A DNA stretch of 64,000 nt from Sphingopyxis italica (lineage in GTDB: Bacteria; Pseudomonadota; Alphaproteobacteria; Sphingomonadales; Sphingomonadaceae), in assembly GCF_011926545.1 (NCBI RefSeq), contig NZ_JAATIT010000001.1:1506469-1570468 (forward strand), given 5' to 3'. This document shows, piece after piece, positions 1-64,000 of this stretch. The notes beneath the pieces are model-generated. The model ran no database searches and was not told where the DNA came from. It worked only from the letters and a program-made list of their open reading frames with translations. How positions within the stretch are numbered: the first letter of the stretch is position 1; the number at the start of each line of letters is the position of its first letter. The position numbers and the translations under genes were made by a program.

Positions 1-166
1 CGGATGGCAGCTGATCGCCATTTTCGGCCATATCCAGAAGCTCATGTTCTCGGAGATATTGGCGCGGCCCTATTCGCTGCTCTCGGTGTATATTTCCTAT
101 CCGATCCTGTTGCTGATCATCTACGCATCGGGGTCGTCCAGTCGGCGGAATGACGTGACGGCCTGA
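1..166 (+). CDS. C-terminal end of a membrane protein (partial)
   Basis: The reading frame starting at base 2 is open from the window edge to a TGA at 164-166 and gives about 54 residues. They contain a hydrophobic segment (around LLSVYISYPILLLIIYA) followed by a short basic, serine-rich tail, which fits the last transmembrane helix and cytoplasmic end of an integral membrane protein. The family cannot be named from this fragment. It is followed within 30 bases by the MarR-like gene on the same strand, so the two may be co-transcribed. Confidence 0.5.
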   Translation, partial: GWQLIAIFGHIQKLMFSEILARPYSLLSVYISYPILLLIIYASGSSSRRNDVTA

Positions 167-193
167 TATGTGGCTCCCCAGGGGCATCATCAC

Positions 194-697
194 ATGCAGC
201 CATTTTCGAACCAAGAAATTGCCGAGCTGAAATCGCGGGTCAACCAGATCCACGAGCTGCTCGCGGGCCTCGGCGAAGAATCGCCGTCCGCCGCCACGCG
301 CGGCGCCGAGACCGTCCGCGGCGACGCGCCGGCGGGCGCGGGGCTGCTCGATCAATTGTCGCTCAGCATCCAGATCCGGCGCATTCGCCGCAGCCATTTC
401 GGCACCGCCGAAATGTCGGGGCCGGTCTGGGACATGATGCTCGACCTGATGCTCGCGGGCGCGCACGGCCGCGTGCTCAGCGCCAGCGATCTCGCGACCG
501 GCGCGGGGGTTCCGCTGTCGTCGGGGCTGCGCATGATCGCATCGCTCGAACAGCGCGGGCTGGTGTATCGCTCGATCGACGAACGCGATCGCCGCCGCAC
601 GATCGTGCGTCTGAGCGACGGCGGGGCCGAGCGCATGGCGAGCTATTTCGAAAAGATCGGCGACGTCCGCCAGGCTTTCCCCCCGCTGGCGGCCTAG
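194..697 (+). CDS. MarR-like winged-helix DNA-binding protein
   Basis: The product is 167 residues. Its second half has the pattern of a winged-helix regulator of the MarR type: a helix-turn-helix region (SASDLATGAGVPLSSGLRMI), then LEQRGLVYRSIDERDRRRTI, which matches the wing with its Asp-x-Arg-Arg signature, then a long C-terminal helix. The first 60 residues are low-complexity and probably flexible. I chose the ATG at 194 because AGGGGC lies about 8 bases upstream; a GTG at 170 would add 8 residues. It converges on fliA. Its target and ligand are unknown, and a role in flagellar control is only suggested by position. Confidence 0.7.
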   Translation: MQPFSNQEIAELKSRVNQIHELLAGLGEESPSAATRGAETVRGDAPAGAGLLDQLSLSIQIRRIRRSHFGTAEMSGPVWDMMLDLMLAGAHGRVLSASDLATGAGVPLSSGLRMIASLEQRGLVYRSIDERDRRRTIVRLSDGGAERMASYFEKIGDVRQAFPPLAA

Positions 698-710
698 GGC
701 TCCAACCCTT

Positions 711-757
711 GGGATCGGGTGCGGGGGCGACTGGTCGCGCGCACCGCACCCGGTCCC
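711..757. terminator. Hairpin between convergent MarR-like gene and fliA
   Basis: A 14-bp stem (711-724 pairing with 744-757, one T-G wobble) fills the gap between two convergent stop codons. It has no clear T-run on either side, so it is a hairpin that may help end both transcripts rather than a textbook intrinsic terminator. Confidence 0.5.
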
Positions 758-759
758 TC

Positions 760-1503
760 CTATTCGGTCATTTCTTTCATCATCCGGTCGACCTTGATCA
801 TCGCCTCGCGCTTGATCTGGCAGATGCGCGCCGCGCTGACGTCGAGCGTCAGCCCGATTTCGTGCAGGTTGAGCTCTTCGAAGAAATAGAGCTGGAGTAC
901 CATCTGCTCGCGTTCGGACAGGCGGCCGACGCACTGGCGCAGCGCCCCCATCAGATCCTCCTGCTCGCAGCGTTCGTCGGCGCCGGCATCGTCGTCGGCC
1001 GCGAGAAAGGCGCCGATGTCGGTCAGCTCGTCGAGCGAAGTCGAGCGGCCGTGCGTCGCATTGCGTTCGAGCGCGAAATAATCCTCCGCCGACATGTCGA
1101 AGGCGACCGCCATCTCGGCCGCGGTCGGCGCGCGCATCAACTGCTGTTCGAGCGCGCCGCGCATCGCCTGGATCCGCTTCGCCGCGACCATCGCCGAGCG
1201 GCCGACATCGGCTTCGCGGCGCAGCTGGTCGATCATCGCGCCGCGGATGCGCGTCGTCGCATAGGTGGCAAAGGCGAAGCCGCGCTCCTCATAGTGGCGG
1301 CTCGCCTCAATCAGCGCGATCAGCCCGGTCTGAATCAGGTCGTCGAGCTCGCTCGTCCGCGACACGCGCGAAAAGACCTGCCACGCGATCTTGCGGACTA
1401 GCGGCGCATATTCCTCGACCAGCGCCTCGACGCTTTCGCCATAGCCGCGCGTACCCGGCGCTCGGCCGCTCGCGGCAAATTGCTCGGCGGGCTCAATTCT
1501 CAT
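760..1503 (-). CDS. fliA: Flagellar sigma factor sigma-28 (FliA)
   Basis: The product is 247 residues, the usual size for FliA. It is the RNA polymerase sigma factor for late flagellar genes. Region 2 is seen in SELDDLIQTGLIALIEASR and the following FATYATTRIRGAMIDQLR, and region 4 in LSEREQMVLQLYFFEELNLHEIG with the helix-turn-helix VSAARICQIKREA near the C-terminus. The ATG at 1503 overlaps the end of flhA by 11 bases, so the two are translationally coupled. It belongs to the lytic transglycosylase-flhA-fliA operon behind a sigma-54 promoter. Its likely antagonist, FlgM, is encoded nearby, and matching sigma-28 promoters occur upstream of motA, fliD, fliC and flgM. Confidence 0.96.
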   Translation of the reverse strand: MRIEPAEQFAASGRAPGTRGYGESVEALVEEYAPLVRKIAWQVFSRVSRTSELDDLIQTGLIALIEASRHYEERGFAFATYATTRIRGAMIDQLRREADVGRSAMVAAKRIQAMRGALEQQLMRAPTAAEMAVAFDMSAEDYFALERNATHGRSTSLDELTDIGAFLAADDDAGADERCEQEDLMGALRQCVGRLSEREQMVLQLYFFEELNLHEIGLTLDVSAARICQIKREAMIKVDRMMKEMTE

Positions 1504-3616
1504 GCACTTGGTCCTCCATGGGGGCGTCGAGCCCGGACGCGAGGCGCGGCACTTCGGCGCCGATCGTCGCGACGATTTCGGTCTGCTTGGTCGCCGGAAT
1601 CTCGAGATAGGAGATGACCGCGACATCAGGGAAAGTGGCGCGCACGAGGCGCGAGAGGGCGGAACGGCAGATCGGCGAGGCGACGAGCGCGAAGCTGCGC
1701 GTCTGGAGCAGCAGCGGTTCGACGGCCTGCCCGACCTGCTCGATGATCGTCATCGCCATGCCGTGCTCGAACGGCCATTCGGCGGCGGGATTGGCGCGCA
1801 CCGCCTGGTTGAGCAGCATCTCGATCTCGGGGCTGAAGGTGACGACGGGCAGCGGCATCCGGCTCGGCACGATCGTCTGGACGATCAGCGCGCCGATGCG
1901 TTGGCGCACCGCTTCGACAAGGTCGATTTCGCCGAGCTGCTGCGCTGAGAGCGCGACCATCGCCTCGGCGATCTTGCGGAAATCGCGCAGCGGCACGCGC
2001 TCGACGAGCAGCGATTTGCAAAGGCTCGCGACGCGCGGCAGCGCATAGCCCTGCGGGCTGAGATTCTGCGCGAGCTGCGGATAATGCGTCTTGAGATTGT
2101 CGATCAGCGCCTGCGCATCGTCGATGCCGAACAGCTCGGCGGCCGATCCGACGATGCTGTTGTTGAGGTGCGTCGCGACGACGGTGGCGGGGTCGACGAC
2201 GGTATAGCCGGCCGCGATCGCGTCATTCTGCATCGCCTTCGGGATCCACAGCGCGTCGAGGCCGAAGGTCGGGTCCTTGCATGGCCGGCCGGTGACCTGG
2301 CGCACGAGGTCGCCCGAATCGAGCGCGAGCATTTCGTTGGGGAAGACCTCGTCCTCGCCGACGATCACCCCGGCGACCGAGATGCGATAGACGTTGCCGG
2401 GCAGCGACAGGTCGTCGCTGACCTTCACCGGCGGGATAACGAAGCCCAATTCCTTCGACAATTGGCGGCGAATGCCGGTGATGCGCGTCATCAGCGGCGA
2501 GCCCTTGCGTTCGTCGACGAGGGTGACGAGCGCATAGCCGATCTCGAGCTGGCACGCGCTCGCGTCGCTGACGTCGGCCCATTCGATGAGCGAGGGGTCG
2601 GGCGCGGGCGCGGCGGGCTCAGGCAGGCCGGCGACCGCGGCTTCGGCGCGGCGGAGCTGCCAGCCGATCGCGAAGGAGAGCGCGGCGGCGGGCAGGATCA
2701 GCATCTGCGGCATCGCGGGAACGAGGCCGAGGATGAAGAGGATGCCGCCGACCGCCATCCAGATGACGGGCGAGGAGAATTGGCTGCCGATCTGGCCGCT
2801 GAGGTCGAAGGGCGAGGAGACGCGGGTGACGATCGCGGCGGCGGCGATCGAGAGCAAAAGCGCCGGAATCTGCGCGACGAGCGCGTCGCCGATCGCCAGC
2901 GTGATGTAAGTGCTGCCGGCTTCGGACAGGCTGAGCCCATGGCTGAAGATGCCGAGGATCAGCCCGCCGACGATGTTGACGAACAGGATCAAGAGGCCAG
3001 CGACCGCGTCGCCCTTCACGAATTTCGAGGCGCCGTCCATCGAACCGTAGAAATCGGCTTCGGTGCCGACCTCGACGCGGCGCGCCTTGGCTTCTTCGGG
3101 GGTGAGCAGCCCGGCGTTGAGATCGGCGTCGATCGCCATCTGCTTGCCGGGAAGCGCGTCGAGGGTGAAGCGCGCCGACACTTCGGACACGCGGCCCGCG
3201 CCCTTGGTGATCACGATCAGGTTGATGATCATCAGCACGAAAAAGACGAACAGGCCGACGATATAGTCGCCGCCGATCAGCACCTGGCCGAACGCCTCGA
3301 TGACATGGCCCGCCGCTGCGGTCCCCTCATGCCCGTGGACGAGCACGACACGCGTCGAGGCGACGTTCAATGCGAGGCGGAACAAGGTCGCGAGCAGCAG
3401 CACGGTCGGAAAGGCCGAAAAGTCGAGCGGTTTCGACGCCTGTAGCGCGACCATCAGGATCAACAGGCTGATCATGATGTTGGCGACGAAGCTGATGTCG
3501 AGGATCAGCGGCGAAACCGGGATCACCATCAGCCCGACGACGATCAGCATCCCCGCCGGCAACGCCGAGACGCTGGCGATGCGGCCGATGTTGCGAAGGT
3601 TGAAGCCGGCGGTCAT
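1493..3616 (-). CDS. flhA: Flagellar type III export gate protein FlhA
   Basis: The product is 707 residues, typical for FlhA (FHIPEP family). It forms the nonameric ring of the flagellar export gate in the inner membrane. The N-terminal half has about eight transmembrane helices, starting with LPAGMLIVVGLMVIPVSPLI, and contains the conserved loop region around VSEVSARFTLDALPGKQMAI. The C-terminal half is the soluble cytosolic domain that docks chaperone-substrate complexes. The ATG at 3616 overlaps the stop of the lytic transglycosylase gene as ATGA. The reading frame is open further upstream, but that part lies inside the previous gene and is not flhA. Confidence 0.97.
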   Translation of the reverse strand: MTAGFNLRNIGRIASVSALPAGMLIVVGLMVIPVSPLILDISFVANIMISLLILMVALQASKPLDFSAFPTVLLLATLFRLALNVASTRVVLVHGHEGTAAAGHVIEAFGQVLIGGDYIVGLFVFFVLMIINLIVITKGAGRVSEVSARFTLDALPGKQMAIDADLNAGLLTPEEAKARRVEVGTEADFYGSMDGASKFVKGDAVAGLLILFVNIVGGLILGIFSHGLSLSEAGSTYITLAIGDALVAQIPALLLSIAAAAIVTRVSSPFDLSGQIGSQFSSPVIWMAVGGILFILGLVPAMPQMLILPAAALSFAIGWQLRRAEAAVAGLPEPAAPAPDPSLIEWADVSDASACQLEIGYALVTLVDERKGSPLMTRITGIRRQLSKELGFVIPPVKVSDDLSLPGNVYRISVAGVIVGEDEVFPNEMLALDSGDLVRQVTGRPCKDPTFGLDALWIPKAMQNDAIAAGYTVVDPATVVATHLNNSIVGSAAELFGIDDAQALIDNLKTHYPQLAQNLSPQGYALPRVASLCKSLLVERVPLRDFRKIAEAMVALSAQQLGEIDLVEAVRQRIGALIVQTIVPSRMPLPVVTFSPEIEMLLNQAVRANPAAEWPFEHGMAMTIIEQVGQAVEPLLLQTRSFALVASPICRSALSRLVRATFPDVAVISYLEIPATKQTEIVATIGAEVPRLASGLDAPMEDQVHEN

Positions 3617-4440
3617 GCCGCGCCTCCCGAAAGCGACGCGAGCCGCCGATAGGCATCGGCGGCAAAGCCCATCGAGAGCTTTTTGGGCATAGGCTGAATA
3701 TCCATCATCTGGAGCGGCGGGCGACCCCCGCCGGCGTTCGCCAATCCGCTCGAGCTGCTCGCCTGCGCGTGCCAGCTCGAGGGAGCGAAGGGCTTCATAT
3801 TTTCGATCTTGCCGCCCTCTTCGAGCTTTACGCGAAAGCGTTCGCGGATCTCGGCGAGGCTGCGCATGTTGCCGTCGGCGGCATAGAAGACCGACCGGTT
3901 CGCGGCCGCGGCCTCGGGCATCATCGACGCGCCGGGCTGATCGGGATTGGCCTCGAGTGCCGCGAGGAATTTGGCGGCGCCGCCGCTGCCGAGGAAATGC
4001 GCGAGATAGAGGTCGACGGGCTCGGCGCCGCGGCCGATCCGGCTTTCGAGATAGGCGCGATTGTCGCCGGTCAGCGCGGCGGCCATGTTCGACGCGGCGG
4101 CGGGATCGTCGCGCAGGTCGAAGATCTGCTGGCGGAGCGCGGGGTCGGCGACGCTCAGCCGGCCCGACGCATCGCGGCCGATCGCATCGGCGGCCCAGGC
4201 GAGGCCGTGGTTCGCGCCATGGCGGTCGAGCGTCGCGAGCCAAGTCTGTTTGGTGAATTGATAGAGGCCGCGCGCCGACGAGGTCGACGCCTGGGCGGCG
4301 GGATTATAGCCGCTCTCGACGCGCGCGACGTCGAACAGATAGTCGAAATCAATTCCCGATCGCGCCGACGCGCTCTGCACCGCGTCGAGCACGGGTGCGG
4401 CGATGCGGTTGGCGCTCTGGGGATTGTTGATTGCGTTCAT
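3613..4440 (-). CDS. Flagellar lytic transglycosylase, SLT domain, no signal peptide
   Basis: The product is 275 residues. Residues 25-100 form a soluble-lytic-transglycosylase fold: the catalytic Glu is E42 in ARVESGYNPAAQ, followed by the SARGLYQFTKQTW motif. It should cut peptidoglycan so that the rod can pass through the wall. The first 29 residues have no hydrophobic core, so there is no Sec signal; export through the flagellar type III machine is inferred. It is the first gene of the operon with flhA and fliA. It supplies the muramidase activity missing from the short rod-cap FlgJ at 11323, so this is a split-FlgJ arrangement like alphaproteobacterial SltF systems. Confidence 0.85.
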   Translation of the reverse strand: MNAINNPQSANRIAAPVLDAVQSASARSGIDFDYLFDVARVESGYNPAAQASTSSARGLYQFTKQTWLATLDRHGANHGLAWAADAIGRDASGRLSVADPALRQQIFDLRDDPAAASNMAAALTGDNRAYLESRIGRGAEPVDLYLAHFLGSGGAAKFLAALEANPDQPGASMMPEAAAANRSVFYAADGNMRSLAEIRERFRVKLEEGGKIENMKPFAPSSWHAQASSSSGLANAGGGRPPLQMMDIQPMPKKLSMGFAADAYRRLASLSGGAA

Positions 4441-4472
4441 GGCTTTGGTTCCGCTTGTTCAGCAGACCAAAA

Positions 4473-4487
4473 GCAATCATCGTGCCA
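4473..4487 (-). promoter_or_regulatory. Sigma-54 promoter of the transglycosylase-flhA-fliA operon
   Basis: On the minus strand the sequence reads TGGCACGATGATTGC, a full match to the -24/-12 pattern with GG and GC separated by exactly 10 bases. The predicted start site is near 4461, about 20 bases before the ATG at 4440. It puts fliA, and so the whole late class, under sigma-54 control. Confidence 0.85.
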
Positions 4488-4519
4488 TTTTCCGTGATGG
4501 CGCGTAAATTGTTAGGTTA

Positions 4520-4828
4520 TCAGTAGCTTAAAGCCGCGCCTCGCGGTCGCGTGCCGCGAATGTCGTGGCTCTTGTCAATCCTCTGACGCGTCCAGTTCTT
4601 CAAGATGTTGACGCGGACAGCGGCGGCTTCGAGCTGGTTCAGCGTCTGGCCGATCAGCGCGCGCGCGCGATGTTCGCTACCCGCGGGGACCGCTGCGCCG
4701 CGAAACAGGATCACCGCGGTGGCCAGTTCTTCGGTCGCGGCGACGATCGCGCCGGCATCATGCCCGTCGAGCGCGCCAACAAGCGTGTTGAGCCGCGCCT
4801 GAACCTCTTCCATCTGCGCCAGCATCAT
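4520..4828 (-). CDS. flgN: FlgN-like chaperone for hook-filament junction proteins
   Basis: The product is a 102-residue mostly helical protein whose N-terminal part (MEEVQARLNTLVGALDGHD) and pattern of heptad-like hydrophobics resemble FlgN, the export chaperone for FlgK and FlgL. Sequence evidence alone is weak. The call rests on size, predicted helices and position directly after flgM, with which it shares an ATGA overlap at 4825-4828. FlgM-FlgN pairing is standard in flagellar clusters. Confidence 0.75.
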   Translation of the reverse strand: MMLAQMEEVQARLNTLVGALDGHDAGAIVAATEELATAVILFRGAAVPAGSEHRARALIGQTLNQLEAAAVRVNILKNWTRQRIDKSHDIRGTRPRGAALSY

Positions 4829-5124
4829 TCGGCCCCGCGGCCATGGAAGTCGAGCATCGCGCTCGCGATGATCGCGGGGTGGACACCATAGCTGCCGTTC
4901 GCGATCGCGGTGCGCAGGGAGGCGACGCGCGCAACGTCGACCGGCGGGGCTTGGTCGGCCAGGCTGCTGGCGAGGCGCGTCAGCTTTGCGGCCGGCAGAT
5001 TTTCCTGCGCCGGTTGAAGCTGCGCGGGCGTGCGCATCGCCGCGACATTTTCGCTGGCGACCCGGCGCAACGGGACGGCGCGGCTGGCGGCGCCGACTGG
5101 TCCGATCTTGCTGTCACCCGACAT
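4825..5124 (-). CDS. flgM: Anti-sigma-28 factor FlgM
   Basis: The product is 99 residues. The C-terminal half (VDVARVASLRTAIANGSYGV) carries the FlgM signature in which a valine- and arginine-rich helix precedes IxxGxY. FlgM binds FliA and is exported once the hook is complete. I chose the ATG at 5124 because GGAGG lies 5 bases upstream; the ATG at 5136 overlaps that ribosome-binding site. The gene has its own sigma-28-like promoter (5154-5180) and a small hairpin in its leader, and it is coupled to flgN. Confidence 0.93.
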   Translation of the reverse strand: MSGDSKIGPVGAASRAVPLRRVASENVAAMRTPAQLQPAQENLPAAKLTRLASSLADQAPPVDVARVASLRTAIANGSYGVHPAIIASAMLDFHGRGAE

Positions 5125-5141
5125 AAAAGCCTCCATCCGGT

Positions 5142-5161
5142 GCCGTCAGAAAAGTGACGGC
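5142..5161. repeat. Short inverted repeat in the flgM leader
   Basis: GCCGTCA at 5142-5148 pairs with TGACGGC at 5155-5161 around a 6-base loop. The distal arm coincides with the putative -10 element of the sigma-28 promoter, so it may be an operator, an RNA hairpin, or chance. Confidence 0.4.
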
Positions 5162-5180
5162 GCGGTTCACGAAGGCTTTA
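5154..5180 (-). promoter_or_regulatory. Candidate sigma-28 promoter of flgM-flgN
   Basis: The minus strand reads TAAA, 15 bases, then GCCGTCAC, about 30 bases before the flgM start. The -10 part resembles GCCGTTAC and GCCGTTAA at the other three late promoters in the window but is the weakest match of the four. Confidence 0.55.
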
Positions 5181-5214
5181 ACGGACGGTGTCGGCGGCGA
5201 TTAAGGGCGCTTGC

Positions 5215-5268
5215 CTGAAAAAAACAAAAGAAAGGCCCGGCGCCGTCGGAAAGCCGACAGGCCGGGCC
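5215..5268 (-). terminator. Rho-independent terminator after flgA
   Basis: GGCCCGGC (5234-5241) pairs with GCCGGGCC (5261-5268), with an inner TCGG/CCGA stem. On the minus strand it is followed by a T-rich run (5233 down to 5215). It lies just past the flgA stop and separates flgA from flgM. Confidence 0.9.
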
Positions 5269-5293
5269 AATGAATGGGGTGCGAGGGTGAGGA

Positions 5294-5803
5294 TCAGTTT
5301 TGCAGGATGGCGCGGCCGGGACCGGTGACGGTGGCGCTGAACTTCGACTTTTTGTCGTCGCCGCGCAGCGTGATCGTCTCGCCGACGCGGCCGTCCTCGG
5401 CGGCGATCGCGGCATAGCTGATCGAATAGCTTTGGGCGTCGATCGTGACGCGGACATTGTCGCCGCGGCGGATCACGGGGGCACTCTGCGCGGGGCGGGC
5501 ATAGCCTGCGGCCGCAGGTACGGCATCGACGGGACCCGTCATCGGCACGCGCAGGCGCCAGCCGAGCGGGTCGCAGCGCACTGCGAGCGTGCGCGCGTCG
5601 ATCGCGGTGATCGACGCCTGTTCGGGACAGCGCGCGAGCTTGATGCGGCGATCGATCGGCGTCGCGGTGCGGCCCAAGGCGTTGGCGACCGTTGCGGTCA
5701 GCGCATCGATCGATTGCCAGTCTTCGGTCGCCTGCTGGGCCCCGGCACCATAGGGGGCGGCGATGGCGCAGGCGGCAAGGCCGGCGAGAATTTTGCGGGA
5801 CAA
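5294..5803 (-). CDS. flgA: Flagellar P-ring assembly chaperone FlgA (TTG start)
   Basis: The product is 169 residues with an N-terminal Sec signal peptide (LSRKILAGLAACAIAAPYGAGAQ) and the C-terminal FlgA/SAF-like domain (IRRGDNVRVTIDAQ, then VGETITLRG). It works in the periplasm to help FlgI assemble into the P ring. No ATG fits the signal peptide. A TTG at 5803 lies 9 bases after AAGGAG and is the most likely start; the open frame runs upstream to 6136 but overlaps the promoter region. It is transcribed divergently from flgB, with its own sigma-54 promoter and a strong terminator downstream. Confidence 0.92.
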   Translation of the reverse strand: MSRKILAGLAACAIAAPYGAGAQQATEDWQSIDALTATVANALGRTATPIDRRIKLARCPEQASITAIDARTLAVRCDPLGWRLRVPMTGPVDAVPAAAGYARPAQSAPVIRRGDNVRVTIDAQSYSISYAAIAAEDGRVGETITLRGDDKKSKFSATVTGPGRAILQN

Positions 5804-5860
5804 GGTCGATCTCCTTCGGTCCGGTTGGCTCGCCCGATGATTTGGGTCTCCCGATATTTT

Positions 5861-5875
5861 GCAGGAAGCGTGCCA
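5861..5875 (-). promoter_or_regulatory. Sigma-54 promoter of flgA
   Basis: The minus strand reads TGGCACGCTTCCTGC, with GG and GC separated by 10 bases. The predicted start near 5849 leaves a leader of about 45 bases before the TTG start of flgA. It forms a divergent pair with the flgB promoter 120 bases away. Confidence 0.85.
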
Positions 5876-5996
5876 GTCGCGGTTTGACGCGCGGTTTTGC
5901 TGGAGGGCGCGCGGCATCGTCGGTTTTTTGACGAGGGCAATCGGGTTCCGCCGCACGATCTCAATAACTAACTGAATTATAAGGAAAAAATACTTT

Positions 5997-6012
5997 TGGC
6001 ACGGCCATTGCA
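5997..6012 (+). promoter_or_regulatory. Sigma-54 promoter of the flgBCDEFGHIJKL operon
   Basis: TGGCACGGCCATTGCA has GG at 5998-5999 and GC at 6010-6011, the exact 10-base spacing, and matches the -24 and -12 boxes in full. The 300-base stretch between flgA and flgB holds this site, the divergent flgA promoter, an AT-rich patch (5960-5995) where an activator or IHF could bind, and a leader hairpin (6070-6075 with 6083-6088) directly before the flgB ribosome-binding site. Confidence 0.88.
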
Positions 6013-6103
6013 TCCTGCCTTGGTGTATTTCCGCGCGTCCATGCCAGCTGGCCGGGCCCGGGATGAAAGGCCGCCGCCGGTGGGCGGCAATGGAAGGAAC
6101 GGG

Positions 6104-6445
6104 ATGATGGCATCCGAGAAACTCTTTGGCCTGCATGCGACGGCGCTTCAGCTGCGCAGCCAGCGCATGATGATGCTCGCGTCGAACATCGCGAACGCTG
6201 CGACGCCGAATTACAAGGCGCGCGACATCGACTTCGCCAAGGCGCTCGACCTCGCGCAGCAGGGCGCTTCGACCGAAGGCGCGATTGCATATCGCGTGCC
6301 CGTTCAGGCGTCGCTCGACGGCAATACCGTCGAGATGGCGACCGAGCAGACCGCCTATGCCGAAAACGCGCTCGCCTATCGGTCGAGCCTTTCTTTCCTC
6401 AGCGGCCGTATCAACACGCTGTCGCGCGCGCTGAAGGGCGAATGA
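6104..6445 (+). CDS. flgB: Flagellar basal-body rod protein FlgB
   Basis: The product is 113 residues, the short length expected for this proximal rod protein. It has the rod/hook N-terminal signature LASNIANAATPNYKARDIDF and a C-terminal helix (QTAYAENALAYRSSLSFLSGR). Two adjacent ATGs (6104 and 6107) follow GGAAGGAAC, and either could be used. It is the first gene of a long rod-hook operon and overlaps flgC by 4 bases. Confidence 0.95.
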   Translation: MMASEKLFGLHATALQLRSQRMMMLASNIANAATPNYKARDIDFAKALDLAQQGASTEGAIAYRVPVQASLDGNTVEMATEQTAYAENALAYRSSLSFLSGRINTLSRALKGE

Positions 6446-6849
6446 CGATGAGCAATTTCTCCGTCTTCGACATCAGCGGCCGCGCGATGTCGGCGCAGCT
6501 CGTCCGGCTGAACACCACGGCATCGAACCTCGCCAACGCGGGGACGGTCGCGGGCAGCGAGGCGGGCGCCTTCCGCTCGCTGAAGCCCGTGTTCCGCACC
6601 GTGATGGACGACCACGGCCGCGCGACGGTCCAGATCGATCAGGTCACGACCTCGAAAATGGCGCCGTCGAAACGCCACGACCCCACCAATCCGCTCGCCG
6701 ACGCCGACGGCAATGTCTGGGAAGCCGCGGTCGATAGCGCCGCCGAGCTGGTCGAGATGGTCGAGACCGCGCGCCAGTATCAGAACAATGTCCAGGTCCT
6801 CGAAACCGCGAAGGGCCTGATCAACGAAACCCTCAGGATGGGACAGTAA
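6442..6849 (+). CDS. flgC: Flagellar basal-body rod protein FlgC
   Basis: The product is 135 residues. The N-terminal signature is RLNTTASNLANAGTVAGSEA, and the C-terminal signature VEMVETARQYQNNVQVLETA is typical of FlgC. It builds the proximal rod with FlgB and FlgF. The first ATG shares ATGA with the flgB stop; a second ATG two codons later is also possible. Confidence 0.95.
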   Translation: MTMSNFSVFDISGRAMSAQLVRLNTTASNLANAGTVAGSEAGAFRSLKPVFRTVMDDHGRATVQIDQVTTSKMAPSKRHDPTNPLADADGNVWEAAVDSAAELVEMVETARQYQNNVQVLETAKGLINETLRMGQ

Positions 6850-6850
6850 G

Positions 6851-7153
6851 ATGAGCGTCAACAGCATCACCAACAACAACCCCGTGATCCACCCCAAGGG
6901 CACCAGCCAGCAGATGGATCAGGGTGATTTCCTGCGCCTGATGACCGCGCAGCTGTCGCAGCAGGATCCGTTCAACCCGGTCGATAATCAGCAGATGGTC
7001 GCCCAGATGGCGCAATTCTCGAGCCTCGCCGGGATCAGCGAAACGAACAATGTGCTCGCACAGATTTCGGAGCAGCTCACCGCGCAGACGCAGCTGCTCA
7101 AAGACATCAAGGCCGCCACCCCGGCGCCCGTCCCCACCACCCAGGAAGGATAA
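6851..7153 (+). CDS. flgD: Short hook-capping protein FlgD
   Basis: The product is 100 residues and contains the FlgD N-terminal domain in full, including DFLRLMTAQLSQQDPFNPVDN and QMAQFSSLAGI. FlgD caps the growing hook. Most FlgD proteins are above 200 residues and carry a C-terminal Tudor/Ig-like domain; here the protein ends after a proline-rich tail (ATPAPVPTTQEG) and the next gene starts 4 bases later. The frame shows no sign of a broken second half, so this is a genuinely minimal FlgD. Confidence 0.9.
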   Translation: MSVNSITNNNPVIHPKGTSQQMDQGDFLRLMTAQLSQQDPFNPVDNQQMVAQMAQFSSLAGISETNNVLAQISEQLTAQTQLLKDIKAATPAPVPTTQEG

Positions 7154-7157
7154 GTCC

Positions 7158-7985
7158 ATGTCATTCTATACGTCGCTTTCGGGCCTCAAGGCTTCGCAGA
7201 CCGATATGTCGGTCATCTCGAACAATATCGCGAATGCCGGCTCGGTCGGTTTCAAGCGCAGCAAGGCGCAGTTCGGCGACATCTTCGCTTCGTCGCCGAC
7301 CCAATCGACGAAGACGATCGCGGGCCAGGGCACGCGCCTGAACGGCATCACCCAGCAGTTCACGCAGGGCTCGTATGAGGCGAGCGAAAAGACGCTCGAC
7401 ATGGCGATCGTCGGCGAGGGTCTGTTCATCGTGAAGGGCAACCCGCCGACCGAAGCGATCACCTATACGCGCAACGGTTCGTTCGAACCGACCCCCGACG
7501 GCTATGTCATCGACACGACCGGCGCGAAGCTGCAGCTGCTGCCGGTCGATGCCGACGGCAATGTCACCAGCAACACGCTCGCCGGCGCCTTTGACCTCCA
7601 GCTTCCCACAGGCGCGCCGTCGGACCCGGCCTCGGCGCTGGTCAATGTGTCGATCGGCCTCGACGGCCTCGTCACCGCGACTTTTGCCAATGGCGAAGGC
7701 CAGACGCTCGGCAAGGTCGCGATGGCGACCTTCCCGACAATGTCGGGCCTGCGCCCGACCGGCGACGCGCACTGGCAGTCGACGGGCGAAAGCGGCCCGC
7801 CGACGATCGACGGCCCGACCAGCGGCTCGATGGGCGCGGTCCGTTCGGGCGCGCTCGAACGCTCGAACGTCGATATCACCGAGGAACTGGTGATGCTGAT
7901 GTCGGCGCAGCGCAATTTTCAGGCCAACGCCAAGGCGATCGAGGGCGCGTCGCAGCTGACCCAAACGATCATCGGCATGCGCTGA
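7158..7985 (+). CDS. flgE: Flagellar hook protein FlgE (short form)
   Basis: The product is 275 residues, starting MSFYTSLSGLKASQTDMSVI. It has the rod/hook N-terminal motif SNNIANAGSVGFKRSKAQFGD and the C-terminal ERSNVDITEELVMLMSAQRN motif. It follows flgD, the usual place for flgE. Typical FlgE proteins are near 400 residues, so most of the surface-exposed D2 region is absent. The alternative, a FlgF/FlgG paralogue, is less likely because both of those are present downstream. Confidence 0.88.
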   Translation: MSFYTSLSGLKASQTDMSVISNNIANAGSVGFKRSKAQFGDIFASSPTQSTKTIAGQGTRLNGITQQFTQGSYEASEKTLDMAIVGEGLFIVKGNPPTEAITYTRNGSFEPTPDGYVIDTTGAKLQLLPVDADGNVTSNTLAGAFDLQLPTGAPSDPASALVNVSIGLDGLVTATFANGEGQTLGKVAMATFPTMSGLRPTGDAHWQSTGESGPPTIDGPTSGSMGAVRSGALERSNVDITEELVMLMSAQRNFQANAKAIEGASQLTQTIIGMR

Positions 7986-8020
7986 CGCGCCGCTGACCGC
8001 CGCTTGCCGGGAGAAACCAG

Positions 8021-8764
8021 ATGGACCGCCTCATCTATACCAGCCTTACCGCGATGCGGGGCAGCATGTCCCGGCAGACGGCGATCGCCAACAATCTGGC
8101 GAACGCGCAGACGCCGGGCTTTCGCGCCGACATCGCCAATGCGCAGTCGCTGTGGCTCGACGGCAGCGGGCTCGACGCGCGCGCCATGGCGTCCGAGGAA
8201 GTGCTCGGCGCCGACATGCGCGCCGGCACCGTCACGCAGACGGGCCGCGACCTCGATATCGCGATGCAGGGCGACGCCTTGCTGGTGGTGCAGGCGACGA
8301 ACGGCGAAGAGGCCTATACGCGGCGCGGCGACCTCCAGATCTCGCCGAGCGGGCTGCTGACCACCGGCGACGGCCATCCCGTGCAGGGCGGTCAGGGGCC
8401 GGTGACGATCCCGCCCGCCGACGCGATCAGCATCGATCAGGAAGGCCGGGTGTGGGTCGTGCCGCAAGGCGGCGATCCCGAAAATCCGCAGGAAGTCGAC
8501 CGGCTGCGGCTCGCGACCCCGACGGGGTCGGAGATCGCCAAGGGGCTTGACGGCCTGTTCCGCGTCAAGGGCGAGGGCATATTGCCCGACGATCCCGAAG
8601 CGCGGCTGCTCACCCGCTCGCTCGAAGGATCGAACGTCACCGCCACCAGCGCGCTCGTCGAGATGATCGAGGCGAGCCGCAGCTGGGACACCCAATTGAA
8701 GATGATCAGCGACGTGCGCGACATGGACAGCGCGACCGCCAATCTGATGCAGCTCCCCCGTTAA
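8021..8764 (+). CDS. flgF: Flagellar basal-body rod protein FlgF
   Basis: The product is 247 residues. It starts MDRLIYTSLTAMRGSMSRQT, which matches FlgF, followed by AIANNLANAQTPGFRADIAN. The C-terminal part has LEGSNVTATSALVEMIEASR and a final Asp/Met-rich helix. It links the proximal and distal rod. A GGGAG ribosome-binding site precedes the ATG. Confidence 0.95.
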   Translation: MDRLIYTSLTAMRGSMSRQTAIANNLANAQTPGFRADIANAQSLWLDGSGLDARAMASEEVLGADMRAGTVTQTGRDLDIAMQGDALLVVQATNGEEAYTRRGDLQISPSGLLTTGDGHPVQGGQGPVTIPPADAISIDQEGRVWVVPQGGDPENPQEVDRLRLATPTGSEIAKGLDGLFRVKGEGILPDDPEARLLTRSLEGSNVTATSALVEMIEASRSWDTQLKMISDVRDMDSATANLMQLPR

Positions 8765-8776
8765 GGAGAATATGAA

Positions 8777-9562
8777 ATGACTATCGGTGCCTTGCACGTC
8801 GCGCGGACCGGTCTGGATGCCCAGGGCTTCCGGATGCAGGTGATCGCCAACAACCTCGCCAACGTCAACACGACGGGCTTCAAGCGCGATCGCGCGAGCT
8901 TCGAGACGCTGAGCTATCAGTTGATGACGCAGGCGGGCGCGCCCTCGACGGCGGAAAACCGCTATGCGACGGGGCTCAACCTCGGCACCGGCGTCGCATT
9001 GAACGGCACGGCGCGCATCGATACGCAGGGCGCGTTCCAGACGACGGGCAACGGGCTCGACGTCGCGATCGACGGCGCCGGCTATTTCCAGATCGAAATG
9101 CCCGACGGGCGCATCGGCTATACCCGCGCTGGCAATTTCGGCCGCGCCCCCGACGGCACGATCGTAACCTCGGACGGCAAGCCGATGATCCCCGCGATCC
9201 AGATTCCCGAGGATGCGAGCAATGTGACGATCGGGCTCGACGGCACCGTGTCGGCGACCGCCGCCGACGGCACCGCGCTCGAACTCGGCCGGATCGAGAT
9301 CGCGCGCTTCGCCAACCCGGCGGGGCTGCAGGCGATCGGCGGCAACATGCTCGTCGAAACGCAGGCCTCGGGCGCGCCGCTGGTCGGCGGTGCGGGCGAG
9401 GAAGGCCGCGGCTCGCTGCGCGGCGGCATGCTCGAGGGATCGAACGTCAATGTCGTCGAGGAACTCGTCGACATGATCGAGACGCAGCGCGCCTATGAGG
9501 TCAATTCGAAGATGATCTCGGCCACCGACGAGATGATGAAAAATGCGTCGCAGACTCTCTAA
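8777..9562 (+). CDS. flgG: Distal rod protein FlgG
   Basis: The product is 261 residues, the canonical FlgG length. It has IANNLANVNTTGFKRDRASF near the N-terminus and GSNVNVVEELVDMIETQRAY near the C-terminus, both strongly diagnostic. It forms the distal rod that passes through the P and L rings. It overlaps the start of flgH by 20 bases. Confidence 0.97.
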   Translation: MTIGALHVARTGLDAQGFRMQVIANNLANVNTTGFKRDRASFETLSYQLMTQAGAPSTAENRYATGLNLGTGVALNGTARIDTQGAFQTTGNGLDVAIDGAGYFQIEMPDGRIGYTRAGNFGRAPDGTIVTSDGKPMIPAIQIPEDASNVTIGLDGTVSATAADGTALELGRIEIARFANPAGLQAIGGNMLVETQASGAPLVGGAGEEGRGSLRGGMLEGSNVNVVEELVDMIETQRAYEVNSKMISATDEMMKNASQTL

Positions 9563-10202
9563 GCTGGCGATGCTCGCACTGGCGCTCGTGCCCATCGCGG
9601 CGCAGGCGAAGGACAAGCTGCCGCCCGACGCTTTTGCGGCTTCGATGCCGCTGCCGCCTCCGCCGCCGCCGGCGAACGGCTCGATCTTTCAGGGCGCCTA
9701 TGTGCCGCTCACCTCGGGCGGGCGCGCGGGCTTCGTCGGCGACATCATCACGATCCAGCTCGTCGAGCGCACCGCCGCGACGAAGAGCAATGCCGCGGGC
9801 ACGCAGCGCGACGGCGATATCGGCCTCTCCCCGCCGACCACCGGTCCGCTGTCGCTGTTCGACCCCAGCGACATCGGCATGGGCGGCGGCCAGCAGTTCA
9901 AGGGCAAGGGGGAGGCGTCGCAGTCGAACGCATTGTCGGGCGAGGTCAGCGTGACCGTCGCCGCCGTCTATCCCAACGGCACGATGCTGGTGAAGGGCGA
10001 GAAATTCCTGACCCTCAACCGCGGCGACGAGCGCGTCCAGATCTCCGGCATCGTCCGAGCGATCGACATCAGCCCCGACAACCGCGTCCTGTCGACGCGC
10101 GTCGCCAATGCGCACATCCGCTACGTCGGCAAGGGCGAGATCGCCCGCGCGAGCCGGCAGGGTTGGCTGCAGCGTTTCTTCTCGATCATCAGCCCCTTCT
10201 GA
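9543..10202 (+). CDS. flgH: L-ring protein FlgH without a lipobox
   Basis: The product is 219 residues. The mature part has the FlgH pattern PPPPANGSIFQGAYVPLTSG, then VGDIITIQLVERTAATKSNA, and the C-terminal block LKGE-type KGEKFLTLNRGDERVQISG. The signal sequence (MLALALVPIAAQAKDK) has no cysteine, so unlike enterobacterial FlgH it should not be lipidated; cleavage after AQA by signal peptidase I is predicted. It forms the outer-membrane L ring and sits between flgG and flgI as usual. Confidence 0.94.
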   Translation: MRRRLSKLAMLALALVPIAAQAKDKLPPDAFAASMPLPPPPPPANGSIFQGAYVPLTSGGRAGFVGDIITIQLVERTAATKSNAAGTQRDGDIGLSPPTTGPLSLFDPSDIGMGGGQQFKGKGEASQSNALSGEVSVTVAAVYPNGTMLVKGEKFLTLNRGDERVQISGIVRAIDISPDNRVLSTRVANAHIRYVGKGEIARASRQGWLQRFFSIISPF

Positions 10203-10216
10203 CAGAGGAATTTGAA

Positions 10217-11326
10217 GTGACCCAGCGTCCGACCCTGTTCACCCTTTTCGCGCTGCTGCTCGCGGGCCTCGCCTTCGCGGCGCCCGCGCACGCCGAGCGC
10301 ATCAAGGACATGGGCCAGTTCCAGGGCCTGCGCGCGAACCAGCTGACCGGCTATGGCCTTGTCGTCGGCCTCGCCGGCACCGGCGACGACAGTCTCGATT
10401 ATTCGACGCTCGGCATGCGGGGGGCGGTGTCGCGCTTTGGCCTGACGCTGCCGCCGGGGGTGAACCCGGCGCTCAAGAACGCCGCCGCGGTGATGATCAC
10501 CGCCGAGCTGCCGCCCTTTGCGAAACCCGGCCAGCGCCTCGACGTCACCGTGTCGGCGATCGGCAAGGCGAAGAGCCTGCGCGGCGGCACGCTCGTGCTC
10601 GCGCCGCTTTATGGCGCCGACGGGCAGATCTATGCGATGGTGCAGGGCAATCTGGTGATCGGCGGGCTCGGCGTCGATGCCGCCGACGGGTCGAAGCTGA
10701 CGGTCAATGTGCCGTCGAGCGGGCGTATCGCGGGCGGCGCGACGGTCGAACGCGCGGTCGACACCGGCTTCGCGACCAGCGACTGGCTGACCTTCAATCT
10801 CCATCAGTTCGACGCGACCAACGCCAAGCGCGTCACCGACGCGATCAATGCGGCGATCCCCGGGACCGCGTCGATGATCGATGGCGCGAGCATCGCGATC
10901 CGCGCCAGCGGGAACGGCGACGCGCGGATGCGGTTGATGTCGAAGATCGAGAATCTCGGCGTGACGCGCGCCGAACCGCCGGCGAAGGTGATCGTCAACG
11001 CGCGCACCGGAACGGTGGTGATCAACGGCGCGGTCCGCGTCGGCACCGCCGCGGTCAGCCACGGCAAGCTCACCGTGTCGATCAAGGAATCGCCGATGGT
11101 CGTCCAGCCGGCGCCGTTCAGCCGGGGCCAGACCGCGATCGAGCCGTCGAGCGAGATCGAGGTGTCCGAAAATTATGGCCCGGCCTTTCTGATGAACCCC
11201 AATGCCTCGCTCTCCGAACTGGTCGATTCGATCAACCGGCTGGGCGTTGCTCCCGGCGACCTTGTCGCCATCCTCGAGGCGCTGAGCCAGGCCGGCGCGC
11301 TCACTGCGGAACTGGTGATCATATGA
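10217..11326 (+). CDS. flgI: P-ring protein FlgI (GTG start)
   Basis: The product is 369 residues with a clear Sec signal (LFALLLAGLAFAAPAHA) followed by RIKDMGQFQGLRANQLTGYG and LVVGLAGTGDD, the FlgI hallmark. It builds the periplasmic P ring around the rod, assisted by FlgA. I chose the GTG at 10217 because GAGGAA lies 6 bases upstream and the signal peptide begins there; the ORF extends into flgH. The end overlaps flgJ as ATGA. Confidence 0.96.
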   Translation: MTQRPTLFTLFALLLAGLAFAAPAHAERIKDMGQFQGLRANQLTGYGLVVGLAGTGDDSLDYSTLGMRGAVSRFGLTLPPGVNPALKNAAAVMITAELPPFAKPGQRLDVTVSAIGKAKSLRGGTLVLAPLYGADGQIYAMVQGNLVIGGLGVDAADGSKLTVNVPSSGRIAGGATVERAVDTGFATSDWLTFNLHQFDATNAKRVTDAINAAIPGTASMIDGASIAIRASGNGDARMRLMSKIENLGVTRAEPPAKVIVNARTGTVVINGAVRVGTAAVSHGKLTVSIKESPMVVQPAPFSRGQTAIEPSSEIEVSENYGPAFLMNPNASLSELVDSINRLGVAPGDLVAILEALSQAGALTAELVII

Positions 11327-11652
11327 CGACACCTATCTCTTCCGTCGGCGCGACGCCGACAGCGACCCCGACTCCGGCTGCGGCGGGTGGCGGCGATGGC
11401 GGGCTGCGCAAGGCGGCCGAGGCGTTCGAAGCCGTGATCCTGCGCCAGCTGATGGCGTCGATGCGGCAGGCGAAGCTCGCCGACGACATCTTCGGGTCGA
11501 GCGCGACCGACAATTTCCGCGAAATGGCCGACGCGCGCACCGCCGACAGCCTTGCCTCGATGCGCCAATTCGGTATCGCCGACATGGTCGAGCAGCAGTT
11601 TCGCGGCCAGCTTGGCGGGCTTGCCGCTCGCGCCGGGGGAGGCGTGCAGTGA
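11323..11652 (+). CDS. flgJ: Rod-cap protein FlgJ, N-terminal domain only
   Basis: The product is 109 residues and corresponds to the rod-binding domain of FlgJ (LRKAAEAFEAVILRQLMASM, then FREMADARTADSLAS). The C-terminal peptidoglycan hydrolase domain of enterobacterial FlgJ is absent; a separate transglycosylase gene at 3613-4440 probably fills that role. It acts as the cap for rod assembly. It overlaps flgI and flgK by 4 bases each. Confidence 0.93.
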   Translation: MTTPISSVGATPTATPTPAAAGGGDGGLRKAAEAFEAVILRQLMASMRQAKLADDIFGSSATDNFREMADARTADSLASMRQFGIADMVEQQFRGQLGGLAARAGGGVQ

Positions 11653-12974
11653 GCGACCTGCTCGGCATCGGCTACAGCGGGCTCAAGGCCTATTCGCGCG
11701 CGCTCTCGACGATTGGCGACAATATCGCCAACGCCCAGACGCCCGGCTATGCGCGGCGGCGGCTCGAGATGATGGAGGCCGTCGGCGGCGGCAATTCGAT
11801 CTTCTATCGCGGCAACACCAACCCGGGGGGCGTCGATATTCGCGGCCTCGACCGTTCGGTCGATGCGTGGCTGATCGAGGATTCGCGCCTTACCTCGGGC
11901 GATGCCGAGCGCGCCGCGACGAAACTCGACTGGCTGGGCAAGGTCGAAGGCGCATTGAGCGACGAGACGAACGGCATCAAGACCGGCCTCACCAATCTTT
12001 ATACGACCGCCGACCAGCTGACTTCCGACCCGTCGAACCGGACGCTGCGCGCCCAGTTCCTCCAGTCGGCCGACGACATCGCATCGGGGTTTCGCACCGC
12101 CGCGAACGAGCTCGACAAGATGGGCGAGGGGATCGAGGGCGCCGCCGCGAGCGAGGTCGACACGTTCAACGCGAATTTGGGCGCGCTCGAACAGATCAAC
12201 ATCGGGCTGCGCAAGGCGCGCCCCGGGTCGACCAATGAAGCGAGCCTGCTCGACGAGCGCGACCGATTGCTCGACAAATTATCGTCGCAGGCGGGCGTCA
12301 GCGCGACCTTCGACACCAATGGCGCGGTGACGCTGCGCGCCGCCGGATCGGGCGACCTGCTCGTCGGCGGCGGGGTGGTGAACCCGATTTCGGTGACCGC
12401 CGCCGCCGACGGCCGCCTGTCGTACAGCGTCGGCGGCTCGCCGCTCGCGATCTCGACCGGCTCGCTCGCCGGGCTCGCGGAAGGGGCCAATCATGTCGCC
12501 GACCAGCGCGCCGCGCTCGACACGATGGCGACCGGTTTCGCGACCCAGCTCAACGCCGCGCATCAGGCGGGCATCGATGCCGACGGCAATCCGGGCCAGC
12601 CGCTGTTCACCGGCACCAGCGCCGCGACCTTGACCGCCGCGACGCTGGCCCCCGATCAGGTCGCGGTCGCCGATGCGTCGGGCGGCAACGGCAATATGCT
12701 CGCGCTCGGCGCGATGCGCGGGGCGAACGATCCCGAGGCGCATTGGTCGGGCCATATGGCGTCGCAGGCGCAGACGGTCGCGTCGGCGCGCGCGCAGGAT
12801 GCCGCCGCCGCCACGCGTGCCGATGCGTCGGCCGCCGCGCGCGACGGCGTCAGCCAGGTCGATCTCGACAAGGAAGCGGCCGAATTGCTGCGCTTTCAGC
12901 AAGCCTATTCGGCGGCGGCGCGCACGATCCAGGTCGCGCGCGAAACGATGCAAACATTGCTCAGCTCGCTCTAA
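11649..12974 (+). CDS. flgK: Hook-filament junction protein FlgK (GTG start)
   Basis: The product is 441 residues. It has the N-terminal signature ALSTIGDNIANAQTPGYARR and the C-terminal block GVSQVDLDKEAAELLRFQQA, followed by YSAAARTIQVARETMQTLL. It is the first junction protein between hook and filament. The GTG at 11649 overlaps the flgJ stop. Typical FlgK proteins are 450-650 residues, so this is at the small end. Confidence 0.95.
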   Translation: MSDLLGIGYSGLKAYSRALSTIGDNIANAQTPGYARRRLEMMEAVGGGNSIFYRGNTNPGGVDIRGLDRSVDAWLIEDSRLTSGDAERAATKLDWLGKVEGALSDETNGIKTGLTNLYTTADQLTSDPSNRTLRAQFLQSADDIASGFRTAANELDKMGEGIEGAAASEVDTFNANLGALEQINIGLRKARPGSTNEASLLDERDRLLDKLSSQAGVSATFDTNGAVTLRAAGSGDLLVGGGVVNPISVTAAADGRLSYSVGGSPLAISTGSLAGLAEGANHVADQRAALDTMATGFATQLNAAHQAGIDADGNPGQPLFTGTSAATLTAATLAPDQVAVADASGGNGNMLALGAMRGANDPEAHWSGHMASQAQTVASARAQDAAAATRADASAAARDGVSQVDLDKEAAELLRFQQAYSAAARTIQVARETMQTLLSSL

Positions 12975-12989
12975 GGAAGGGGCAGGATC

Positions 12990-13820
12990 ATGATCAACGC
13001 CGTGGGCAACCGCATGACGCGTGAAATCGCGCGCCAACAAAAGCTCGCCGAACAGCTCGAGCGGACGCAGATCCAGATTTCGGGCGGCAAGAAGCTGCTC
13101 CGCATGTCCGACGATCCCGTCGCGGCGCGGCGGATCGCGACGATCGGCACGACGCAGGCGAGCATGACCGCCTGGTCGTCGAACATCAACGCGGCCTCGG
13201 CGCTCGTGTCGCAGGCCGATGGCGTGATGAAATCGGTGAGCGACCTGATGTCGCGCGCGCGCGAACTCACGATCGCCGCGACGAGCGATACGGCGAACCC
13301 CGCCGACCGCTCCACCATCGCCGCCGAACTCGGGACGATCGCCGACGAGCTCGACGCGCTGGCGGCGACCCGCGATTCGAACGGCGAGCCGGTGTTCGCC
13401 GCCGGCGCCGCGCGCGTGATGCGCTTCGATTCGGACCTCACCTTCGCGCCCGTGCCGTCGGCGGCCGACGTGTTCGTCGTCGGCGGCAACAGCCTGTCGA
13501 CGGGCATCCGCGACGCCGCGGCGGCGGTCGCGGCGAACGACGAGGCGGGAATGAACGCATCGCTCGGCGCGCTCGCCAACGCGATCAGCCACGTCGCCGA
13601 CGAACATGCCAAGATCGGCCTGTCGGGCGGCCGCCTCGACCGCATCGGCGACAGCCTCGCGGTGCGCGGGATCACGCTCAAGGACGAACGATCGGTGGTC
13701 GAGGATACCGACCTGTCGATCGCGATCGCCGAACTCAACGCCCAGGAACTGACGCTCAGCGCCGCGCAGGCGGCCTTCGCGAAGATCAACCGACAGACCT
13801 TGTTCGATATTTTGAGCTGA
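12990..13820 (+). CDS. flgL: Hook-filament junction protein FlgL
   Basis: The product is 276 residues with a flagellin-like N-terminus (LERTQIQISGGKKLLRMSDD, then PVAARRIATIGTTQASM) and C-terminal helix (IAIAELNAQELTLSAAQAAF). It is the second junction protein and is secreted with the help of FlgN. GGAAGGGGC precedes the ATG. It is the last gene of the flgB operon; a sigma-28 promoter for motA begins 7 bases after its stop. Confidence 0.94.
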   Translation: MINAVGNRMTREIARQQKLAEQLERTQIQISGGKKLLRMSDDPVAARRIATIGTTQASMTAWSSNINAASALVSQADGVMKSVSDLMSRARELTIAATSDTANPADRSTIAAELGTIADELDALAATRDSNGEPVFAAGAARVMRFDSDLTFAPVPSAADVFVVGGNSLSTGIRDAAAAVAANDEAGMNASLGALANAISHVADEHAKIGLSGGRLDRIGDSLAVRGITLKDERSVVEDTDLSIAIAELNAQELTLSAAQAAFAKINRQTLFDILS

Positions 13821-13826
13821 CGGCCC

Positions 13827-13853
13827 TCAATCTTGCGGCGCCGCTGCCGTTAA
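13827..13853 (+). promoter_or_regulatory. Sigma-28 promoter of motAB
   Basis: TCAA, 15 bases, then GCCGTTAA lies directly after flgL and about 85 bases before motA. The -10 half is identical to that of the fliD promoter. Confidence 0.75.
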
Positions 13854-13937
13854 ACATCAAGACGTCCCTGAGTTAGTGGGGCCTGAGTTCGCGGGGGCCG
13901 GCCTCGACAGCCGGGTCCCGAATGGAGTTGCGCACAT

Positions 13938-14801
13938 ATGTTCCCCGTTGTCGGCATCGTCGTCTTGATCCTGCTGGTCTTCGGGGGCTTTGCGCTGACC
14001 GGGGGCAACCTCGGCCCCGTGATGCACGCGCTGCCGCACGAGATGCTGATCATCGGCGGCGCGGCGCTCGGTTCGCTGATCATCGGCAATTCGGGCGCCG
14101 ACCTGAAGGCGCTCGCCGGCGGGCTCGGCAAGGTGTTCAAGGGTCCGAAATACAAGAAGCAGGATTATCTCGACTGCATCCTGCTCGTCTCGACGCTGAT
14201 GAAGATGATGCGCACCGAAGGCCCGGTCGCGGTCGAGCCGCATATCGAGGATCCGAAGAATTCGACGATCTTCCAGCAATATCCCAAGCTTTTGAAGGAC
14301 GACACGCTCGTCCACCTGATCTGCGACACGCTGCGCCTCGTCGTCGTGTCGTCGGGAACGCTCGATCCGCATGCGGTCGAGGAGGTGATGGACAATGCGC
14401 TGAAGAGCCATCATCACCACAGCCTGAAGCCCGCCGAAGGCCTGCAGAGTCTCGCCGACGCGCTCCCGGCGCTCGGCATCGTCGCCGCGGTGCTCGGCGT
14501 CGTGAAGACGATGGGCTCGATCGACCAGCCGCCGGCGATCCTCGGCGCGATGATCGGCTCGGCGCTGGTCGGCACCTTCCTCGGCGTGCTGCTCGCCTAC
14601 GGCCTCGTCGGTCCGTTCGCGACGCGCGCCAAGACGGTGATCGAAAGCGACGGCGCCATCTATCACACGGTGAAGCAGCTGATCATCGCCTCGCTCCACG
14701 GCCATCCGCAGCCGCTGGTGATCGAGGCGGCGCGCTCGGGCGTCGATCATCATAACCAGCCGAGCTTCGCAGAAGTCTTCGACGGGATGCGGGGTCGCTG
14801 A
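13938..14801 (+). CDS. motA: Flagellar stator protein MotA
   Basis: The product is 287 residues with four predicted membrane helices. It starts with a hydrophobic helix (VVGIVVLILLVFGGFALTGG) and has the conserved GSLIIGNSGADLKAL segment. The helix 3-4 block LGIVAAVLGVVKTMG and the following IGSALVGTFLGVLLAYGLVG are the MotA signature. It forms the ion channel with MotB and applies torque to FliG through its cytoplasmic loop. It shares one base with motB. Confidence 0.96.
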   Translation: MFPVVGIVVLILLVFGGFALTGGNLGPVMHALPHEMLIIGGAALGSLIIGNSGADLKALAGGLGKVFKGPKYKKQDYLDCILLVSTLMKMMRTEGPVAVEPHIEDPKNSTIFQQYPKLLKDDTLVHLICDTLRLVVVSSGTLDPHAVEEVMDNALKSHHHHSLKPAEGLQSLADALPALGIVAAVLGVVKTMGSIDQPPAILGAMIGSALVGTFLGVLLAYGLVGPFATRAKTVIESDGAIYHTVKQLIIASLHGHPQPLVIEAARSGVDHHNQPSFAEVFDGMRGR

Positions 14802-15664
14802 TGGCCGCGCGCCCGAACACGCCGCCGCGCCCGATCATCGTCAAGAAGGTGATCCAGCAGGCGCATGGCGGCCATCACGGCGGCGCGTGGAAGGTCGCCT
14901 ATGCCGACTTCGTTACCGCGATGATGGCCTTCTTTCTCCTGATGTGGCTGCTCGGCGCGACCAATGAGGCGCAGCGCAAGGCGCTCGCCGACTATTTCGC
15001 GCCGACGATCGTCCAGACCAAAACCGAAACCGCGGGATCGACCGGCCTGTTCGGTGGCGATTCGCTGGTGGCGGCCGACCGCTATCCGCATGGCGCCGCG
15101 CAGACGGGCACGCGCGCGATGACGATCCCGCGCGACGCGGTCGGCGGACCGCGCGAGGCGTCGGGACGCGAGCGCGAAGCCGAATCGAAGAAGTTCAACC
15201 TGCTCGCCCAGTCGCTGAAGGATCGGCTCCAGAGCCGCGCCGACCTAAAGCGTCTCGCGCGCAACCTGCGCTTCACCGAAACGCTGGAAGGGCTGCGCAT
15301 CGACATCGTCGATGATGCCGATGTCTCGATGTTCGCGATCGGCACCAGCCAGCTAACTCCGTCCGGTGCGAAGCTGTTCGCCGAGGTCGCGGCGCTGGTT
15401 TCCGAAGTGCCCAACCGGGTGATGGTCCGAGGACACACCGATTCCGCGCCCTGGTCGGCGAAGTCGGGCACCAACAATTGGCGTCTGTCGGTCGATCGCG
15501 CCGAGGTCACGCGCCACTATCTCGAGTTTCGCGGCATCGCGTCGGAGCGGTTCGCGCGAATCGAGGGGGTCGCCGACCGCGAGCCCTATGTCCCGTCGGA
15601 CCGATTCGATCCGCGCAATCGCCGCATCTCGATCACGCTCGGTTGGCGGAGCGTCGGCAATTAG
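14801..15664 (+). CDS. motB: Flagellar stator protein MotB
   Basis: The product is 287 residues with a short cytoplasmic N-terminus and one membrane helix (WKVAYADFVTAMMAFFLLMW). D36 within it is the proton-binding aspartate, and the sequence around it is of the proton-type. A C-terminal OmpA-like peptidoglycan-binding domain carries RGHTDSAPW and FDPRNRRISI. It anchors the stator to the cell wall. The gene overlaps the motA stop. Confidence 0.96.
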   Translation: MAARPNTPPRPIIVKKVIQQAHGGHHGGAWKVAYADFVTAMMAFFLLMWLLGATNEAQRKALADYFAPTIVQTKTETAGSTGLFGGDSLVAADRYPHGAAQTGTRAMTIPRDAVGGPREASGREREAESKKFNLLAQSLKDRLQSRADLKRLARNLRFTETLEGLRIDIVDDADVSMFAIGTSQLTPSGAKLFAEVAALVSEVPNRVMVRGHTDSAPWSAKSGTNNWRLSVDRAEVTRHYLEFRGIASERFARIEGVADREPYVPSDRFDPRNRRISITLGWRSVGN

Positions 15665-15729
15665 CGCCAGTTTGGCAGTATATCGGAGATGGTTAACGTA
15701 TTTGCGCGCCCGATACTTCCAATCTGGCG
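15665..15729. repeat. Imperfect 17-bp inverted repeat after motB
   Basis: CGCCAGTTTGGCAGTAT (15665-15681) is matched in inverse by 15713-15729 with 15 of 17 positions paired and a 31-base spacer. It may end the motAB transcript or be a regulatory site upstream of the activator gene; there is no T-run directly after it. The rest of the 180-base gap holds no gene. Confidence 0.5.
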
Positions 15730-15844
15730 ATATTGCTTTGTTTTGAAAGACTTAGTGAACGGGCGATAAGCTTTTGTTTACCAGTTTCGTCAATTGCTGA
15801 GTCCATCGAAGGGGCACCGAGCGGGCGGTGCGGTGGAGAGTAAA

Positions 15845-16918
15845 ATGACACTGGGGCACAATCATAACGCAGCGCTCGAAGCGCTGATCATCGGGTCGAG
15901 CCCGGCAACCTGCCGGCTGCGCGAGATGATCCGCCGCGTGGCGCGTTCGAACGCCTCGGTCATGCTCTGCGGCCCGTCGGGCTCGGGCAAGGAACTGGTC
16001 GCCCGGGCGATCCACGACGAGGGCGCCCGTACGGGCAAGGCCTTCTCCGCGATCAACTGCGGCGCCATCCCCGGCGAACTCATCGAATCCGAACTCTTCG
16101 GGCATGAAAAGGGCAGCTTCACCGGCGCCCATGCCCGTCGCATCGGCCATTTCGAAGCGAGCGAGGGCGGCACGCTCTTCCTCGACGAAATCGGTGATAT
16201 GCGTTTCGACATGCAGGTGAAACTGCTCCGCGTGCTCGAAGAGCGGACGATCGTCCGTGTCGGCAGCAGCGAAGTGAAGGCCGTCGATGTCCGCGTCATT
16301 TCGGCCACCCATCAGGATCTCGGCGCCGCGATCGCCGACGGCAAGTTCCGCGAAGACCTGTTCTTCCGGCTCGGCGTGGTTGTGCTCCAGGTCCCCAGCC
16401 TGGCCAGCCGCGTCGAGGATATTCCGGCGCTCGTCCGCCACTTCCAGCGCCAGATGCCGGCCGACGCCAAATGCCGCTACGACGATGCCGCGATGGCGCT
16501 GCTGATGCAGCACGCCTGGCCGGGCAATGTGCGCGAGCTCAGGAATTTCGTCGAACGCGCCAGCGTTCTTCATGGCGGCGAGACGCTCGGCGCCGACGAT
16601 GTCGCGATGCTTTTGAACCCCACCGCGGCATTTGCACCGCGGTACGCCGTCCCGAGCAGCCCTGCCGCAGTTTCGGCCGGCGCGGAAGATTTTGCTGCCC
16701 CCCCTTTTGCTTCGGCCGCGCCGACGGCGAAGACGCCGGCGCCGGGCCGCCCGATCGACCTCAAGCGTGAGATCGAAACGATCGAGCTCGAACAGATCCA
16801 TGTCGCGCTCGACTTGGCCGACGGCATCATTTCGGAAGCCGCGCGCCTGCTGACGCTGAAGCGCACGACGCTGATCGAGAAGATGCGCAAATATGGCGTC
16901 CACCAGCAGGCCGCCTGA
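15845..16918 (+). CDS. Sigma-54 activator of flagellar genes (FleQ/FlbD-like, no receiver domain)
   Basis: The product is 357 residues. Residues 15-250 form an AAA+ sigma-54 interaction domain with Walker A GPSGSGKE (43-50), the sigma-54 contact loop GSFTGA (90-95), Walker B TLFLDEIGDM and the arginine-finger region FREDLFFRLG. A C-terminal Fis-type helix-turn-helix (ISEAARLLTLKRTTLIEKM) ends the protein. There is no response-receiver domain; only about 14 residues precede the AAA+ module. I chose the ATG at 15845, which follows GGAGAG. By position it should activate the four sigma-54 promoters of this cluster. Confidence 0.92.
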   Translation: MTLGHNHNAALEALIIGSSPATCRLREMIRRVARSNASVMLCGPSGSGKELVARAIHDEGARTGKAFSAINCGAIPGELIESELFGHEKGSFTGAHARRIGHFEASEGGTLFLDEIGDMRFDMQVKLLRVLEERTIVRVGSSEVKAVDVRVISATHQDLGAAIADGKFREDLFFRLGVVVLQVPSLASRVEDIPALVRHFQRQMPADAKCRYDDAAMALLMQHAWPGNVRELRNFVERASVLHGGETLGADDVAMLLNPTAAFAPRYAVPSSPAAVSAGAEDFAAPPFASAAPTAKTPAPGRPIDLKREIETIELEQIHVALDLADGIISEAARLLTLKRTTLIEKMRKYGVHQQAA

Positions 16919-16982
16919 CGGCCCGCGCGACACAAGTTTCAGCACCCGCTGAAAAAGGGGGCTCTGGTCCGCTCCCGCACCA

Positions 16983-17015
16983 CCCGGCCGCCCGTCCCCA
17001 CCTCGGGCGGCCGGG
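16983..17015. terminator. GC-rich hairpin after the sigma-54 activator gene
   Basis: A perfect 12-bp stem (16983-16994 with 17004-17015) with a 9-base loop sits between convergent genes. No T-run follows, so its role as a terminator is likely but not proven. Confidence 0.6.
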
Positions 17016-17048
17016 TACCCAGCGGGCTCGTTCCGGATGAACGGCTTC

Positions 17049-17077
17049 GGCCCGCTCCTTCACGCGAAGGGCGGGCC
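17049..17077. terminator. Second hairpin between activator gene and fliS
   Basis: GGCCCGC (17049-17055) pairs with GCGGGCC (17071-17077), with an inner CCTTC/GAAGG stem and a 4-base loop. It is placed to stop both converging transcripts. Confidence 0.6.
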
Positions 17078-17107
17078 ATTGTTATGCGCCTGTCGTGGCG
17101 GTCGGTC

Positions 17108-17512
17108 CTAGCGGAGCTGCCGCCAGGCGGCGCTGATCGTCAGGATGCCTTCGAGCAGCTCGGAAAGCCCCTCGGCGCTGTTCGCGGCCACGGCGTCGTC
17201 GAGCTTGCGGCGCATGCTGCGATAGACGCGCGACAGCGCGGTCGCGACGTCGCCGCCCTTGTCGCGGTCGAGATTGACGTCGAGGCCGATCAGGATCGCG
17301 CGCGCGCGGTGGGCGGGCTCGGTAGCCGAAATGCGCTGACCCTGCCGCACCATCGCGCCAAGGACGCCGACGGCGGTTTCGAGCTCGTCGTACAGCATCG
17401 TCACCAGCTCGACGGGGTCGGCGGCGGCGGCGCGGCTTTCATTCTGCAAGCGGCGATAAAGCCCGGTCGCCCGGACGGTCGAAGCGGTAGCGGTCACGGT
17501 CCTGGTCCCCAC
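17108..17512 (-). CDS. fliS: Flagellin export chaperone FliS
   Basis: The product is 134 residues, the normal FliS size, and all-helical. DPVELVTMLYDELETAVGVL is the FliS signature helix, and the remaining helices include AILIGLDVNLDRDKGGDVA. It binds flagellin in the cytoplasm and delivers it to FlhA. It lies 10 bases after fliD and is transcribed with it from the sigma-28 promoter. Confidence 0.93.
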   Translation of the reverse strand: MGTRTVTATASTVRATGLYRRLQNESRAAAADPVELVTMLYDELETAVGVLGAMVRQGQRISATEPAHRARAILIGLDVNLDRDKGGDVATALSRVYRSMRRKLDDAVAANSAEGLSELLEGILTISAAWRQLR

Positions 17513-17522
17513 GCTCTAGTTC

Positions 17523-18893
17523 TTAGTCATTGCCCTGGTTCGACCAGAGCTTGATCTGCTGCTCGAGATAGGATTGCGTCGCCTTGAAGGCGGCGAGCTT
17601 CGCTTCGAGCGAGCCATATTGCTTCTCGAGGCGCTTCCTGTACGCGTCCTCTCGCATCTCGATCTTCTCGAGCTGGTCGGCGAGATTTTCCTTTTTGGTG
17701 TCGAGCGATTTCGACACGCGATCGATCGCGCCGTTGACGCCGACCGCCTTGTCGCGAATCGCGTCGAGCACGAAGGCGATGCCGGGGTCGCTCTGTTCGG
17801 TGTGGGTGGCGTCGCGGCGCGGATTGAACAACGCCTCGACCGCGCCGGCGTCGGCTTCGAGCGCCTTGTCGAGCTTGGCATTGTCGACCGAAAGCAAGCC
17901 TTCCTTCGTGGTCGAAATACCGATGTCGGACAGTTGATTGATGCTGCCGTGGCTCGAAATCACCTTGTGCAGAAGCCCCCCCAGCTCGCGTTCGAGTTCG
18001 CGCAACCCGGAGGTCGGACCCGACAGGCTGGAGGCCGCGACGAGGCTTTTCTTGAGCTGGTTATAGACCGCGACGAAATCGCTGACGGTCTGTTTGATCA
18101 TGCCGAGCGGGCGGCTCGCGCCGATGTCGACGGGCTGGCCCGGCGCCGCTTTCTTGAGCGTCAGCGACATGCCCGGAACGACGTCGTCGATGATGTTGCT
18201 CGCGCGGCTGAAGGCGACGCCGTCGATCGTGAATTCGGCGTTGGCGGCGTTCTGGCCCTCGGTCATGCCGCCGCCCGTGGCAAAGGCGGAGAGGGCGGGA
18301 TCGGCGCCAGCGTCGGCGGTGAGGGTGAAGGCGCCCGCTTCGCCCGTCGGACCTTTCAGGATCAGCCGGTGCCCGCCTTCATCGGCGATGATCGAGGCGG
18401 TCACCCCGGCGCCGCTGGCGTTGATCGCACCCGCAAGCCCGTCGAGGCTGTTGTTCGTCGCGTCGATGGTGATCGTCTTGGCGACCCCGCCGACGGTCAG
18501 CGTCATCGTGCCCGCGCCGATCGCGGCGGCCTTGTCGGCGACGACGCCCGAATAGCTGGTCTGCGCGCGCGCGAGCTGGTTCACGACGACGGTCGCGGCA
18601 AAGCTGTCGGCCGAGAGGCCGGCGCGGCTGGTGGCGCCGAGCACGCTTTCGTCGGACACGGTCGGCGTGCTGCGCAGCGTTCCGTCATCGACCATCTGGC
18701 TTAGCGAATCGGCGAATCCGTCGAGATCGGCCCGCGCCTGCGCCAGCGCGCTGATCCGCGTCTGGTTGGTCTGCGTCAGGTCGGTCATGCGCGCGATCTT
18801 GGGGTCGCGCGACGCGTTCGACAGGTCGGTGACGAGCTGTTTGACGTCGAGGCCGGAGCCGAAACCGAGGCTGTTGGCGATTGAACTGACCAT
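17523..18893 (-). CDS. fliD: Filament cap protein FliD
   Basis: The product is 456 residues. The N-terminal FliD domain is seen in LGFGSGLDVKQLVTDLSNAS, and the C-terminal part in the coiled-coil region KSLDTKKENLADQLEKIEMR and LEKQYGSLEAKLAAFKATQS. It caps the tip of the filament and promotes flagellin folding there. It is the first gene of fliD-fliS, with a sigma-28 promoter that overlaps the stop codon of flhB. Confidence 0.95.
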   Translation of the reverse strand: MVSSIANSLGFGSGLDVKQLVTDLSNASRDPKIARMTDLTQTNQTRISALAQARADLDGFADSLSQMVDDGTLRSTPTVSDESVLGATSRAGLSADSFAATVVVNQLARAQTSYSGVVADKAAAIGAGTMTLTVGGVAKTITIDATNNSLDGLAGAINASGAGVTASIIADEGGHRLILKGPTGEAGAFTLTADAGADPALSAFATGGGMTEGQNAANAEFTIDGVAFSRASNIIDDVVPGMSLTLKKAAPGQPVDIGASRPLGMIKQTVSDFVAVYNQLKKSLVAASSLSGPTSGLRELERELGGLLHKVISSHGSINQLSDIGISTTKEGLLSVDNAKLDKALEADAGAVEALFNPRRDATHTEQSDPGIAFVLDAIRDKAVGVNGAIDRVSKSLDTKKENLADQLEKIEMREDAYRKRLEKQYGSLEAKLAAFKATQSYLEQQIKLWSNQGND

Positions 18894-18915
18894 GGCGAAA
18901 TATCCTTCGCACTGC

Positions 18916-18942
18916 TTAACGGCGGCGCGCGCGAAAGATTAA
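18916..18942 (-). promoter_or_regulatory. Sigma-28 promoter of fliD-fliS
   Basis: The minus strand reads TTAA (18942-18939), 15 bases, then GCCGTTAA (18923-18916). The -35 element contains the TAA stop codon of flhB, so the late operon starts inside the end of the export operon. Confidence 0.78.
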
Positions 18943-20078
18943 GCCTGGCGGCGCCCTTCGGGATCGAAGCGGTGCGTGGGCGGCACGTCGACCGCGGGCT
19001 GGACGATGCCGTCGGCGACCGCGCGCTCGAGCTGGAAGACGAAGGCGAGCACGGTCGCGACCGCGACGAACAATTCCTCGGGGATCACGCGGCCCGCGCG
19101 CGCGGTGAAATAGATGGCGCGGGTCAGCTGCGGATATTCGAGCATCGGGACGTCGGCGGCGCGTGCAAGCTCGCGGATCGACAGCGCGACGTCGCCGCGC
19201 CCACGCGCGACGACGACCGGCGCGGCGTCGGTCCCGGGGCGATAGCGCAGCGCGACCGAGAAATGCGTCGGGTTGGTGAGGACGACGGTCGCGTCGGACA
19301 CCGCCTTGCGCGCCGATCCGCTCAAAATCTCGTGCGCGCGCTGACGCTGCGCCTGCTTGAGTTCGGGGGCGCCGTCGGACTGGCGCATTTCCTCCTTGAT
19401 CTCCTGCTTGCTCATCATCAGCCGTTTGTTGCGCTGGAACCATTGCACCGGCACGTCGATCAGCGCGATGACGACCAGCCCGCCGGCGAGCGTCAGCATC
19501 GCGTGGCCGATCGCCTTTCCGGCAAGGCCGATCGCGGCGATCAGATCGGCCTGTGCCATCGACATGATCGCGGGCAGGCTGCTGGCGACCAGCCAATAGC
19601 CGATCGCGCCGAGCAGCAGCACTTTCGCGATCGCCTTGCCGAGTTCGGTGGCGCCCTGCATGCCGAACATGCGCTTGAGCCCGGCCATTGGGCTCATCCG
19701 GTTGCCCTTGAAGTGGAGCGCCTTGCCGCGCCAGCCCATCGAGCCGAGCATCGCCGGACCCGCGACCGCGGCGCCGAGCGCGAGCGCGAAAAGGCTCGCG
19801 AGCGGCAGCAAAATCTCGACCCCGTTGCGCATCAGCGCCTCGGCGGGCGCGAAATCGGCGACGTCGGCGGCGTTCAGCGTCAGCCCGCGGCGGACGAGGT
19901 CGCCCGCCGACTGGACGAACCAGCCGCCCGCGGCGACGATCCAGCCCGCGGCGGCGAGCATCATCAGCGCGGTCGCCAGCTCGCGCGACATCAGCACATC
20001 GCCCTCGCGCGCCGAATCGGCGAGCTTCTTCGCCGTCGGCTGTTCGGTTTTCTGGTCCTTGTCGCTGCCTTCCGCCAT
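18939..20078 (-). CDS. flhB: Flagellar export switch protein FlhB
   Basis: The product is 379 residues with four membrane helices and a cytoplasmic domain that contains the self-cleavage site NPTH (in VVLTNPTHFSVALRYRP). Cleavage there switches export from hook to filament substrates, together with FliK. The N-terminus (DKDQKTEQPTAKKLADSARE) is the FlhB/YscU signature. It is the last gene of the fli operon, 3 bases after fliR. Confidence 0.97.
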   Translation of the reverse strand: MAEGSDKDQKTEQPTAKKLADSAREGDVLMSRELATALMMLAAAGWIVAAGGWFVQSAGDLVRRGLTLNAADVADFAPAEALMRNGVEILLPLASLFALALGAAVAGPAMLGSMGWRGKALHFKGNRMSPMAGLKRMFGMQGATELGKAIAKVLLLGAIGYWLVASSLPAIMSMAQADLIAAIGLAGKAIGHAMLTLAGGLVVIALIDVPVQWFQRNKRLMMSKQEIKEEMRQSDGAPELKQAQRQRAHEILSGSARKAVSDATVVLTNPTHFSVALRYRPGTDAAPVVVARGRGDVALSIRELARAADVPMLEYPQLTRAIYFTARAGRVIPEELFVAVATVLAFVFQLERAVADGIVQPAVDVPPTHRFDPEGRRQA

Positions 20079-20081
20079 GGC

Positions 20082-20861
20082 TCAGATACCCGCCACCATG
20101 CGCGCGGCGTCGAGCGCGTCGGAGAGGATGCGCGCGACCGCCTCGGCCATCGCGGGCGTCGCGATGCCGAGCAGGACGATCCCGGCGAGCAGGGTCGCGG
20201 GGATGCCGACCGCGAACAGGTTGAGCGCTGGCGCCGAGCGGCCGATCACGCCCATGATGATCTGGACGAGGATGAGCACGAAACCGACGGGCATCGCGAT
20301 CGTCAGCCCGGCGGCGAACATCAGGCTGCCGAAGCGGATCACCCCGCCGATCGCGTCCCAGGACGGAAAGGCGTTGCCGGGGGGCAGTGCGCTATAGCTG
20401 TCGACGATGATGTCGATGAGCAGGAGATGGCCGTCGGCGGCGAGGAAGAGCGCGGTGGCCATCATCGATAGGAACTGCCCGATCGCCGAGCTCGACGCGC
20501 CGCTGAGCGGATCGACCATCGACGCGAAGCCGAGACCCATCGCATTGCTGATCACCTCGCCCGCGAGAAGCGCGGCGGCGAGCCCCATCTGGAGGACGAA
20601 GCCGATCGCGAGTCCGATCACGACCTCGCCGACGATGAGGAAAATGCCCGGGATCGACACGATGCCTTCGGGCGGCAGCGCCATGCCGGAGGCGGCGACC
20701 GCGGGCACTCCGACCGCGAGTGCGATCACCAGCCGCAGCTGCACCGGCACGTTCGACGCGCCGAACACCGGCGCGGCGATGAACGCGGCGCCGGGGCGGA
20801 TCATCCCCAGCATCCACAGCTGGAGCATCGCCTCGATATTCGGGATGTCGGCGGGGTTCAT
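20082..20861 (-). CDS. fliR: Flagellar export gate protein FliR
   Basis: The product is 259 residues and very hydrophobic, with about six membrane segments. The motifs RPGAAFIAAPVFGASNVPVQ and GEVVIGLAIGFVLQM are typical of FliR. With FliP and FliQ it forms the export gate core. It lies 6 bases after fliQ. Confidence 0.95.
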   Translation of the reverse strand: MNPADIPNIEAMLQLWMLGMIRPGAAFIAAPVFGASNVPVQLRLVIALAVGVPAVAASGMALPPEGIVSIPGIFLIVGEVVIGLAIGFVLQMGLAAALLAGEVISNAMGLGFASMVDPLSGASSSAIGQFLSMMATALFLAADGHLLLIDIIVDSYSALPPGNAFPSWDAIGGVIRFGSLMFAAGLTIAMPVGFVLILVQIIMGVIGRSAPALNLFAVGIPATLLAGIVLLGIATPAMAEAVARILSDALDAARMVAGI

Positions 20862-20867
20862 CGCTGC

Positions 20868-21137
20868 TTAGCGGACGAGCGCCGGAATCTGCGCGAACAG
20901 CTCTCGGGTGAAGTCGGTGAGCAGCACGAGGATGCTGCCGCCGAAGATCGCGAGACAGATCGCCGCGACGATCAGCTTGGGCACGAAGGTCAAAGTCTGT
21001 TCGTTGATCGAGGTCGCGGCCTGCACCATGCCGAGCAGCACGCCGATGACGAGCACGGGCAGCAGCAGCGGTGCCGAGGCGAGCGCGAGAATCCACAGCG
21101 CCTGCTGCGCGATTCCGACGAAATAGTCCGCTTCCAC
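20868..21137 (-). CDS. fliQ: Flagellar export gate protein FliQ
   Basis: The product is 89 residues with two membrane helices. The family motif runs from GIAQQALWILALASAPLLLP through VLIGVLLGMVQAATSINEQTL. Four copies assemble with FliP and FliR. It sits between fliP and fliR with gaps of a few bases. Confidence 0.96.
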   Translation of the reverse strand: MEADYFVGIAQQALWILALASAPLLLPVLVIGVLLGMVQAATSINEQTLTFVPKLIVAAICLAIFGGSILVLLTDFTRELFAQIPALVR

Positions 21138-21141
21138 CGCG

Positions 21142-21912
21142 CTAACCCACGAAGGAGGAAGCGAGTGAGCCCATCGTCAGCGCCCAGCCGTCGACGAGGA
21201 CGAAGAGCAACAGCTTGAAGGGCATCGATATGATCGTCGGCGACAGCATCATCATACCCAGCGACATCAGCGCCGAGGCGACGATCAGGTCGATGACGAG
21301 GAAGGGCAGGAAGATGAGGAAGCCGATCTGGAACGCGGTCTTGAGTTCGCTGGTGACGAAGGCGGGGAGCAGGATCGAGAAGGGCACGTCCTTCGGGCTC
21401 GCATAGCTCGGCGCCTTGGCGATCTTGGCGAACATCATCAGGTCGGTCTTGCGCGTCTGCTTCATCATGAAGACGTGGAGCGCGTCGCCCGAGCGCGACA
21501 CCGCGGTGCCGATGTCGATCTGTTCCTGCCCGTAAGGTTCGATCGCGACGCGGTTCACTTCGCTGATCACTGGCGCCATCACGAACAGCGAGAGGAAGAG
21601 GCTGAGGCCGACGAGTACCTGGTTCGGCGGCGTCTGCTGCAATCCCAGCGCGTGGCGCAGGATCGAGAGCACGATGATGATGCGCGTGAAGCTGGTCATC
21701 ATCAGGAGCAGCGACGGCAGCACCGTCAACAGGCTCATCAGGACGAGGATCTGGAGCGACAGGCTCAAAGGCCGGCCGTCGCCGCCGATTTCGTTCACCG
21801 CGCGGCTGAGGCCGTCGGCGGCCTGCGCATAGGCGGCGGGCGCGGCGCAGAGCAGCGCGGCGCCGCCCGCGAGCGCCGCGGCGCGCAGCCAGAAGCGGCG
21901 ATCAGTCCGCAT
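21142..21912 (-). CDS. fliP: Flagellar export gate protein FliP
   Basis: The product is 256 residues with a cleavable signal sequence (AAALAGGAALLCAAPAAYAQ) and four membrane helices. Conserved segments are LLMMTSFTRIIIVLSILRHA and TPPNQVLVGLSLFLSLFVM, and the C-terminal block is SLGMMMLSPTIISMPFKLLL. It forms the pentameric gate with FliR. It overlaps fliO by 11 bases. Confidence 0.97.
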   Translation of the reverse strand: MRTDRRFWLRAAALAGGAALLCAAPAAYAQAADGLSRAVNEIGGDGRPLSLSLQILVLMSLLTVLPSLLLMMTSFTRIIIVLSILRHALGLQQTPPNQVLVGLSLFLSLFVMAPVISEVNRVAIEPYGQEQIDIGTAVSRSGDALHVFMMKQTRKTDLMMFAKIAKAPSYASPKDVPFSILLPAFVTSELKTAFQIGFLIFLPFLVIDLIVASALMSLGMMMLSPTIISMPFKLLLFVLVDGWALTMGSLASSFVG

Positions 21913-22180
21913 GGAAATCGCCCTGGCTGTCGTCGGCGATCCGCGTGATGCCGCTCCGCGACACCGCGACGAGGATCCGCTGCCCGGCGAATTCGACCAC
22001 CGCGAGCTTCGATCCCGGGCCGAGCGGCAGCACGTCGACCATCTCGATCGCGCGCGTCTTGGTCGCGCCGCCGACGAGCGGCACGCCCATCTGAACGCGC
22101 TTCCACAGCCACAGGCTGCCCCACGCCATGCCGCCCACGAGCGGCAGCAGGATGAGAAGGCGGAGGATATATTCGAACAT
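21902..22180 (-). CDS. fliO: Flagellar export protein FliO
   Basis: The product is 92 residues with one N-terminal membrane helix (ILRLLILLPLVGGMAWGSLW) and a cytoplasmic part with the FliO pattern VDVLPLGPGSKLAVVEFAGQ followed by RILVAVSRSGITRI. FliO stabilises FliP during gate assembly. Identity rests on this pattern and on its place between fliN and fliP. Confidence 0.9.
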   Translation of the reverse strand: MFEYILRLLILLPLVGGMAWGSLWLWKRVQMGVPLVGGATKTRAIEMVDVLPLGPGSKLAVVEFAGQRILVAVSRSGITRIADDSQGDFHAD

Positions 22181-22515
22181 CAGGCTCTCCGTTCGAAGCC
22201 TTCGAGCCCGCGCGCCGGCGCGACGACTTCGGCGACCTGGATGCCATAGCGGCCGTCGACGCTGACGATCTCGCCTTTCGCGATGAGGGTGCCGTTGGCA
22301 TAGATGTCGAGCAGGTCGGTGGCGGCGCGATCGAGTTCGATCACGCTGCCTTCGCCGAGCGCGAGCAGTTCGGAAAGCGTCATCGAGGTCGAGCCCACCT
22401 CGACCGACACGCGCAGCGAGACGCCGGCGAGCAGGTCGAAATTGGGCGCGGCACCGATGCTCTTGTCGCGCCGGTCGGCGCGCGCGGCCTTCGGGGCTTC
22501 GGCGATGTCAGTCAT
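22180..22515 (-). CDS. fliN: Flagellar switch protein FliN
   Basis: The product is 111 residues. The C-terminal SpoA domain is clear: GVSLRVSVEVGSTSMTLSEL, then LGEGSVIELDRAATDLLDIY, then ANGTLIAKGEIVSVDGRYGI. It forms the lower part of the C ring with FliM and also helps dock FliH. It overlaps fliM by 8 bases and touches fliO. Confidence 0.96.
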   Translation of the reverse strand: MTDIAEAPKAARADRRDKSIGAAPNFDLLAGVSLRVSVEVGSTSMTLSELLALGEGSVIELDRAATDLLDIYANGTLIAKGEIVSVDGRYGIQVAEVVAPARGLEGFERRA

Positions 22516-23452
22516 TGTCCGGTCCTTTTTCGATATGGTCGATCATGATCGCGGCGTTGCCATTGGCTTCGCCGATGCTGCCGAACGCGAAGCTGCGTCC
22601 CGCGACGGTCACCGGCACATGGCGCGGCATGGAAAGCGGAATGATGTCGCCGACCTCGAGCGCGAGCAGCTTGACGAGGCTGATTTCGGGACGCGCGAGC
22701 ACCGAACGCACGGGCATGCGCACGTCGCGCAGCGCCTTGTCGAGCGCGCCCGACCAAGCGGGGTCGGCGCTGCCGTTGCCCTGCAATTCGGGGAGCAATT
22801 CGTCGCCCGCGACACCGCGCAGCGCGGCGACCGGATAGGCGCACATGATCGTCCGCCCGTCGAAGGGCGCGCCGCGCAGGGTGAAACGCTGCACGAACAA
22901 TTCGTCGTCGGCGCGCACCGCGGCGAGCTTCGCCGGATCAGCAGTGACGCTGTCGAGTTCGGGCTCGATCGCAAGCTTGTCGCGCCAGGCGGCGGCGAGC
23001 TGCATCCCGATGTCGCGGCCGAGGCGCGCGGCGAAGCGATCCTCGGCGTCGGTCAGCTCCTCGCGTTCGGCGGCGAGCTGGCCGCGCCCGCCATAGAAGA
23101 TGTCGACGAGCTGGAGTAGCAGCGAGCGCGAGCCCGCGAGCAGCACCGGCCCCTTGAGCGGCGGGGCGTGATAGCGCCAGAAGATCGCGGGGGCGGCCGA
23201 CGCGCTCCACTCGGCAAAGCTCATCTGCTCGGCGCCGGCGCGCTCGATCTGGACCGTCGGCGCACCAAGCGCGCGGATAAGGTCGCGCAAGCTGCGCGCG
23301 AACTGGTTCGCGACGCCCTCGAGCGCGGGAAAGGCATAGCTGCCCTCCGCCTTGCGCAGCAGCAGCGATTCCTTGCTGTCCGCGGGCGCGGCTGAAGGCG
23401 CCGGTGCGGCCGGCGCCTTCACGGCTTTGACCGATTTCGTGACGGCGGTCAC
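22508..23452 (-). CDS. fliM: Flagellar switch protein FliM (no CheY-binding peptide, GTG start)
   Basis: The product is 314 residues. The middle domain is seen in LLQLVDIFYGGRGQLAAERE and LTDAEDRFAARLGRDIGMQL, and the C-terminal SpoA domain in LEVGDIIPLSMPRHVPVTVA. It joins FliG to FliN in the C ring. In most FliM proteins the first residues contain an EIDALL-type peptide that binds phosphorylated CheY; here the N-terminus is an Ala/Pro/Lys-rich stretch (VKAPAAPAPSAAPADSKES) with no such motif. The start is a GTG that overlaps the fliL stop, and no earlier start codon fits. Confidence 0.94.
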   Translation of the reverse strand: MTAVTKSVKAVKAPAAPAPSAAPADSKESLLLRKAEGSYAFPALEGVANQFARSLRDLIRALGAPTVQIERAGAEQMSFAEWSASAAPAIFWRYHAPPLKGPVLLAGSRSLLLQLVDIFYGGRGQLAAEREELTDAEDRFAARLGRDIGMQLAAAWRDKLAIEPELDSVTADPAKLAAVRADDELFVQRFTLRGAPFDGRTIMCAYPVAALRGVAGDELLPELQGNGSADPAWSGALDKALRDVRMPVRSVLARPEISLVKLLALEVGDIIPLSMPRHVPVTVAGRSFAFGSIGEANGNAAIMIDHIEKGPDND

Positions 23453-24054
23453 TGGATCACCAGACTCGTGAAATAGACATTGTCGATACCCCCGAAACCT
23501 TCCTTCTCGCGCAGCACATCGTTGATCGCGGCCGTCAACTGGCGTTGAAGCCGCTGTTTCCCCTGCGATGTGGAGAGCAGAGCCGGATCCTGTTCGGCGA
23601 GCACCATAAGCACGACCGAGCGGATCGGCACCGCCTGCCGTTTGATATTATTGATAACCTTGCCGTCATAGAAGGTCGAAACGCTGATACCGATCTGCAG
23701 GAAGCCCGATCCGTCGGCGAGGTTGGTCGTGAAGCTCTCGGCGAACGGATAATAAGTGACCTCATATTTGCGCGGGTCGACCTTGAACCTGTCGTTCGGG
23801 ACCGACACCGTGCCGACCTTGAGCGGCGCTTCCTTGCCGGGCCCCTCGGCGGCCGGTTCGGCATCGTCGTCGCTGCGCAGGACGAGCTTGGGATATTTAT
23901 CCTCGGGCTTCGCCTCATGCGCCTGCAGCGCGCCGAAATAGATGCCCGCGCCCGCGCCGGCGCCGATCAGCGCGATCGCGGCGACGCTGACGAGCAGCAG
24001 TTTCTTGAACTTGCCCTTTTTCCTGGGGGCGCCTTCGACATTGTCCTTGGCCAT
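23449..24054 (-). CDS. fliL: Stator-associated basal-body protein FliL
   Basis: The product is 201 residues: a basic cytoplasmic tail, one membrane helix (LLLVSVAAIALIGAGAGAGI), then a periplasmic domain with YYPFAESFTTNLADGSGFLQ and QGKQRLQRQLTAAINDVLRE, characteristic of FliL. It surrounds MotB and supports stator function. It lies 17 bases after fliK, one of the few gaps in this operon. Confidence 0.94.
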   Translation of the reverse strand: MAKDNVEGAPRKKGKFKKLLLVSVAAIALIGAGAGAGIYFGALQAHEAKPEDKYPKLVLRSDDDAEPAAEGPGKEAPLKVGTVSVPNDRFKVDPRKYEVTYYPFAESFTTNLADGSGFLQIGISVSTFYDGKVINNIKRQAVPIRSVVLMVLAEQDPALLSTSQGKQRLQRQLTAAINDVLREKEGFGGIDNVYFTSLVIQ

Positions 24055-24071
24055 GATGAGACCCTTTCTGA

Positions 24072-25220
24072 TCAGGCGAAGCGGCCGCGGCGGTCGGCGG
24101 CGCGGTCTTCGTCACGCGGCTCGGCGCGCTGGGTGGCGGTTTCGATGAGGTGCGCGGGATCGGGCGCGGTTCCGCGGCCCTGGCCCTGGTTTTGATTGGG
24201 CGACTGGCGTCCGGTCTCGCCCGGGGTGCAGGTCACTTCGGCGCCGGCGACGCGGACGCCCTGCTGGCGCAGTTCTTCGACGAGGCGACCCTGCGCGGCG
24301 GTGACGATCGTCGCGGTCGCTTCATGCTGCGTGTCCATCTTCAGCGCGATGCCCTCGCCACCCATTTGCATCGCGACGTCGAGGCGGCCCAGGTGGCGCG
24401 GCATCAGGCGAAAGCTGATGTCGCCGCTGTCCGATTTGGTCGCGGCGATGTCGCGCGCGAGCTGGTCGATCCACGCGCCGTCGCTGTCCATGTCGAGCAC
24501 GCGCTCGGCGAGCTGGACGGGTGCGGTCGCCGCCGCGACACCCGCGCCCTGCGCGGCCGGCTGGGTGAAGAGGATCGTCATCGACGGCGCGGCGTCGGCG
24601 GGCTTCGCGGCCGGCGCTTCGGCGCCGGTCAGGATCGGCAGCGGCGCCGCTGCATCGCGCGGGCGCGCGGTGGCGGGTGCTGCCGCTGTATCGGTGTCGG
24701 CACGAATCTGAGACGCTTCGACCGGCTTGGCGGGCTTCGCGGCAGCCGGAATGGCTGCAGCCGCGACCGCAGCCAAATCGGCGGTCGGGGCGGCGGTGGC
24801 GCCGGCTTCCGCCGTATCGGGGGCGGTGTCGGCTTCGGTTTCGGCCGGTGCCGGCTTGCCGGGCGTGGTCGCCGGGCCGGGGGCGCTGCCGCCCAGCGCG
24901 ATCAGCAGGGTCGCGGCCAGCGTGGCGGCGTCCGCTTTGGCAGGCTCGGCTTTGACGACCGGGGCCTCGACGCTCACGGCGTCTTCGAGCGGCGGCATAT
25001 CGATTTGCGCGGCTTCGGCGTCGACCGCCGGCGCGGGACCGGTCTTGATCGTCGCGGTGGCATTGGCGGCCGGAGCAGCCACAACCGGCGCTGCGGCGAG
25101 CAGCTGATCGAAGCCGGGGCTTTCACTGCCGTCGGGCAGTTGACCGATATTGGCGAGGAAGGTCGCGAAGCCGGCGGGCATCTTGCCCTGCGGCGTGGGA
25201 AGGGATGGCGCGCTCATCAT
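24072..25220 (-). CDS. fliK: Hook-length control protein FliK
   Basis: The product is 382 residues, rich in Ala and Pro through the first 230 residues, as expected for the flexible ruler part. The C-terminal domain has ISFRLMPRHLGRLDVAMQMG and then LVEELRQQGVRVAGAEV, the FliK C-terminal signature that acts on FlhB. It is exported during hook growth and sets hook length. The tail after that domain is Gln/Asn/Arg-rich. Confidence 0.92.
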   Translation of the reverse strand: MMSAPSLPTPQGKMPAGFATFLANIGQLPDGSESPGFDQLLAAAPVVAAPAANATATIKTGPAPAVDAEAAQIDMPPLEDAVSVEAPVVKAEPAKADAATLAATLLIALGGSAPGPATTPGKPAPAETEADTAPDTAEAGATAAPTADLAAVAAAAIPAAAKPAKPVEASQIRADTDTAAAPATARPRDAAAPLPILTGAEAPAAKPADAAPSMTILFTQPAAQGAGVAAATAPVQLAERVLDMDSDGAWIDQLARDIAATKSDSGDISFRLMPRHLGRLDVAMQMGGEGIALKMDTQHEATATIVTAAQGRLVEELRQQGVRVAGAEVTCTPGETGRQSPNQNQGQGRGTAPDPAHLIETATQRAEPRDEDRAADRRGRFA

Positions 25221-25663
25221 GCCGCGCCGCCTTCGATCAGGCGCAGCCGCATGCCCGCCCGCGGGCGATGCGGGCGGTTGGCGTCGTCGCGGCGTTCCTG
25301 TTCGGCCTCGGCCGACTTGCGGCTGCGTTCATAGAGGCGCACCGCCGATTCCTCCTTGACCATCGCGCTCTGCGCCAGCGCGCCCATCTGGTCGCGGCGC
25401 TGGCTGGCGCCCGCCAGCGGCGCGGTCAGGCTTTCCTGTGCGATGTCGAGCCGCATCGCGAGCTCGCCGATCGTGTTGAGCGCGCGGCCGGCGACGGCGC
25501 CCTTCGCCATCGCCAGGTCGACGCGCAGCGTTTCGAGCCGCTTGGCGAGTTCGACGAGATTCGCGAGTTCGCCATTGGCGCGTGCCAGATTGGCCTCCGC
25601 CTGCTGATGTTCGACGGAGCGCACGCGGATGATACGTTTGCGGCGTGCGGTGCGGGCGTTCAT
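25217..25663 (-). CDS. fliJ: Flagellar export chaperone FliJ
   Basis: The product is 148 residues and almost wholly helical coiled coil, with long Ala/Leu/Arg heptads (for example LANLVELAKRLETLRVDLAM). It matches FliJ in size and in its position between fliI and fliK. FliJ is the central stalk that links the FliI ATPase ring to FlhA. It overlaps both neighbours by 4 bases. Confidence 0.85.
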   Translation of the reverse strand: MNARTARRKRIIRVRSVEHQQAEANLARANGELANLVELAKRLETLRVDLAMAKGAVAGRALNTIGELAMRLDIAQESLTAPLAGASQRRDQMGALAQSAMVKEESAVRLYERSRKSAEAEQERRDDANRPHRPRAGMRLRLIEGGAA

Positions 25664-26991
25664 GCGGAATATCCTTCAATCAGGGCTTGGCGGGAAATGT
25701 CGAAATCGACCTGCGCTTTCGCAGGCTGCGAAACATAGGCGAGCTGGTCGGCGTGGCGGGCGATCGCGGTGTCGAGCACCGGATCGGCGCCGGCGACGTA
25801 AGCGCCCATCAGCATCAGGTCGCGATTCTCTTCATAAAGCGACCAGAGCTGGCGGAAGCGCGCGGCGGCGGCGGCATGCTCGGGGTCGACCGAATCGACC
25901 ATCGTGCGCGACAGCGAGCGCGCGACGTCGATCGCGGGATAGACGCCCTGTTCGGCGAGCTGGCGCGACAGGATGATATGGCCGTCGACGATCGCGCGCG
26001 CGCTATCGACGACGGGGTCGTCGATGTCGCCGCCATCGGCGAGCACGGTGTAGAGCGCGGTGACCGAGCCGCCGGTTTCGCGGTCGATGCCGGCGCGTTC
26101 GCACAGCGAAGGGATGAGCGCGAAGACCGACGGCGGATAGCCCTTCATCGTCGGCGGCTCGCCCAGCGTCAGACCGATCTCGCGCTGCGCATGCGCGACG
26201 CGGGTCAGACTGTCGATCAGCAGCAGCACTTTCTTGCCCTCGGCGCGAAAGGCTTCGGCGATCGCGGTCGCGCGCATCGCGGCGCGCAGGCGGAGCAAGG
26301 GCGGATGATCGGCGGGAACCGCGACGACCACCGACTTCTTGCGGACTTCGGGGGGCAGCTTGGTTTCGACGAAATCGCTGACTTCGCGGCTGCGCTCGCC
26401 GATCAGCCCGACGACGATGACGTCGCATTCGGTGCCCGCGATCATCTGGCCCATCAGCACCGACTTGCCGACGCCCGAGCCCGCGATGATCGCGACGCGC
26501 TGGCCTTCGCCGACGGTGAGCAGGCCGTTGATCGCGCGCACGCCCATGTTGAGCGCGCGGGTGACGCGGCCGCGGCGCAACGGATTGACCTTGCGGCCGG
26601 CGAGCGGCCACTGGAATTGCGACTTGATCGCCGGGCGGCCGTCGAGCGGGTTGCCCTGCGCATCCATGATGCGGCCGAGCAATGCCTTGCCGACCGGGAC
26701 CATGCTCGACGCGCCGTGCGGTTCGACGGGCGCGCCGGTGACGAGCGGCTTGTTGGTGTCGAACGGGAGGACGAGGCTGCGGTGGCCGCGAAAGCCGACG
26801 ACTTCGCCGTAAACATAATCATTGTCGGCCGACCGGATGCGGACATTGCTGCCGAGCGGCATCGGGAAACCCGACACTTCGAGCATGATCCCTTCGTGCG
26901 AGACGAGCGTGCCGATGCGGCGCGGGCTGGCGTGCGTCAGGTCGACGGGGTCGAGCAATTGCTGCGCGGACAGGGCGAGGCGGCGCGTCAT
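25660..26991 (-). CDS. fliI: Flagellum-specific export ATPase FliI
   Basis: The product is 443 residues. The Walker A motif is in IAGSGVGKSVLMGQMIAG, Walker B in KKVLLLIDSLTRVAHAQREI, and the family block GEPPTMKGYPPSVFALIP follows. It is an F1-beta-like ATPase that drives unloading of export substrates. I chose the ATG at 26991, which overlaps the fliH stop; the upstream extension of the frame belongs to fliH in another frame. Confidence 0.97.
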   Translation of the reverse strand: MTRRLALSAQQLLDPVDLTHASPRRIGTLVSHEGIMLEVSGFPMPLGSNVRIRSADNDYVYGEVVGFRGHRSLVLPFDTNKPLVTGAPVEPHGASSMVPVGKALLGRIMDAQGNPLDGRPAIKSQFQWPLAGRKVNPLRRGRVTRALNMGVRAINGLLTVGEGQRVAIIAGSGVGKSVLMGQMIAGTECDVIVVGLIGERSREVSDFVETKLPPEVRKKSVVVAVPADHPPLLRLRAAMRATAIAEAFRAEGKKVLLLIDSLTRVAHAQREIGLTLGEPPTMKGYPPSVFALIPSLCERAGIDRETGGSVTALYTVLADGGDIDDPVVDSARAIVDGHIILSRQLAEQGVYPAIDVARSLSRTMVDSVDPEHAAAAARFRQLWSLYEENRDLMLMGAYVAGADPVLDTAIARHADQLAYVSQPAKAQVDFDISRQALIEGYSA

Positions 26992-27587
26992 GCGGCTTCG
27001 CTTTCGCCGAGCGCGGCGCGCAGTTCCTCGAGATAGACCGCGCGGCCATGCTCGATCCAGCCGGTCGAGGTTTCGAGGCGGACGGTGCCGCGCATCATCG
27101 CCGGATCGCTTTCGATCGCGAGCGTCAGCGGAGAGTCGGCGAGCAGCGCGGCGTCGTCGGGGTGGACCCACAAAGTGCGCGCCTTGTCGGCGTCGGCGAC
27201 CATCGCCGCGGCGGTCTCGGCCTGCGCCTTGAGCCATTCGGCGTCGATCGGCGCCGCGGCGACGATCTGGCGGACGAGGCGCTCGACGGTTTCGGCGATC
27301 AGCTGAGCCAGTTCCTCGCTCGGCTCGTCCTGCAACGCCTCGGCGCCGGCGAGCAGCGCGAGTAGCTGGTGGCGCTCGGCGACGAAAGCGGCTTCGGCAA
27401 GGCGCTGGCCTTCGGCGAGGCCGAGCGCGAAGGGGTCGTCGAGGCCGATTTCGTCGAGGTTTTCGGGCTCCTCCGGCGCGGTGTGCGGCGCGGACGCGAA
27501 AGATAGCGGGCGAAAGCCGGCGTCGCGCGCCATTGCATCGGCGAGGCGGACGGGCGCGAAGCCCGTTTCGGCGGCGCGATCAAACAT
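26988..27587 (-). CDS. fliH: FliI regulator / export stator FliH
   Basis: The product is 199 residues. It has a middle segment LGLAEGQRLAEAAFVAERHQ and a C-terminal half related to V/F-type ATPase stators (LWVHPDDAALLADSPLTLAI). It binds FliI and anchors it at the C ring through FliN. Identification relies partly on gene order between fliG and fliI. Confidence 0.88.
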   Translation of the reverse strand: MFDRAAETGFAPVRLADAMARDAGFRPLSFASAPHTAPEEPENLDEIGLDDPFALGLAEGQRLAEAAFVAERHQLLALLAGAEALQDEPSEELAQLIAETVERLVRQIVAAAPIDAEWLKAQAETAAAMVADADKARTLWVHPDDAALLADSPLTLAIESDPAMMRGTVRLETSTGWIEHGRAVYLEELRAALGESEAA

Positions 27588-28611
27588 AATCGTCGCCCCC
27601 GCCGGCGATCATGATCTCGCCGGCCGCTGCCATCTGGCGTACAACCTGCATCACGCTCTTCTGCGCGTCGTCGACGTCGGCGCGCTTGACCATCGTCATT
27701 TCGTCCATTTCGTCGCGGATCGTTTCGCCCGCGCGTTGCGACATGGTGGCGAGGCACATGTCGACCATATCCTCGTCGGCACCCTTGAGCGCGATCGCGA
27801 GCTGCGCCGCGTCGACCGAGCGCAGCACGCTGCTGAGGCTCTTCTTGTCGAGGTCGCGCAGATTTTCGAAGATAAACATCTCTTCCTCGATCGTCTGCGC
27901 GAGGACGCGGTCGTGCTTCTTCAGCGAGCGGAGCGTGCGTTCGGAGAGCTGCTTCGGCATCTTCTTCATAATCTTGGCAACGTCGCTCGGGCCGCCGATC
28001 GCCTGCTTGGCGACGCGCTGGCCGTCGACATTGGCGCTCGCGAGCACCGATTCGAGATCCTCGATCGCGGCGGCGGGGACCGAGGTCAGCATCGCGGCGC
28101 GCAGCACCAGATCGGCCTGAAGCAGTTCGTCGAGCGTCTCGATCGCGCGCGCGGCGACGTCGGGGACGAGCACCGAAAGGATCAGCGCGCCGACTTGCGG
28201 ATGCTCGCTGGCGAGCAGCCCGCTGATCGCATCGACGTCCATCCAGCGCAGCATTTCGAGCGACGCTGCGCTGCGCTGCGGCGCCACGGCGGCGAGGATA
28301 TTGTCGGCGCGGACGTTGCCGACGGCTTCGTTGATCACGGTGCGGATGCGGATGTCGGCACCGATCGCGAGTGCGCTGACGTCGCGGCTGCGCGTCACGA
28401 AGCGGTCGAGCGCCAGCCCGATCTGCTGTTCGCTGGCATTGGCGGTGTCGAACATCGCCTTCGCCAGCTGGCGCACTTCGTCGGGATCGAGCTGCTTCAG
28501 GATCGTCGCGGCTTCGCTTTCGTCGAGCAGCATCAGCAGGATGGCGGCGGCGGCCGATCCCTCGATCGCGGGCATCGCGGGTGCGTTGTCCAGTTCGGCG
28601 ACCTCAGGCAC
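27580..28611 (-). CDS. fliG: Flagellar rotor/switch protein FliG
   Basis: The product is 343 residues, typical of FliG. The N-terminal FliF-binding domain has ILLMLLDESEAATILKQLDP, the middle domain EHPQVGALILSVL, and the C-terminal torque domain has FIFENLRDLDKKSLSSVLRS and LKGADEDMVDMCLATMSQRA with the charged ridge residues. It transmits stator force to the rotor. It overlaps fliF and fliH by 8 bases each. Confidence 0.97.
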   Translation of the reverse strand: MPEVAELDNAPAMPAIEGSAAAAILLMLLDESEAATILKQLDPDEVRQLAKAMFDTANASEQQIGLALDRFVTRSRDVSALAIGADIRIRTVINEAVGNVRADNILAAVAPQRSAASLEMLRWMDVDAISGLLASEHPQVGALILSVLVPDVAARAIETLDELLQADLVLRAAMLTSVPAAAIEDLESVLASANVDGQRVAKQAIGGPSDVAKIMKKMPKQLSERTLRSLKKHDRVLAQTIEEEMFIFENLRDLDKKSLSSVLRSVDAAQLAIALKGADEDMVDMCLATMSQRAGETIRDEMDEMTMVKRADVDDAQKSVMQVVRQMAAAGEIMIAGGGDDYV

Positions 28612-30271
28612 GGGCGCCCTCCTGCATCAGGTGGCGGACGACGAGCGCGGCGCGCGCCGAATCCTGGCGGACGAAGGCGCGGACCAGATTGGCGCGCGCT
28701 TCGTAGCTCGGCGCCTGCTCGATCATCTCGAGCGTGATTTCGCGGCCAGCCCGACCGCTGGCGAGCGCCGGGCGGTCGGTCGCGGCGAGCAGCGATGCTT
28801 CGAGTTCCTGATTCTGTTCGGCGCGCCGGGCGGCGCGTTCTTTCGCGGCGCGGATCATCGGGCGGCCGATGAACAGGAAGACGAGCAGCGCGGCGAGGAT
28901 CGCGCCGACCTGCTTGACGAGCGGCAGGAACCAGCCCTGATCGTAAAAGGCGGGCGCCGTGTCTTCGACCAGGGCGAAGGGGCGCTGGTTGATCGCGACG
29001 ACATCGCCGCGCGCGGCGTCATAGCCGATCGCGCCCTTCACCAGATTGTCGATCTTGGTCAGGTCGGCCTGCGTCAGCGCCTTCTTGCCCTGATTGAGCG
29101 CGACGGCGACCGAGACGCGGCGCAGCCTGCCCTGCGGCGAATGCGTGACCGAAATCTCGCGACCGACCTCATAGGCGCGGGCGGCGTTTTCGTTGCTTTC
29201 GATGCCGGGCGCCGGCGGCGCGCCGGGCGCCGCCGGCTGGGGTCCCTCGGCGGTCACCGTGGTCGCCTGCGGCGGCTGGTTCGACAGCGCGCCGGGAATG
29301 CCGACGGCGGGGGCGCTCGTGCCGCTGGTCGAGCGGGTGATCCGTTCGCTGGTCAGCGCGCGGTCATTCTCGGGAAAGCTTTCGCGCGTCGCCTGGCTTT
29401 CGGACATGTCGACGTCGGCATGGACCTCGACCGTATAATTGCCGGCGCCGAGCATCGGGCCGAGCAAGGTGTCGAGCGCGCGGCGGAAACGGTCCTCGAC
29501 CTGCAATTGCAGCTGAAAGGCCTTCATGTCGCTGCCGCTCGCGGTGTCGGACAGCAGCGCGCCGCGCTGGTCGATCACCGACACCTGATCGGCGTTCATG
29601 CCGGGTACCGAGGAGGCGACGAGGAAACGGATCGCCTGCACCTGGCCGTCCGAAAGCGAACGGCCGTTCTGCAGCGTCAGCATCACCGACGCGGTGGCGG
29701 GCTTGTCGTCGCGGACGAACAGGCTGGGTTCGGCGGCGGCGACATGGACGCGCGCGCTCTTGACCGCGTCGATCGTTTCGATCGTGCGCGACAGGTCGGC
29801 TTCGCGCGCCGAGCGCAGCGCCTCGCCCTCGATCGCGCGGCTCGACCCCATGGGAAGCGAAGCGATCAGGCTGTCGCCGCTCGGCGCCGCCTTGGGAAGA
29901 CCCTGTCCGGCGAGCGCGATGCGTGCCTGGTGGAGCTTGTCGGCGTCGACGGTGAGCGCGCCGGTCGACGCATCGACGCTGTGCGCGATGCCCTGCGACT
30001 GGAGCGCCTCGGCGACCGCCGCCTTGTCGGCGTCGTCGAGCCCCGCGAACAGCTGTGCCTGCGGCGCCGCCTGCATGGTGAAATAGGCGAGCGCGGCGAT
30101 GCCGATGGCCGAGGCCATCGCGATCGTGGGAAGCGCGCGCTGGACCGCGGGCTGGCGGATGAATTGCGTTACAGGCGCGAGGCGGCCGCCGAGGACGGGG
30201 GCGGGCAGGCGGTTCGCGGACCCGTCGTCCATGGAGTTGGCGACGGGGGTGAGGATCTGAGCTTCGGCCAT
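28604..30271 (-). CDS. fliF: MS-ring protein FliF
   Basis: The product is 555 residues with two membrane helices, one near residue 45-65 and one near 455-475 (QVGAILAALLVFLFIGRPMI). Between them lie the YscJ/FliF ring-building domains, for example LFAGLDDADKAAVAEALQSQ and LPMGSSRAIEGEALRSAREA. The C-terminal tail binds FliG. It is the second gene of the operon, 3 bases after fliE. Confidence 0.97.
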   Translation of the reverse strand: MAEAQILTPVANSMDDGSANRLPAPVLGGRLAPVTQFIRQPAVQRALPTIAMASAIGIAALAYFTMQAAPQAQLFAGLDDADKAAVAEALQSQGIAHSVDASTGALTVDADKLHQARIALAGQGLPKAAPSGDSLIASLPMGSSRAIEGEALRSAREADLSRTIETIDAVKSARVHVAAAEPSLFVRDDKPATASVMLTLQNGRSLSDGQVQAIRFLVASSVPGMNADQVSVIDQRGALLSDTASGSDMKAFQLQLQVEDRFRRALDTLLGPMLGAGNYTVEVHADVDMSESQATRESFPENDRALTSERITRSTSGTSAPAVGIPGALSNQPPQATTVTAEGPQPAAPGAPPAPGIESNENAARAYEVGREISVTHSPQGRLRRVSVAVALNQGKKALTQADLTKIDNLVKGAIGYDAARGDVVAINQRPFALVEDTAPAFYDQGWFLPLVKQVGAILAALLVFLFIGRPMIRAAKERAARRAEQNQELEASLLAATDRPALASGRAGREITLEMIEQAPSYEARANLVRAFVRQDSARAALVVRHLMQEGARA

Positions 30272-30274
30272 GGA

Positions 30275-30640
30275 TTACACCGGCATGTTCATGATGTCGC
30301 GATACGCGGACAGCAGCTTGTTGCGGACTTGCAGGGTGGTTTCGAAGCCGAGCGAGGCTTTCTGGCGCTCGATCATCACGCTGACGATGTCGTGCGTGTC
30401 GCCGCGTTCATAGGCTTCGGTGATCTGGCTCGCCTTCGACTGCTGTGCGTTGACCTGCTGCAGCGCATTGTTGATCGCGGCGCCGAAATCGGGGGCTCCG
30501 CCGCCGCCTTCGACGCCGCCGTCGGCCGCGCCGATGCCGCCTTGGCCCGCGGCGCGTTGCAGCGCCTGGTTCTGATTGAGGATCGAACTGCGCATCTGCA
30601 GCAGCCGGCTCGGGTCAATCGTGCTCATTGGCTTCTTCAT
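30275..30640 (-). CDS. fliE: Flagellar MS ring-rod junction protein FliE
   Basis: The product is about 121 residues. The C-terminal half is diagnostic: FGAAINNALQQVNAQQSKAS, then HDIVSVMIERQKASLGFETT and LQVRNKLLSAYRDIMNMPV. The N-terminal part has a Gly-rich insert. The start could be the ATG at 30640 or the ATG at 30628 (MSTIDPSRLL); neither has a strong ribosome-binding site. It is the first gene of the 15-gene operon behind a sigma-54 promoter. Confidence 0.93.
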   Translation of the reverse strand: MKKPMSTIDPSRLLQMRSSILNQNQALQRAAGQGGIGAADGGVEGGGGAPDFGAAINNALQQVNAQQSKASQITEAYERGDTHDIVSVMIERQKASLGFETTLQVRNKLLSAYRDIMNMPV

Positions 30641-30683
30641 CCGTCCTGATGCGCGGCGGTCTGCCGCACGCACAAATAAGGAT

Positions 30684-30698
30684 GCAAAGCTCGTGCCA
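30684..30698 (-). promoter_or_regulatory. Sigma-54 promoter of the fliE-flhB operon
   Basis: The minus strand reads TGGCACGAGCTTTGC, with GG and GC 10 bases apart. The predicted start is near 30672. An AT-rich patch (30697-30735) lies directly upstream, unusual in this GC-rich DNA and a likely place for the activator or a DNA-bending protein. Confidence 0.86.
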
Positions 30699-30783
30699 AA
30701 ATAATTAATCTAATATTTTCAGTCGATTAAATCAGGGCGGCCGTGGTCATCGGCGGCTTTCGGCATTTTTTTGACGGGCCGGG

Positions 30784-30810
30784 CTTAAGCGCCGTGGCGG
30801 CGCGCCGTTA
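30784..30810 (+). promoter_or_regulatory. Sigma-28 promoter of fliC
   Basis: TTAA, 15 bases, then GCCGTTAC lies about 70 bases before the flagellin ATG. It matches the spacing and -10 sequence of the fliD and motA promoters. Together with the fliE promoter it accounts for most of the 240-base gap between fliE and fliC. Confidence 0.75.
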
Positions 30811-30879
30811 CTGCTTTCGTGACCGCTCCTCGAGCCCTCACATCACGGGAATGGCCATCGAGGCCGGAAAGGAACAAAG

Positions 30880-31701
30880 ATGACTGTCATCAACACCAAT
30901 GTGAGCGCGCTGCGCGCCCAGAATAACTCGCGTGTTGCCAGCCAAATGCAGTCGCAGGCGATGGAACGCCTGTCGAGCGGCAAGCGCATCAACAGCGCGA
31001 AGGACGACGCCGCCGGCCTCGCCATCGCGACCCGCATGGAAGCCAGCGCCCGCGGCCTGACCCAGGCGATCCGCAATGCGAACGACGGCATTTCGCTCGC
31101 GCAGACCGCCGACAGCGCCGCCGGCAGCATCTCGGACATCCTCGTCCGTATGCGCGAACTGGCGATGCAGGCCTCGACGGGCACGCTGAGCGACGACGAC
31201 CGTACGCTGGTGCAGGAAGAAGTCACCGCGCTGATTTCGCAGATCGGCGACGTCGCGACCCGCACTACGTTCAACGACAATGTGCTGCTCAACGGCAGCG
31301 TCGCTGCGGGCTTCGACATCCAGACGGGTCTGGATACCGGCCAGGTCGTGAACATCACGGTCGCCGACCTTCAGGCCGCTGCGCTTGGCGTCGATGGGCT
31401 CGACTTCTCGACCGCGGCGGGTGCGCAGGGCGCGCTTGCGACGCTCGACACGGCGATCGACACGGTCGCGACCGAACGCGCCAACCTGGGTGCCCAGCAG
31501 AATCGCCTGTCGTCGGCTGTCGACAATTTGACGTCGAGCGTCACGAATCTGTCGGAAGCGAAGTCGCGTATCGAAGACGCCGATTTCTCGGTCGAATCGA
31601 CGAACCTTGCCGCCGCCGGCATCCTGTCGCAGGCATCGACCGCGATGCTCGCTCAGGCGAACCAGAGCTCGCAGGGCGTGATGAACCTGCTTCGCGGCTA
31701 A
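30880..31701 (+). CDS. fliC: Flagellin FliC (short)
   Basis: The product is 273 residues and starts [20 protein letters not shown]. The N-terminal D0/D1 region includes [20 protein letters not shown] and the C-terminal region [19 protein letters not shown] then [20 protein letters not shown]. The central variable domain is reduced to about 60 residues, as in many alphaproteobacterial flagellins. GGAAAGGAAC precedes the ATG. A sigma-28 promoter lies upstream and a strong terminator downstream, so it is transcribed alone. Confidence 0.97.
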
Positions 31702-31756
31702 ACTTCGCGAACAAATTTCAGGCTATATTCGGTTGGTCCCTTAGATAGCCTGATTG

Positions 31757-31793
31757 GATGCCCCGGCCCCCACAGCCGGGGCATCTTCTTTTT
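31757..31793 (+). terminator. Rho-independent terminator of fliC
   Basis: GATGCCCCGGC (31757-31767) pairs perfectly with GCCGGGGCATC (31775-31785), followed by TTCTTTTT. It lies 55 bases after the flagellin stop. Confidence 0.93.
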
Positions 31794-31815
31794 GTCTGTT
31801 CGTAACCGAACAGAG

Positions 31816-31917
31816 GCGGCACCGGCCCGCTCCCCCACCCAGCTTCCCGACATCGTATTCTATGGGAGACCCTTCGACGCCACGCGTCGGGCGGTTGGGG
31901 GAGCGGGCCGGTGCCGC
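31816..31917. repeat. 22-bp perfect inverted repeat with internal hairpin
   Basis: The arms at 31816-31837 and 31896-31917 are exact inverse complements and extend a few bases on either side with mismatches. The 58-base interior contains a further 6-bp hairpin (CGACGC at 31875-31880 with GCGTCG at 31884-31889). The element fills the gap between the fliC terminator and the convergent dnaE2 stop. It has no coding potential, and a duplicated target site was not identified. Confidence 0.8.
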
Positions 31918-31944
31918 TTCCGGCGTGAGCCGGAAAACAACCAA

Positions 31945-34900
31945 CTAATGAAAATCCCGCGACTTGGGCAGGATGCGGACGTTGCGCGGATGGCCGTGCC
32001 GCGCCGCATGGCCGCGCGGTGGTTGCGGATGCTTGACCTCGTCGGCGCGGCCGGTGTCGGGATCGAAGCGCCGGTCGCTGCCCAGCGTGTCGAGCATTGC
32101 CGTCCGGTCGACGATGTGCGTCGCCATCAGGTGGATCACCCCCTCCTTGCTCCGCTGCACCTCGCCCTCGGCGAGCATCAGCCGCGACGCCATCACCGCG
32201 CGGCGCTGGCGTTCGAAAAGGCGCGCCCAGAGCAATATGTTGACGATCCCGCCCTCATCCTCGAGCGTGATGAAGATCGCATTGCCTTTGCCGGGCCGCT
32301 GGCGGATCAGCACGACGCCGGCGGTGCGCACGATCGATCCGTTCTTCGCCGCCGCGACCCCGGCCGCGCTCAGCACGCCCTCGCGCTCGAAATCGCGGCG
32401 CAGGAACGCCATCGGATGGCCCTTCAGCGACAGGCGCGTCGTCTGGTAATCGGTGAGCACATGCTCGACCATCGGCGTCGGCGGCAGCGCGGCATCCTCC
32501 TCGAAGCCGAGCTCGTTCGCCTCGGCGGCGCCGAACAACGGCAACACCCCCTGCCGCACCCGCCGCGCATCCCACAGCGCCGGACGCCGATCGAGCCCCA
32601 TCGACCGGCACACATCGGCATCGGCGAGAAGGTGCAATGCACGCGACGGAAGATTGGCGCGGCGTGCGAGTTCTTCGACCGAAGCGAAAGGCACCGCGCG
32701 TGCATCGACGATCTGCCCCGCCCATTCTTCGCGGAATCCGTCGACCTGCCGGAAACCGAGCCGCAGCGCGAGGCTGCCATCGTTCTTTCGCTCGAGACTG
32801 TTGTCCCAGCCGCTCGCATTGACATCGACCGCGCGCACCTCGACCCCATGCCCCTGCGCATCGCGCACGAGCTGCGCGGGGGCGTAAAAGCCCATCGGCT
32901 GCGAATTGAGGATGCCGCACGCGAAGACCGCGGGGTGGTAATGCTTGATCCATGAGGAGACATAGACGAGTCGCGCGAACGACTGGGCATGGCTTTCGGG
33001 GAAACCATAGCTGCCGAAACCCTCGATCTGCTTGAAACAGCGCTCGGCGAAATCCTGCTTGTAGCCGCGTGCGACCATGCCGCCGACCATCTTCTCACGG
33101 AAATTCTCGATCGTTCCGACATTCCGAAACGTCGCCATTGCACGGCGCAGGCCATTGGCCTCTTCAGGGCTGAAATCCGCTGCGACCATTGCGAGTTTCA
33201 TCGCCTGCTCCTGAAACAGCGGAACGCCGAAGGTTTTACCCAAGACATCATGCAGTTCATCAGGCGGATTGGGCGGCGCAGGTTCCGGAAATTCGACCGG
33301 TTCTTCCTTGTTACGGCGGCGTAGATAGGGGTGAACCATGTCGCCCTCGATCGGGCCGGGGCGGACGATCGCCACTTGCACCACCAGATCGTAGAAGACC
33401 TTGGGTTTGAGGCGTGGCAGCATGTTGATCTGCGCGCGGCTTTCGACCTGGAAAACGCCGATGCTGTCGCCCTTCTGCAGCATGCCGTAGACTTCCGGAT
33501 CATCACAATCGATGTCGACTTCCAACGTATGATCGCCAAGGCCATGCTCGCGCATCAGGTCGAAGCATTTGCGAATGCAGGTCAGCATGCCGAGCGCGAG
33601 CACATCGACCTTCATCAGCCCCAGCGCGTCGATGTCGTCCTTGTCCCACTCGATGAAGGTGCGGTCTTCCATCGCGGCATTGTGAATCGGCACCAGCTCG
33701 TCGAGCCGTCCTTCGGTCAATATGAAGCCGCCGACATGCTGCGACAAGTGACGCGGCGCCTTGAGCAGTTCGCCGACGAAACGGTGGAGCCGCTCGATCT
33801 CGCCATTGTGCGGGTTGAGACCCGCCTCGACGAGCCGCTCGACCGGCACCTCGTCGCCCCAGCTCCCCCAGCTCGTATCGGCGAGCCGCGCGGTGACATC
33901 CTCGCTGAGACCGAGCGCCTTGCCGACTTCGCGGATCGTGCTGCGCGGGCGGTAATGGATGACGGTCGCGGCGATTGCTGCGCGATCGCGCGTGTAGCGG
34001 TCGTAGATATATTGGATGACCTCTTCGCGCCGCTCATGTTCGAAATCGACGTCGATATCGGGGGGCTCGTCACGTTCTGCCGATACGAAGCGCGAGAAGA
34101 GCAGGTCGTGCTTCATCGGGTCGACCGAGGTCACGCCGAGCAGGAAGCAGACAATCGAATTGGCGGCCGAGCCACGGCCCTGACACAGGATCGGGGGTTC
34201 CTGCGCACGGGCGTGGCGGACGAGGTCATAGACGGTCAGGAAATAATAGACGTAGCGCCGCTTCCTGATCAGCCGGAGTTCGTCGGCGAGCAGCTTGCGG
34301 ACTTTTGGCGGGAGCGGCGTTTTGTAACGCTCCTCGGCTGCGGTTTTCACCAGATGGTGCAGATAGTTGAAAGGCTTCCATCCCGGTGGAACCGGTTCGT
34401 GCGGATATTCATATTGCAGGTCTTCGAGGCGAAAACCGATGCGTGCGAGAAGCTTCGTACTTGCTTCAATCGCTTTCGGATAGCCGTTGAACAGGCGTTT
34501 CATCTCGGCGGGCGCTTTCAGATAACGCTCGCCATTGGCGCGAAGCAGCTTGCCGGCTTTCGAGACCGTCGTGCCCTCGCGGATGCAGGTGATGATATCG
34601 TGAAGCGGGCGTTGTTCCTTGGCCGCATAGAGAGCATCGTTGGTCGCGAGCAGCGGAACTCCGGTCGCCGCCGACAGGCGCTGGAGTTCGGCCAGCCGGC
34701 GCGCGTCGACGCCCGATTGCGGCATCGTGGCGGCCAGCCAGACCGATTTCGGTCGCTTGTTTTTGAGGGTACGGAGCAACGCTTCGTCGCCCTCCATTGC
34801 GATGAGGAGCAGATCGTCGCAATGATCGAGCAGATCGCCCAGTTCGAGGATGCAGTCGCCCTTTTGTGCGCGGAGATTGCCGGTCGAGAGAAGGCGCGTC

Positions 34901-35223
34901 AGCCGCCCCCAGCCTTCGCGATCGACGGGGTAGGCGACGATGTCGGGGGTGCCGTCGGCGAAGACGAGCCGGGCGCCGACCACCAGTCGGAAATTCTTCA
35001 CTATCTCGGGTTTTTTGACCAGTTGCTCCTTCAGAAAAGCCCACGCCCGCACCACCCCCGCGACGCTGTTGCGGTCGGCGATGCCGATGCCGGTCATGCC
35101 GAGCGCCATCGCCTCCGCCACCATCTCGGCGGGGTGCGAGGCGCCGCGCAGGAAGCTGTAGTTGGTTGCCGCGACGAGTTCGGCGAAGCCGGGATCGGGT
35201 GGGGTTTCGGGCGCATCGCTCAT
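31945..35223 (-). CDS. dnaE2: Error-prone DNA polymerase DnaE2 (ImuC)
   Basis: The product is 1092 residues, a C-family polymerase. The N-terminal PHP domain begins FAELVAATNYSFLRGASHPA and the polymerase core contains PDIDVDFEHERREEVIQYIY with the catalytic aspartates. The ordinary replicative DnaE is usually slightly longer; this one is linked to imuA and imuB, which marks it as the translesion type. The ATG at 35223 overlaps the imuB stop as ATGA. The whole cassette should be induced by DNA damage. Confidence 0.96.
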   Translation of the reverse strand: MSDAPETPPDPGFAELVAATNYSFLRGASHPAEMVAEAMALGMTGIGIADRNSVAGVVRAWAFLKEQLVKKPEIVKNFRLVVGARLVFADGTPDIVAYPVDREGWGRLTRLLSTGNLRAQKGDCILELGDLLDHCDDLLLIAMEGDEALLRTLKNKRPKSVWLAATMPQSGVDARRLAELQRLSAATGVPLLATNDALYAAKEQRPLHDIITCIREGTTVSKAGKLLRANGERYLKAPAEMKRLFNGYPKAIEASTKLLARIGFRLEDLQYEYPHEPVPPGWKPFNYLHHLVKTAAEERYKTPLPPKVRKLLADELRLIRKRRYVYYFLTVYDLVRHARAQEPPILCQGRGSAANSIVCFLLGVTSVDPMKHDLLFSRFVSAERDEPPDIDVDFEHERREEVIQYIYDRYTRDRAAIAATVIHYRPRSTIREVGKALGLSEDVTARLADTSWGSWGDEVPVERLVEAGLNPHNGEIERLHRFVGELLKAPRHLSQHVGGFILTEGRLDELVPIHNAAMEDRTFIEWDKDDIDALGLMKVDVLALGMLTCIRKCFDLMREHGLGDHTLEVDIDCDDPEVYGMLQKGDSIGVFQVESRAQINMLPRLKPKVFYDLVVQVAIVRPGPIEGDMVHPYLRRRNKEEPVEFPEPAPPNPPDELHDVLGKTFGVPLFQEQAMKLAMVAADFSPEEANGLRRAMATFRNVGTIENFREKMVGGMVARGYKQDFAERCFKQIEGFGSYGFPESHAQSFARLVYVSSWIKHYHPAVFACGILNSQPMGFYAPAQLVRDAQGHGVEVRAVDVNASGWDNSLERKNDGSLALRLGFRQVDGFREEWAGQIVDARAVPFASVEELARRANLPSRALHLLADADVCRSMGLDRRPALWDARRVRQGVLPLFGAAEANELGFEEDAALPPTPMVEHVLTDYQTTRLSLKGHPMAFLRRDFEREGVLSAAGVAAAKNGSIVRTAGVVLIRQRPGKGNAIFITLEDEGGIVNILLWARLFERQRRAVMASRLMLAEGEVQRSKEGVIHLMATHIVDRTAMLDTLGSDRRFDPDTGRADEVKHPQPPRGHAARHGHPRNVRILPKSRDFH

Positions 35224-36758
35224 GCGAAGACTCCGTGGATATACCAGCGCGGATCGGGCTTTTCGTCGTAGAGGCCGTGGCGGAAGAGCCAGAAGCGGCG
35301 GCCCTGCGCATCCTCGACGCGGTAATAGTCGCGCGTCAGCCCGCCATTGTCGCGGCGGCGCCACCATTCGGCGGCGATGCGTTCGGGGCCTTCGTAACGG
35401 CGGATCGCGTGGAAGGCGCGGCGCCAGCGGAAGCGTTGCGGCGGGCCGTCGGGCACCTCGGCGATCACCTCGATCGGCTGCGGCGGGTCGAAGAGGTGGA
35501 AGGGGCGCGTCGGCGGCTCGCCGGCCTCGGGGGCCTGCCAGGGCAGCGGGGCGGGCGCGTCGATCGCGGGCAGTTCGAGCTGCGCCTGCTCGGGGATATG
35601 CGTGTCGGCGGGACGCAGCCGCCGCACCCGCCCGCGCCCGAGCCGCGTCGCGAGCCGGTCGGCGAGTTCGTCGATCGCGGCGTCCTTCACCGCCCCGCCC
35701 TCAAGCTTGAGCTGACTCGCACCGAGCGCCTCGAGCCGTGGCACGGCGAGGCGAATCATGTCGAAACCGAAGCCGGGGTCGAGCGGGTCGGCAAGGCTGT
35801 CCATGCGCTCGGCGAAAAGCCGCATGACGAGGTCGGCGTCGCGCGTCGGGTGGCCGGTCTCGATCGCGATCGTCCGCGCGAGCCCGTCGCTGCGAAAGAA
35901 GGTGGCGCGGAAATGGCGCCCGCCCTTGTCGCGTTCGGCAAGCTCCTCGATCGCTTCGGCGGCGAGCTCGGCGAGGATTTTGGTGGCGTGCGTGCTGCTG
36001 CCGAGCGGTTCGGCGAAGCGGCGTTCGGCGGCGACCGGGGGGGGCGTCACGCGCGGGTCGAGCGGGCTCGGCGCATCGCCCAATATGCGGCGCAATGCCA
36101 TCGCGGCGTCGGCGCCGAAGCGCGCGGCGAGGTTCGCCATCGGCCGACTCGCGAGATCGCCGATTGTCTTCAATCCGGCGCGGACGAGCGCGGTCGTCGC
36201 CTCGGGCTCCAGTTCGAGCGCGGCGACGGGCAGGCGGCGGATCGCGCTGGCTTCGTCGGGCGCGGGGCGCACCTGATAGCGCGCGAGCGCGCGTGCGGCG
36301 TCGGCGGTCTGGCCGAGCGCGTGGCGGAGCGTCATGCCGAGCCGTGCGAATCGCATCTCGACATCGGCGACCAGCCCCGCCTCACCGCCGAAGAGATGCT
36401 CGCCGCCCGCGATGTCGAGGATCAGCCCGTCGGGCGCGTCGAGCGCGACAAGCGGCGTATAGCGCGCGCAGCCCTGCGCGAGCCGGTCGAGCCAGTCCTG
36501 ATCGAGTACCGGATCGTGCGGCACGACGGCGAGCGCGCCGACCTGCGCGCGCGCGTCGGCGAGCGGCATGCCGGGACGCAGCCCGACCGCGAGCGCCGCC
36601 GCATCGACGCTCGCGAGTCGCATCGCGCCGCGTTGCTTCTCGGCGAAGACGAGCGGGGCGTCAGGCGGCAGCGGCGCCGTGCGAAGCCATCGCTCGGCGG
36701 GCAGGAAGGGGAAGAAGAGCGCCAGATAGCGCCGCTTCCACGAAAGCTTGTTCGTCAT
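35220..36758 (-). CDS. imuB: Y-family polymerase-like protein ImuB
   Basis: The product is 512 residues with the fold pattern of a Y-family polymerase (LAALEL-type fingers, the helix-hairpin-helix LVRAGLKTIGDLASRPMANL). The catalytic acidic residues are missing: the N-terminus reads LALFFPFLPAERWLR where active enzymes have Asp. ImuB instead acts as a scaffold between DnaE2, ImuA and the beta clamp; QLELPA near residue 400 is a candidate clamp-binding motif. I chose the ATG at 36758, which lies inside the end of imuA and gives a 98-base overlap. Confidence 0.93.
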   Translation of the reverse strand: MTNKLSWKRRYLALFFPFLPAERWLRTAPLPPDAPLVFAEKQRGAMRLASVDAAALAVGLRPGMPLADARAQVGALAVVPHDPVLDQDWLDRLAQGCARYTPLVALDAPDGLILDIAGGEHLFGGEAGLVADVEMRFARLGMTLRHALGQTADAARALARYQVRPAPDEASAIRRLPVAALELEPEATTALVRAGLKTIGDLASRPMANLAARFGADAAMALRRILGDAPSPLDPRVTPPPVAAERRFAEPLGSSTHATKILAELAAEAIEELAERDKGGRHFRATFFRSDGLARTIAIETGHPTRDADLVMRLFAERMDSLADPLDPGFGFDMIRLAVPRLEALGASQLKLEGGAVKDAAIDELADRLATRLGRGRVRRLRPADTHIPEQAQLELPAIDAPAPLPWQAPEAGEPPTRPFHLFDPPQPIEVIAEVPDGPPQRFRWRRAFHAIRRYEGPERIAAEWWRRRDNGGLTRDYYRVEDAQGRRFWLFRHGLYDEKPDPRWYIHGVFA

Positions 36759-37452
36759 GGTTCCAGTCCAGTCGCCAGCGCGTTCCCGCGGGGCCACCGC
36801 GCCAGCGCAGCAGTTCGAGGTCAAAGGCGGGTGCGCCGGGGGCGTCGGCTTCGAGCCCGCGCGAGGCGGCGGCGGCGACGCTCCAGCGCGTTTCGGCGAC
36901 GCTTGGCGTCGGCACGCTATTGAGGCGGAGCATGAAAAGGGTCGTGCCCGCATCGCGCGCGCCGAGGGCGAGCCGGCGGCCGGCGGTGAGGTCGAGCAAA
37001 GGGAATTTGCCCCAGCTTTCGACGATCACCGCCGCCGACCCGGCGCAGCGGATCGCGTCGTTCGCGCAGGCGAGCAGCATTTTGGGATCGGCCGCCTCGA
37101 CGAGCAGGAGCCGGTCGGGGTCGCCGCCGAGTTCGGCGATGCCGGGGGCGTAGATATGGCCGCTGCGCTTGTCGGCGTCGCTCGTACGCAGCCAGATCAG
37201 CGGCGCCTTGCCCGGCGTGCGCAGCGCGACGAGCGCGGCGAAGGCGGCGGCGCTCGTCGCGTCGAGCGCGTCGGCGGCGAAAAATTCATGGGTGCGCCCC
37301 ATCGCGAGGCCACCGCCGATCGCATCGTCGAAGCGGGCGTGGCCGCTCGCCAGCCAGCCTTCGGCCGGGCGGCTTTCAAAACCGCCACTGGCGGCGATCC
37401 GGGCGATACGTTTCCGCAGCCCGGCGAGAGGGTGAGACGACTCGTGCATCAT
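36661..37452 (-). CDS. imuA: SOS mutagenesis accessory protein ImuA
   Basis: The product is 263 residues and is RecA-related in layout, with FDDAIGGGLAMGRTHEFFA near the N-terminus and LRLNSVPTPSVAETRWSVAA near the C-terminus, both typical of ImuA. It is needed for damage-induced mutagenesis with ImuB and DnaE2. Two adjacent ATGs (37452 and 37449) follow AGGAAC. The LexA box ends 3 bases upstream and overlaps this ribosome-binding site. Confidence 0.92.
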   Translation of the reverse strand: MMHESSHPLAGLRKRIARIAASGGFESRPAEGWLASGHARFDDAIGGGLAMGRTHEFFAADALDATSAAAFAALVALRTPGKAPLIWLRTSDADKRSGHIYAPGIAELGGDPDRLLLVEAADPKMLLACANDAIRCAGSAAVIVESWGKFPLLDLTAGRRLALGARDAGTTLFMLRLNSVPTPSVAETRWSVAAAASRGLEADAPGAPAFDLELLRWRGGPAGTRWRLDWNHDEQAFVEAALSGALLPLPARRAMASHGAAAA

Positions 37453-37454
37453 TT

Positions 37455-37469
37455 GTTCCTGATATGTTC
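37455..37469 (-). promoter_or_regulatory. LexA (SOS) box of imuA-imuB-dnaE2
   Basis: GTTC, 7 bases, GTTC is an exact match to the alphaproteobacterial LexA operator. It lies immediately before the imuA start, so LexA bound here would block transcription, and the same bases contribute to the ribosome-binding site. Confidence 0.9.
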
Positions 37470-37531
37470 TATTAGCGCCCTTGCAATGACGCTTGTCAAG
37501 GAGGGTCAGGAAATGGTGCGCTTAGAGTGGG

Positions 37532-38929
37532 TTAGGGGGCTTCTGTTCCCGCGCTGCTGTCGCCGCCAAGCGCGCGGAACAGCGCGATTCGTGTCTGGAC
37601 GAGCAGGAGTTGCGTCGCGATCTCGTTTCGCCGCGCCGAATAGAGGCTGCGCTGTGCGTCGAGGCTGGAAAGGAAGCTGTCGACGCCGCCCTTGTAGCGG
37701 GCGTCGGTCAGCGTCGCGGTGTCGGCGGCGGCGTCGCTATTGGCGGCCGCGGCGCGGCCGCGTTCGGAAATCGTGCCCTGCACCGCGAGTGCGTCGGCGA
37801 CCTCGCGGAAGGCGGTCTGGATCGCGCCTTCATAACCCGCGAGCGCGGCATCGCGCTGCGCCTCGGTCACGGCCACCCCCGCGCGGCGGCCGCCGGCGTC
37901 GAAGATCGTCGCGGTCGCATCGCCGCCCGCCGACCAACTGAACGAGCCGCTGTCGAACAGGCTGGAGAGCGCGTTGCTGGCGAAGCCGAGCAGCCCGGTC
38001 AGCGAGATCGACGGGAAGAGGCGCGCGCGTGCCACGCCGATGTCGGCGTTGGCGGCGCGCAGGTCATATTCGGCCTCGATCACATCGGGGCGGCGCAGCA
38101 ATATCTCGGAACTGACTCCTGCTGGTAGCGCCACGACCGAGGGCGTGACTTCGGCCAGGCTCGCGGGCAACAGCGCGCGGTCGATATCGCCCCCGACGAG
38201 CAGGCGGATCAGATTCTCGTCCTGCGCGAGCGCGGTCCTTTGCTGCGCGATCGAATCCTCGGCGGTCGCGAGGATCTGTTCGGCTTGGCGGAGGTCGGTG
38301 CGCGGCGCGACGCCGCCGTCGAGCCGCGCCTGGGTGAGCCGCACGTTTTCGCGCGCGTTCGCGGCGGTGTCCTCGGCGATTTTCAGGAGGTCGCGATCGG
38401 CGCCATAGGCCGCCCAAGCCTCGGCGAGGCTCGCGATCAGCGCGAGGCGCACGGTGCGCGACGCCGCCTCGGTCGCGAGTGCGCGGTTGCGGTCGGCCTC
38501 GGTCGCATTGGCGAGGCGGCCGAAGAGGTCGATCTCGAAGGCGGTGACGCCGCCGCGCAGCGAGAAATCGCCGCTGCCGCTCTCCGAGCCATTATCCGAA
38601 TAGCCCGCGCCCGCACTCGCGCCGAGTTCGGGAAATTGCCCCGACCGCGTGACGCGCACCTGCGCGCGCGCCGCGGCGACATTGGCATAGGCGATGCGCA
38701 GGTCGCGGTTGTTCGCCAGTGCCTGTTCGGTCAGCGCCTGCAGCCGCGGGTCGGTGAAGACGCTTTTGTAGGAAAGGATCGGCAACGCCGCTTCGCTCTG
38801 CAGCAGATAGGCGTCGCCGACCGGCCAGCCTTGCGGCACCGGCGGCGTGGGCAGCACCGTCTTGGGCGCGAGCGAACAGCCGGCGAGCGCGAGCGTGCCG
38901 GCGAGGAGGAGCGTGCGCGCGCCGATCAT
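37532..38929 (-). CDS. Outer-membrane efflux lipoprotein, NodT/OprM family
   Basis: The product is 465 residues with a lipoprotein signal (LLLAGTLALAGC) and the double TolC-type repeat, for example LTEQALANNRDLRIAYANVA and LLRRPDVIEAEYDLRAANAD, which match the outer-membrane factor family. It forms the exit duct of the RND pump encoded upstream and overlaps that gene by 4 bases. The C-terminal half contains YKGGVDSFLSSLDAQRSLYS, also typical. Confidence 0.94.
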   Translation of the reverse strand: MIGARTLLLAGTLALAGCSLAPKTVLPTPPVPQGWPVGDAYLLQSEAALPILSYKSVFTDPRLQALTEQALANNRDLRIAYANVAAARAQVRVTRSGQFPELGASAGAGYSDNGSESGSGDFSLRGGVTAFEIDLFGRLANATEADRNRALATEAASRTVRLALIASLAEAWAAYGADRDLLKIAEDTAANARENVRLTQARLDGGVAPRTDLRQAEQILATAEDSIAQQRTALAQDENLIRLLVGGDIDRALLPASLAEVTPSVVALPAGVSSEILLRRPDVIEAEYDLRAANADIGVARARLFPSISLTGLLGFASNALSSLFDSGSFSWSAGGDATATIFDAGGRRAGVAVTEAQRDAALAGYEGAIQTAFREVADALAVQGTISERGRAAAANSDAAADTATLTDARYKGGVDSFLSSLDAQRSLYSARRNEIATQLLLVQTRIALFRALGGDSSAGTEAP

Positions 38930-41900
38930 GCCGGGACCTCGGCGGCGTCATCACCCTTCTTCTTGCCGAAGCGCGCGCGCATCGCGGCGAGCCCGTCGCG
39001 CACGCCGCGGCGGACGAGGACGAAGAAGAGCGGGATGAAGAAGATCGCGAGGAAGGCGGCGGTGAGCATGCCGCCGATCACCGAGGTGCCGATCGCGACG
39101 CGGCTGTTCGCGCCGGCGCCGGTCGCGATCGCGAGCGGCAGCACGCCGAAGATGAAGGCGAAGCTCGTCATCAGGATCGGGCGCAGACGGATGCGCGCCG
39201 CCTCGACCGCCGCCTCGATCACGCGCTTGCCCTTGCGCTCCTCCTGCTCGGCGAACTCGATCATCAGGATCGCATTCTTCGCCGCCAGCCCCATCGTCGT
39301 GAGCAGGCCGATCTGGAGATAGACGTCATTTTCGAGCCCGCGCAGATTCACCGCGAACACCGCGCCGATCAGCCCGAGCGGAATGACGAGCAGCACCGCG
39401 AGCGGGATCGACCAGCTTTCGTAAAGCGCCGCGAGGCAGAGGAAGACGACGAGCAGCGACAGGCCGTAAAGCAAAGGCGCCTGCCCCGAGGAGAGGCGTT
39501 CCTCATAGGAAGAGCCCGACCAGGCGACGCTGGTGCCGGGGATCTGGTTCGCCATGCGCTCCATCTCGTCCATCGCCTCGCCCGAACTGGTGCCGGGGGT
39601 CGGCTGGCCCGAAATCTCGAAGGCGGGAACGCCCTGGAAGCGCGAGCTGCTGCTCGGTGTCGTCGACCAGCCGATCGTCGCAAAGGCCGAGAAGGGCGAC
39701 ATCTGCCCGCCCGTGGAGCGGACGAACCATTGGCCGAGATCCTCGGGGCTGGCGCGATAGGGGGCGTCGCCCTGGACATAGACGCGCTTGACGCGACCCT
39801 TGTCGATGAAATCGTTGACATAGCGGCCGCCCCACGCGGTCGCGAGCGTGTTGTTCACGTCGCCATTGTCGATGCCATAAGCGGTCAGCCGCTGCGTATC
39901 GACGTCGATCTTGAGCGTCGATACGTCGGGCAGGTCGGACAGGCGCACCGAGGTCAGATTGGGGTTGTCGTTCGCCATCGCGAGCAACCTGTCACGCGCG
40001 GCGACGAAATCGTCGCGGCTCATCCCGCTGCGGTTCTGGAACTGCATCGTGAAGCCCGACGAGTCGCCGAGCCCGCGCACCGCGCCGGGGACGAGCGCGA
40101 AGATCTGCGCGTCGCGCACGCCGGCGAGCGCGGCGCGCGCGCGCGCCGTGATCGCGTCGGCGCTCCGCTCCTCGCCCGGCCGCTCGTCCCAATGGACGAG
40201 GTTGACATAGCCCTGGCCGGTATTCTGCCCCGACGCGCCGCCACCGCCGCCGCCGGCGATGAGGAACAGCGCCCCGACATTCGCCTTTTCCTCGGTCAGC
40301 AGATATTTTTCGACCATGTCGCGCACTTCGATCGTGCGCGCCTGCGTCGCGCCCGCGGGCAGGCGGAACTGGATCGAGACGCGTCCTTGATCCTCGTTGG
40401 GCAGGAAGCCGCCGGGCAAGCGGAGAAAGAGGAAGGCGAGGAGCGCGAGCAACACCATATAGATGGCGAGGAACAGCCATTTGCGGTCGACGACCTTGGT
40501 GACGCTGCCCACATAGCGGGCGACCGCGCCGTCGAAGCGCGTGTTGAAGCCGGTCTTGGCGCGTTCGAGAAAGGCGTGGAAGCGCGGAAAGCGGCTATCC
40601 GCGGCACTGTCGCCATTCTTGGGCTTGAGCAGGGTCGAGGTCAGCGCCGGGCTCAGGATCAGCGCGACGAGCACCGACAAGGCCATTGCCGACACGATCG
40701 TGACCGAGAACTGGCGATAGATGACGCCGGTCGAGCCGCCGAAAAACGCCATCGGCAGAAACACCGCCGACAGCACGAGCGCGATCGCGATCAGCGCGAC
40801 CTGCAATTCCCGCATCGACTGGATCGTCGCCTCGCGCGCCGTCATGCCGGGATTTTCTTCCATCAACCGCTCGACATTCTCGACCACGACGATCGCGTCG
40901 TCGACGAGCAGCCCGATCGCGAGCGTCAGCCCGAACAGGGTGAGGGTGTTGATACTGAACCCCAGTAGGTAGAAAATGCCGAAGGTGCCGAGCAACACCA
41001 CGGGCACCGCGATCGCGGGGATCAGCACCGCGCGCCAGCTTTGCAGAAAGACGAACATCACGAGGATCACGAGCAGGATCGCCTCGAGCAGCGATTTCTG
41101 CACCTCGCTGACCGACAGCTTGATGAAGGCGGTCGAATCATTGGCGTAGCTGTAAGCGAGGCCGTCGGGGAAATCGGCGCCGAGTTCGGTCATCCGCGCC
41201 TTGACGCGTTCGGCGGTCTCAAGCGCGTCGGACCCCGGCGACAGCGAGATCGACATGCCCGATCCGGGATGGCCGTTGACGCGGACGATCGCGCTGTAGC
41301 TTTCGGCGCCGATCTCGACCCGCGCGACATTCTTGATTCGCACCGTCGCGCCGTCGGGTAGCGTTTTCAGCACGATATTCTCGAACTGTTCGGGGGTCTG
41401 CATCCGCGACTGGGCGGTGACCGTCGCGTTGAGCATCTGACCTTCGGGCGCGGGGAGGCCGCCGACATCGCCCGCCGCGACCTCGCTGTTCTGCGCGCTG
41501 ATCGCCGCGACCACGTCGCTCGGCATCAGCGCCGTCGCCGCGAGCCGCTGGGGATTGAGCCAGATGCGCATCGCGTGCGGCGACCCGAAGACGTTGACGT
41601 CGCCGACGCCTTCGACGCGCGACAGCGGATCCTGGATGTTCGACGCCAGATAGTCGGACACGTCCTGGTTCGACCGCGTATCGGTCGTGTCATAGACGCC
41701 GACGAGCAGCAACGAATCCGAATTGGATTTGGTGACGCGCACGCCCTGTTGCTGCACCTGCTGCGGCAGGCGCGAGACCGCCGACTGGATCTTGTTCTGG
41801 ACCTGCACCTGCGCGATGTCGGGGTCGGTGCCCTTCACGAAGATCGCGGTGATGTCCGCGCGCCCGCGCGAGCTCGATTGCGAGCTGAAATAGAGGAGAC

Positions 41901-42120
41901 CGTCGATTCCGGTCAGCTGCTGTTCGAGCACCTGCGTGACGCTGTTCTCGATCGTTTCGGCCGATGCACCGGGATAGGAGGCGCGGATATTGACCTGCGT
42001 CGGCGCGATGTCGGGATATTGCTCGATCGGCAGCGAAAAGAGCGCGCCGACGCCGCCGAGCATGACGATGATCGCCAGCACCCAGGCAAAGATCGGCCGG
42101 TTGATGAAAAGGCGCGACAT
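38926..42120 (-). CDS. RND multidrug efflux transporter (AcrB/MexB type)
   Basis: The product is 1064 residues, beginning MSRLFINRPIFAWVLAIIVM. The conserved pair of aspartates of the proton relay is in LTLAIGLLVDDAIVVVENVE, and twelve membrane helices and two large periplasmic loops are evident. It belongs to the hydrophobe/amphiphile efflux (HAE1) group. It sits between the adaptor (6 bases away) and the outer-membrane factor in one operon. The substrate cannot be told from sequence. Confidence 0.96.
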   Translation of the reverse strand: MSRLFINRPIFAWVLAIIVMLGGVGALFSLPIEQYPDIAPTQVNIRASYPGASAETIENSVTQVLEQQLTGIDGLLYFSSQSSSRGRADITAIFVKGTDPDIAQVQVQNKIQSAVSRLPQQVQQQGVRVTKSNSDSLLLVGVYDTTDTRSNQDVSDYLASNIQDPLSRVEGVGDVNVFGSPHAMRIWLNPQRLAATALMPSDVVAAISAQNSEVAAGDVGGLPAPEGQMLNATVTAQSRMQTPEQFENIVLKTLPDGATVRIKNVARVEIGAESYSAIVRVNGHPGSGMSISLSPGSDALETAERVKARMTELGADFPDGLAYSYANDSTAFIKLSVSEVQKSLLEAILLVILVMFVFLQSWRAVLIPAIAVPVVLLGTFGIFYLLGFSINTLTLFGLTLAIGLLVDDAIVVVENVERLMEENPGMTAREATIQSMRELQVALIAIALVLSAVFLPMAFFGGSTGVIYRQFSVTIVSAMALSVLVALILSPALTSTLLKPKNGDSAADSRFPRFHAFLERAKTGFNTRFDGAVARYVGSVTKVVDRKWLFLAIYMVLLALLAFLFLRLPGGFLPNEDQGRVSIQFRLPAGATQARTIEVRDMVEKYLLTEEKANVGALFLIAGGGGGGASGQNTGQGYVNLVHWDERPGEERSADAITARARAALAGVRDAQIFALVPGAVRGLGDSSGFTMQFQNRSGMSRDDFVAARDRLLAMANDNPNLTSVRLSDLPDVSTLKIDVDTQRLTAYGIDNGDVNNTLATAWGGRYVNDFIDKGRVKRVYVQGDAPYRASPEDLGQWFVRSTGGQMSPFSAFATIGWSTTPSSSSRFQGVPAFEISGQPTPGTSSGEAMDEMERMANQIPGTSVAWSGSSYEERLSSGQAPLLYGLSLLVVFLCLAALYESWSIPLAVLLVIPLGLIGAVFAVNLRGLENDVYLQIGLLTTMGLAAKNAILMIEFAEQEERKGKRVIEAAVEAARIRLRPILMTSFAFIFGVLPLAIATGAGANSRVAIGTSVIGGMLTAAFLAIFFIPLFFVLVRRGVRDGLAAMRARFGKKKGDDAAEVPA

Positions 42121-42126
42121 GACGCG

Positions 42127-43305
42127 CTACTTGCCCTTCGCCTTGGCGCTTTCGCCTTTCGGCGCGCCGACGCGCTGCGCGCTGCTCGCCGGCACGGGGC
42201 GGATCGCCGCGCCCTGCCGCAGGTTTCCGATCCCCTGCGAGATGACGCGTTCGCCGGGTTTCAGCCCCTCGGTGACGACCCAGTTGGCGCCCGAGGTGCG
42301 GTCGGCGACGATCTTGCGCCGCACCGCCTTATTGTCCTTGCCGACGAGATAGACGAAGGCCGAACCGTCGAAATCGCGCTGCACGGCCGGCTGCGGCAGC
42401 AGGATCGCCGACGGGTTCACCGCCTGGTCGAACATCGCGGTCACGAACATGCCGGGCAAGAGCACGCCCTTGGGATTGGGGAAACGCGCGCGCAGCGTCA
42501 CGGTGCCGGTCGCTTCGTTGACCGTGACGTCCGAAAACTGGACCGTCCCGGCAAAACCATAGCGGCTGCCGTCCTCGAGGCGCAGGCGCACCGACGTGCT
42601 GCCGGCGGTGACCCCGCCGCTTTCGATCGCCTGGCGCAGCGCGGTGAGCTCGGCGCTCGACTGTTGCATATCGACGAACATCGGGTCGGTCTGCTGGATC
42701 ACCGCGAGCGGGGTCGCCTGGCTCGCGCTGACCAGTGCGCCCGGGGTGACGAGGCTGCGTCCGATGCGGCCGCTGATCGGTGCGGCGATCGTCGCGAAGC
42801 GCAGGTTGATGCGCGCGGTTTCGAGCGCGGCGGCGTTTTGCGCGACCGCGGCGCGCGCCATCCGCGCCTGCGCGAGCGCGTCGGTATAATCCTGTTCGGC
42901 GACCGCCTGCATCTTGGCGAGCGGTTCGAGGCGGCGCGCGCGTTCCTCGGCCGCCTCGGCGCTCGCCCGCGCGCTCGCAAGGTTCGCGGCCGCCTGATCG
43001 ACCCCGGCCTGATAGAGGCGCGCGTCGATCTGGTAGAGCGGCTCGCCGGCGCGCACCAGGCTTCCCTCGGTAAACAGGCGGCGGCGGATCAGGCCGTTCA
43101 CCTGCGGCCGCACTTCGCTCGTTTCATAAGCGACGGTGCGTCCGCCGAGCGAGGTGGTGACGGGCACCGGCTGGACGGCGGCGGTGACATAGCCGACCTC
43201 GGGCGCGCCGCGACCGCCCCTGTCCTCTTCGGCGGAGCAGGCGGCAAGCGACAGGGCGATGGCACACAGGGCTCCGGCACGAAGCAGCGGCCTCTTGTCC
43301 AGCAT
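42127..43305 (-). CDS. RND efflux periplasmic adaptor lipoprotein (AcrA/MexA type)
   Basis: The product is 392 residues with a lipobox (AIALSLAAC) and the adaptor layout: beta-barrel and lipoyl segments around VRPQVNGLIRRRLFTEGSLV and VRAGEPLYQIDARLYQAGVD, a helical hairpin, then FATIAAPISGRIGRSLVTPG. It joins the pump to the outer-membrane duct. It is the first gene of the operon. No TetR- or MarR-type repressor lies beside it. Confidence 0.95.
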   Translation of the reverse strand: MLDKRPLLRAGALCAIALSLAACSAEEDRGGRGAPEVGYVTAAVQPVPVTTSLGGRTVAYETSEVRPQVNGLIRRRLFTEGSLVRAGEPLYQIDARLYQAGVDQAAANLASARASAEAAEERARRLEPLAKMQAVAEQDYTDALAQARMARAAVAQNAAALETARINLRFATIAAPISGRIGRSLVTPGALVSASQATPLAVIQQTDPMFVDMQQSSAELTALRQAIESGGVTAGSTSVRLRLEDGSRYGFAGTVQFSDVTVNEATGTVTLRARFPNPKGVLLPGMFVTAMFDQAVNPSAILLPQPAVQRDFDGSAFVYLVGKDNKAVRRKIVADRTSGANWVVTEGLKPGERVISQGIGNLRQGAAIRPVPASSAQRVGAPKGESAKAKGK

Positions 43306-43451
43306 GGGGTTAGTCTCGTTTCAAGTCGGAACGGGGGAGGATTGGCGCCTATTCAGCCGATTGCCCCCGCGCTGGCAAGCCCCATGGACGCGATGCGACA
43401 ATTTGCGACAATTTTTCCGCCGCGCCTGTGACGAGGTTTCCGATCCGCAAA

Positions 43452-43481
43452 GTTGTCATACCAATGGGATAGTTGTCATAC
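43452..43481. promoter_or_regulatory. Twin TTGTCATAC repeats, possible GntR/FadR-type operator
   Basis: AGTTGTCATA occurs at 43451-43460 and again at 43471-43480, one repeat every 20 bases (two helical turns), each followed by CCAA or CAA. TTGTCATACAA is similar to operators of FadR-subfamily GntR regulators, which often control uronate genes. No GntR gene is in the window, so the binding protein is unknown. Confidence 0.5.
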
Positions 43482-43523
43482 AATTTTTGCTTGACAGCAA
43501 CTCGCTCTTTCCCGCATCATTCG

Positions 43524-43537
43524 TGACACCGGTTACC
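43524..43537 (+). promoter_or_regulatory. LacI-type operator upstream of TonB receptor 1
   Basis: TGACACCGGTTACC, identical to the sites before kduI and the pectate lyase gene. It lies about 30 bases after TTGACA, at or near the expected transcription start, where a bound repressor would block initiation. Confidence 0.8.
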
Positions 43538-43654
43538 GAAGCCGGACAATGAAACATAAAGATGACGGCCGGTCGGCTCCGAAGCCAGCCCTGGTCGCGA
43601 TCCGTGGGAAATGGGGCGTGGGCTGCAGGCCCGGGCCAAGGTGGGAGGATGGAC

Positions 43655-46270
43655 ATGGCTATTCAGGCAAGACGAGGCATTGGAATAGTGGCGAAGCTCG
43701 CGGGCGGCGCATCGCTCGCCGCGCTGGCGATAACGCCCGTGCATGCGCAGGATGCGGCGGCCGCGCAGACTGAAGAGGATGCGATCGTCGTCACCGGCAT
43801 CCGCGCTTCGCTCGCACAGGGGGCCGACATCAAGCGCGAGGCCGATCAGCTTCTCGACGTCATCACCGCCGAAGACGTGGGCAAGCTTCCCGACGCCAAC
43901 GTCGCCGAGGCGCTCCAGCGCGTCACCGGCGTCCAGATCACCCGCGTCTTCGGCGAAGGCCAGTCGGTGTCGGTGCGCGGACTGCAACAGGTTCGCGTCG
44001 AAGTCGACGGCCGCACGCTTCTCGGCTGGTCGGCGCGGCTGTCGCCGCCCGAAAACGACCAGCTCGGCCGCTCGTCGGGGCTCGACTCGGTGCCGTCGAG
44101 CCTGTTCGGCCGCCTCGAAGTCCGCAAATCGCCGCTCGCGAGTCAGGCCGAGGGCGGGCTCGGGGGTACGGTCAACCTGGTCACCCCGAAGCCGCTGAAC
44201 TTCAAGGAGCCGACGATTTCGCTGCGCGCGCAGGGCGTCTATTCGGAGAATAGCGACAAGTTCGAACCCGCGATCACCGGTTTCGCGACGACCAAGTTCG
44301 CCGACGGCCGCATCGGCGTCATGCTAGCGGGCGAATATCAGAAGCGCACCTCGACGACGCAGGCGTTCGAACGCAACAATTTCCTCGACCGCAATTATAC
44401 CGCCGGCGGGACGACGACGGTTCAGCAGACGCCGGTGCTGCTGCAATATGAACAATTCACCGTCGACCGCTCGCGGCTCGGCCTCAACGGCGCGATCCAG
44501 TTCGAAGTCACCCCCGAATTCACGGTCACCGCCGACGCGCTCTATTCGAAGCTCAAGACCGGGCGCCGACAGGATTTCTTCGCCTTCCGCCTGCCCACCG
44601 GCGCCAATCCGGTGGCCAACCCCGTCGTCGAGAACGGCATGGTCGTCGCGGGCGATGCGAACGGCACCGTCACCACCGCGGGGCAGATCCGCAACGAGCC
44701 GACCGAAAGCTTTCTCTATGGGCTCAACGGCAAATATGAGAGCGACGGGCTGACGATCGAGGCCGACGGCTATTACAGCAAGGGCACGATCGACCAGACG
44801 ATCCAGATCATCACCTTGCAAGGGACGGCGGCAGTTCCTGGCGCGTTCGATTTCCGCGACGTTACCATTCCCTCGCTGACGCTCGGCGGGACGTTCGACC
44901 CGGCCGATTACGCTTCCTACAACCCCGCGAACAATGGCGTGCGCAGCAACCGCCTGCTCGGCCTGCTCGAGGAATGGACCGGCAAGCTCGACGTCGCTTA
45001 CGAAGCCGGCGGCGGCGTCACGATCGCGGCGGGGGTGCGCTACACCGATCTCCACGCGCGCTCGAACGCTTTCCGCAGCCAGGTCACCCCGACCCGCGAA
45101 GAGATCGAGCCCTATCTGCGGGGGGTCGATGCGGGCGACTTCCTGTCCGACATTCCGGGCACTTTCCCGAACAGCTTCCTGAGCACCGCGCCCACCTACG
45201 ACTATGTTTTCAATCGTGGGCAGGCGGCGCAGCCCAATCCCGATCCCGACGGCCGCTCGACCCTGCTCCCCAACCTCCAGCGCGACTATGACTTCAGCGA
45301 AAAAACGCTCGCGGGCTATCTGATGGTGTCGGGCGAGGGCGAGATCGCGGGCATATCGTACAAGGCCAACGCCGGGGTGCGTATCGCGTCGACCCGCCTG
45401 TCGGTCGACAGCTATGTCAATGTCGGCGCGGTCAGCACGCTGCGCAACGACCGGAATCGCTACACCAATATACTGCCGAGCGCGAACATCGCCTTCAACG
45501 TCACCGACGATTTCCTGATCCGCGTGTCGGGGTCGCAGACGATGCAGCGCGCCTCGATCGCCGACCTCGCGCCGTCGACCTTCTTCAACGCGACCAACCT
45601 GTCGGTCACCGGCGGCAATGTGAATCTCGAACCGCCGATCGCGACGCAGGCCGATGTCAGCTTCGAATATTATACGGGGAAAAGCTCGCTGATCTCGGGC
45701 GCGGTCTTCTACAAGGACGTCAAGAATTTCATCGCGAGCTTCGTCACCACCGGAGTCGATCTCGATCTCGACGATCAAGGCCGCGAGCTGACCTTCTCGC
45801 GCCCCGAAAATCTGGCGAGCGCCAAGATCAAGGGATTCGAGATCGGCATCCAGCAGTTCATGGACTTCCTGCCCTCGCCGCTCGACGGCTTCGGCGTGAT
45901 CGCCAACTACACTTACTCGGATGCCGAGGATAATGCCGGCTTCCCGCTCGTCGCGGTGTCGAAGAACAGCTACAACCTCGTCGGCCTGTACGAGAAGGGG
46001 CCATTTTCGGCGCGCATCGCCTATAATTATCGCGACGAGGCGGTGTTCGAATTTTCGCAAGGACGCCCGAGCTTCGTCGGTTCGCGCTCGCAGCTCGACG
46101 CGCAGCTCGGGGTCGACATCACCCCGAATATCGCGCTGTCGCTTCAGGCGCAGAATCTGATGCCGAAGAAATCGGCGACGAGCGAGTATAGCAATTTCAA
46201 CCCGACCGCGCTCAACAGCTATGCCCTGTCCGAGCGGCGTTTCTCGGTCGGGGTGCGCGCGAAGTTTTAG
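43655..46270 (+). CDS. TonB-dependent receptor, probable pectic-oligosaccharide importer 1
   Basis: The product is 871 residues. It has a signal peptide (LAGGASLAALAITPVHAQ), a plug domain with IVVTGIRASLAQGADIKREA and LPDANVAEALQRVTGVQITR, and a long beta-barrel that ends in an aromatic residue (RFSVGVRAKF). It belongs to the large receptor group of Caulobacter and sphingomonads for carbohydrates. I chose the ATG at 43655, 6 bases after GGAGG. A LacI-type operator upstream and the beta-helix enzyme directly downstream suggest a plant polysaccharide fragment as substrate. Confidence 0.93.
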   Translation: MAIQARRGIGIVAKLAGGASLAALAITPVHAQDAAAAQTEEDAIVVTGIRASLAQGADIKREADQLLDVITAEDVGKLPDANVAEALQRVTGVQITRVFGEGQSVSVRGLQQVRVEVDGRTLLGWSARLSPPENDQLGRSSGLDSVPSSLFGRLEVRKSPLASQAEGGLGGTVNLVTPKPLNFKEPTISLRAQGVYSENSDKFEPAITGFATTKFADGRIGVMLAGEYQKRTSTTQAFERNNFLDRNYTAGGTTTVQQTPVLLQYEQFTVDRSRLGLNGAIQFEVTPEFTVTADALYSKLKTGRRQDFFAFRLPTGANPVANPVVENGMVVAGDANGTVTTAGQIRNEPTESFLYGLNGKYESDGLTIEADGYYSKGTIDQTIQIITLQGTAAVPGAFDFRDVTIPSLTLGGTFDPADYASYNPANNGVRSNRLLGLLEEWTGKLDVAYEAGGGVTIAAGVRYTDLHARSNAFRSQVTPTREEIEPYLRGVDAGDFLSDIPGTFPNSFLSTAPTYDYVFNRGQAAQPNPDPDGRSTLLPNLQRDYDFSEKTLAGYLMVSGEGEIAGISYKANAGVRIASTRLSVDSYVNVGAVSTLRNDRNRYTNILPSANIAFNVTDDFLIRVSGSQTMQRASIADLAPSTFFNATNLSVTGGNVNLEPPIATQADVSFEYYTGKSSLISGAVFYKDVKNFIASFVTTGVDLDLDDQGRELTFSRPENLASAKIKGFEIGIQQFMDFLPSPLDGFGVIANYTYSDAEDNAGFPLVAVSKNSYNLVGLYEKGPFSARIAYNYRDEAVFEFSQGRPSFVGSRSQLDAQLGVDITPNIALSLQAQNLMPKKSATSEYSNFNPTALNSYALSERRFSVGVRAKF

Positions 46271-46290
46271 AGGTCACAAGGAGTTATCGG

Positions 46291-47979
46291 GTGGTGGTTT
46301 CGGTTGGTCGGCGTGCGCGCCTCGTTTCGGTTTTGGCGCTGGGCGCGGCGCTGATTTTTCCCGCGCAGGCGCAGGCGCAGGCAGGGAAATTGCCCAAAAT
46401 CCTCTCGGACCCCGCGACGGCGGCGGCGAATCCGCTGCCCGACTTCAGCTATGCGGGTTATGGCTTCGGCCTCGCGCCTATCCCCGCCGATGCCGGGACG
46501 GTTATCGAGGTGACCGACCATGGCGCGATCCCCGACGACGGGCTCGACGATACCAAGGCGGTGCTCCGCGCGCTTGCCGCCGCCAATGCGGTGAAGGGCA
46601 AGGTGACGCTGCGTTTCCCGAAGGGGCGCACGCAGATCACCGAGGTGCTGCGGATCGCGCGTAGCGACATCGTCCTCGACGGTGCGGGCGACGGCCCCGG
46701 CGGCAGCGAGCTCTGGTTTCCGCGCCCGCTGAAGCTGATCGACCAGAGCCACGATTATGACGAGCTGCGCGAATATCTGGTGCGCGAAAAGAAGCAGCAG
46801 GTCGAGCCCGAGCATAATATCGATTATCTGTTCACCGAATATAGCTGGGCGGGCGGGATGATCCGCGTCGCGCCTGAGGGCAGCCGGCCGGTCTCCTATG
46901 ACGCGGCGAAGGACGTGCGCGACCCGGTGCTCGCGACCGGTGTGTCGGGCAAGCAATTCACCCGCACGCTGACGGTCGACGACGCGGCGAAGCTCAAGGT
47001 CGGCGATGTCGTCCAGGTTCAATGGTTTTCGGTCGACGGACCAAAGAGCCAGATATTGAAATCGCTCTATGGCGACACCGACCTGCCGATCGGCTCGCAC
47101 CACTGGACCTCGCCCAACCGGCCGGTCGTCGTGCAGGCGACGCGTGTTACTGCCGTGCGCGGGCGAACGGTGACGCTCGGCGATCCCTTGCTTCACGACG
47201 TTCGCGCGGACCAGCCCGCGGTCGTCGCCGATTGGAAGCATCTCTCAAACGTCGGCATCCAGAATATGCGGCTGCAGTTCCCCGAGGCGCCGGCGTTCGG
47301 CCATCATCTGGAGCAGGGTTATAACGGCATCTATATGACCGGCGTGTTCGACGGCTGGATAAGCGGGCTGACGATCGACCGGTCGGACAGCGGCATCCTC
47401 ACCGACAATGCGGCGAGCCTGACGATCGCCGACATCATAACGACGGGCGACCGCCGCGCGCATTATTCGGTGCATGTCGGCGCGGTGCACAATGTGCTCG
47501 TCAAAAATTTGAAGGTTGCGAATCCGGTGGTCCACCCGGTCAGCATCAACACGCGCTCGACGCGCTCGGTGTTCCTGCGCTCGGTCGTCGACCGCGATGC
47601 GATCATCGATCAGCACAGCGGGTCGAACCATCAGAATCTGTTCGACGCGATCGAGATGCACATCGATCCCGAACAGGGCAAGGACGGCTGGCAGTATCAG
47701 CTCTGGGTCGGCGGCGGCGCGCCTTATTGGAAGCCGGGGCATGGCCTCTACAATACGTTATGGAATGCGAAGCTGGTGATGCCCGAAAACATTCCCGCCG
47801 ACGCGACGGTGGCGATCACGAGCGGGCTCGAAGGGCCGGGCGAGCGGATCGTCGGGCTGCACGCAAACCGGAAGATCCGGGTCAGCTACAATCCTGCGCC
47901 TTATATCGAAGGCACAGGGCAGGCGGTCGACGCCGCGCCGTCGCTATACGAATATCAGCTCGCGCGCCGCCGGCGCTGA
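46291..47979 (+). CDS. Secreted right-handed beta-helix protein, candidate polysaccharide-degrading enzyme (GTG start)
   Basis: The product is 562 residues with a Sec signal (VLALGAALIFPAQAQAQA). It has a pectate-lyase-superfamily-3 opening (VTDHGAIPDDGLDDTKAVLR, then ALAAANAVKGKVTLRFPKG) and many short beta-helix turns such as LSNVGIQNMRLQFPE and SDSGILTDNAASLTIADI. This layout is common to polygalacturonases, lyases and rhamnogalacturonan enzymes, and I cannot assign one. The GTG at 46291 lies 7 bases after AAGGAG. It is 20 bases after the receptor and probably in the same operon. Confidence 0.8.
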   Translation: MVVSVGRRARLVSVLALGAALIFPAQAQAQAGKLPKILSDPATAAANPLPDFSYAGYGFGLAPIPADAGTVIEVTDHGAIPDDGLDDTKAVLRALAAANAVKGKVTLRFPKGRTQITEVLRIARSDIVLDGAGDGPGGSELWFPRPLKLIDQSHDYDELREYLVREKKQQVEPEHNIDYLFTEYSWAGGMIRVAPEGSRPVSYDAAKDVRDPVLATGVSGKQFTRTLTVDDAAKLKVGDVVQVQWFSVDGPKSQILKSLYGDTDLPIGSHHWTSPNRPVVVQATRVTAVRGRTVTLGDPLLHDVRADQPAVVADWKHLSNVGIQNMRLQFPEAPAFGHHLEQGYNGIYMTGVFDGWISGLTIDRSDSGILTDNAASLTIADIITTGDRRAHYSVHVGAVHNVLVKNLKVANPVVHPVSINTRSTRSVFLRSVVDRDAIIDQHSGSNHQNLFDAIEMHIDPEQGKDGWQYQLWVGGGAPYWKPGHGLYNTLWNAKLVMPENIPADATVAITSGLEGPGERIVGLHANRKIRVSYNPAPYIEGTGQAVDAAPSLYEYQLARRRR

Positions 47980-47982
47980 CGC

Positions 47983-49038
47983 CTAACGCCCCGGCGGCGC
48001 AGCGACCGACTGGCGCTCGACGAAGGTCGAGGCGAGCACATTGCTCTCGTCGCCTGCCGCCTTGGCGCCCGGCCCGAGGAAATCGGGAACGAGCGTCTGG
48101 GCAGCGCGGATGCCCATTTCGCGGATCGGCCAGCGCACCGTGCTGAGCGCGGGCCAGATATGCGTCGCGGTCGGGCTGTCGTCGAAGCCGATGATCGACA
48201 GTTCGCCGGGCACCTTGATGCCCTTGCTGTGCGCGACGCTCATCAGCCCAGCCGCCATCTCGTCGTTCGAACAGAAGACCGCGGTCGGCGGCGCGCTGAG
48301 CGACAGAAGCGCCTCGCCCGCCTCGATCCCCGCGGTGTAGCGATAATTGCCTGGCGCATAGAGTTCGGCGGCAAGCTCAAGCCCCGCCTGGGCGAGCGCC
48401 TCGCGGAACCCCTCTTCGCGCTCGGCCGCCGAGCGGAAGCCGACGGGGCCGCGCACGAAGCCGATACGGCGGTGGCCGAATGCGAGGAGCCCGCGCACCG
48501 CCTCGGCGACGACCTCGCGGTCGTTCGACGAGATGCAATGCTTGGCATCGTCGATCCGCGCCGACCCGATGCGGACATAGCGCACGCCGAGATCCTCGCA
48601 GAGCGCGGCGAGATCGTCATTTTCCGAGATCGGCGGCAGCAGCATCGCGCCGATCGGCCGCTGCTTTTCGAGGAAGGTGCGGACGTCCTCAAGCATCTTG
48701 TCCGACCCGCGGTCGACGGGGCGGACGAGCAGCGCGAGGTCGCTGTCCTTGATCGCGTCGAGCACCCCGCGCTGGAAGTTCAGCACCGTCTGCGCGTTCG
48801 GATTGTCGTGGAGCAGCGCGATCAGGAAGTTACGGCGAAAGGCAAGCGCGCGCGCCTGCGGATTGGGAACGAAGCCGAGCTGTTCGATCGCCTTTTCGAC
48901 CGCCGCGCGCGTCTTGTCGGTCAGGAATTCGGACCGGTTGATCACCCGGCTCACGGTCTTTTTCGACACTCCCGCAAGGGCCGCGACATCGTTGATCGTC
49001 GGCTGCTTGCCCCCCGGCCCCTTATTCTGTGCCGCCAT
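47983..49038 (-). CDS. LacI-family transcriptional regulator of the pectin/uronate genes
   Basis: The product is 351 residues. The N-terminal helix-turn-helix and hinge are clear (TINDVAALAGVSKKTVSRVI, then LGFVPNPQARALAFRRNFLI), and the rest is a periplasmic-binding-protein-like sensor domain (AVFCSNDEMAAGLMSVAHSK). It should bind palindromic sites with a central CG, which fits the five TGACACCGGT sites of this locus. It is divergent from kduI with one such site between. The effector is probably 2-keto-3-deoxygluconate or another pathway intermediate, by analogy only. Confidence 0.92.
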   Translation of the reverse strand: MAAQNKGPGGKQPTINDVAALAGVSKKTVSRVINRSEFLTDKTRAAVEKAIEQLGFVPNPQARALAFRRNFLIALLHDNPNAQTVLNFQRGVLDAIKDSDLALLVRPVDRGSDKMLEDVRTFLEKQRPIGAMLLPPISENDDLAALCEDLGVRYVRIGSARIDDAKHCISSNDREVVAEAVRGLLAFGHRRIGFVRGPVGFRSAAEREEGFREALAQAGLELAAELYAPGNYRYTAGIEAGEALLSLSAPPTAVFCSNDEMAAGLMSVAHSKGIKVPGELSIIGFDDSPTATHIWPALSTVRWPIREMGIRAAQTLVPDFLGPGAKAAGDESNVLASTFVERQSVAAPPGR

Positions 49039-49142
49039 ATTCGCTCTTTCCCCTGCGGGGCCTCTGGCCAGGCTCGCGCTTTATTTGTTGATGGGCGCTC
49101 GAACGGGTAAAATCAACTGCCCGGCGCGGGCGCCAACACCCC

Positions 49143-49171
49143 TTGACACCGGTTACCATCAAAACTAGCAA
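49143..49171 (+). promoter_or_regulatory. kduI promoter with embedded LacI-type operator
   Basis: TTGACA (49143-49148), 17 bases, TAGCAA (49166-49171) is a good sigma-70-like promoter. The operator TGACACCGGTTACC (49144-49157) covers the -35 box, so a bound repressor would exclude RNA polymerase. The 170-base gap to lacI holds nothing else recognisable. Confidence 0.8.
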
Positions 49172-49209
49172 GGCGGCAAGCCAGAAATCTCGAGCGAGGA
49201 TGCGATCCC

Positions 49210-50052
49210 ATGTTTTCCAAGACCTATTACGCCACCCACCCCGTGATGATGGAAGAGGTGTCGAACGCCGAGCTGCGCGATCGCTACCTCATCCAGAATC
49301 TGTTCCGCGAGGGGGAATGCGTCCTCAACTACACCCACGCCGACCGCTTCGTGATCGGCGGCGTCGCCGTCGGTTCGGCGCCGGTCAAGCTGCCGGCGCA
49401 AAGCGAGCCGCCTTCGGCTGCGGGCCACCCCTTCCTCGAACGCCGCGAGCTCGCCATCGTCAACGTCTCGTTGGTCGAAGGCACGGTCACCGTCGACGGC
49501 GAGAGCTTCACGCTGGGCAACAAGGATTGCCTCTATGTGACGATGGGCGCGAAAGACGTCACCTTCGCAGGGCAGGGCGCGCGTTTCTATCTGGCGTCGT
49601 GCCCGGCGCACAAGGCGTTCACGACGCGCAAGCTCGGCATCGCCGACGCCAATGCGCTCGATCGTGGCAGCCTCGCCGAATCGAACGAGCGCACGATCTT
49701 CCAACTCGTGATTCCGGGCGTGTGCGACAGCGCGCAGCTCGTCATGGGCCTGACCGTGCTCAAGGAAGGCAGCGTGTGGAACACGATGCCGCCGCACATT
49801 CACGAGCGGCGCAGCGAGATTTATTTCTATTTCGAGCTCGACAATGTCGATACCGACCGCGTGATGCACTTCATGGGCGAGGGCGAGGCGACGCGCCACA
49901 TCGTCATGCAGAATGAGGAAGCGGTGATCAGTCCGCCCTGGTCGATCCATATGGGCGCGGGCACCAAATCCTATGCCTTCATCTGGGCGATGGCGGGCGA
50001 GAATCAGGATTATACCGACATGAACGTCCTCGACATCTGTCAGCTGTCCTGA
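49210..50052 (+). CDS. kduI: 5-dehydro-4-deoxy-D-glucuronate isomerase KduI
   Basis: The product is 280 residues, the standard KduI length. The N-terminus ([20 protein letters not shown]) and the cupin-like block [20 protein letters not shown] with its metal-binding His residues, then [18 protein letters not shown] at the end, are characteristic. It converts 5-keto-4-deoxyuronate (DKI) to 2,5-diketo-3-deoxygluconate (DKII) after lyase action on pectin. It shares one base with kduD. Confidence 0.97.
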
Positions 50053-50807
50053 TGCCCGGCGTTTTCGACCTCACGGGAAAAGTCGCACTCGTCACCGGCG
50101 CCAACACCGGCATCGGGCAGGGGATCGCGCTCGCGCTCGCCGAAGCCGGCGCCGACATCGCCGCCGCGGGCCGCTCGCCCGCCGACGAGACCGTCGGCAA
50201 GATACGCGGGCTCGGCCGGAAAGGCGAAAATTTCGCCGCCGACCTGTCGAGCGTCGGCGCGGTGCAGCCGCTCGTCGACGCGGTGCTCGCTGAGTTCGGC
50301 CGCATCGACATCCTCGTCAACAATGCCGGCATCATCCGCCGCGCCGACGCGGTCGACTTCACCGAGGCCGACTGGGACGCGGTGATGGACACCAATTTGA
50401 AGACGCTCTTTTTTCTCTGCCAGAGCGTCGGCCGTCATATGATCGCGCGCGGTTCGGGAAAGATCATCAACATCGCCTCGATGCTGACCTTTCAGGGCGG
50501 CATTCGCGTGCCGAGCTATACCGCGTCGAAGTCGGGCGTCGGCGGGCTGACCAAGCTGCTCGCGAACGAATGGGCGGCGAAGGGCGTGCAGGTCAATGCG
50601 ATCGCGCCCGGCTATATCGCGACGAACAACACCGCCGCGCTACAGGGCGACGAGACGCGCAACCGCCAGATCATGGAGCGCATCCCCGCGGGGCGCTGGG
50701 GCGATCCCAGCGATATCGGCGGCGCCGCGGTGTTCCTCGCGTCGTCGGCGTCGGACTATGTTCAGGGCCATATCCTCGCCGTCGACGGCGGCTGGCTCGC
50801 GCGATAA
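50052..50807 (+). CDS. kduD: 2-deoxy-D-gluconate 3-dehydrogenase KduD
   Basis: The product is 251 residues and is a short-chain dehydrogenase: the cofactor motif TGANTGIGQGIA near residue 17, NNAG at the core, and the catalytic YTASK. It reduces the KduI product to 2-keto-3-deoxygluconate. Close coupling to kduI supports kduD over other dehydrogenases of the same family. Confidence 0.95.
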   Translation: MPGVFDLTGKVALVTGANTGIGQGIALALAEAGADIAAAGRSPADETVGKIRGLGRKGENFAADLSSVGAVQPLVDAVLAEFGRIDILVNNAGIIRRADAVDFTEADWDAVMDTNLKTLFFLCQSVGRHMIARGSGKIINIASMLTFQGGIRVPSYTASKSGVGGLTKLLANEWAAKGVQVNAIAPGYIATNNTAALQGDETRNRQIMERIPAGRWGDPSDIGGAAVFLASSASDYVQGHILAVDGGWLAR

Positions 50808-50828
50808 CGAGAAGCGCCTCAAAAATTT

Positions 50829-50915
50829 CCGTTCGCCCTGAGCTTGTCGAAGGGCTGTCCTCATCTTGAATGGCCGGAAGGAAGAACGGTGCTTCGACAA
50901 GCTCAGCACGAACGG
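50829..50915. repeat. Pair of REP-like hairpins in opposite orientation
   Basis: The first hairpin (50835-50855) has stem GCCCT/AGGGC and loop GAGCTTGTCGA. The second (50889-50909) has stem GTGCT/AGCAC and the reverse complement of the same loop. Flanking CCGTTCG is also shared in inverse. The stems differ but stay paired. The pair lies between kduD and the kdgK start and may act on the stability of the shared transcript. Confidence 0.8.
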
Positions 50916-50935
50916 ATTTGGGGAAGGACGTCATC

Positions 50936-51946
50936 TTGAACGGTCGCCTTGTCTTTTTCGGCGAACTTCTGATCCGCCTGAACGCGCCGGGCAATGAACT
51001 GCTCATGCAGTCGCCGTCGCTGTCGCTTCACGTCGGCGGCGCCGAGGCCAATGTCGCGATCGGCCTCGCGCACCTCGGTCACGACTGCGCGATGGTGAGC
51101 AAAATTCCCTCGAACGCACTGGGCCGCGGCGCGGTGGCGGCGGTGCGCGGCGCGGGCGTCGACTGCGCCGCCGTCACGCTTCATCCGGGGCGCATGGGGC
51201 TTTATTTCCTCAGCGTCGGCGCGGGGCTGCGCGCTTCGGAAATCGTCTACGACCGCGCCGGATCGAGCTTCGCGGCGACCGGGGCGGAGGATTATGACTT
51301 CGACGGATTGCTCGAGGGCGCCGGCCTGCTCCACCTCTCGGGCATCACTCCCGCACTCGGGCCGCGCTCGGCCGAGGCGGCGCTCGGCGCAGCGCGCGCG
51401 GCGAAGCGGCTCGGGGTGCCCGTCAGCTTCGACGGCAATTATCGCGCGATGCTGTGGGAGGCGTGGGACAGCGACCCGCGCACGATCCTCTCCGAACTGA
51501 TCGGCAGCGCCGACATCCTCTTCGGCAACCACCGCGACCTGTCGCTCGTGCTCGGGCGCGAATTCAGCGGCGAGGGCGCGGACCGGCGCCGCGAAGCCGC
51601 CGAAGCGGGTTTTGCCGCCTTCCCCGACCTCAAGCTCATCGCCTCGACCGCGCGCCATACGGCCACCGCCGACCATCACCGGATCGCGGCGCGCGTCGAC
51701 CTTCGCAACTCCTGCCACCAGACCGCCGAGATCGACGTCACCGGCATCGTCGACCGCATCGGGGCGGGCGACGCCTTTGCCGCGGGCGTGCTGCACGCGC
51801 ATCTCGGTGGCGGCGATGCACGCGCGATGGCCGAATCGGGCCTCGCGCTCACCTGCCTCAAACATTCGCTGCCCGGCGATGCGAGCCGCTTCGGACAGGG
51901 TGACATCGACGTCTTCCACGGCGGCGGGCTCGATGTCCGGCGCTGA
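50936..51946 (+). CDS. kdgK: 2-keto-3-deoxygluconate kinase KdgK (TTG start)
   Basis: The product is 336 residues, a PfkB-family sugar kinase with LVFFGELLIRLNAPGNELLM at the N-terminus and the family motif DRIGAGDAFAAG near the C-terminus containing the catalytic Asp. It phosphorylates 2-keto-3-deoxygluconate from KduD or from altronate dehydratase. I chose the TTG at 50936, about 7 bases after AAGGA, because the open frame before it runs through the REP-like hairpins and has no kinase similarity. It overlaps the esterase gene by 14 bases. Confidence 0.93.
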   Translation: MNGRLVFFGELLIRLNAPGNELLMQSPSLSLHVGGAEANVAIGLAHLGHDCAMVSKIPSNALGRGAVAAVRGAGVDCAAVTLHPGRMGLYFLSVGAGLRASEIVYDRAGSSFAATGAEDYDFDGLLEGAGLLHLSGITPALGPRSAEAALGAARAAKRLGVPVSFDGNYRAMLWEAWDSDPRTILSELIGSADILFGNHRDLSLVLGREFSGEGADRRREAAEAGFAAFPDLKLIASTARHTATADHHRIAARVDLRNSCHQTAEIDVTGIVDRIGAGDAFAAGVLHAHLGGGDARAMAESGLALTCLKHSLPGDASRFGQGDIDVFHGGGLDVRR

Positions 51947-53459
51947 CACGATCGGCCGCCGCGCTGTTCTGGCGGGCGGCATCGCGCTGGCGGCATCCGC
52001 CGCCGCCCGGCCGGCGATCGCAGCGCAGGAGGAGTATGTCGCGACGCGCCGGCTCAAGGCGCCCGATGGCGAATATCGCAGCCGAAGCTGGCACAATGCG
52101 CCGCCCGAAGTCTATTGCTATGCAGGCATCCGCTATGCCCGCGCGGAGCGCTTCTGCGCGCCGGTCGCGGTTCGCCGCGCCGAGCAGATGACCGGGGGTG
52201 GCTTCGGCCCCGCCTGCCCGCAAAGGGGCGACCGCTATCGGCCGCAAAGCGAGGATTGCCTGTTCCTCAACGTCTGGACGCCGGGCATTGAGAAAGCGGC
52301 GAAGCGCCCCGTCATGGTCTATTTCCACGGTGGCGCCTATTCGGCCGGCAGCGTGACCGACCCGGTCAATGATGGCGCAAAGCTCGCGGCGCGCGGCGAC
52401 GTCGTCGTGGTGACCGTTAACCACCGCCTCAACGCGTTCGGCTATCTCTATCTCGCTCGGCTCGATCCGCGCTTTCCCGACAGCGGAAACGCGGGACAGC
52501 TCGACTTGATCGCGGCGCTGCAATGGATCGAGCGCAACATCGCGGCCTTCGGCGGCGACCCGGGCAACGTCACCGTCTTCGGCCAGTCGGGCGGCGGCGC
52601 GAAGATCGCGACCCTGATGGCGATGCCGCAAGCGAAGAGCCTGTTCCACAAGGCGATCACGATGAGCGGGCAGCAGGTCACCGCCTCGGGCCCGCTCAAC
52701 GCGACGAAGCGCGCGCAGGCGTTTTTGGCCAAGCTGGGGCAGGGCGTCGACCCCGCGACAGCCCCCGTCGAGCAACTCGTCGCGGCGCTGTCGGCGACCG
52801 ACCCGATCCTCGGCGGCTCGGTCTATATGGGGCCGGTGCTAGACATGAAGCATCTGACGCGCCACCCCTTCTGGCCCGACGCCGCGCCGCAGTCGCTCGG
52901 CATTCCGATGATGCTCGGCAACACGGTGATGGAAACGCGCGCTTTTTATGCGCCCGATGGCAAGCAGCTTGCGGGGCTCGACTTCGACAATCTCGCCGCC
53001 AGGATCGCGCCCGAGATGCGGATCGACATCCATCCCGAATGGGTGGTGGGAGAGTTTCGCGCGCGTTACCCGAAAACCGAACCGCTCGAACTGTTCCACC
53101 GTATCGTCACCGCCGCACGCAGCTGGCGCGGGCAGGTCGAGGAGGCCGAAGCGCGCGCCCGTGCCGGGGCGCCGGCTTTCGTCTATCAGCTCGATTTCGA
53201 GGACGCGAAGCACACCGACGATATCGGTCTCAGCTTCGGCACGATGCCCGATCCGACCCCGGCGCAGCAGGCGATGAGCGACCGCGTCATGGACGCCTTC
53301 GTCCGCTTCGCGCACACCGGCGATCCGGGTTGGCCTGCCTATGATCTGGCCAAGCGCCAGACGATGATTTTCGATACCGCAAGCCGTGTCGAAAATGATC
53401 CGCGCCAGTGGGAACGCGAGCTGTTCGCGCGTGTGCCCTACATCCAGCCTGGGACATGA
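51933..53459 (+). CDS. Secreted type B carboxylesterase
   Basis: The product is 508 residues. The N-terminus looks like a twin-arginine signal (GRRAVLAGGIALAASAAARP). The type B esterase motifs follow: SEDCLFLNVWTPG, YFHGGAYSAGS (oxyanion hole) and the nucleophile elbow FGQSGGGAK. It probably removes acetyl, methyl or feruloyl groups from pectic material, which is inferred from its place in the kduI-kduD-kdgK operon. The ATG at 51933 lies inside the end of kdgK. Confidence 0.88.
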   Translation: MSGADTIGRRAVLAGGIALAASAAARPAIAAQEEYVATRRLKAPDGEYRSRSWHNAPPEVYCYAGIRYARAERFCAPVAVRRAEQMTGGGFGPACPQRGDRYRPQSEDCLFLNVWTPGIEKAAKRPVMVYFHGGAYSAGSVTDPVNDGAKLAARGDVVVVTVNHRLNAFGYLYLARLDPRFPDSGNAGQLDLIAALQWIERNIAAFGGDPGNVTVFGQSGGGAKIATLMAMPQAKSLFHKAITMSGQQVTASGPLNATKRAQAFLAKLGQGVDPATAPVEQLVAALSATDPILGGSVYMGPVLDMKHLTRHPFWPDAAPQSLGIPMMLGNTVMETRAFYAPDGKQLAGLDFDNLAARIAPEMRIDIHPEWVVGEFRARYPKTEPLELFHRIVTAARSWRGQVEEAEARARAGAPAFVYQLDFEDAKHTDDIGLSFGTMPDPTPAQQAMSDRVMDAFVRFAHTGDPGWPAYDLAKRQTMIFDTASRVENDPRQWERELFARVPYIQPGT

Positions 53460-53466
53460 CGGGGTG

Positions 53467-54438
53467 TCAAACGATCGTGTGGCTTCCGAGCCAGTTCCAC
53501 AGCAGCTCGGGCCAGATCGCAACGGGCAGGCCCGCGCTCTTCATCAGCCCGAAGCCATGCCCGCCGCGCTCGAAGAAATGGGCTTCGACCGGCGCGCCGA
53601 CGCTGCGCGTCGCTTCGCGTAGCCGGGCGCTGTTTTCGACCTTCACGACATCATCATCCTCGGCGTGGAGCAGCCAGAGCGGCGGCTGGTCGGCGCGGAC
53701 ATTGCGTTCGGGCGAGTAGAGTTTTTCGCGCGCCGCACCGGCATCCGTCCCGATCAGCTTTTCGCGGCTCATCGCATGGGCGATCGCGGGGTCCATCGAC
53801 ACGACGGGGTAAATGGCGGCGAGCGCATCGGGGCGCGCGGACAACGCGTCGGCCGCATCGACCGGCGCATAGACCTTCGCGTCAAAGCGCGTGAGCAGGC
53901 TCGTCGCGACCTGTCCGCCCGCCGAAAAGCCGCCGAAGGCGACGCGCGCCGGATCGATCCGGTCGATCTTCGCGCGGCTGCGCACCAGCCGCACCGCGCG
54001 CTGCGCATCGGCGAGCGGCACGTCGGCGCCGTTCGTCCAGCCGTCGCCGGGCAGGCGATAGAAGAGGACATAGACGGTAACGCCGCGTTCCTTCAGCCAG
54101 CGCGCGAGTTCATAGCCTTCCTTGTCGACCACGACATAGCGATAGCCGCCGCCGGGCGCGAGGATCACCGCCGCGCCATTGGGCTTGGCCGGACGGAAGA
54201 TGTCGAGCCGCGGGCGCGTGATACCCTCGAGCATCCGGTCGCTGGCATTCGGATCCTCGCTCCGCTGCACGACCTTTTCGACAAGCCCCGCAGGCGGAAC
54301 GACATGGGCTTCAGGCCAGAGCGCGATGCTCGCGTCGGGGGTCAGGCCGGCGGGCCGCGTCCAGACTTCGCGCGCCGCCGCGCTCGCGAAGGGCAGCGCG
54401 AGGCCGGCGGTCAGCAGCGCGCGGCGGCCGACGGTCAT
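53467..54438 (-). CDS. Secreted alpha/beta-hydrolase, probable acetyl esterase
   Basis: The product is 323 residues with a signal peptide (GRRALLTAGLALPFASAAA). It has the oxyanion motif ILAPGGGYRYVVVDKEGYEL and the nucleophile elbow GGFSAGG, and the His/Asp region LLHAEDDDVVKVENS, as in xylan/pectin acetyl esterases of the BD-FAE type. The ATG at 54438 overlaps the cupin stop by 4 bases. It is the last gene of the pectate lyase-cupin-esterase operon. Confidence 0.86.
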   Translation of the reverse strand: MTVGRRALLTAGLALPFASAAAREVWTRPAGLTPDASIALWPEAHVVPPAGLVEKVVQRSEDPNASDRMLEGITRPRLDIFRPAKPNGAAVILAPGGGYRYVVVDKEGYELARWLKERGVTVYVLFYRLPGDGWTNGADVPLADAQRAVRLVRSRAKIDRIDPARVAFGGFSAGGQVATSLLTRFDAKVYAPVDAADALSARPDALAAIYPVVSMDPAIAHAMSREKLIGTDAGAAREKLYSPERNVRADQPPLWLLHAEDDDVVKVENSARLREATRSVGAPVEAHFFERGGHGFGLMKSAGLPVAIWPELLWNWLGSHTIV

Positions 54439-54839
54439 TGCCCAGCCACCTTGTTCGGATAGGCGATAATCAGCACCAGCGGCTCGCCGCCCGTCTGGCG
54501 AATGCCGACCTTGGCGCCCTTGTAGAGCCACGCCGCGGTCCCGGCCGTCAGCGCCTTCTCCTCGCCGTCCGAATGGACGATGCCGGTGCCCGACAGGACA
54601 TAATAAATCTCGTCATGGCCGATTGCGTGGACGCCGATCGCGGCGCCGACGTGCAGCGCGCGCTTGCGGAATTCGAAGCTGCGCGGTGCGGGGACGGCGT
54701 CGCTGATCCGGTACGCGGTCGACATGCCGATTCGCCCATGCGGCGGCGCTTCCTCGCGCACCGTCGCCGCTTCGTCGATCACGACCATCGCGGGGGCGGC
54801 GCCGGCGCTCGCGAGCAACGCGGCGAGCAGTGCGCTCAT
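54435..54839 (-). CDS. Secreted cupin protein (possible KdgF-type)
   Basis: The product is 134 residues: a short signal sequence (LLAALLASAGAAPA) followed by a single cupin domain. The metal-site block is GVHAIGHDEIYYVLSGTGIV, and a second part is KGAKVGIRQTGGEPLVLII. KdgF, a cupin that speeds up opening of unsaturated uronates, is often linked to pectin lyases, but known KdgF proteins are cytoplasmic. The signal sequence here would place it in the periplasm. It overlaps both neighbours by 4-5 bases. Confidence 0.75.
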   Translation of the reverse strand: MSALLAALLASAGAAPAMVVIDEAATVREEAPPHGRIGMSTAYRISDAVPAPRSFEFRKRALHVGAAIGVHAIGHDEIYYVLSGTGIVHSDGEEKALTAGTAAWLYKGAKVGIRQTGGEPLVLIIAYPNKVAGQ

Positions 54840-56215
54840 TGCGCCTCTCCGCGCGACGCGCGGTCGCGCGCCGACAGATGCTCTTGCGGCAGCGGCGCGG
54901 TCTGGCCGGGGTAACGGCCCGATTTCGGTTCCATCGTCGCGAGGTTCCAATCCTTTTCGACGAAGGGCGCGCGCACCGGCGCTGCGACCTTCGGATAGGC
55001 GCTGACCTCCTTTTCGTCGTCGATGATGTCGCCGCGCCCCTCGGCGACGAAGAAGAGGATGCGAATCTCCTCGGTATCGCGCGCCCACGGCCGCGCCCCC
55101 GCGGTCGCCAGCAGCGCGGTTTCGACATCGCGCACCGGCAGGATAGTATAACCGCCGACCGGCGCGAGCGGCGCCTTGGCGCGGATCAGTTTCGCTTGCG
55201 TCTCGCCATAGCGGCCGAACTCGGGAAGCGCATTGCCGTGGCGATCGACCGCCAGATTGTCGCGGCCATAATATTCGAGGTCGCCGTCGCCGCCGAGCAT
55301 CAGAAAGGGCAGGCCCTCGTCGGTGTCGTTGCCGCCGCGCATGACATTGCCGATCGCGGTGATCTGTCCGGCGACATAATCATGCCCGACCCATTCGAGG
55401 TTCATCAGATTATAATGCACCGCGCGGTGTCCGGGGTTATAGATCAGATTGTTGATCATCAGCGCCTGTCCGCCCCCCTTGATCAGCGGATTGCGCTCGA
55501 CATTATGCGCCCAGACGTTGCGGTAAAAGACGATGCCCGTCGCATTGTCATGGATCAGCGACCCCTTGCTATGCTCGCCCTTGGGATGGCTCGCGTCGGC
55601 GAGGCCCTCGGCGGCGAGATTGTTCGAGAAGCTGATGTTGTGGCTCGTCCCCTGACGCCATTCCGCAACGCTCTTGCCGGTGAAGCGCGGGCCCGACGCC
55701 GACATATTCTCGTCGATCCCCCACAGGAAGGTGCAATGATCGACGATGACATTGTGCGCCGCGACGGTCGAAAAAGTGTCGGCTTCCCACCCGCTGCGCT
55801 TCGGTTGGTCGTCGACGCCGGTATAGACGCGCAGGTGGCGCATCACGACGTCGTGCGTCTTCACGTCGATGCCGGTGCGGATGAGGGTGATCCCCGGTCC
55901 CGGCGCGGTTTGCCCGGCGATCGTCAGATAGGGATGTTTGATCTCGATCGTCTTGCGGCCCATGTCGATCACGCCGCCGACCTCGAACACGATGATGCGC
56001 GGCCCCGGCGTTTCGATCGCCGCCTTCAGCGACCCGGGGCCATCGGGCGCGAGCGTCGTCACGCGCAGGATCTTGCCGCCGCGCCCGCCCGGCGTCGCGG
56101 CGGCCGGACCGACCGCGCCGGGGAAGGCCGATGGGGCGGCTTCCGCCGCCAATGCCGGCGCGGCCGGCATCGCAAGCGCCAGAAAAAGCGCAGTTATCCA
56201 AGGTTTCCGGCGCAT
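54836..56215 (-). CDS. Secreted pectate lyase (PL1-like)
   Basis: The product is 459 residues with a signal peptide (ITALFLALAMPAAPALA). The beta-helix includes GGVIDMGRKTIEIKHPYLTI, then AGQTAPGPGITLIRTGIDV and IVDHCTFLWGIDENMSAS, which match the calcium-binding and catalytic regions of pectate lyases. It should cut polygalacturonan by beta-elimination to give the unsaturated ends used by KduI. A LacI-type operator lies about 60 bases upstream. Confidence 0.9.
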   Translation of the reverse strand: MRRKPWITALFLALAMPAAPALAAEAAPSAFPGAVGPAAATPGGRGGKILRVTTLAPDGPGSLKAAIETPGPRIIVFEVGGVIDMGRKTIEIKHPYLTIAGQTAPGPGITLIRTGIDVKTHDVVMRHLRVYTGVDDQPKRSGWEADTFSTVAAHNVIVDHCTFLWGIDENMSASGPRFTGKSVAEWRQGTSHNISFSNNLAAEGLADASHPKGEHSKGSLIHDNATGIVFYRNVWAHNVERNPLIKGGGQALMINNLIYNPGHRAVHYNLMNLEWVGHDYVAGQITAIGNVMRGGNDTDEGLPFLMLGGDGDLEYYGRDNLAVDRHGNALPEFGRYGETQAKLIRAKAPLAPVGGYTILPVRDVETALLATAGARPWARDTEEIRILFFVAEGRGDIIDDEKEVSAYPKVAAPVRAPFVEKDWNLATMEPKSGRYPGQTAPLPQEHLSARDRASRGEAQ

Positions 56216-56271
56216 ATCTCTCTCCCCATTCTTTAACTATTGACACGGCTGCCCGTATCCTTCAATCTTCC

Positions 56272-56285
56272 TGACACCGGTTACC
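56272..56285 (-). promoter_or_regulatory. LacI-type operator upstream of the pectate lyase operon
   Basis: TGACACCGGTTACC, identical to the kduI site. It and the next site lie 130 bases apart in the 258-base gap between divergent pectate lyase and TonB receptor genes. The rest of the gap holds no recognisable gene. Confidence 0.8.
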
Positions 56286-56415
56286 CCAATCGGTCAACGA
56301 GAAAATAATTCCAAGGGAGAGGGTCTGATCCGGTTCGTCGCGTCCAGCGACGGCCGTCATCGCTCTCTGAAAAATCGACGGATGAAGCGATTAGCCAAAT
56401 CACTTCGTCCAGCAA

Positions 56416-56429
56416 AGTAACCGGTGTCA
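56416..56429 (+). promoter_or_regulatory. LacI-type operator upstream of TonB receptor 2
   Basis: AGTAACCGGTGTCA is the reverse complement of TGACACCGGTTACT, one base different from the other sites. It lies 45 bases before the receptor start. Confidence 0.78.
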
Positions 56430-56473
56430 TTCTTGCACAAGCGGGGGCAACGGGGCGATAAGGGAGGATGATA

Positions 56474-59269
56474 ATGGAAATTCATGCAATGCGGAGCGTA
56501 CGCGCTTTGACCCGGCTGGCGTGTGGCGCGTCGCTTGCCGCGCTGACGCTGTCGCCGGCCTGGGCGCAGGACGCCGCCGGAGAAAGCGTCGCGAGCGAGG
56601 ACGAGATCGTCGTCACGGGTTTCCGCGCCTCGCTCGACAAGGCGCTCGACCAGAAGCGCGACTCGATCGCGGCGGTCGACGTCATCGTCGCCGAGGACAT
56701 CGCCAAATTCCCCGACCAGAATCTCGCCGAATCGCTTCAGCGCATCCCGGGCATCTCGATCCAGCGCGACGCCGGCGAAGGCCGCGCGATCACCGTGCGC
56801 GGGCTCGGCGCGCAATTCACCCGTGTCCGCCTCAACGGGATGGAAACGATCGCGACCTCGACCGACGGCGCGTCGGCGAACCGCGATCGCGCGTTCGACT
56901 TCAACGTTTTCGCGTCGGAGCTTTTCACCTCGCTCGTCGTCCACAAGACCGCGTCGGCCTCGCTCGACGAAGGCTCGCTCGGCGCAGTCGTCGATCTCAA
57001 CACCGGCAATCCGCTCGGCGGCAAGGAAGGCTTTACCGCCGTCGCCTCGGTGCAGGGGCGCTATAATGATCTGACCAAGGACGTCGATCCGCGCCTCGCG
57101 GGCCTCATCGCCTGGACCAATGCCGACCGGACCTTCGGCGTCTCCGCGTCGGTCGCCTGGGCCGACTACAAGACGCACGAGCTCGGCAACAACAGCGTGC
57201 GCTGGGCGCAGGCGCCGTTCCGCAGCGTCGACGGCGTCACCTGCCTTGCGGGCTCCGACTTCGTCGCCAACCCGTCGGACGCCTGTATCGAGGTCGCCGA
57301 AGCCTTTCACCCGCGCATCCCGCGCTATGGCCTCGTCAGCCACGACCGCGAGCGCCTCGGCGCCACGGCGTCGATCCAGTGGGAACCGAGCGAGAACACC
57401 AAAATCTCGATCGACGGCCTCTATTCGACCTTCAAGGAAACACGCGACGAATTTTGGGGCGAAGTGCTGCTGCGCAGCGAAGAGGAAGCGATCGACGTAT
57501 CGAATTACACGATCGACGGCGACAACAACCTCATCGCCGCCGACCTCGACAATGTCTATGTCCGCACCGAACGCTATTCGCGCCAGAGCAAGACCGAATT
57601 CTATCAGATTTCGGGCCGGCTCGAGCAGCGGCTGACCGACACGCTCGCGGTCAATCTTCTCGGCGGCATCTCCAAGTCGCAAGCCGATATTCCGGTCGAA
57701 ACGACGCTCGCTTTCGACGATGTCGACGCGACCGGCTATCGTTACGATTATACGAACATGAAATATCCGCTGCTGACCTTCGGCGCCGGCATCGACGATC
57801 CGTCGTCCTTCGTGCTCGCTGAATTCCGCGACCGCCCGTCCTTCCTGACGAACAAGTTCAAGACCTTCGCGGCCGATTTCGACTGGGACGTCGCCGACCG
57901 GTTCAAGATGCGCGGCGGCGGCTTCTATCGTCGGTTCGATTTCGATACGGTCGATTTCCGCCGCGACAGCAGCTATTGCAGCGCCTTCACCTGCGCGCCG
58001 GGCACCGGCGGGCTGCCGGTCACGTCGGACATCGCCGAGCTGTTCGAACTCGGCAACGCCGGGCAGCCGTCGGGCAACACCAACGCCTGGATCGTTCCCG
58101 ATCTCGACGCGGGCACCGCGCTGATCGATCTTTATAACCGTCCCGCGGTGCTTCAGCAGGGCGGCCAGCGCGCCGTCACCGAAAAAACCTATGGCGGCTG
58201 GTTCATGGCCGAGTTCGAGACCGACGTGCTCGGTATGCGGATGACGGGCAATGCGGGCGTCCGCTATGCCAAGACCGATCAATCGTCATCGGGCTTCACC
58301 AGCGGCACCTTCGTCACGGTCGACCGGACCTATGACGACTGGCTGCCGTCGTTCAACGTCAACCTGCACCCGACCGACAGCATCATCCTGCGCGGCGCGA
58401 TCGCCAAGGTGATCACGCGTCCGACGCTGGGCAGCCTGACCCCGGGCGGTTCGGTCGACCAGTTCAATTTCCGCATCACCTCGGGCAACCCGTTCCTCGA
58501 ACCCTATCGCGCCACGACCTTCGACCTCGCGGCCGAATGGTATTTCGCGCCGGGGGCGATCGCGTCGGTGGCGCTGTTCGCAAAGGATATCGAAAGCTTC
58601 CCGATCGGCACGTCGCTCCAGGGAACCTATGCGTCGAGCGGGCTGCCGCTGTCGCTGCTGACGCCGGGGACGCCGGCCTATCAGGCGGTCGTCGATGGCG
58701 GCAATCCCAATCGCGAGTTCGAATTCCGTACAACCGGCAACGGTCCCGGCGCCAGCCTGAAGGGCGTCGAGCTGTCGCTGCAGCTGCCCTTCTCGGTCTT
58801 CTCGGATTCGCTGCGCCACTTCGGCGTGCTCGGCAACACGACCTTCGTGAAGAGCGACGTCGATTACGCCATCCGCGGGCCGCTCGCTTACGACCCCGAC
58901 GACAACCGGCTCGAGGCGCCGGTCGCCAGCACCTTCACCCAGCCGCTGCTCGGGCTTGCGAAACGCGCGTGGAATGCCACCGTCTATTATGACGACGGCA
59001 AATTCTCGGTCCGCACCTCGGCGGCGTGGCGTTCGGGCTATAACGACAGCACCAGTGGCAACAACAATGTGTTCGAAGGTTATGGCAGCTCGTTCAACGT
59101 CGATGCGTCAATCCGCTATGCGCTGACCGACAACATCGAATTGTCGATCGAGGGCACCAATTTGACCGACGATTACCGTTATCGCTTCACCGACCGCGAA
59201 GCGAACCGCAATTACGAGAATAATCATTACGGCCGCACCTTCCTGTTCGGTGCGCGCTTCAAGATCTGA
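56474..59269 (+). CDS. TonB-dependent receptor 2, probable oligogalacturonide importer
   Basis: The product is 931 residues. It has a signal peptide (LACGASLAALTLSPAWAQ), the receptor signature EIVVTGFRASLDKALDQKRD, a plug with FPDQNLAESLQRIPGISIQR, and a long barrel that ends NHYGRTFLFGARFKI. It is of the Caulobacter-type carbohydrate receptor family. I chose the ATG at 56474, 6 bases after GGGAGG. It faces the pectate lyase gene and precedes GH43, and is likely to import pectic oligosaccharides. Confidence 0.93.
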   Translation: MEIHAMRSVRALTRLACGASLAALTLSPAWAQDAAGESVASEDEIVVTGFRASLDKALDQKRDSIAAVDVIVAEDIAKFPDQNLAESLQRIPGISIQRDAGEGRAITVRGLGAQFTRVRLNGMETIATSTDGASANRDRAFDFNVFASELFTSLVVHKTASASLDEGSLGAVVDLNTGNPLGGKEGFTAVASVQGRYNDLTKDVDPRLAGLIAWTNADRTFGVSASVAWADYKTHELGNNSVRWAQAPFRSVDGVTCLAGSDFVANPSDACIEVAEAFHPRIPRYGLVSHDRERLGATASIQWEPSENTKISIDGLYSTFKETRDEFWGEVLLRSEEEAIDVSNYTIDGDNNLIAADLDNVYVRTERYSRQSKTEFYQISGRLEQRLTDTLAVNLLGGISKSQADIPVETTLAFDDVDATGYRYDYTNMKYPLLTFGAGIDDPSSFVLAEFRDRPSFLTNKFKTFAADFDWDVADRFKMRGGGFYRRFDFDTVDFRRDSSYCSAFTCAPGTGGLPVTSDIAELFELGNAGQPSGNTNAWIVPDLDAGTALIDLYNRPAVLQQGGQRAVTEKTYGGWFMAEFETDVLGMRMTGNAGVRYAKTDQSSSGFTSGTFVTVDRTYDDWLPSFNVNLHPTDSIILRGAIAKVITRPTLGSLTPGGSVDQFNFRITSGNPFLEPYRATTFDLAAEWYFAPGAIASVALFAKDIESFPIGTSLQGTYASSGLPLSLLTPGTPAYQAVVDGGNPNREFEFRTTGNGPGASLKGVELSLQLPFSVFSDSLRHFGVLGNTTFVKSDVDYAIRGPLAYDPDDNRLEAPVASTFTQPLLGLAKRAWNATVYYDDGKFSVRTSAAWRSGYNDSTSGNNNVFEGYGSSFNVDASIRYALTDNIELSIEGTNLTDDYRYRFTDREANRNYENNHYGRTFLFGARFKI

Positions 59270-59291
59270 CACCGAACATGTCGTCCCGGTG

Positions 59292-59331
59292 AGGCCCGGC
59301 CTTCGCTTGCGGGGGCCGGGCCTTTCTTTTT
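59292..59331 (+). terminator. Rho-independent terminator after TonB receptor 2
   Basis: GGCCCGGCC (59293-59301) pairs with GGCCGGGCC (59314-59322), followed by a T-rich run (59323-59331). It lies between the receptor stop and the GH43 start, so GH43 would receive only read-through unless it has its own promoter. Confidence 0.88.
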
Positions 59332-59345
59332 GCGAGGAGAATGAT

Positions 59346-60959
59346 GTGACCGATCGCCGCGACATGCTCAAACTGGCCGGAGCGGGATTGCTGGGGACGG
59401 GCCTCTCGGGCTTCGGCGCCCCGGCGGCTCTTGCGAGCGGCGCACCCGCTTCGCCCGCCCCCGCGCCGGCGTGGGCGAAGGGCTTCGACGGCCAGCGCAA
59501 GGCCGACCTTGGCGACGGGCGCTTCCTCAATCCGATCATGGCGGGCGACCATCCAGATCCGTCGATCCTGAAGGATGGCGCCGACTATTATATGACCTTC
59601 TCGACCTTCGATAGCTATCCGGGTCTGGTCATCTGGCATTCGCGCGATCTGGTGAACTGGCGCCCGATCGGCCCCGCGCTCACCCGCAATATCGGCTCGG
59701 TCTGGGCGCCCGAACTCTGCAAGCACGACGGGCGCTATTATCTCTACGTTCCGACCAAGGGCCCGAACACAAGTTGGGTGATCTGGGCCGACCGGATCGA
59801 GGGACCGTGGAGCGATCCCGTCGATTTGAACCTCCCCAACCATATCGACCCCGGCCATGCGGTCGGCGAGGACGGGTCGCGCTGGCTGTTCCTGTCGGGC
59901 GGCGACCGCGTGCGCCTGTCGGACGATGGCCTGTCGCGCATCGGCGAGCCCGAACATGTTTATGACCCGTGGCGCTATCCGTCCGACTGGGTGGTCGAAG
60001 GCTTCGCGCCCGAGGGGCCGAAGATCGCGCGGCACGGCGACTATTATTACATGATCACCGCGGTCGGCGGCACCGCGGGGCCGCCGACCGGCCATATGGT
60101 GATCGCCGCGCGCTCGAAGTCGATCCACGGCCCGTGGGAAAATTGCCCCGCCAACCCGCTCGTTCGCACCAGATCGGCCGCTGAAAAATGGTGGTCGCGC
60201 GGCCATGCGACGCTCGTCGAGGGGCCGGCGGGCGACTGGTGGAGCGTTTATCATGGCTATGAGAATGGCTATTGGACCTTGGGCCGGCAGGCGCTGCTCG
60301 ACCCCGTCGAATGGACCGATGACGGCTGGTTCCGGATGAAAGGCGGCGATCTGTCGCAACCGATCGCCAAGCCCAAGGGCGGCACGGTCGCGGGGCCGCA
60401 CGGCATGGCGCTGTCGGACGATTTTTCGAGCCTAGCGCTCGGCGCCAAATGGAATTTCTTCAAGCCCGCGCCCGATGAGCGCCGCCGCGCGCGCGTCGAG
60501 GATGGCGCGCTGGTGCTGGCGGCTCGCGGCAAGGCGCCGGTCGATTCATCGCCCTTGCTGCTGATCGCGGGCGATCAGGCGTATCGCTTCGAATGCGATA
60601 TCGAGATCGCGCCCGGCGGCACCGCGGGGCTGATCCTCTTCTATGACGAGAAGCTCTATTGCGGGCTCGGCTTCGACGGCGCCCGCTTCGTCACCCACCA
60701 ATATGGCATCGAGCGAGCGCGCCCCGCCAATCCGCACGGCCGCCCGATGCGCATGCGCGTCACCAACGACCGCCATATCGTCACCTATGACACGAGCGGC
60801 GATGGCGGGAAAACATGGGTCCGCTTCGACCGCGGCATGGAGGTTTCGGGATACCATCATAATGTGCGCGGCGGCTTCCTGATGCTGCGCCCCGGGCTCT
60901 ATTCGGCGGGATCTGGCGAAGCGCGCTTTCGGAACTTCACCTTCCGCGCGCTCGATTAA
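59346..60959 (+). CDS. Secreted glycoside hydrolase family 43 enzyme (GTG start)
   Basis: The product is 537 residues. A twin-arginine-like signal (DRRDMLKLAGAGLLGTGLSG) is followed by the GH43 five-bladed propeller with catalytic Asp in GDHPDPSILKDGADYYMTFS and further blades to about residue 350. A C-terminal beta-sandwich (GH43_C2-like) ends the protein. Arabinosidase or xylosidase activity on pectin side chains is likely. I chose the GTG at 59346, which follows GAGGAGA. Its stop codon overlaps that of uxaA on the other strand. Confidence 0.88.
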   Translation: MTDRRDMLKLAGAGLLGTGLSGFGAPAALASGAPASPAPAPAWAKGFDGQRKADLGDGRFLNPIMAGDHPDPSILKDGADYYMTFSTFDSYPGLVIWHSRDLVNWRPIGPALTRNIGSVWAPELCKHDGRYYLYVPTKGPNTSWVIWADRIEGPWSDPVDLNLPNHIDPGHAVGEDGSRWLFLSGGDRVRLSDDGLSRIGEPEHVYDPWRYPSDWVVEGFAPEGPKIARHGDYYYMITAVGGTAGPPTGHMVIAARSKSIHGPWENCPANPLVRTRSAAEKWWSRGHATLVEGPAGDWWSVYHGYENGYWTLGRQALLDPVEWTDDGWFRMKGGDLSQPIAKPKGGTVAGPHGMALSDDFSSLALGAKWNFFKPAPDERRRARVEDGALVLAARGKAPVDSSPLLLIAGDQAYRFECDIEIAPGGTAGLILFYDEKLYCGLGFDGARFVTHQYGIERARPANPHGRPMRMRVTNDRHIVTYDTSGDGGKTWVRFDRGMEVSGYHHNVRGGFLMLRPGLYSAGSGEARFRNFTFRALD

Positions 60960-62437
60960 AGCGTCACGCCCGACTTCCAGATCGCGATATCGCGCTCTTC
61001 GTTGACCTCGGCTTTCGTCGGCTTTCCCGAGGCGGTGGCCGTGACGAGTTCGAGCAGCGCGTCGGCCGCCGCATCGAAACCGGCGTCGAGCACCGCCCCC
61101 GCGTCGAAATCGATCCACCCCGTCTTGCGCGCCGCGAGCGCGCTGTTCGACGCGATTTTGAGCGTCGGCGCCGGAAAGCCGAGCGGCGTGCCGCGCCCGG
61201 TGGTGAACAGGATGATCGTCGCACCCGCCGCGGTCAGTGCGGTCGAGGATACCGCGTCGTTGCCGGGCGCTTCGAGCAGCGTCAGCCCGGGAAGCGCCGC
61301 CTCTTCGCCATAGCGTCGGACATCGACGAGCGGCACCTGGCCGCCCTTCTGCACCGCGCCCAATGACTTTTCCTCGAGCGTGGTGATCCCGCCCGCGATG
61401 TTGCCGGGCGAGGGGTTCTCGCTCACCGGCTCGCCGTGGCGGATGAAATATTGCTTGAAATCGCGCACGAGCGCGGCGGTCTCGTCGAACACCGCGCGCG
61501 ACACCGCGCGGTCCATCAACATTTGCTCGGCGCCGAAGATTTCCGGAATTTCGGTCAGCACCACCTTGCCGCCCGCCGCCGCGACGGCATCGGCCATCCG
61601 CCCGACGAGCGGGTTGGCGGTGAGGCCCGAGAGGCCGTCGGAGCCGCCGCATTTGACGCCCAAAACCAGCTTTTCCAGCGGCACGTCGGTGCGCGGCGCG
61701 TCGGCGCAGGCCGCGACCAGTTCGTCGACCAGCGCGAGGCAGGCGGCTTCGTCATCCTCGACCGCCTGCGCCGACAGGGTGCGGATATGGGCGCGGCGAT
61801 CGGCTGGAATATGGTCCACCAGCGCGCCGAGCTGATTGCTCTCGCACCCCAGGCCGACGATCAACACGCCGCCCGCATTGGGGTGCTGCGCGAGCGCCGC
61901 GAGCAGCGCGCGCGTATGGCCGAGGTCGTCGCCGAGCTGCGAACAGCCGAAGGGGTGCTTGAACGCATGCACCCCGTTGATGCGCTCCGCATGGCGCTCG
62001 CCCGCGATCCGCGCGACGCGCGCGGCGAGGTTGCCGACGCAGCCGACGGTCGGCAGGATCCAGATTTCGTTGCGGGTGCCGACGCGGCCGTCGGAGCGGA
62101 CATAGCCCGCAAAGGTCCGGGAAGGCATGGCGGTGGGCGCTGCACGGGCGGCGGGCGGCGCGTAACGATAGTCGCCGTCGCTGCTCAGCACGGTCGCCAG
62201 ATTGTGGCTGTGCACATGCTCGCCGGGCGCGATGTCGGCGGTCGCGACGCCGATCGGAAAGCCATATTTGATCACAGCGGCGCCGCGCGCGATCGGCGCG
62301 AGCGCGATCTTGTGCCCGCGCCCCACGGCGACGGCGGCGCGCAGATCGCTGCCCGCGAACAGCGTCGTGCCCGGCGCGATGTCGGCGATCGTGGTCGTGA
62401 CATTGTCCGCCTCATGGACGCGCAGCGCCCCGCGCAT
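60956..62437 (-). CDS. uxaA: Altronate dehydratase UxaA
   Basis: The product is 493 residues. The N-terminal SAF domain (IAPGEHVHSHNLATVLSSDG) and the large domain with LGVKCGGSDGLSGLTANPLV are typical of altronate dehydratases. It makes 2-keto-3-deoxygluconate from altronate in the galacturonate branch. I chose the ATG at 62437; a GTG at 62461 would overlap the operator. It is divergent from the hydratase-like gene, with one LacI-type operator between. Confidence 0.93.
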   Translation of the reverse strand: MRGALRVHEADNVTTTIADIAPGTTLFAGSDLRAAVAVGRGHKIALAPIARGAAVIKYGFPIGVATADIAPGEHVHSHNLATVLSSDGDYRYAPPAARAAPTAMPSRTFAGYVRSDGRVGTRNEIWILPTVGCVGNLAARVARIAGERHAERINGVHAFKHPFGCSQLGDDLGHTRALLAALAQHPNAGGVLIVGLGCESNQLGALVDHIPADRRAHIRTLSAQAVEDDEAACLALVDELVAACADAPRTDVPLEKLVLGVKCGGSDGLSGLTANPLVGRMADAVAAAGGKVVLTEIPEIFGAEQMLMDRAVSRAVFDETAALVRDFKQYFIRHGEPVSENPSPGNIAGGITTLEEKSLGAVQKGGQVPLVDVRRYGEEAALPGLTLLEAPGNDAVSSTALTAAGATIILFTTGRGTPLGFPAPTLKIASNSALAARKTGWIDFDAGAVLDAGFDAAADALLELVTATASGKPTKAEVNEERDIAIWKSGVTL

Positions 62438-62455
62438 CGGATATTCGCTTGCCTT

Positions 62456-62469
62456 TGACACCGGTGTCT
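62456..62469. promoter_or_regulatory. LacI-type operator between uxaA and the hydratase-like gene
   Basis: TGACACCGGTGTCT is the most palindromic of the five sites (TGACACCGGTGTCA would be perfect). It lies in a 58-base gap between divergent genes and could control both. TTGACA (62455-62460), a possible -35 box for the rightward gene, overlaps it. Confidence 0.8.
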
Positions 62470-62495
62470 CTTACACCGCATCGCGGAAGAGGGAA

Positions 62496-63287
62496 ATGAG
62501 AAAGATGCTGGCGACAAGCGATCACGAGAATATAGCGCGGGTCCTGATCGACGCGCGTGCGCGAAAGACACCGCTTACCGCCTATCCCGGCGCGATGCCG
62601 CAGACGATGGCCGACGCCTATGCGATCCAGGACAGCGCGATCGCGTTCGACGGCCGCCGCATCGGCGGATGGAAGGTCGGACGAATCGCGCCCGATCTCG
62701 TCACCCGCTACGGCGGCAATCGCCTGACCGGCCCGATCTTCGCCGACGAGATTTTCGACGGCGCCACCGGCGAACCCGTGATGCCCGTCTATGCCGACGG
62801 CTTCGCCGCCGCCGAAGCGGAGGTGCTGCTCTGCTTCGGCGAGGTTGGCACGCGCGATTATGACATCGACAGCGTGCGCGGCTGCATCGCCGACGTCCGC
62901 ACCGGCATCGAGATTGCGAGCTCGCCCTTTCCCGAAATCAATCGCCACGGTCCCGCAGTCACCGCCTCGGATTATGGCAATAACAAGGGGCTGATCCTCG
63001 GCCCGCCGATCGCCGACTGGCGGAATGCCGATCTGATCCGCATGCCCGTCGAAATGGCGATCGACGGCGAAACCGTCGGCGCCGCGACGATGGAGGCCAT
63101 GCTCGACGGCCCGTTCGGCTCGGCGCTGTTCCTGATCAACATCCTGCGGACGCGCGGCATAGCTATTCCAGCCGGAACATGGGTGTCCGCCGGCGCGATC
63201 ACCGGTATTCATGAAATCAGGCCGGGCCAGCGCGCCGAAGCGGTCTTCGACGGAAAAATCCGCGTCGGCTGCTCGATCAAAAGCTAA
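62496..63287 (+). CDS. 2-keto-4-pentenoate hydratase-like protein (FAH superfamily, MhpD type)
   Basis: The product is 263 residues. It has RIGGWKVGRIAPDLVTRYGG, the acidic metal site FAAAEAEVLLCFGEVGTRDY, then GIEIASSPFPEIN and ASDYGNNKGLILGPPI, which follow the MhpD/DmpE hydratase pattern. Such enzymes hydrate 2-keto-4-pentenoate from aromatic catabolism, but here the context is uronate catabolism. It may act on a 2-keto-3-deoxy sugar acid; this is inference. I chose the ATG at 62496, which follows GGAAGAGGGAA. Confidence 0.8.
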   Translation: MRKMLATSDHENIARVLIDARARKTPLTAYPGAMPQTMADAYAIQDSAIAFDGRRIGGWKVGRIAPDLVTRYGGNRLTGPIFADEIFDGATGEPVMPVYADGFAAAEAEVLLCFGEVGTRDYDIDSVRGCIADVRTGIEIASSPFPEINRHGPAVTASDYGNNKGLILGPPIADWRNADLIRMPVEMAIDGETVGAATMEAMLDGPFGSALFLINILRTRGIAIPAGTWVSAGAITGIHEIRPGQRAEAVFDGKIRVGCSIKS

Positions 63288-63312
63288 TAGAGCCAAATAA
63301 CAGGAGAGGATT

Positions 63313-64000
63313 ATGGCACAGGCATTCGCGGACGGAGGTACGGCGACGCCGGTGCCAAGGACCGGCCGTTACCGCTGGCTGATCGTCGGGGTGCTGTTCG
63401 CCGCGACCACGGTCAATTATATCGACCGCACCATGCTCGGACTGCTCGCGCCGACGCTCGGCGATGAGCTCAAATGGACCGAGAATGACTATGGCAACAT
63501 CGTCACCGCCTTCCAGTTCGCCTATGCGCTGGGCTTTCTGCTCATGGGCTGGCTGATCGACCGCTTCGGTCCCAAGATCGGCTATGCGATCGCCATTTCG
63601 ATCTGGACCGTCGGCCATGTCGCGCATGGTTTCGCTTCGTCGGTCGTCTCCTTCATGCTGGCGCGCGTCATCCTCGGCGTCGGCGAGGCGGGGCACTTCC
63701 CCTCGGTCGTCCGCGCGTCGAGCGAATGGTTCCCGCAAAAGGAGCGCTCCTATGCGATCGGCTGGGTCAACAGCGCGACGACGATCGGCGTCATCCTGAC
63801 CGCGCCGACGGTCGCGCTGTGCATGCGCGTGCTCGGCTTCGACTGGCGCGAAACCTTCATCTATACGGGCGCTTTCGGCGTCCTGCTTCTGATCCTGTGG
63901 CTCTGGCTCTACAGCAACCCGCGCGAAAGCGGCAAGGTCAGCGAGGCCGAACTCGCATGGATCGAGCATGATCCGCCCGAAAAGATCGAACGCATCGGCT
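63313..64000 (+). CDS. MFS transporter, probable hexuronate permease (cut by window end)
   Basis: The visible 229 residues are the N-terminal half of a major facilitator. VNYIDRTMLGLLAPTLGDEL in the first helix-loop region and GWLIDRFGPKIGYAIAISIW then ARVILGVGEAGHFPSVVRAS match the anion/cation symporter family that includes ExuT. AGGAGAGG precedes the ATG. It is 25 bases after the hydratase-like gene and so in its operon. Hexuronate uptake fits the neighbours. Confidence 0.88.
   Translation, partial: MAQAFADGGTATPVPRTGRYRWLIVGVLFAATTVNYIDRTMLGLLAPTLGDELKWTENDYGNIVTAFQFAYALGFLLMGWLIDRFGPKIGYAIAISIWTVGHVAHGFASSVVSFMLARVILGVGEAGHFPSVVRASSEWFPQKERSYAIGWVNSATTIGVILTAPTVALCMRVLGFDWRETFIYTGAFGVLLLILWLWLYSNPRESGKVSEAELAWIEHDPPEKIERIG

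Follow-up and report, generated by a model that had tools for sequence, protein, structure and literature searches.

A secreted beta-helix protein paired with a TonB-dependent receptor in Sphingopyxis: a distant PL29 relative and proposed glucuronic-acid-polymer lyase

The 64,000-nucleotide stretch of Sphingopyxis italica DNA analysed here (the window) carries a gene encoding a 562-residue protein (the enzyme) next to a TonB-dependent receptor gene (Table 1). To which known family, if any, is the enzyme related, and on which polymer could the pair act? An earlier note, made from the sequence alone, had assigned the pair to pectin and the enzyme to a candidate new family of polysaccharide lyases or hydrolases.

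Table 1. Features of the window (positions are those of the whole stretch; an empty cell means that no value is given)
Feature	Position	Strand	Remarks
LacI-type operator TGACACCGGTTACC	43524..43537		5′ of the receptor-enzyme pair
TonB-dependent receptor	43655..46270	+	partner of the 562-aa enzyme
562-aa secreted right-handed beta-helix protein	46291..47979	+	distant PL29 relative; proposed glucuronic-acid-polymer lyase
LacI-family regulator	47983..49038	-	PF00356 and PF13377 over cut-off
Operator copy	49144..49157		between the LacI and KduI genes
KduI, 5-dehydro-4-deoxy-D-glucuronate isomerase	49210..50052	+	NF002091, 377.5 bits (cut-off 250)
KduD, 2-dehydro-3-deoxy-D-gluconate 5-dehydrogenase	50052..50807	+	TIGR01832, 406.2 bits (cut-off 338.85)
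PfkB sugar kinase, named KdgK from its position	50870..51946	+	PF00294; no NCBIfam KDG-kinase model over cut-off
Two operator copies	56272-56285, 56416-56429		between the PelZ-like pectate lyase and the second TonB receptor
Altronate/galactarate dehydratase gene	60956-62461	-	operator copy at its start
Operator copy	62456..62469		start of the altronate/galactarate dehydratase gene

The gene pair and the predicted fold

The receptor ORF (43562-46270, +) contains in-frame ATGs at 43649 and at 43655 (the start used in the earlier note) and matches TIGR01782 (582 bits; cut-off 310). It is separated by 20 bp from the enzyme ORF, which has a GTG start with AAGGAG immediately 5′. The enzyme begins with a hydrophobic run ending in AQAQA, by eye similar to a Sec signal peptide, and comparable hydrophobic stretches are found at the N-termini of the homologues; the core begins at about residue 51. 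In the neighbourhood comparison, the enzyme gene is immediately preceded by the receptor gene in 32 of 35 loci; at least six of the 32 are one place reached via two collections. The loci lacking this arrangement (L029, L074, L075) are all outside Sphingopyxis. Receptor identity across the paired loci is 85-93% (77-79% in two Azospirillaceae loci).

The AlphaFold2 model of the enzyme (mean pLDDT 83.1, pTM 0.86), a check proposed in the earlier note, gives a right-handed beta-helix, an assignment made by fold comparison. The matches include 7chu (Z 24.9, rmsd 2.6, 280 residues), 7w1d (Z 24.6, rmsd 3.3, 348 residues), 8ja4 (Z 24.2, rmsd 2.9, 285 residues) and the polygalacturonases 7b8b (Z 22.6) and 1bhe (Z 22.5). 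Epimerases (8ja4, 2pyg), polygalacturonases and phage depolymerases have nearly tied Z, and the absence of a family from these matches is not evidence against it. Profiles of the enzyme clade and of the PL29-like clade both found no full-length PDB relative; the model of a true PL29 protein is of poor quality (pLDDT 58.6, pTM 0.60). Kinship with phage depolymerases was considered and rejected: the best Foldseek matches are phage tailspikes (TMq 0.37-0.43 for the first six), a likeness taken as shared fold because the TM-scores are low and neither sequence nor context speaks for kinship. The TIGR01782 match, the predicted fold and the pairing bear out the earlier description of a TonB receptor paired with a secreted beta-helix protein.

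Homology to PL29

No Pfam or NCBIfam model scored over its cut-off on the enzyme. The broad model PF12708 reached 24.1 bits (cut-off 27), PF14592 (PL6-type) was unmatched in the Pfam search, and the GH28, PL1, PL3 and PL9 pectinase models gave no Pfam match at E up to 1. The earlier note had seen no clear match to a known lyase by eye; profile comparison shows one, to PL29 (hhalign 100%, 452 columns, E 8.8e-45). Controls with three other beta-helix families gave 2.4% (PL6), 0.6% (PelZ) and 47% over 42 columns, so that the absence of any known relative is rejected. The BT3328 model matches 24/24 clade members.

On these profile comparisons, the enzyme is a homologue of PL29 over its whole length, in its own clade beside PL29. 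This clade (at least 493 related stretches in one scan) is separate in the tree (SH-aLRT 100) and has members in Pseudomonadota and Bacteroidota. Of 199 genomes in another set, 17 match and 15 hold a homologue, G013 and G180 having short N-terminal matches only. The curated PL29 equivalog NF058554 scores 66.7 bits on the enzyme, below its cut-off of 1100, and has no match over cut-off in the 12 genomes holding the clade that were searched. A wholly new family is not supported, because the homology to PL29 runs end to end; what survives of that suggestion is the separate clade and the lack of a model over cut-off.

Identity to PL29-like proteins is 20-27%. Seven residues (H338, H339, H391, H415, H442, H484 and D452) are the same in all of 91 clade members and in 6/6 PL29-like proteins, which makes them candidate active-site residues; many others, e.g. 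Q441, N446 and N449, are invariant and private to the clade. BT3328 and BT3329 have an N-terminal region of about 300 aa in common (available part of PMC6994673), which is absent from the enzyme and from the PL29-like proteins L143, L173 and L174.

Given this homology, lyase chemistry is likely. A hydrolase or C5-epimerase on the beta-helix scaffold would suit the nearly tied fold matches (8ja4, 2pyg, polygalacturonases, phage depolymerases), but it is highly improbable in view of the full-length relation to PL29 and of the frequent neighbours acting on unsaturated uronates: RpiB or KduI in 39/80 named loci and KduD-like proteins in 52/80. These and all other neighbour counts are lower bounds, because automatic gene calling missed KdgK of the window and the enzyme in L039.

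The same homology could designate a glycosaminoglycan lyase like BT3328, active on hyaluronan, chondroitin or such a bacterial capsule. PL29-like genes are found on the same contig stretch as the clade in two genomes, GH88 of the unsaturated-chondroitin-disaccharide type is present in 16 of the 18 Bacteroidota loci (UxuA in 14/18), and one PL38 is active on hyaluronan (PMC13027841, in the part available). This reading is nonetheless very unlikely: identity to PL29-like proteins is low, Q441, N446 and N449 are clade-private, and in Sphingopyxis loci the enzyme is accompanied by GH105 instead of GH88.

Operator sharing and genomic company

With at most one mismatch, TGACACCGGTNWCM has six matches at five places in the window (0.08 expected). 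It is common to the promoters of the receptor-enzyme pair, KduI, PelZ/second receptor and altronate dehydratase. The copy near the receptor is conserved in the Sphingopyxis loci scanned; Erythrobacter-type and gammaproteobacterial loci likewise have the operator 5′ of the enzyme. The LacI-family regulator of the window is its proposed reader.

In the window, most neighbours of the enzyme are pectin/galacturonate genes; PelZ, GH43 and two esterases lie no more than 13 kb from it. Immediately outside the left end of the window is a cluster encoding PL38 (PF05426), a receptor, GH105 (PF07470) and the D-mannonate dehydratase ManD (726.8 bits; cut-off 550). The PL38 label is based on PF05426 and on a match to 8bdq, the B. 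ovatus PL38 enzyme. The operator precedes the receptor, GH105 and ManD genes of this cluster; it is thus a mark of hexuronate genes, not of pectin alone. The pectin operator to which the enzyme had been assigned through the receptor promoter is real and shared with PelZ, but it also serves genes other than those for pectin.

In a set of 80 congeneric genomes, the distribution of the enzyme follows that of PL38 and ManD and not that of PelZ (Fisher tests; the genomes are not independent). Of the genomes that have the enzyme, 35/35 carry PL38, 35/35 ManD, 24/35 PelZ and 25/35 PL6; among those lacking it, the counts are 1/45 for PL38, 5/45 for ManD, 28/45 for PelZ (p 0.64) and 14/45 for PL6 (p 6e-4). 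The enzyme matched in 37 of the 80; G199 (E 7.6e-6) and G237 (E 1.7e-12) were set aside as short, and G244 and G259, with copies in pieces, were counted as positive. On a one-gene proxy tree built from PelZ (51 of the 52 genomes that have it, all but G209), PL38 follows the enzyme in 7/7 independent pairs (p 0.016) and PL6 in about 2/7.

A pectin lyase or hydrolase, acting on homogalacturonan or rhamnogalacturonan and feeding KduI-KduD-KdgK and altronate dehydratase, would agree with the shared operator, the pectin-type neighbours and the polygalacturonases among the fold matches. This assignment is weakened by the operator before the PL38-cluster genes and by the genus-wide independence of PelZ; in addition, the window-type PelZ cluster occurs in only 6/80 named loci, all Sphingopyxis-type, and the enzyme matches no GH28 or pectate-lyase Pfam family at E up to 1 and the PelZ profile at only 0.6%. 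It probably does not represent a novel type of pectin enzyme, and pectin as the substrate is distinctly improbable.

An alginate lyase acting beside PL6, PL17 or PL38 alginate lyases is unlikely. PL6 is enriched genus-wide with the enzyme, PL6 or PL17 is near it in 6/80 named loci, and a PL6-type domain (PF14592, 373 bits) is fused to the clade member of L175. Proteins annotated as PL29, which may belong to the clade, are reported in alginate settings: two encoded in a Verruconatronum operon raised by alginate (proteomes with a single replicate for each treatment; available part of PMC13274419), and others in Woeseiaceae alginate loci containing PL6, PL7 and PL17 or PL29 (PMC12175321, likewise in part). 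Against this, 10 of the 35 enzyme-holding genomes of the genus lack PL6, which seldom follows the enzyme in independent pairs, and the PL6 gene of the same genome is 1.4 Mb away. UxuA and ManD, which accompany the enzyme, are steps of the glucuronate branch rather than of alginate catabolism.

Proposed function and known systems

The enzyme is proposed, at about even probability, to be a secreted (periplasmic or released) beta-helix lyase forming with the receptor a two-gene cutting-uptake unit for a glucuronic-acid polymer; genomic context points to beta-1,4-glucuronan as the most likely substrate. PL38 and the enzyme would cut the polymer by beta-elimination, and the receptor would import the resulting oligosaccharides. 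Unsaturated uronate would be freed by GH105 (by GH88 in Bacteroidota) or directly by the lyases, and KduI, KduD and KdgK would carry it to KDPG; saturated glucuronate would go via UxaC, fructuronate reductase and ManD. The regulator would read TGACACCGGTNWCM before both half-pathways and would probably respond to an intermediate common to them; this would account for the presence of the operator at pectin genes.

PL38 is adjacent to the pair in 11/32 loci, and in another alphaproteobacterium the PL38 and enzyme matches are 3 bp apart on one strand. Several observations weigh against this proposal. PL38 lies within about 10 kb of the enzyme in only 11/80 named loci, and two of four enzyme-holding genomes of the class-wide sample lack it (matches in 4 and 2 of 385 genomes, a sparse sample serving as a consistency check only). 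PL6, mostly an alginate family, is enriched with the enzyme; in the window, the operator mostly accompanies pectin/galacturonate genes around the enzyme; not all ManD-family proteins are efficient mannonate dehydratases. The presence of PL38 is compatible with several substrates: the lyases listed for this family comprise two for alginate and two for glucuronan, plus one active on hyaluronan and chondroitin (available part of PMC13027841).

A more specific proposal, speculative and with a small chance of being right, is that the clade is an unrecognised beta-helix glucuronan lyase family, exo- or oligo-acting and working alongside PL38. The clade could provide a CUL-II-like gene: CUL-I and CUL-II were purified from Brevundimonas sp. 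SH203, and the genome paper, whose references include a title about an exo-type cellouronate lyase, gives CUL-II no gene (PMC5477187). Literature searches (titles and opening abstracts of top-ranked papers; few subscription journals) found no tested clade member. Were the clade such a family, LacI-controlled glucuronan degradation would be widespread in Sphingomonadales as a module, and Bacteroidota would have a counterpart of it. If the glucuronan reading of the enzyme is right, the enzyme is the partner of PL38 on this polymer, and automatic "chondroitinase" or "pectin" labels are to be corrected. The large clade would then act on a different substrate from its characterised relatives on this scaffold, which are glycosaminoglycan-cutting enzymes.

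Three kinds of known system are comparable. With PL29 (BT3328 of Bacteroides thetaiotaomicron, acting on hyaluronan/chondroitin), the enzyme shares homology along about 450 columns (DFSYAGY close to the N-terminus through to SLYEAQL..R at the C-terminal end), six histidines and one aspartate, and a location beside importers and unsaturated-uronyl hydrolases; it differs by the lack of the N-terminal spacer domain, by private invariant residues and by other gene partners in Pseudomonadota. PL38 lyases, proposed as partners on the same polymer from their co-occurrence, belong to a different Pfam family (PF05426), and no sequence relation to the enzyme is claimed. GH28 polygalacturonases, PL6, C5-epimerases and phage depolymerases have the same right-handed beta-helix fold; the sequence likeness of the enzyme to solved structures is limited to a short N-terminal block.

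Receptor-enzyme pair, flanking genes and operator

The gene of the secreted 562-aa right-handed beta-helix enzyme, single copy in the source genome, lies 20 bp downstream of its TonB receptor gene. The LacI regulator gene is convergent on it from the opposite side and is followed by KduI, KduD and PfkB kinase genes pointing away. Just left of the window, the source genome carries PL38, a third receptor, GH105, D-mannonate dehydratase (ManD) and a GntR regulator.

Features in the window and to its right. Bit scores are given with model cut-offs.
Feature	Position	Strand	Remarks
Large flagellar cluster	about 1500-31700 (left half)		FlhA-type FHIPEP, FlgI, FlgK, FliD, FlhB, FliP, FliG, FliF, flagellins; between PL38 cluster and receptor-enzyme pair
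TonB receptor	43655-46270
Beta-helix enzyme	46291-47979	+
LacI regulator	47983-49038	-
Carboxylesterase	right of KduI-KduD-kinase
Second esterase	right of KduI-KduD-kinase
PelZ-like pectate lyase	54836-56215 (right of KduI-KduD-kinase)	-	346.5 bits (NCBIfam PelZ, 840)
Second receptor	right of KduI-KduD-kinase
GH43	right of KduI-KduD-kinase
Altronate/galactarate dehydratase	right of KduI-KduD-kinase
MFS transporter	right of window
Glucuronate isomerase	right of window		572 bits (387)
Fructuronate-reductase-like protein	right of window		332 bits (under 603)

The PelZ-like protein, for which no Pfam family was matched at E up to 1, is itself a divergent lyase. In the window, TGACACCGGTNWCM sites are found upstream of the receptor, in the LacI-KduI gap and at the altronate dehydratase gene, with two further copies in the interval separating PelZ from the second receptor. 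The earlier note had called this a pectin operator. It does precede the receptor and PelZ/second receptor; the narrower label does not hold, as it also stands immediately before the PL38-partner receptor and in the GH105-ManD gap of the source genome (four matches at two places in this cluster vs 0.04 expected). It is near the PL38-partner receptor in all six PL38 clusters fetched from relatives (L208-L213). TGACACCGGTNWCM is a hexuronate operator, most likely read by the adjoining LacI protein. With at most two mismatches, it is found no more than 400 bp from the enzyme or operon start in 46/92 loci, gammaproteobacteria among them (a lower bound, automatic operon starts having skipped several visible Sphingopyxis cases), vs 63/1840 random segments; by the same criterion, it was found in 0/18 Bacteroidota loci.

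Companions of the enzyme in the genus and in other lineages

Eighty genomes of the genus, which are not independent, were compared (35 with the enzyme, 45 without). PL38 is found in 35/35 vs 1/45 (Fisher p 6e-22) and ManD in 35/35 vs 5/45 (p 2e-17). PL6 is enriched (25/35 vs 14/45, p 6e-4); PelZ is not associated with the enzyme (24/35 vs 28/45, p 0.64). On the PelZ gene tree of 51 genomes, a species-tree stand-in that may itself be shaped by transfer, enzyme presence switches 12 times, at least seven of them on well-supported branches. Of the independent pairs, 7/7 show PL38 changing the same way (p 0.016), about 5/7 ManD and about 2/7 PL6.

The same receptor is directly upstream of the enzyme in 32/35 loci, at least six of the 32 being duplicates between collections. 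The outer neighbours vary: KduI-KduD-KdgK with or without esterases and PelZ, or GH105-receptor-PL38-PL38. PL38 adjoins the pair in 11/32. The PL38 label is based on PF05426 and on a match (E 1.2e-35) to 8bdq, the PL38 enzyme of B. ovatus; the PDB entry that matches best, 3nfv (E 5e-55), carries no more specific name than 'alginate lyase'.

In a class-wide sample of 385 genomes, the enzyme occurs in four and PL38 in two, both among those four; in one, from another family, 3 bp separate the two matches, which share a strand. Near the enzyme, the 18 Bacteroidota loci carry GH88 (16), UxuA (14) and PL38 (4). In Polaribacter, two adjoining 20-kb stretches encode UxuA, KduI, KduD, two enzyme copies, GH88, PL38 and a PL29-like protein. 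UxuA and ManD act on D-mannonate, in the glucuronate branch. Neighbours in 80 named loci are KduD-like (52), RpiB or KduI (39), LacI (34), FAA-hydrolase-like (32), GH105 (12), PL38 (11), PelZ (6), PL6 (5) and PL17 (3). Many marine Erythrobacter-type loci combine KduI or RpiB, KduD, a TRAP transporter, LacI and the FAA-hydrolase-like protein; several Alteromonas-type loci contain BNR_4 proteins and sulfatases.

The FAA-hydrolase-like protein (about 270 aa, PF01557 below cut-off; e.g. L095:5953-6765) is conserved with KduD, KduI/RpiB and LacI. An RpiB/LacAB-type isomerase takes KduI's place, e.g. between LacI and KduD, in L047/L066 (one Sphingopyxis place from two collections) and in 16/80 named loci, which suggests non-homologous replacement of the isomerase step. 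DUF4861 proteins, near the enzyme in 12/80 named loci (e.g. L129) and beside PL38/GH105/ManD in L211 (PF16153, 170.7 bits), are possible further pathway members.

Predicted chemistry and substrate

In fold comparison, the structure model (pLDDT 83.1) matches right-handed beta-helix enzymes with Z of up to 24.9, among them polygalacturonases, alginate epimerase/lyases, a Klebsiella K1 capsule lyase and a protein of a Geobacillus phage. The top Z values are near each other and do not discriminate between functions. The enzyme is likely a lyase, given that the relatives with known activity are lyases and that unsaturated uronates are processed by the products of neighbouring genes. The preferred substrate prediction is glucuronan, since PL38 and ManD stand out among the genes tested as the constant companions within the genus. 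PL38 by itself does not settle the substrate: the members described in excerpts of PMC13027841 are two alginate lyases, two glucuronan lyases and one enzyme active on hyaluronan and chondroitin.

Elsewhere in the clade formed by the enzyme and its homologues, alginate may be the substrate, given the PL6/PL17 neighbours, a PL6-type domain fused to a clade member, the PL6 enrichment in the genus and the PL29-annotated genes in alginate contexts (excerpts of PMC13274419 and PMC12175321), taken as clade members solely from taxonomy and labels. Different subclades may act on different substrates. The fusion (986 aa; L175, L176) joins a PL6-type domain at the N-terminus (PF14592, 373 bits in the scan of L175) to a C-terminal clade member, with D and Y in L175 at the positions of H442 and H484.

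Relationship to PL29

Among the matches listed, the closest named relative is from Sphingopyxis (91-92% identity). No Pfam model is above cut-off for the enzyme (best: rhamnogalacturonase/epimerase beta-helix, 24.1/27 bits; DUF4955, 19.4/25). The NCBIfam BT3328 (PL29) model matches it with 66.7 bits, far below the equivalog cut-off (1100), and matches 24/24 members of the homologue alignment. Across 395 Bacteroidota genomes, this model found one PL29 above cut-off (1246.7 bits) and intermediates (786, 407 and 255 bits); 12 genomes with the clade gave two more PL29-like proteins (231 and 208 bits). The enzyme shares 20-27% identity with these six in alignments of 443-454 columns, which extend from an early DFSYAGY to a terminal SLYEAQL..R. 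Kinship beyond a common fold is indicated because the clade and PL29 profiles match (100%, E 8.8e-45) over 452 columns vs low controls (PL6 2.4%; another beta-helix family 47% over 42 columns; PelZ 0.6%). A long branch (SH-aLRT 100) separates the 82 clade members from the six PL29-like proteins in an 88-protein tree.

The proposal of a wholly new kind of enzyme was therefore abandoned: judged from sequence, the clade is separate and widespread, and homologous to PL29. Judged by the titles and opening abstracts of the papers listed, the literature search found no biochemically tested clade member, and dbCAN may already place the clade in PL29. PL29 activity is on chondroitin and hyaluronan in excerpts of PMC6994673 and PMC9067506, which do not report glucuronan, the substrate predicted here. 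The clade and the PL29-like proteins have six histidines and one aspartate in common; the clade has many further invariant residues of its own.
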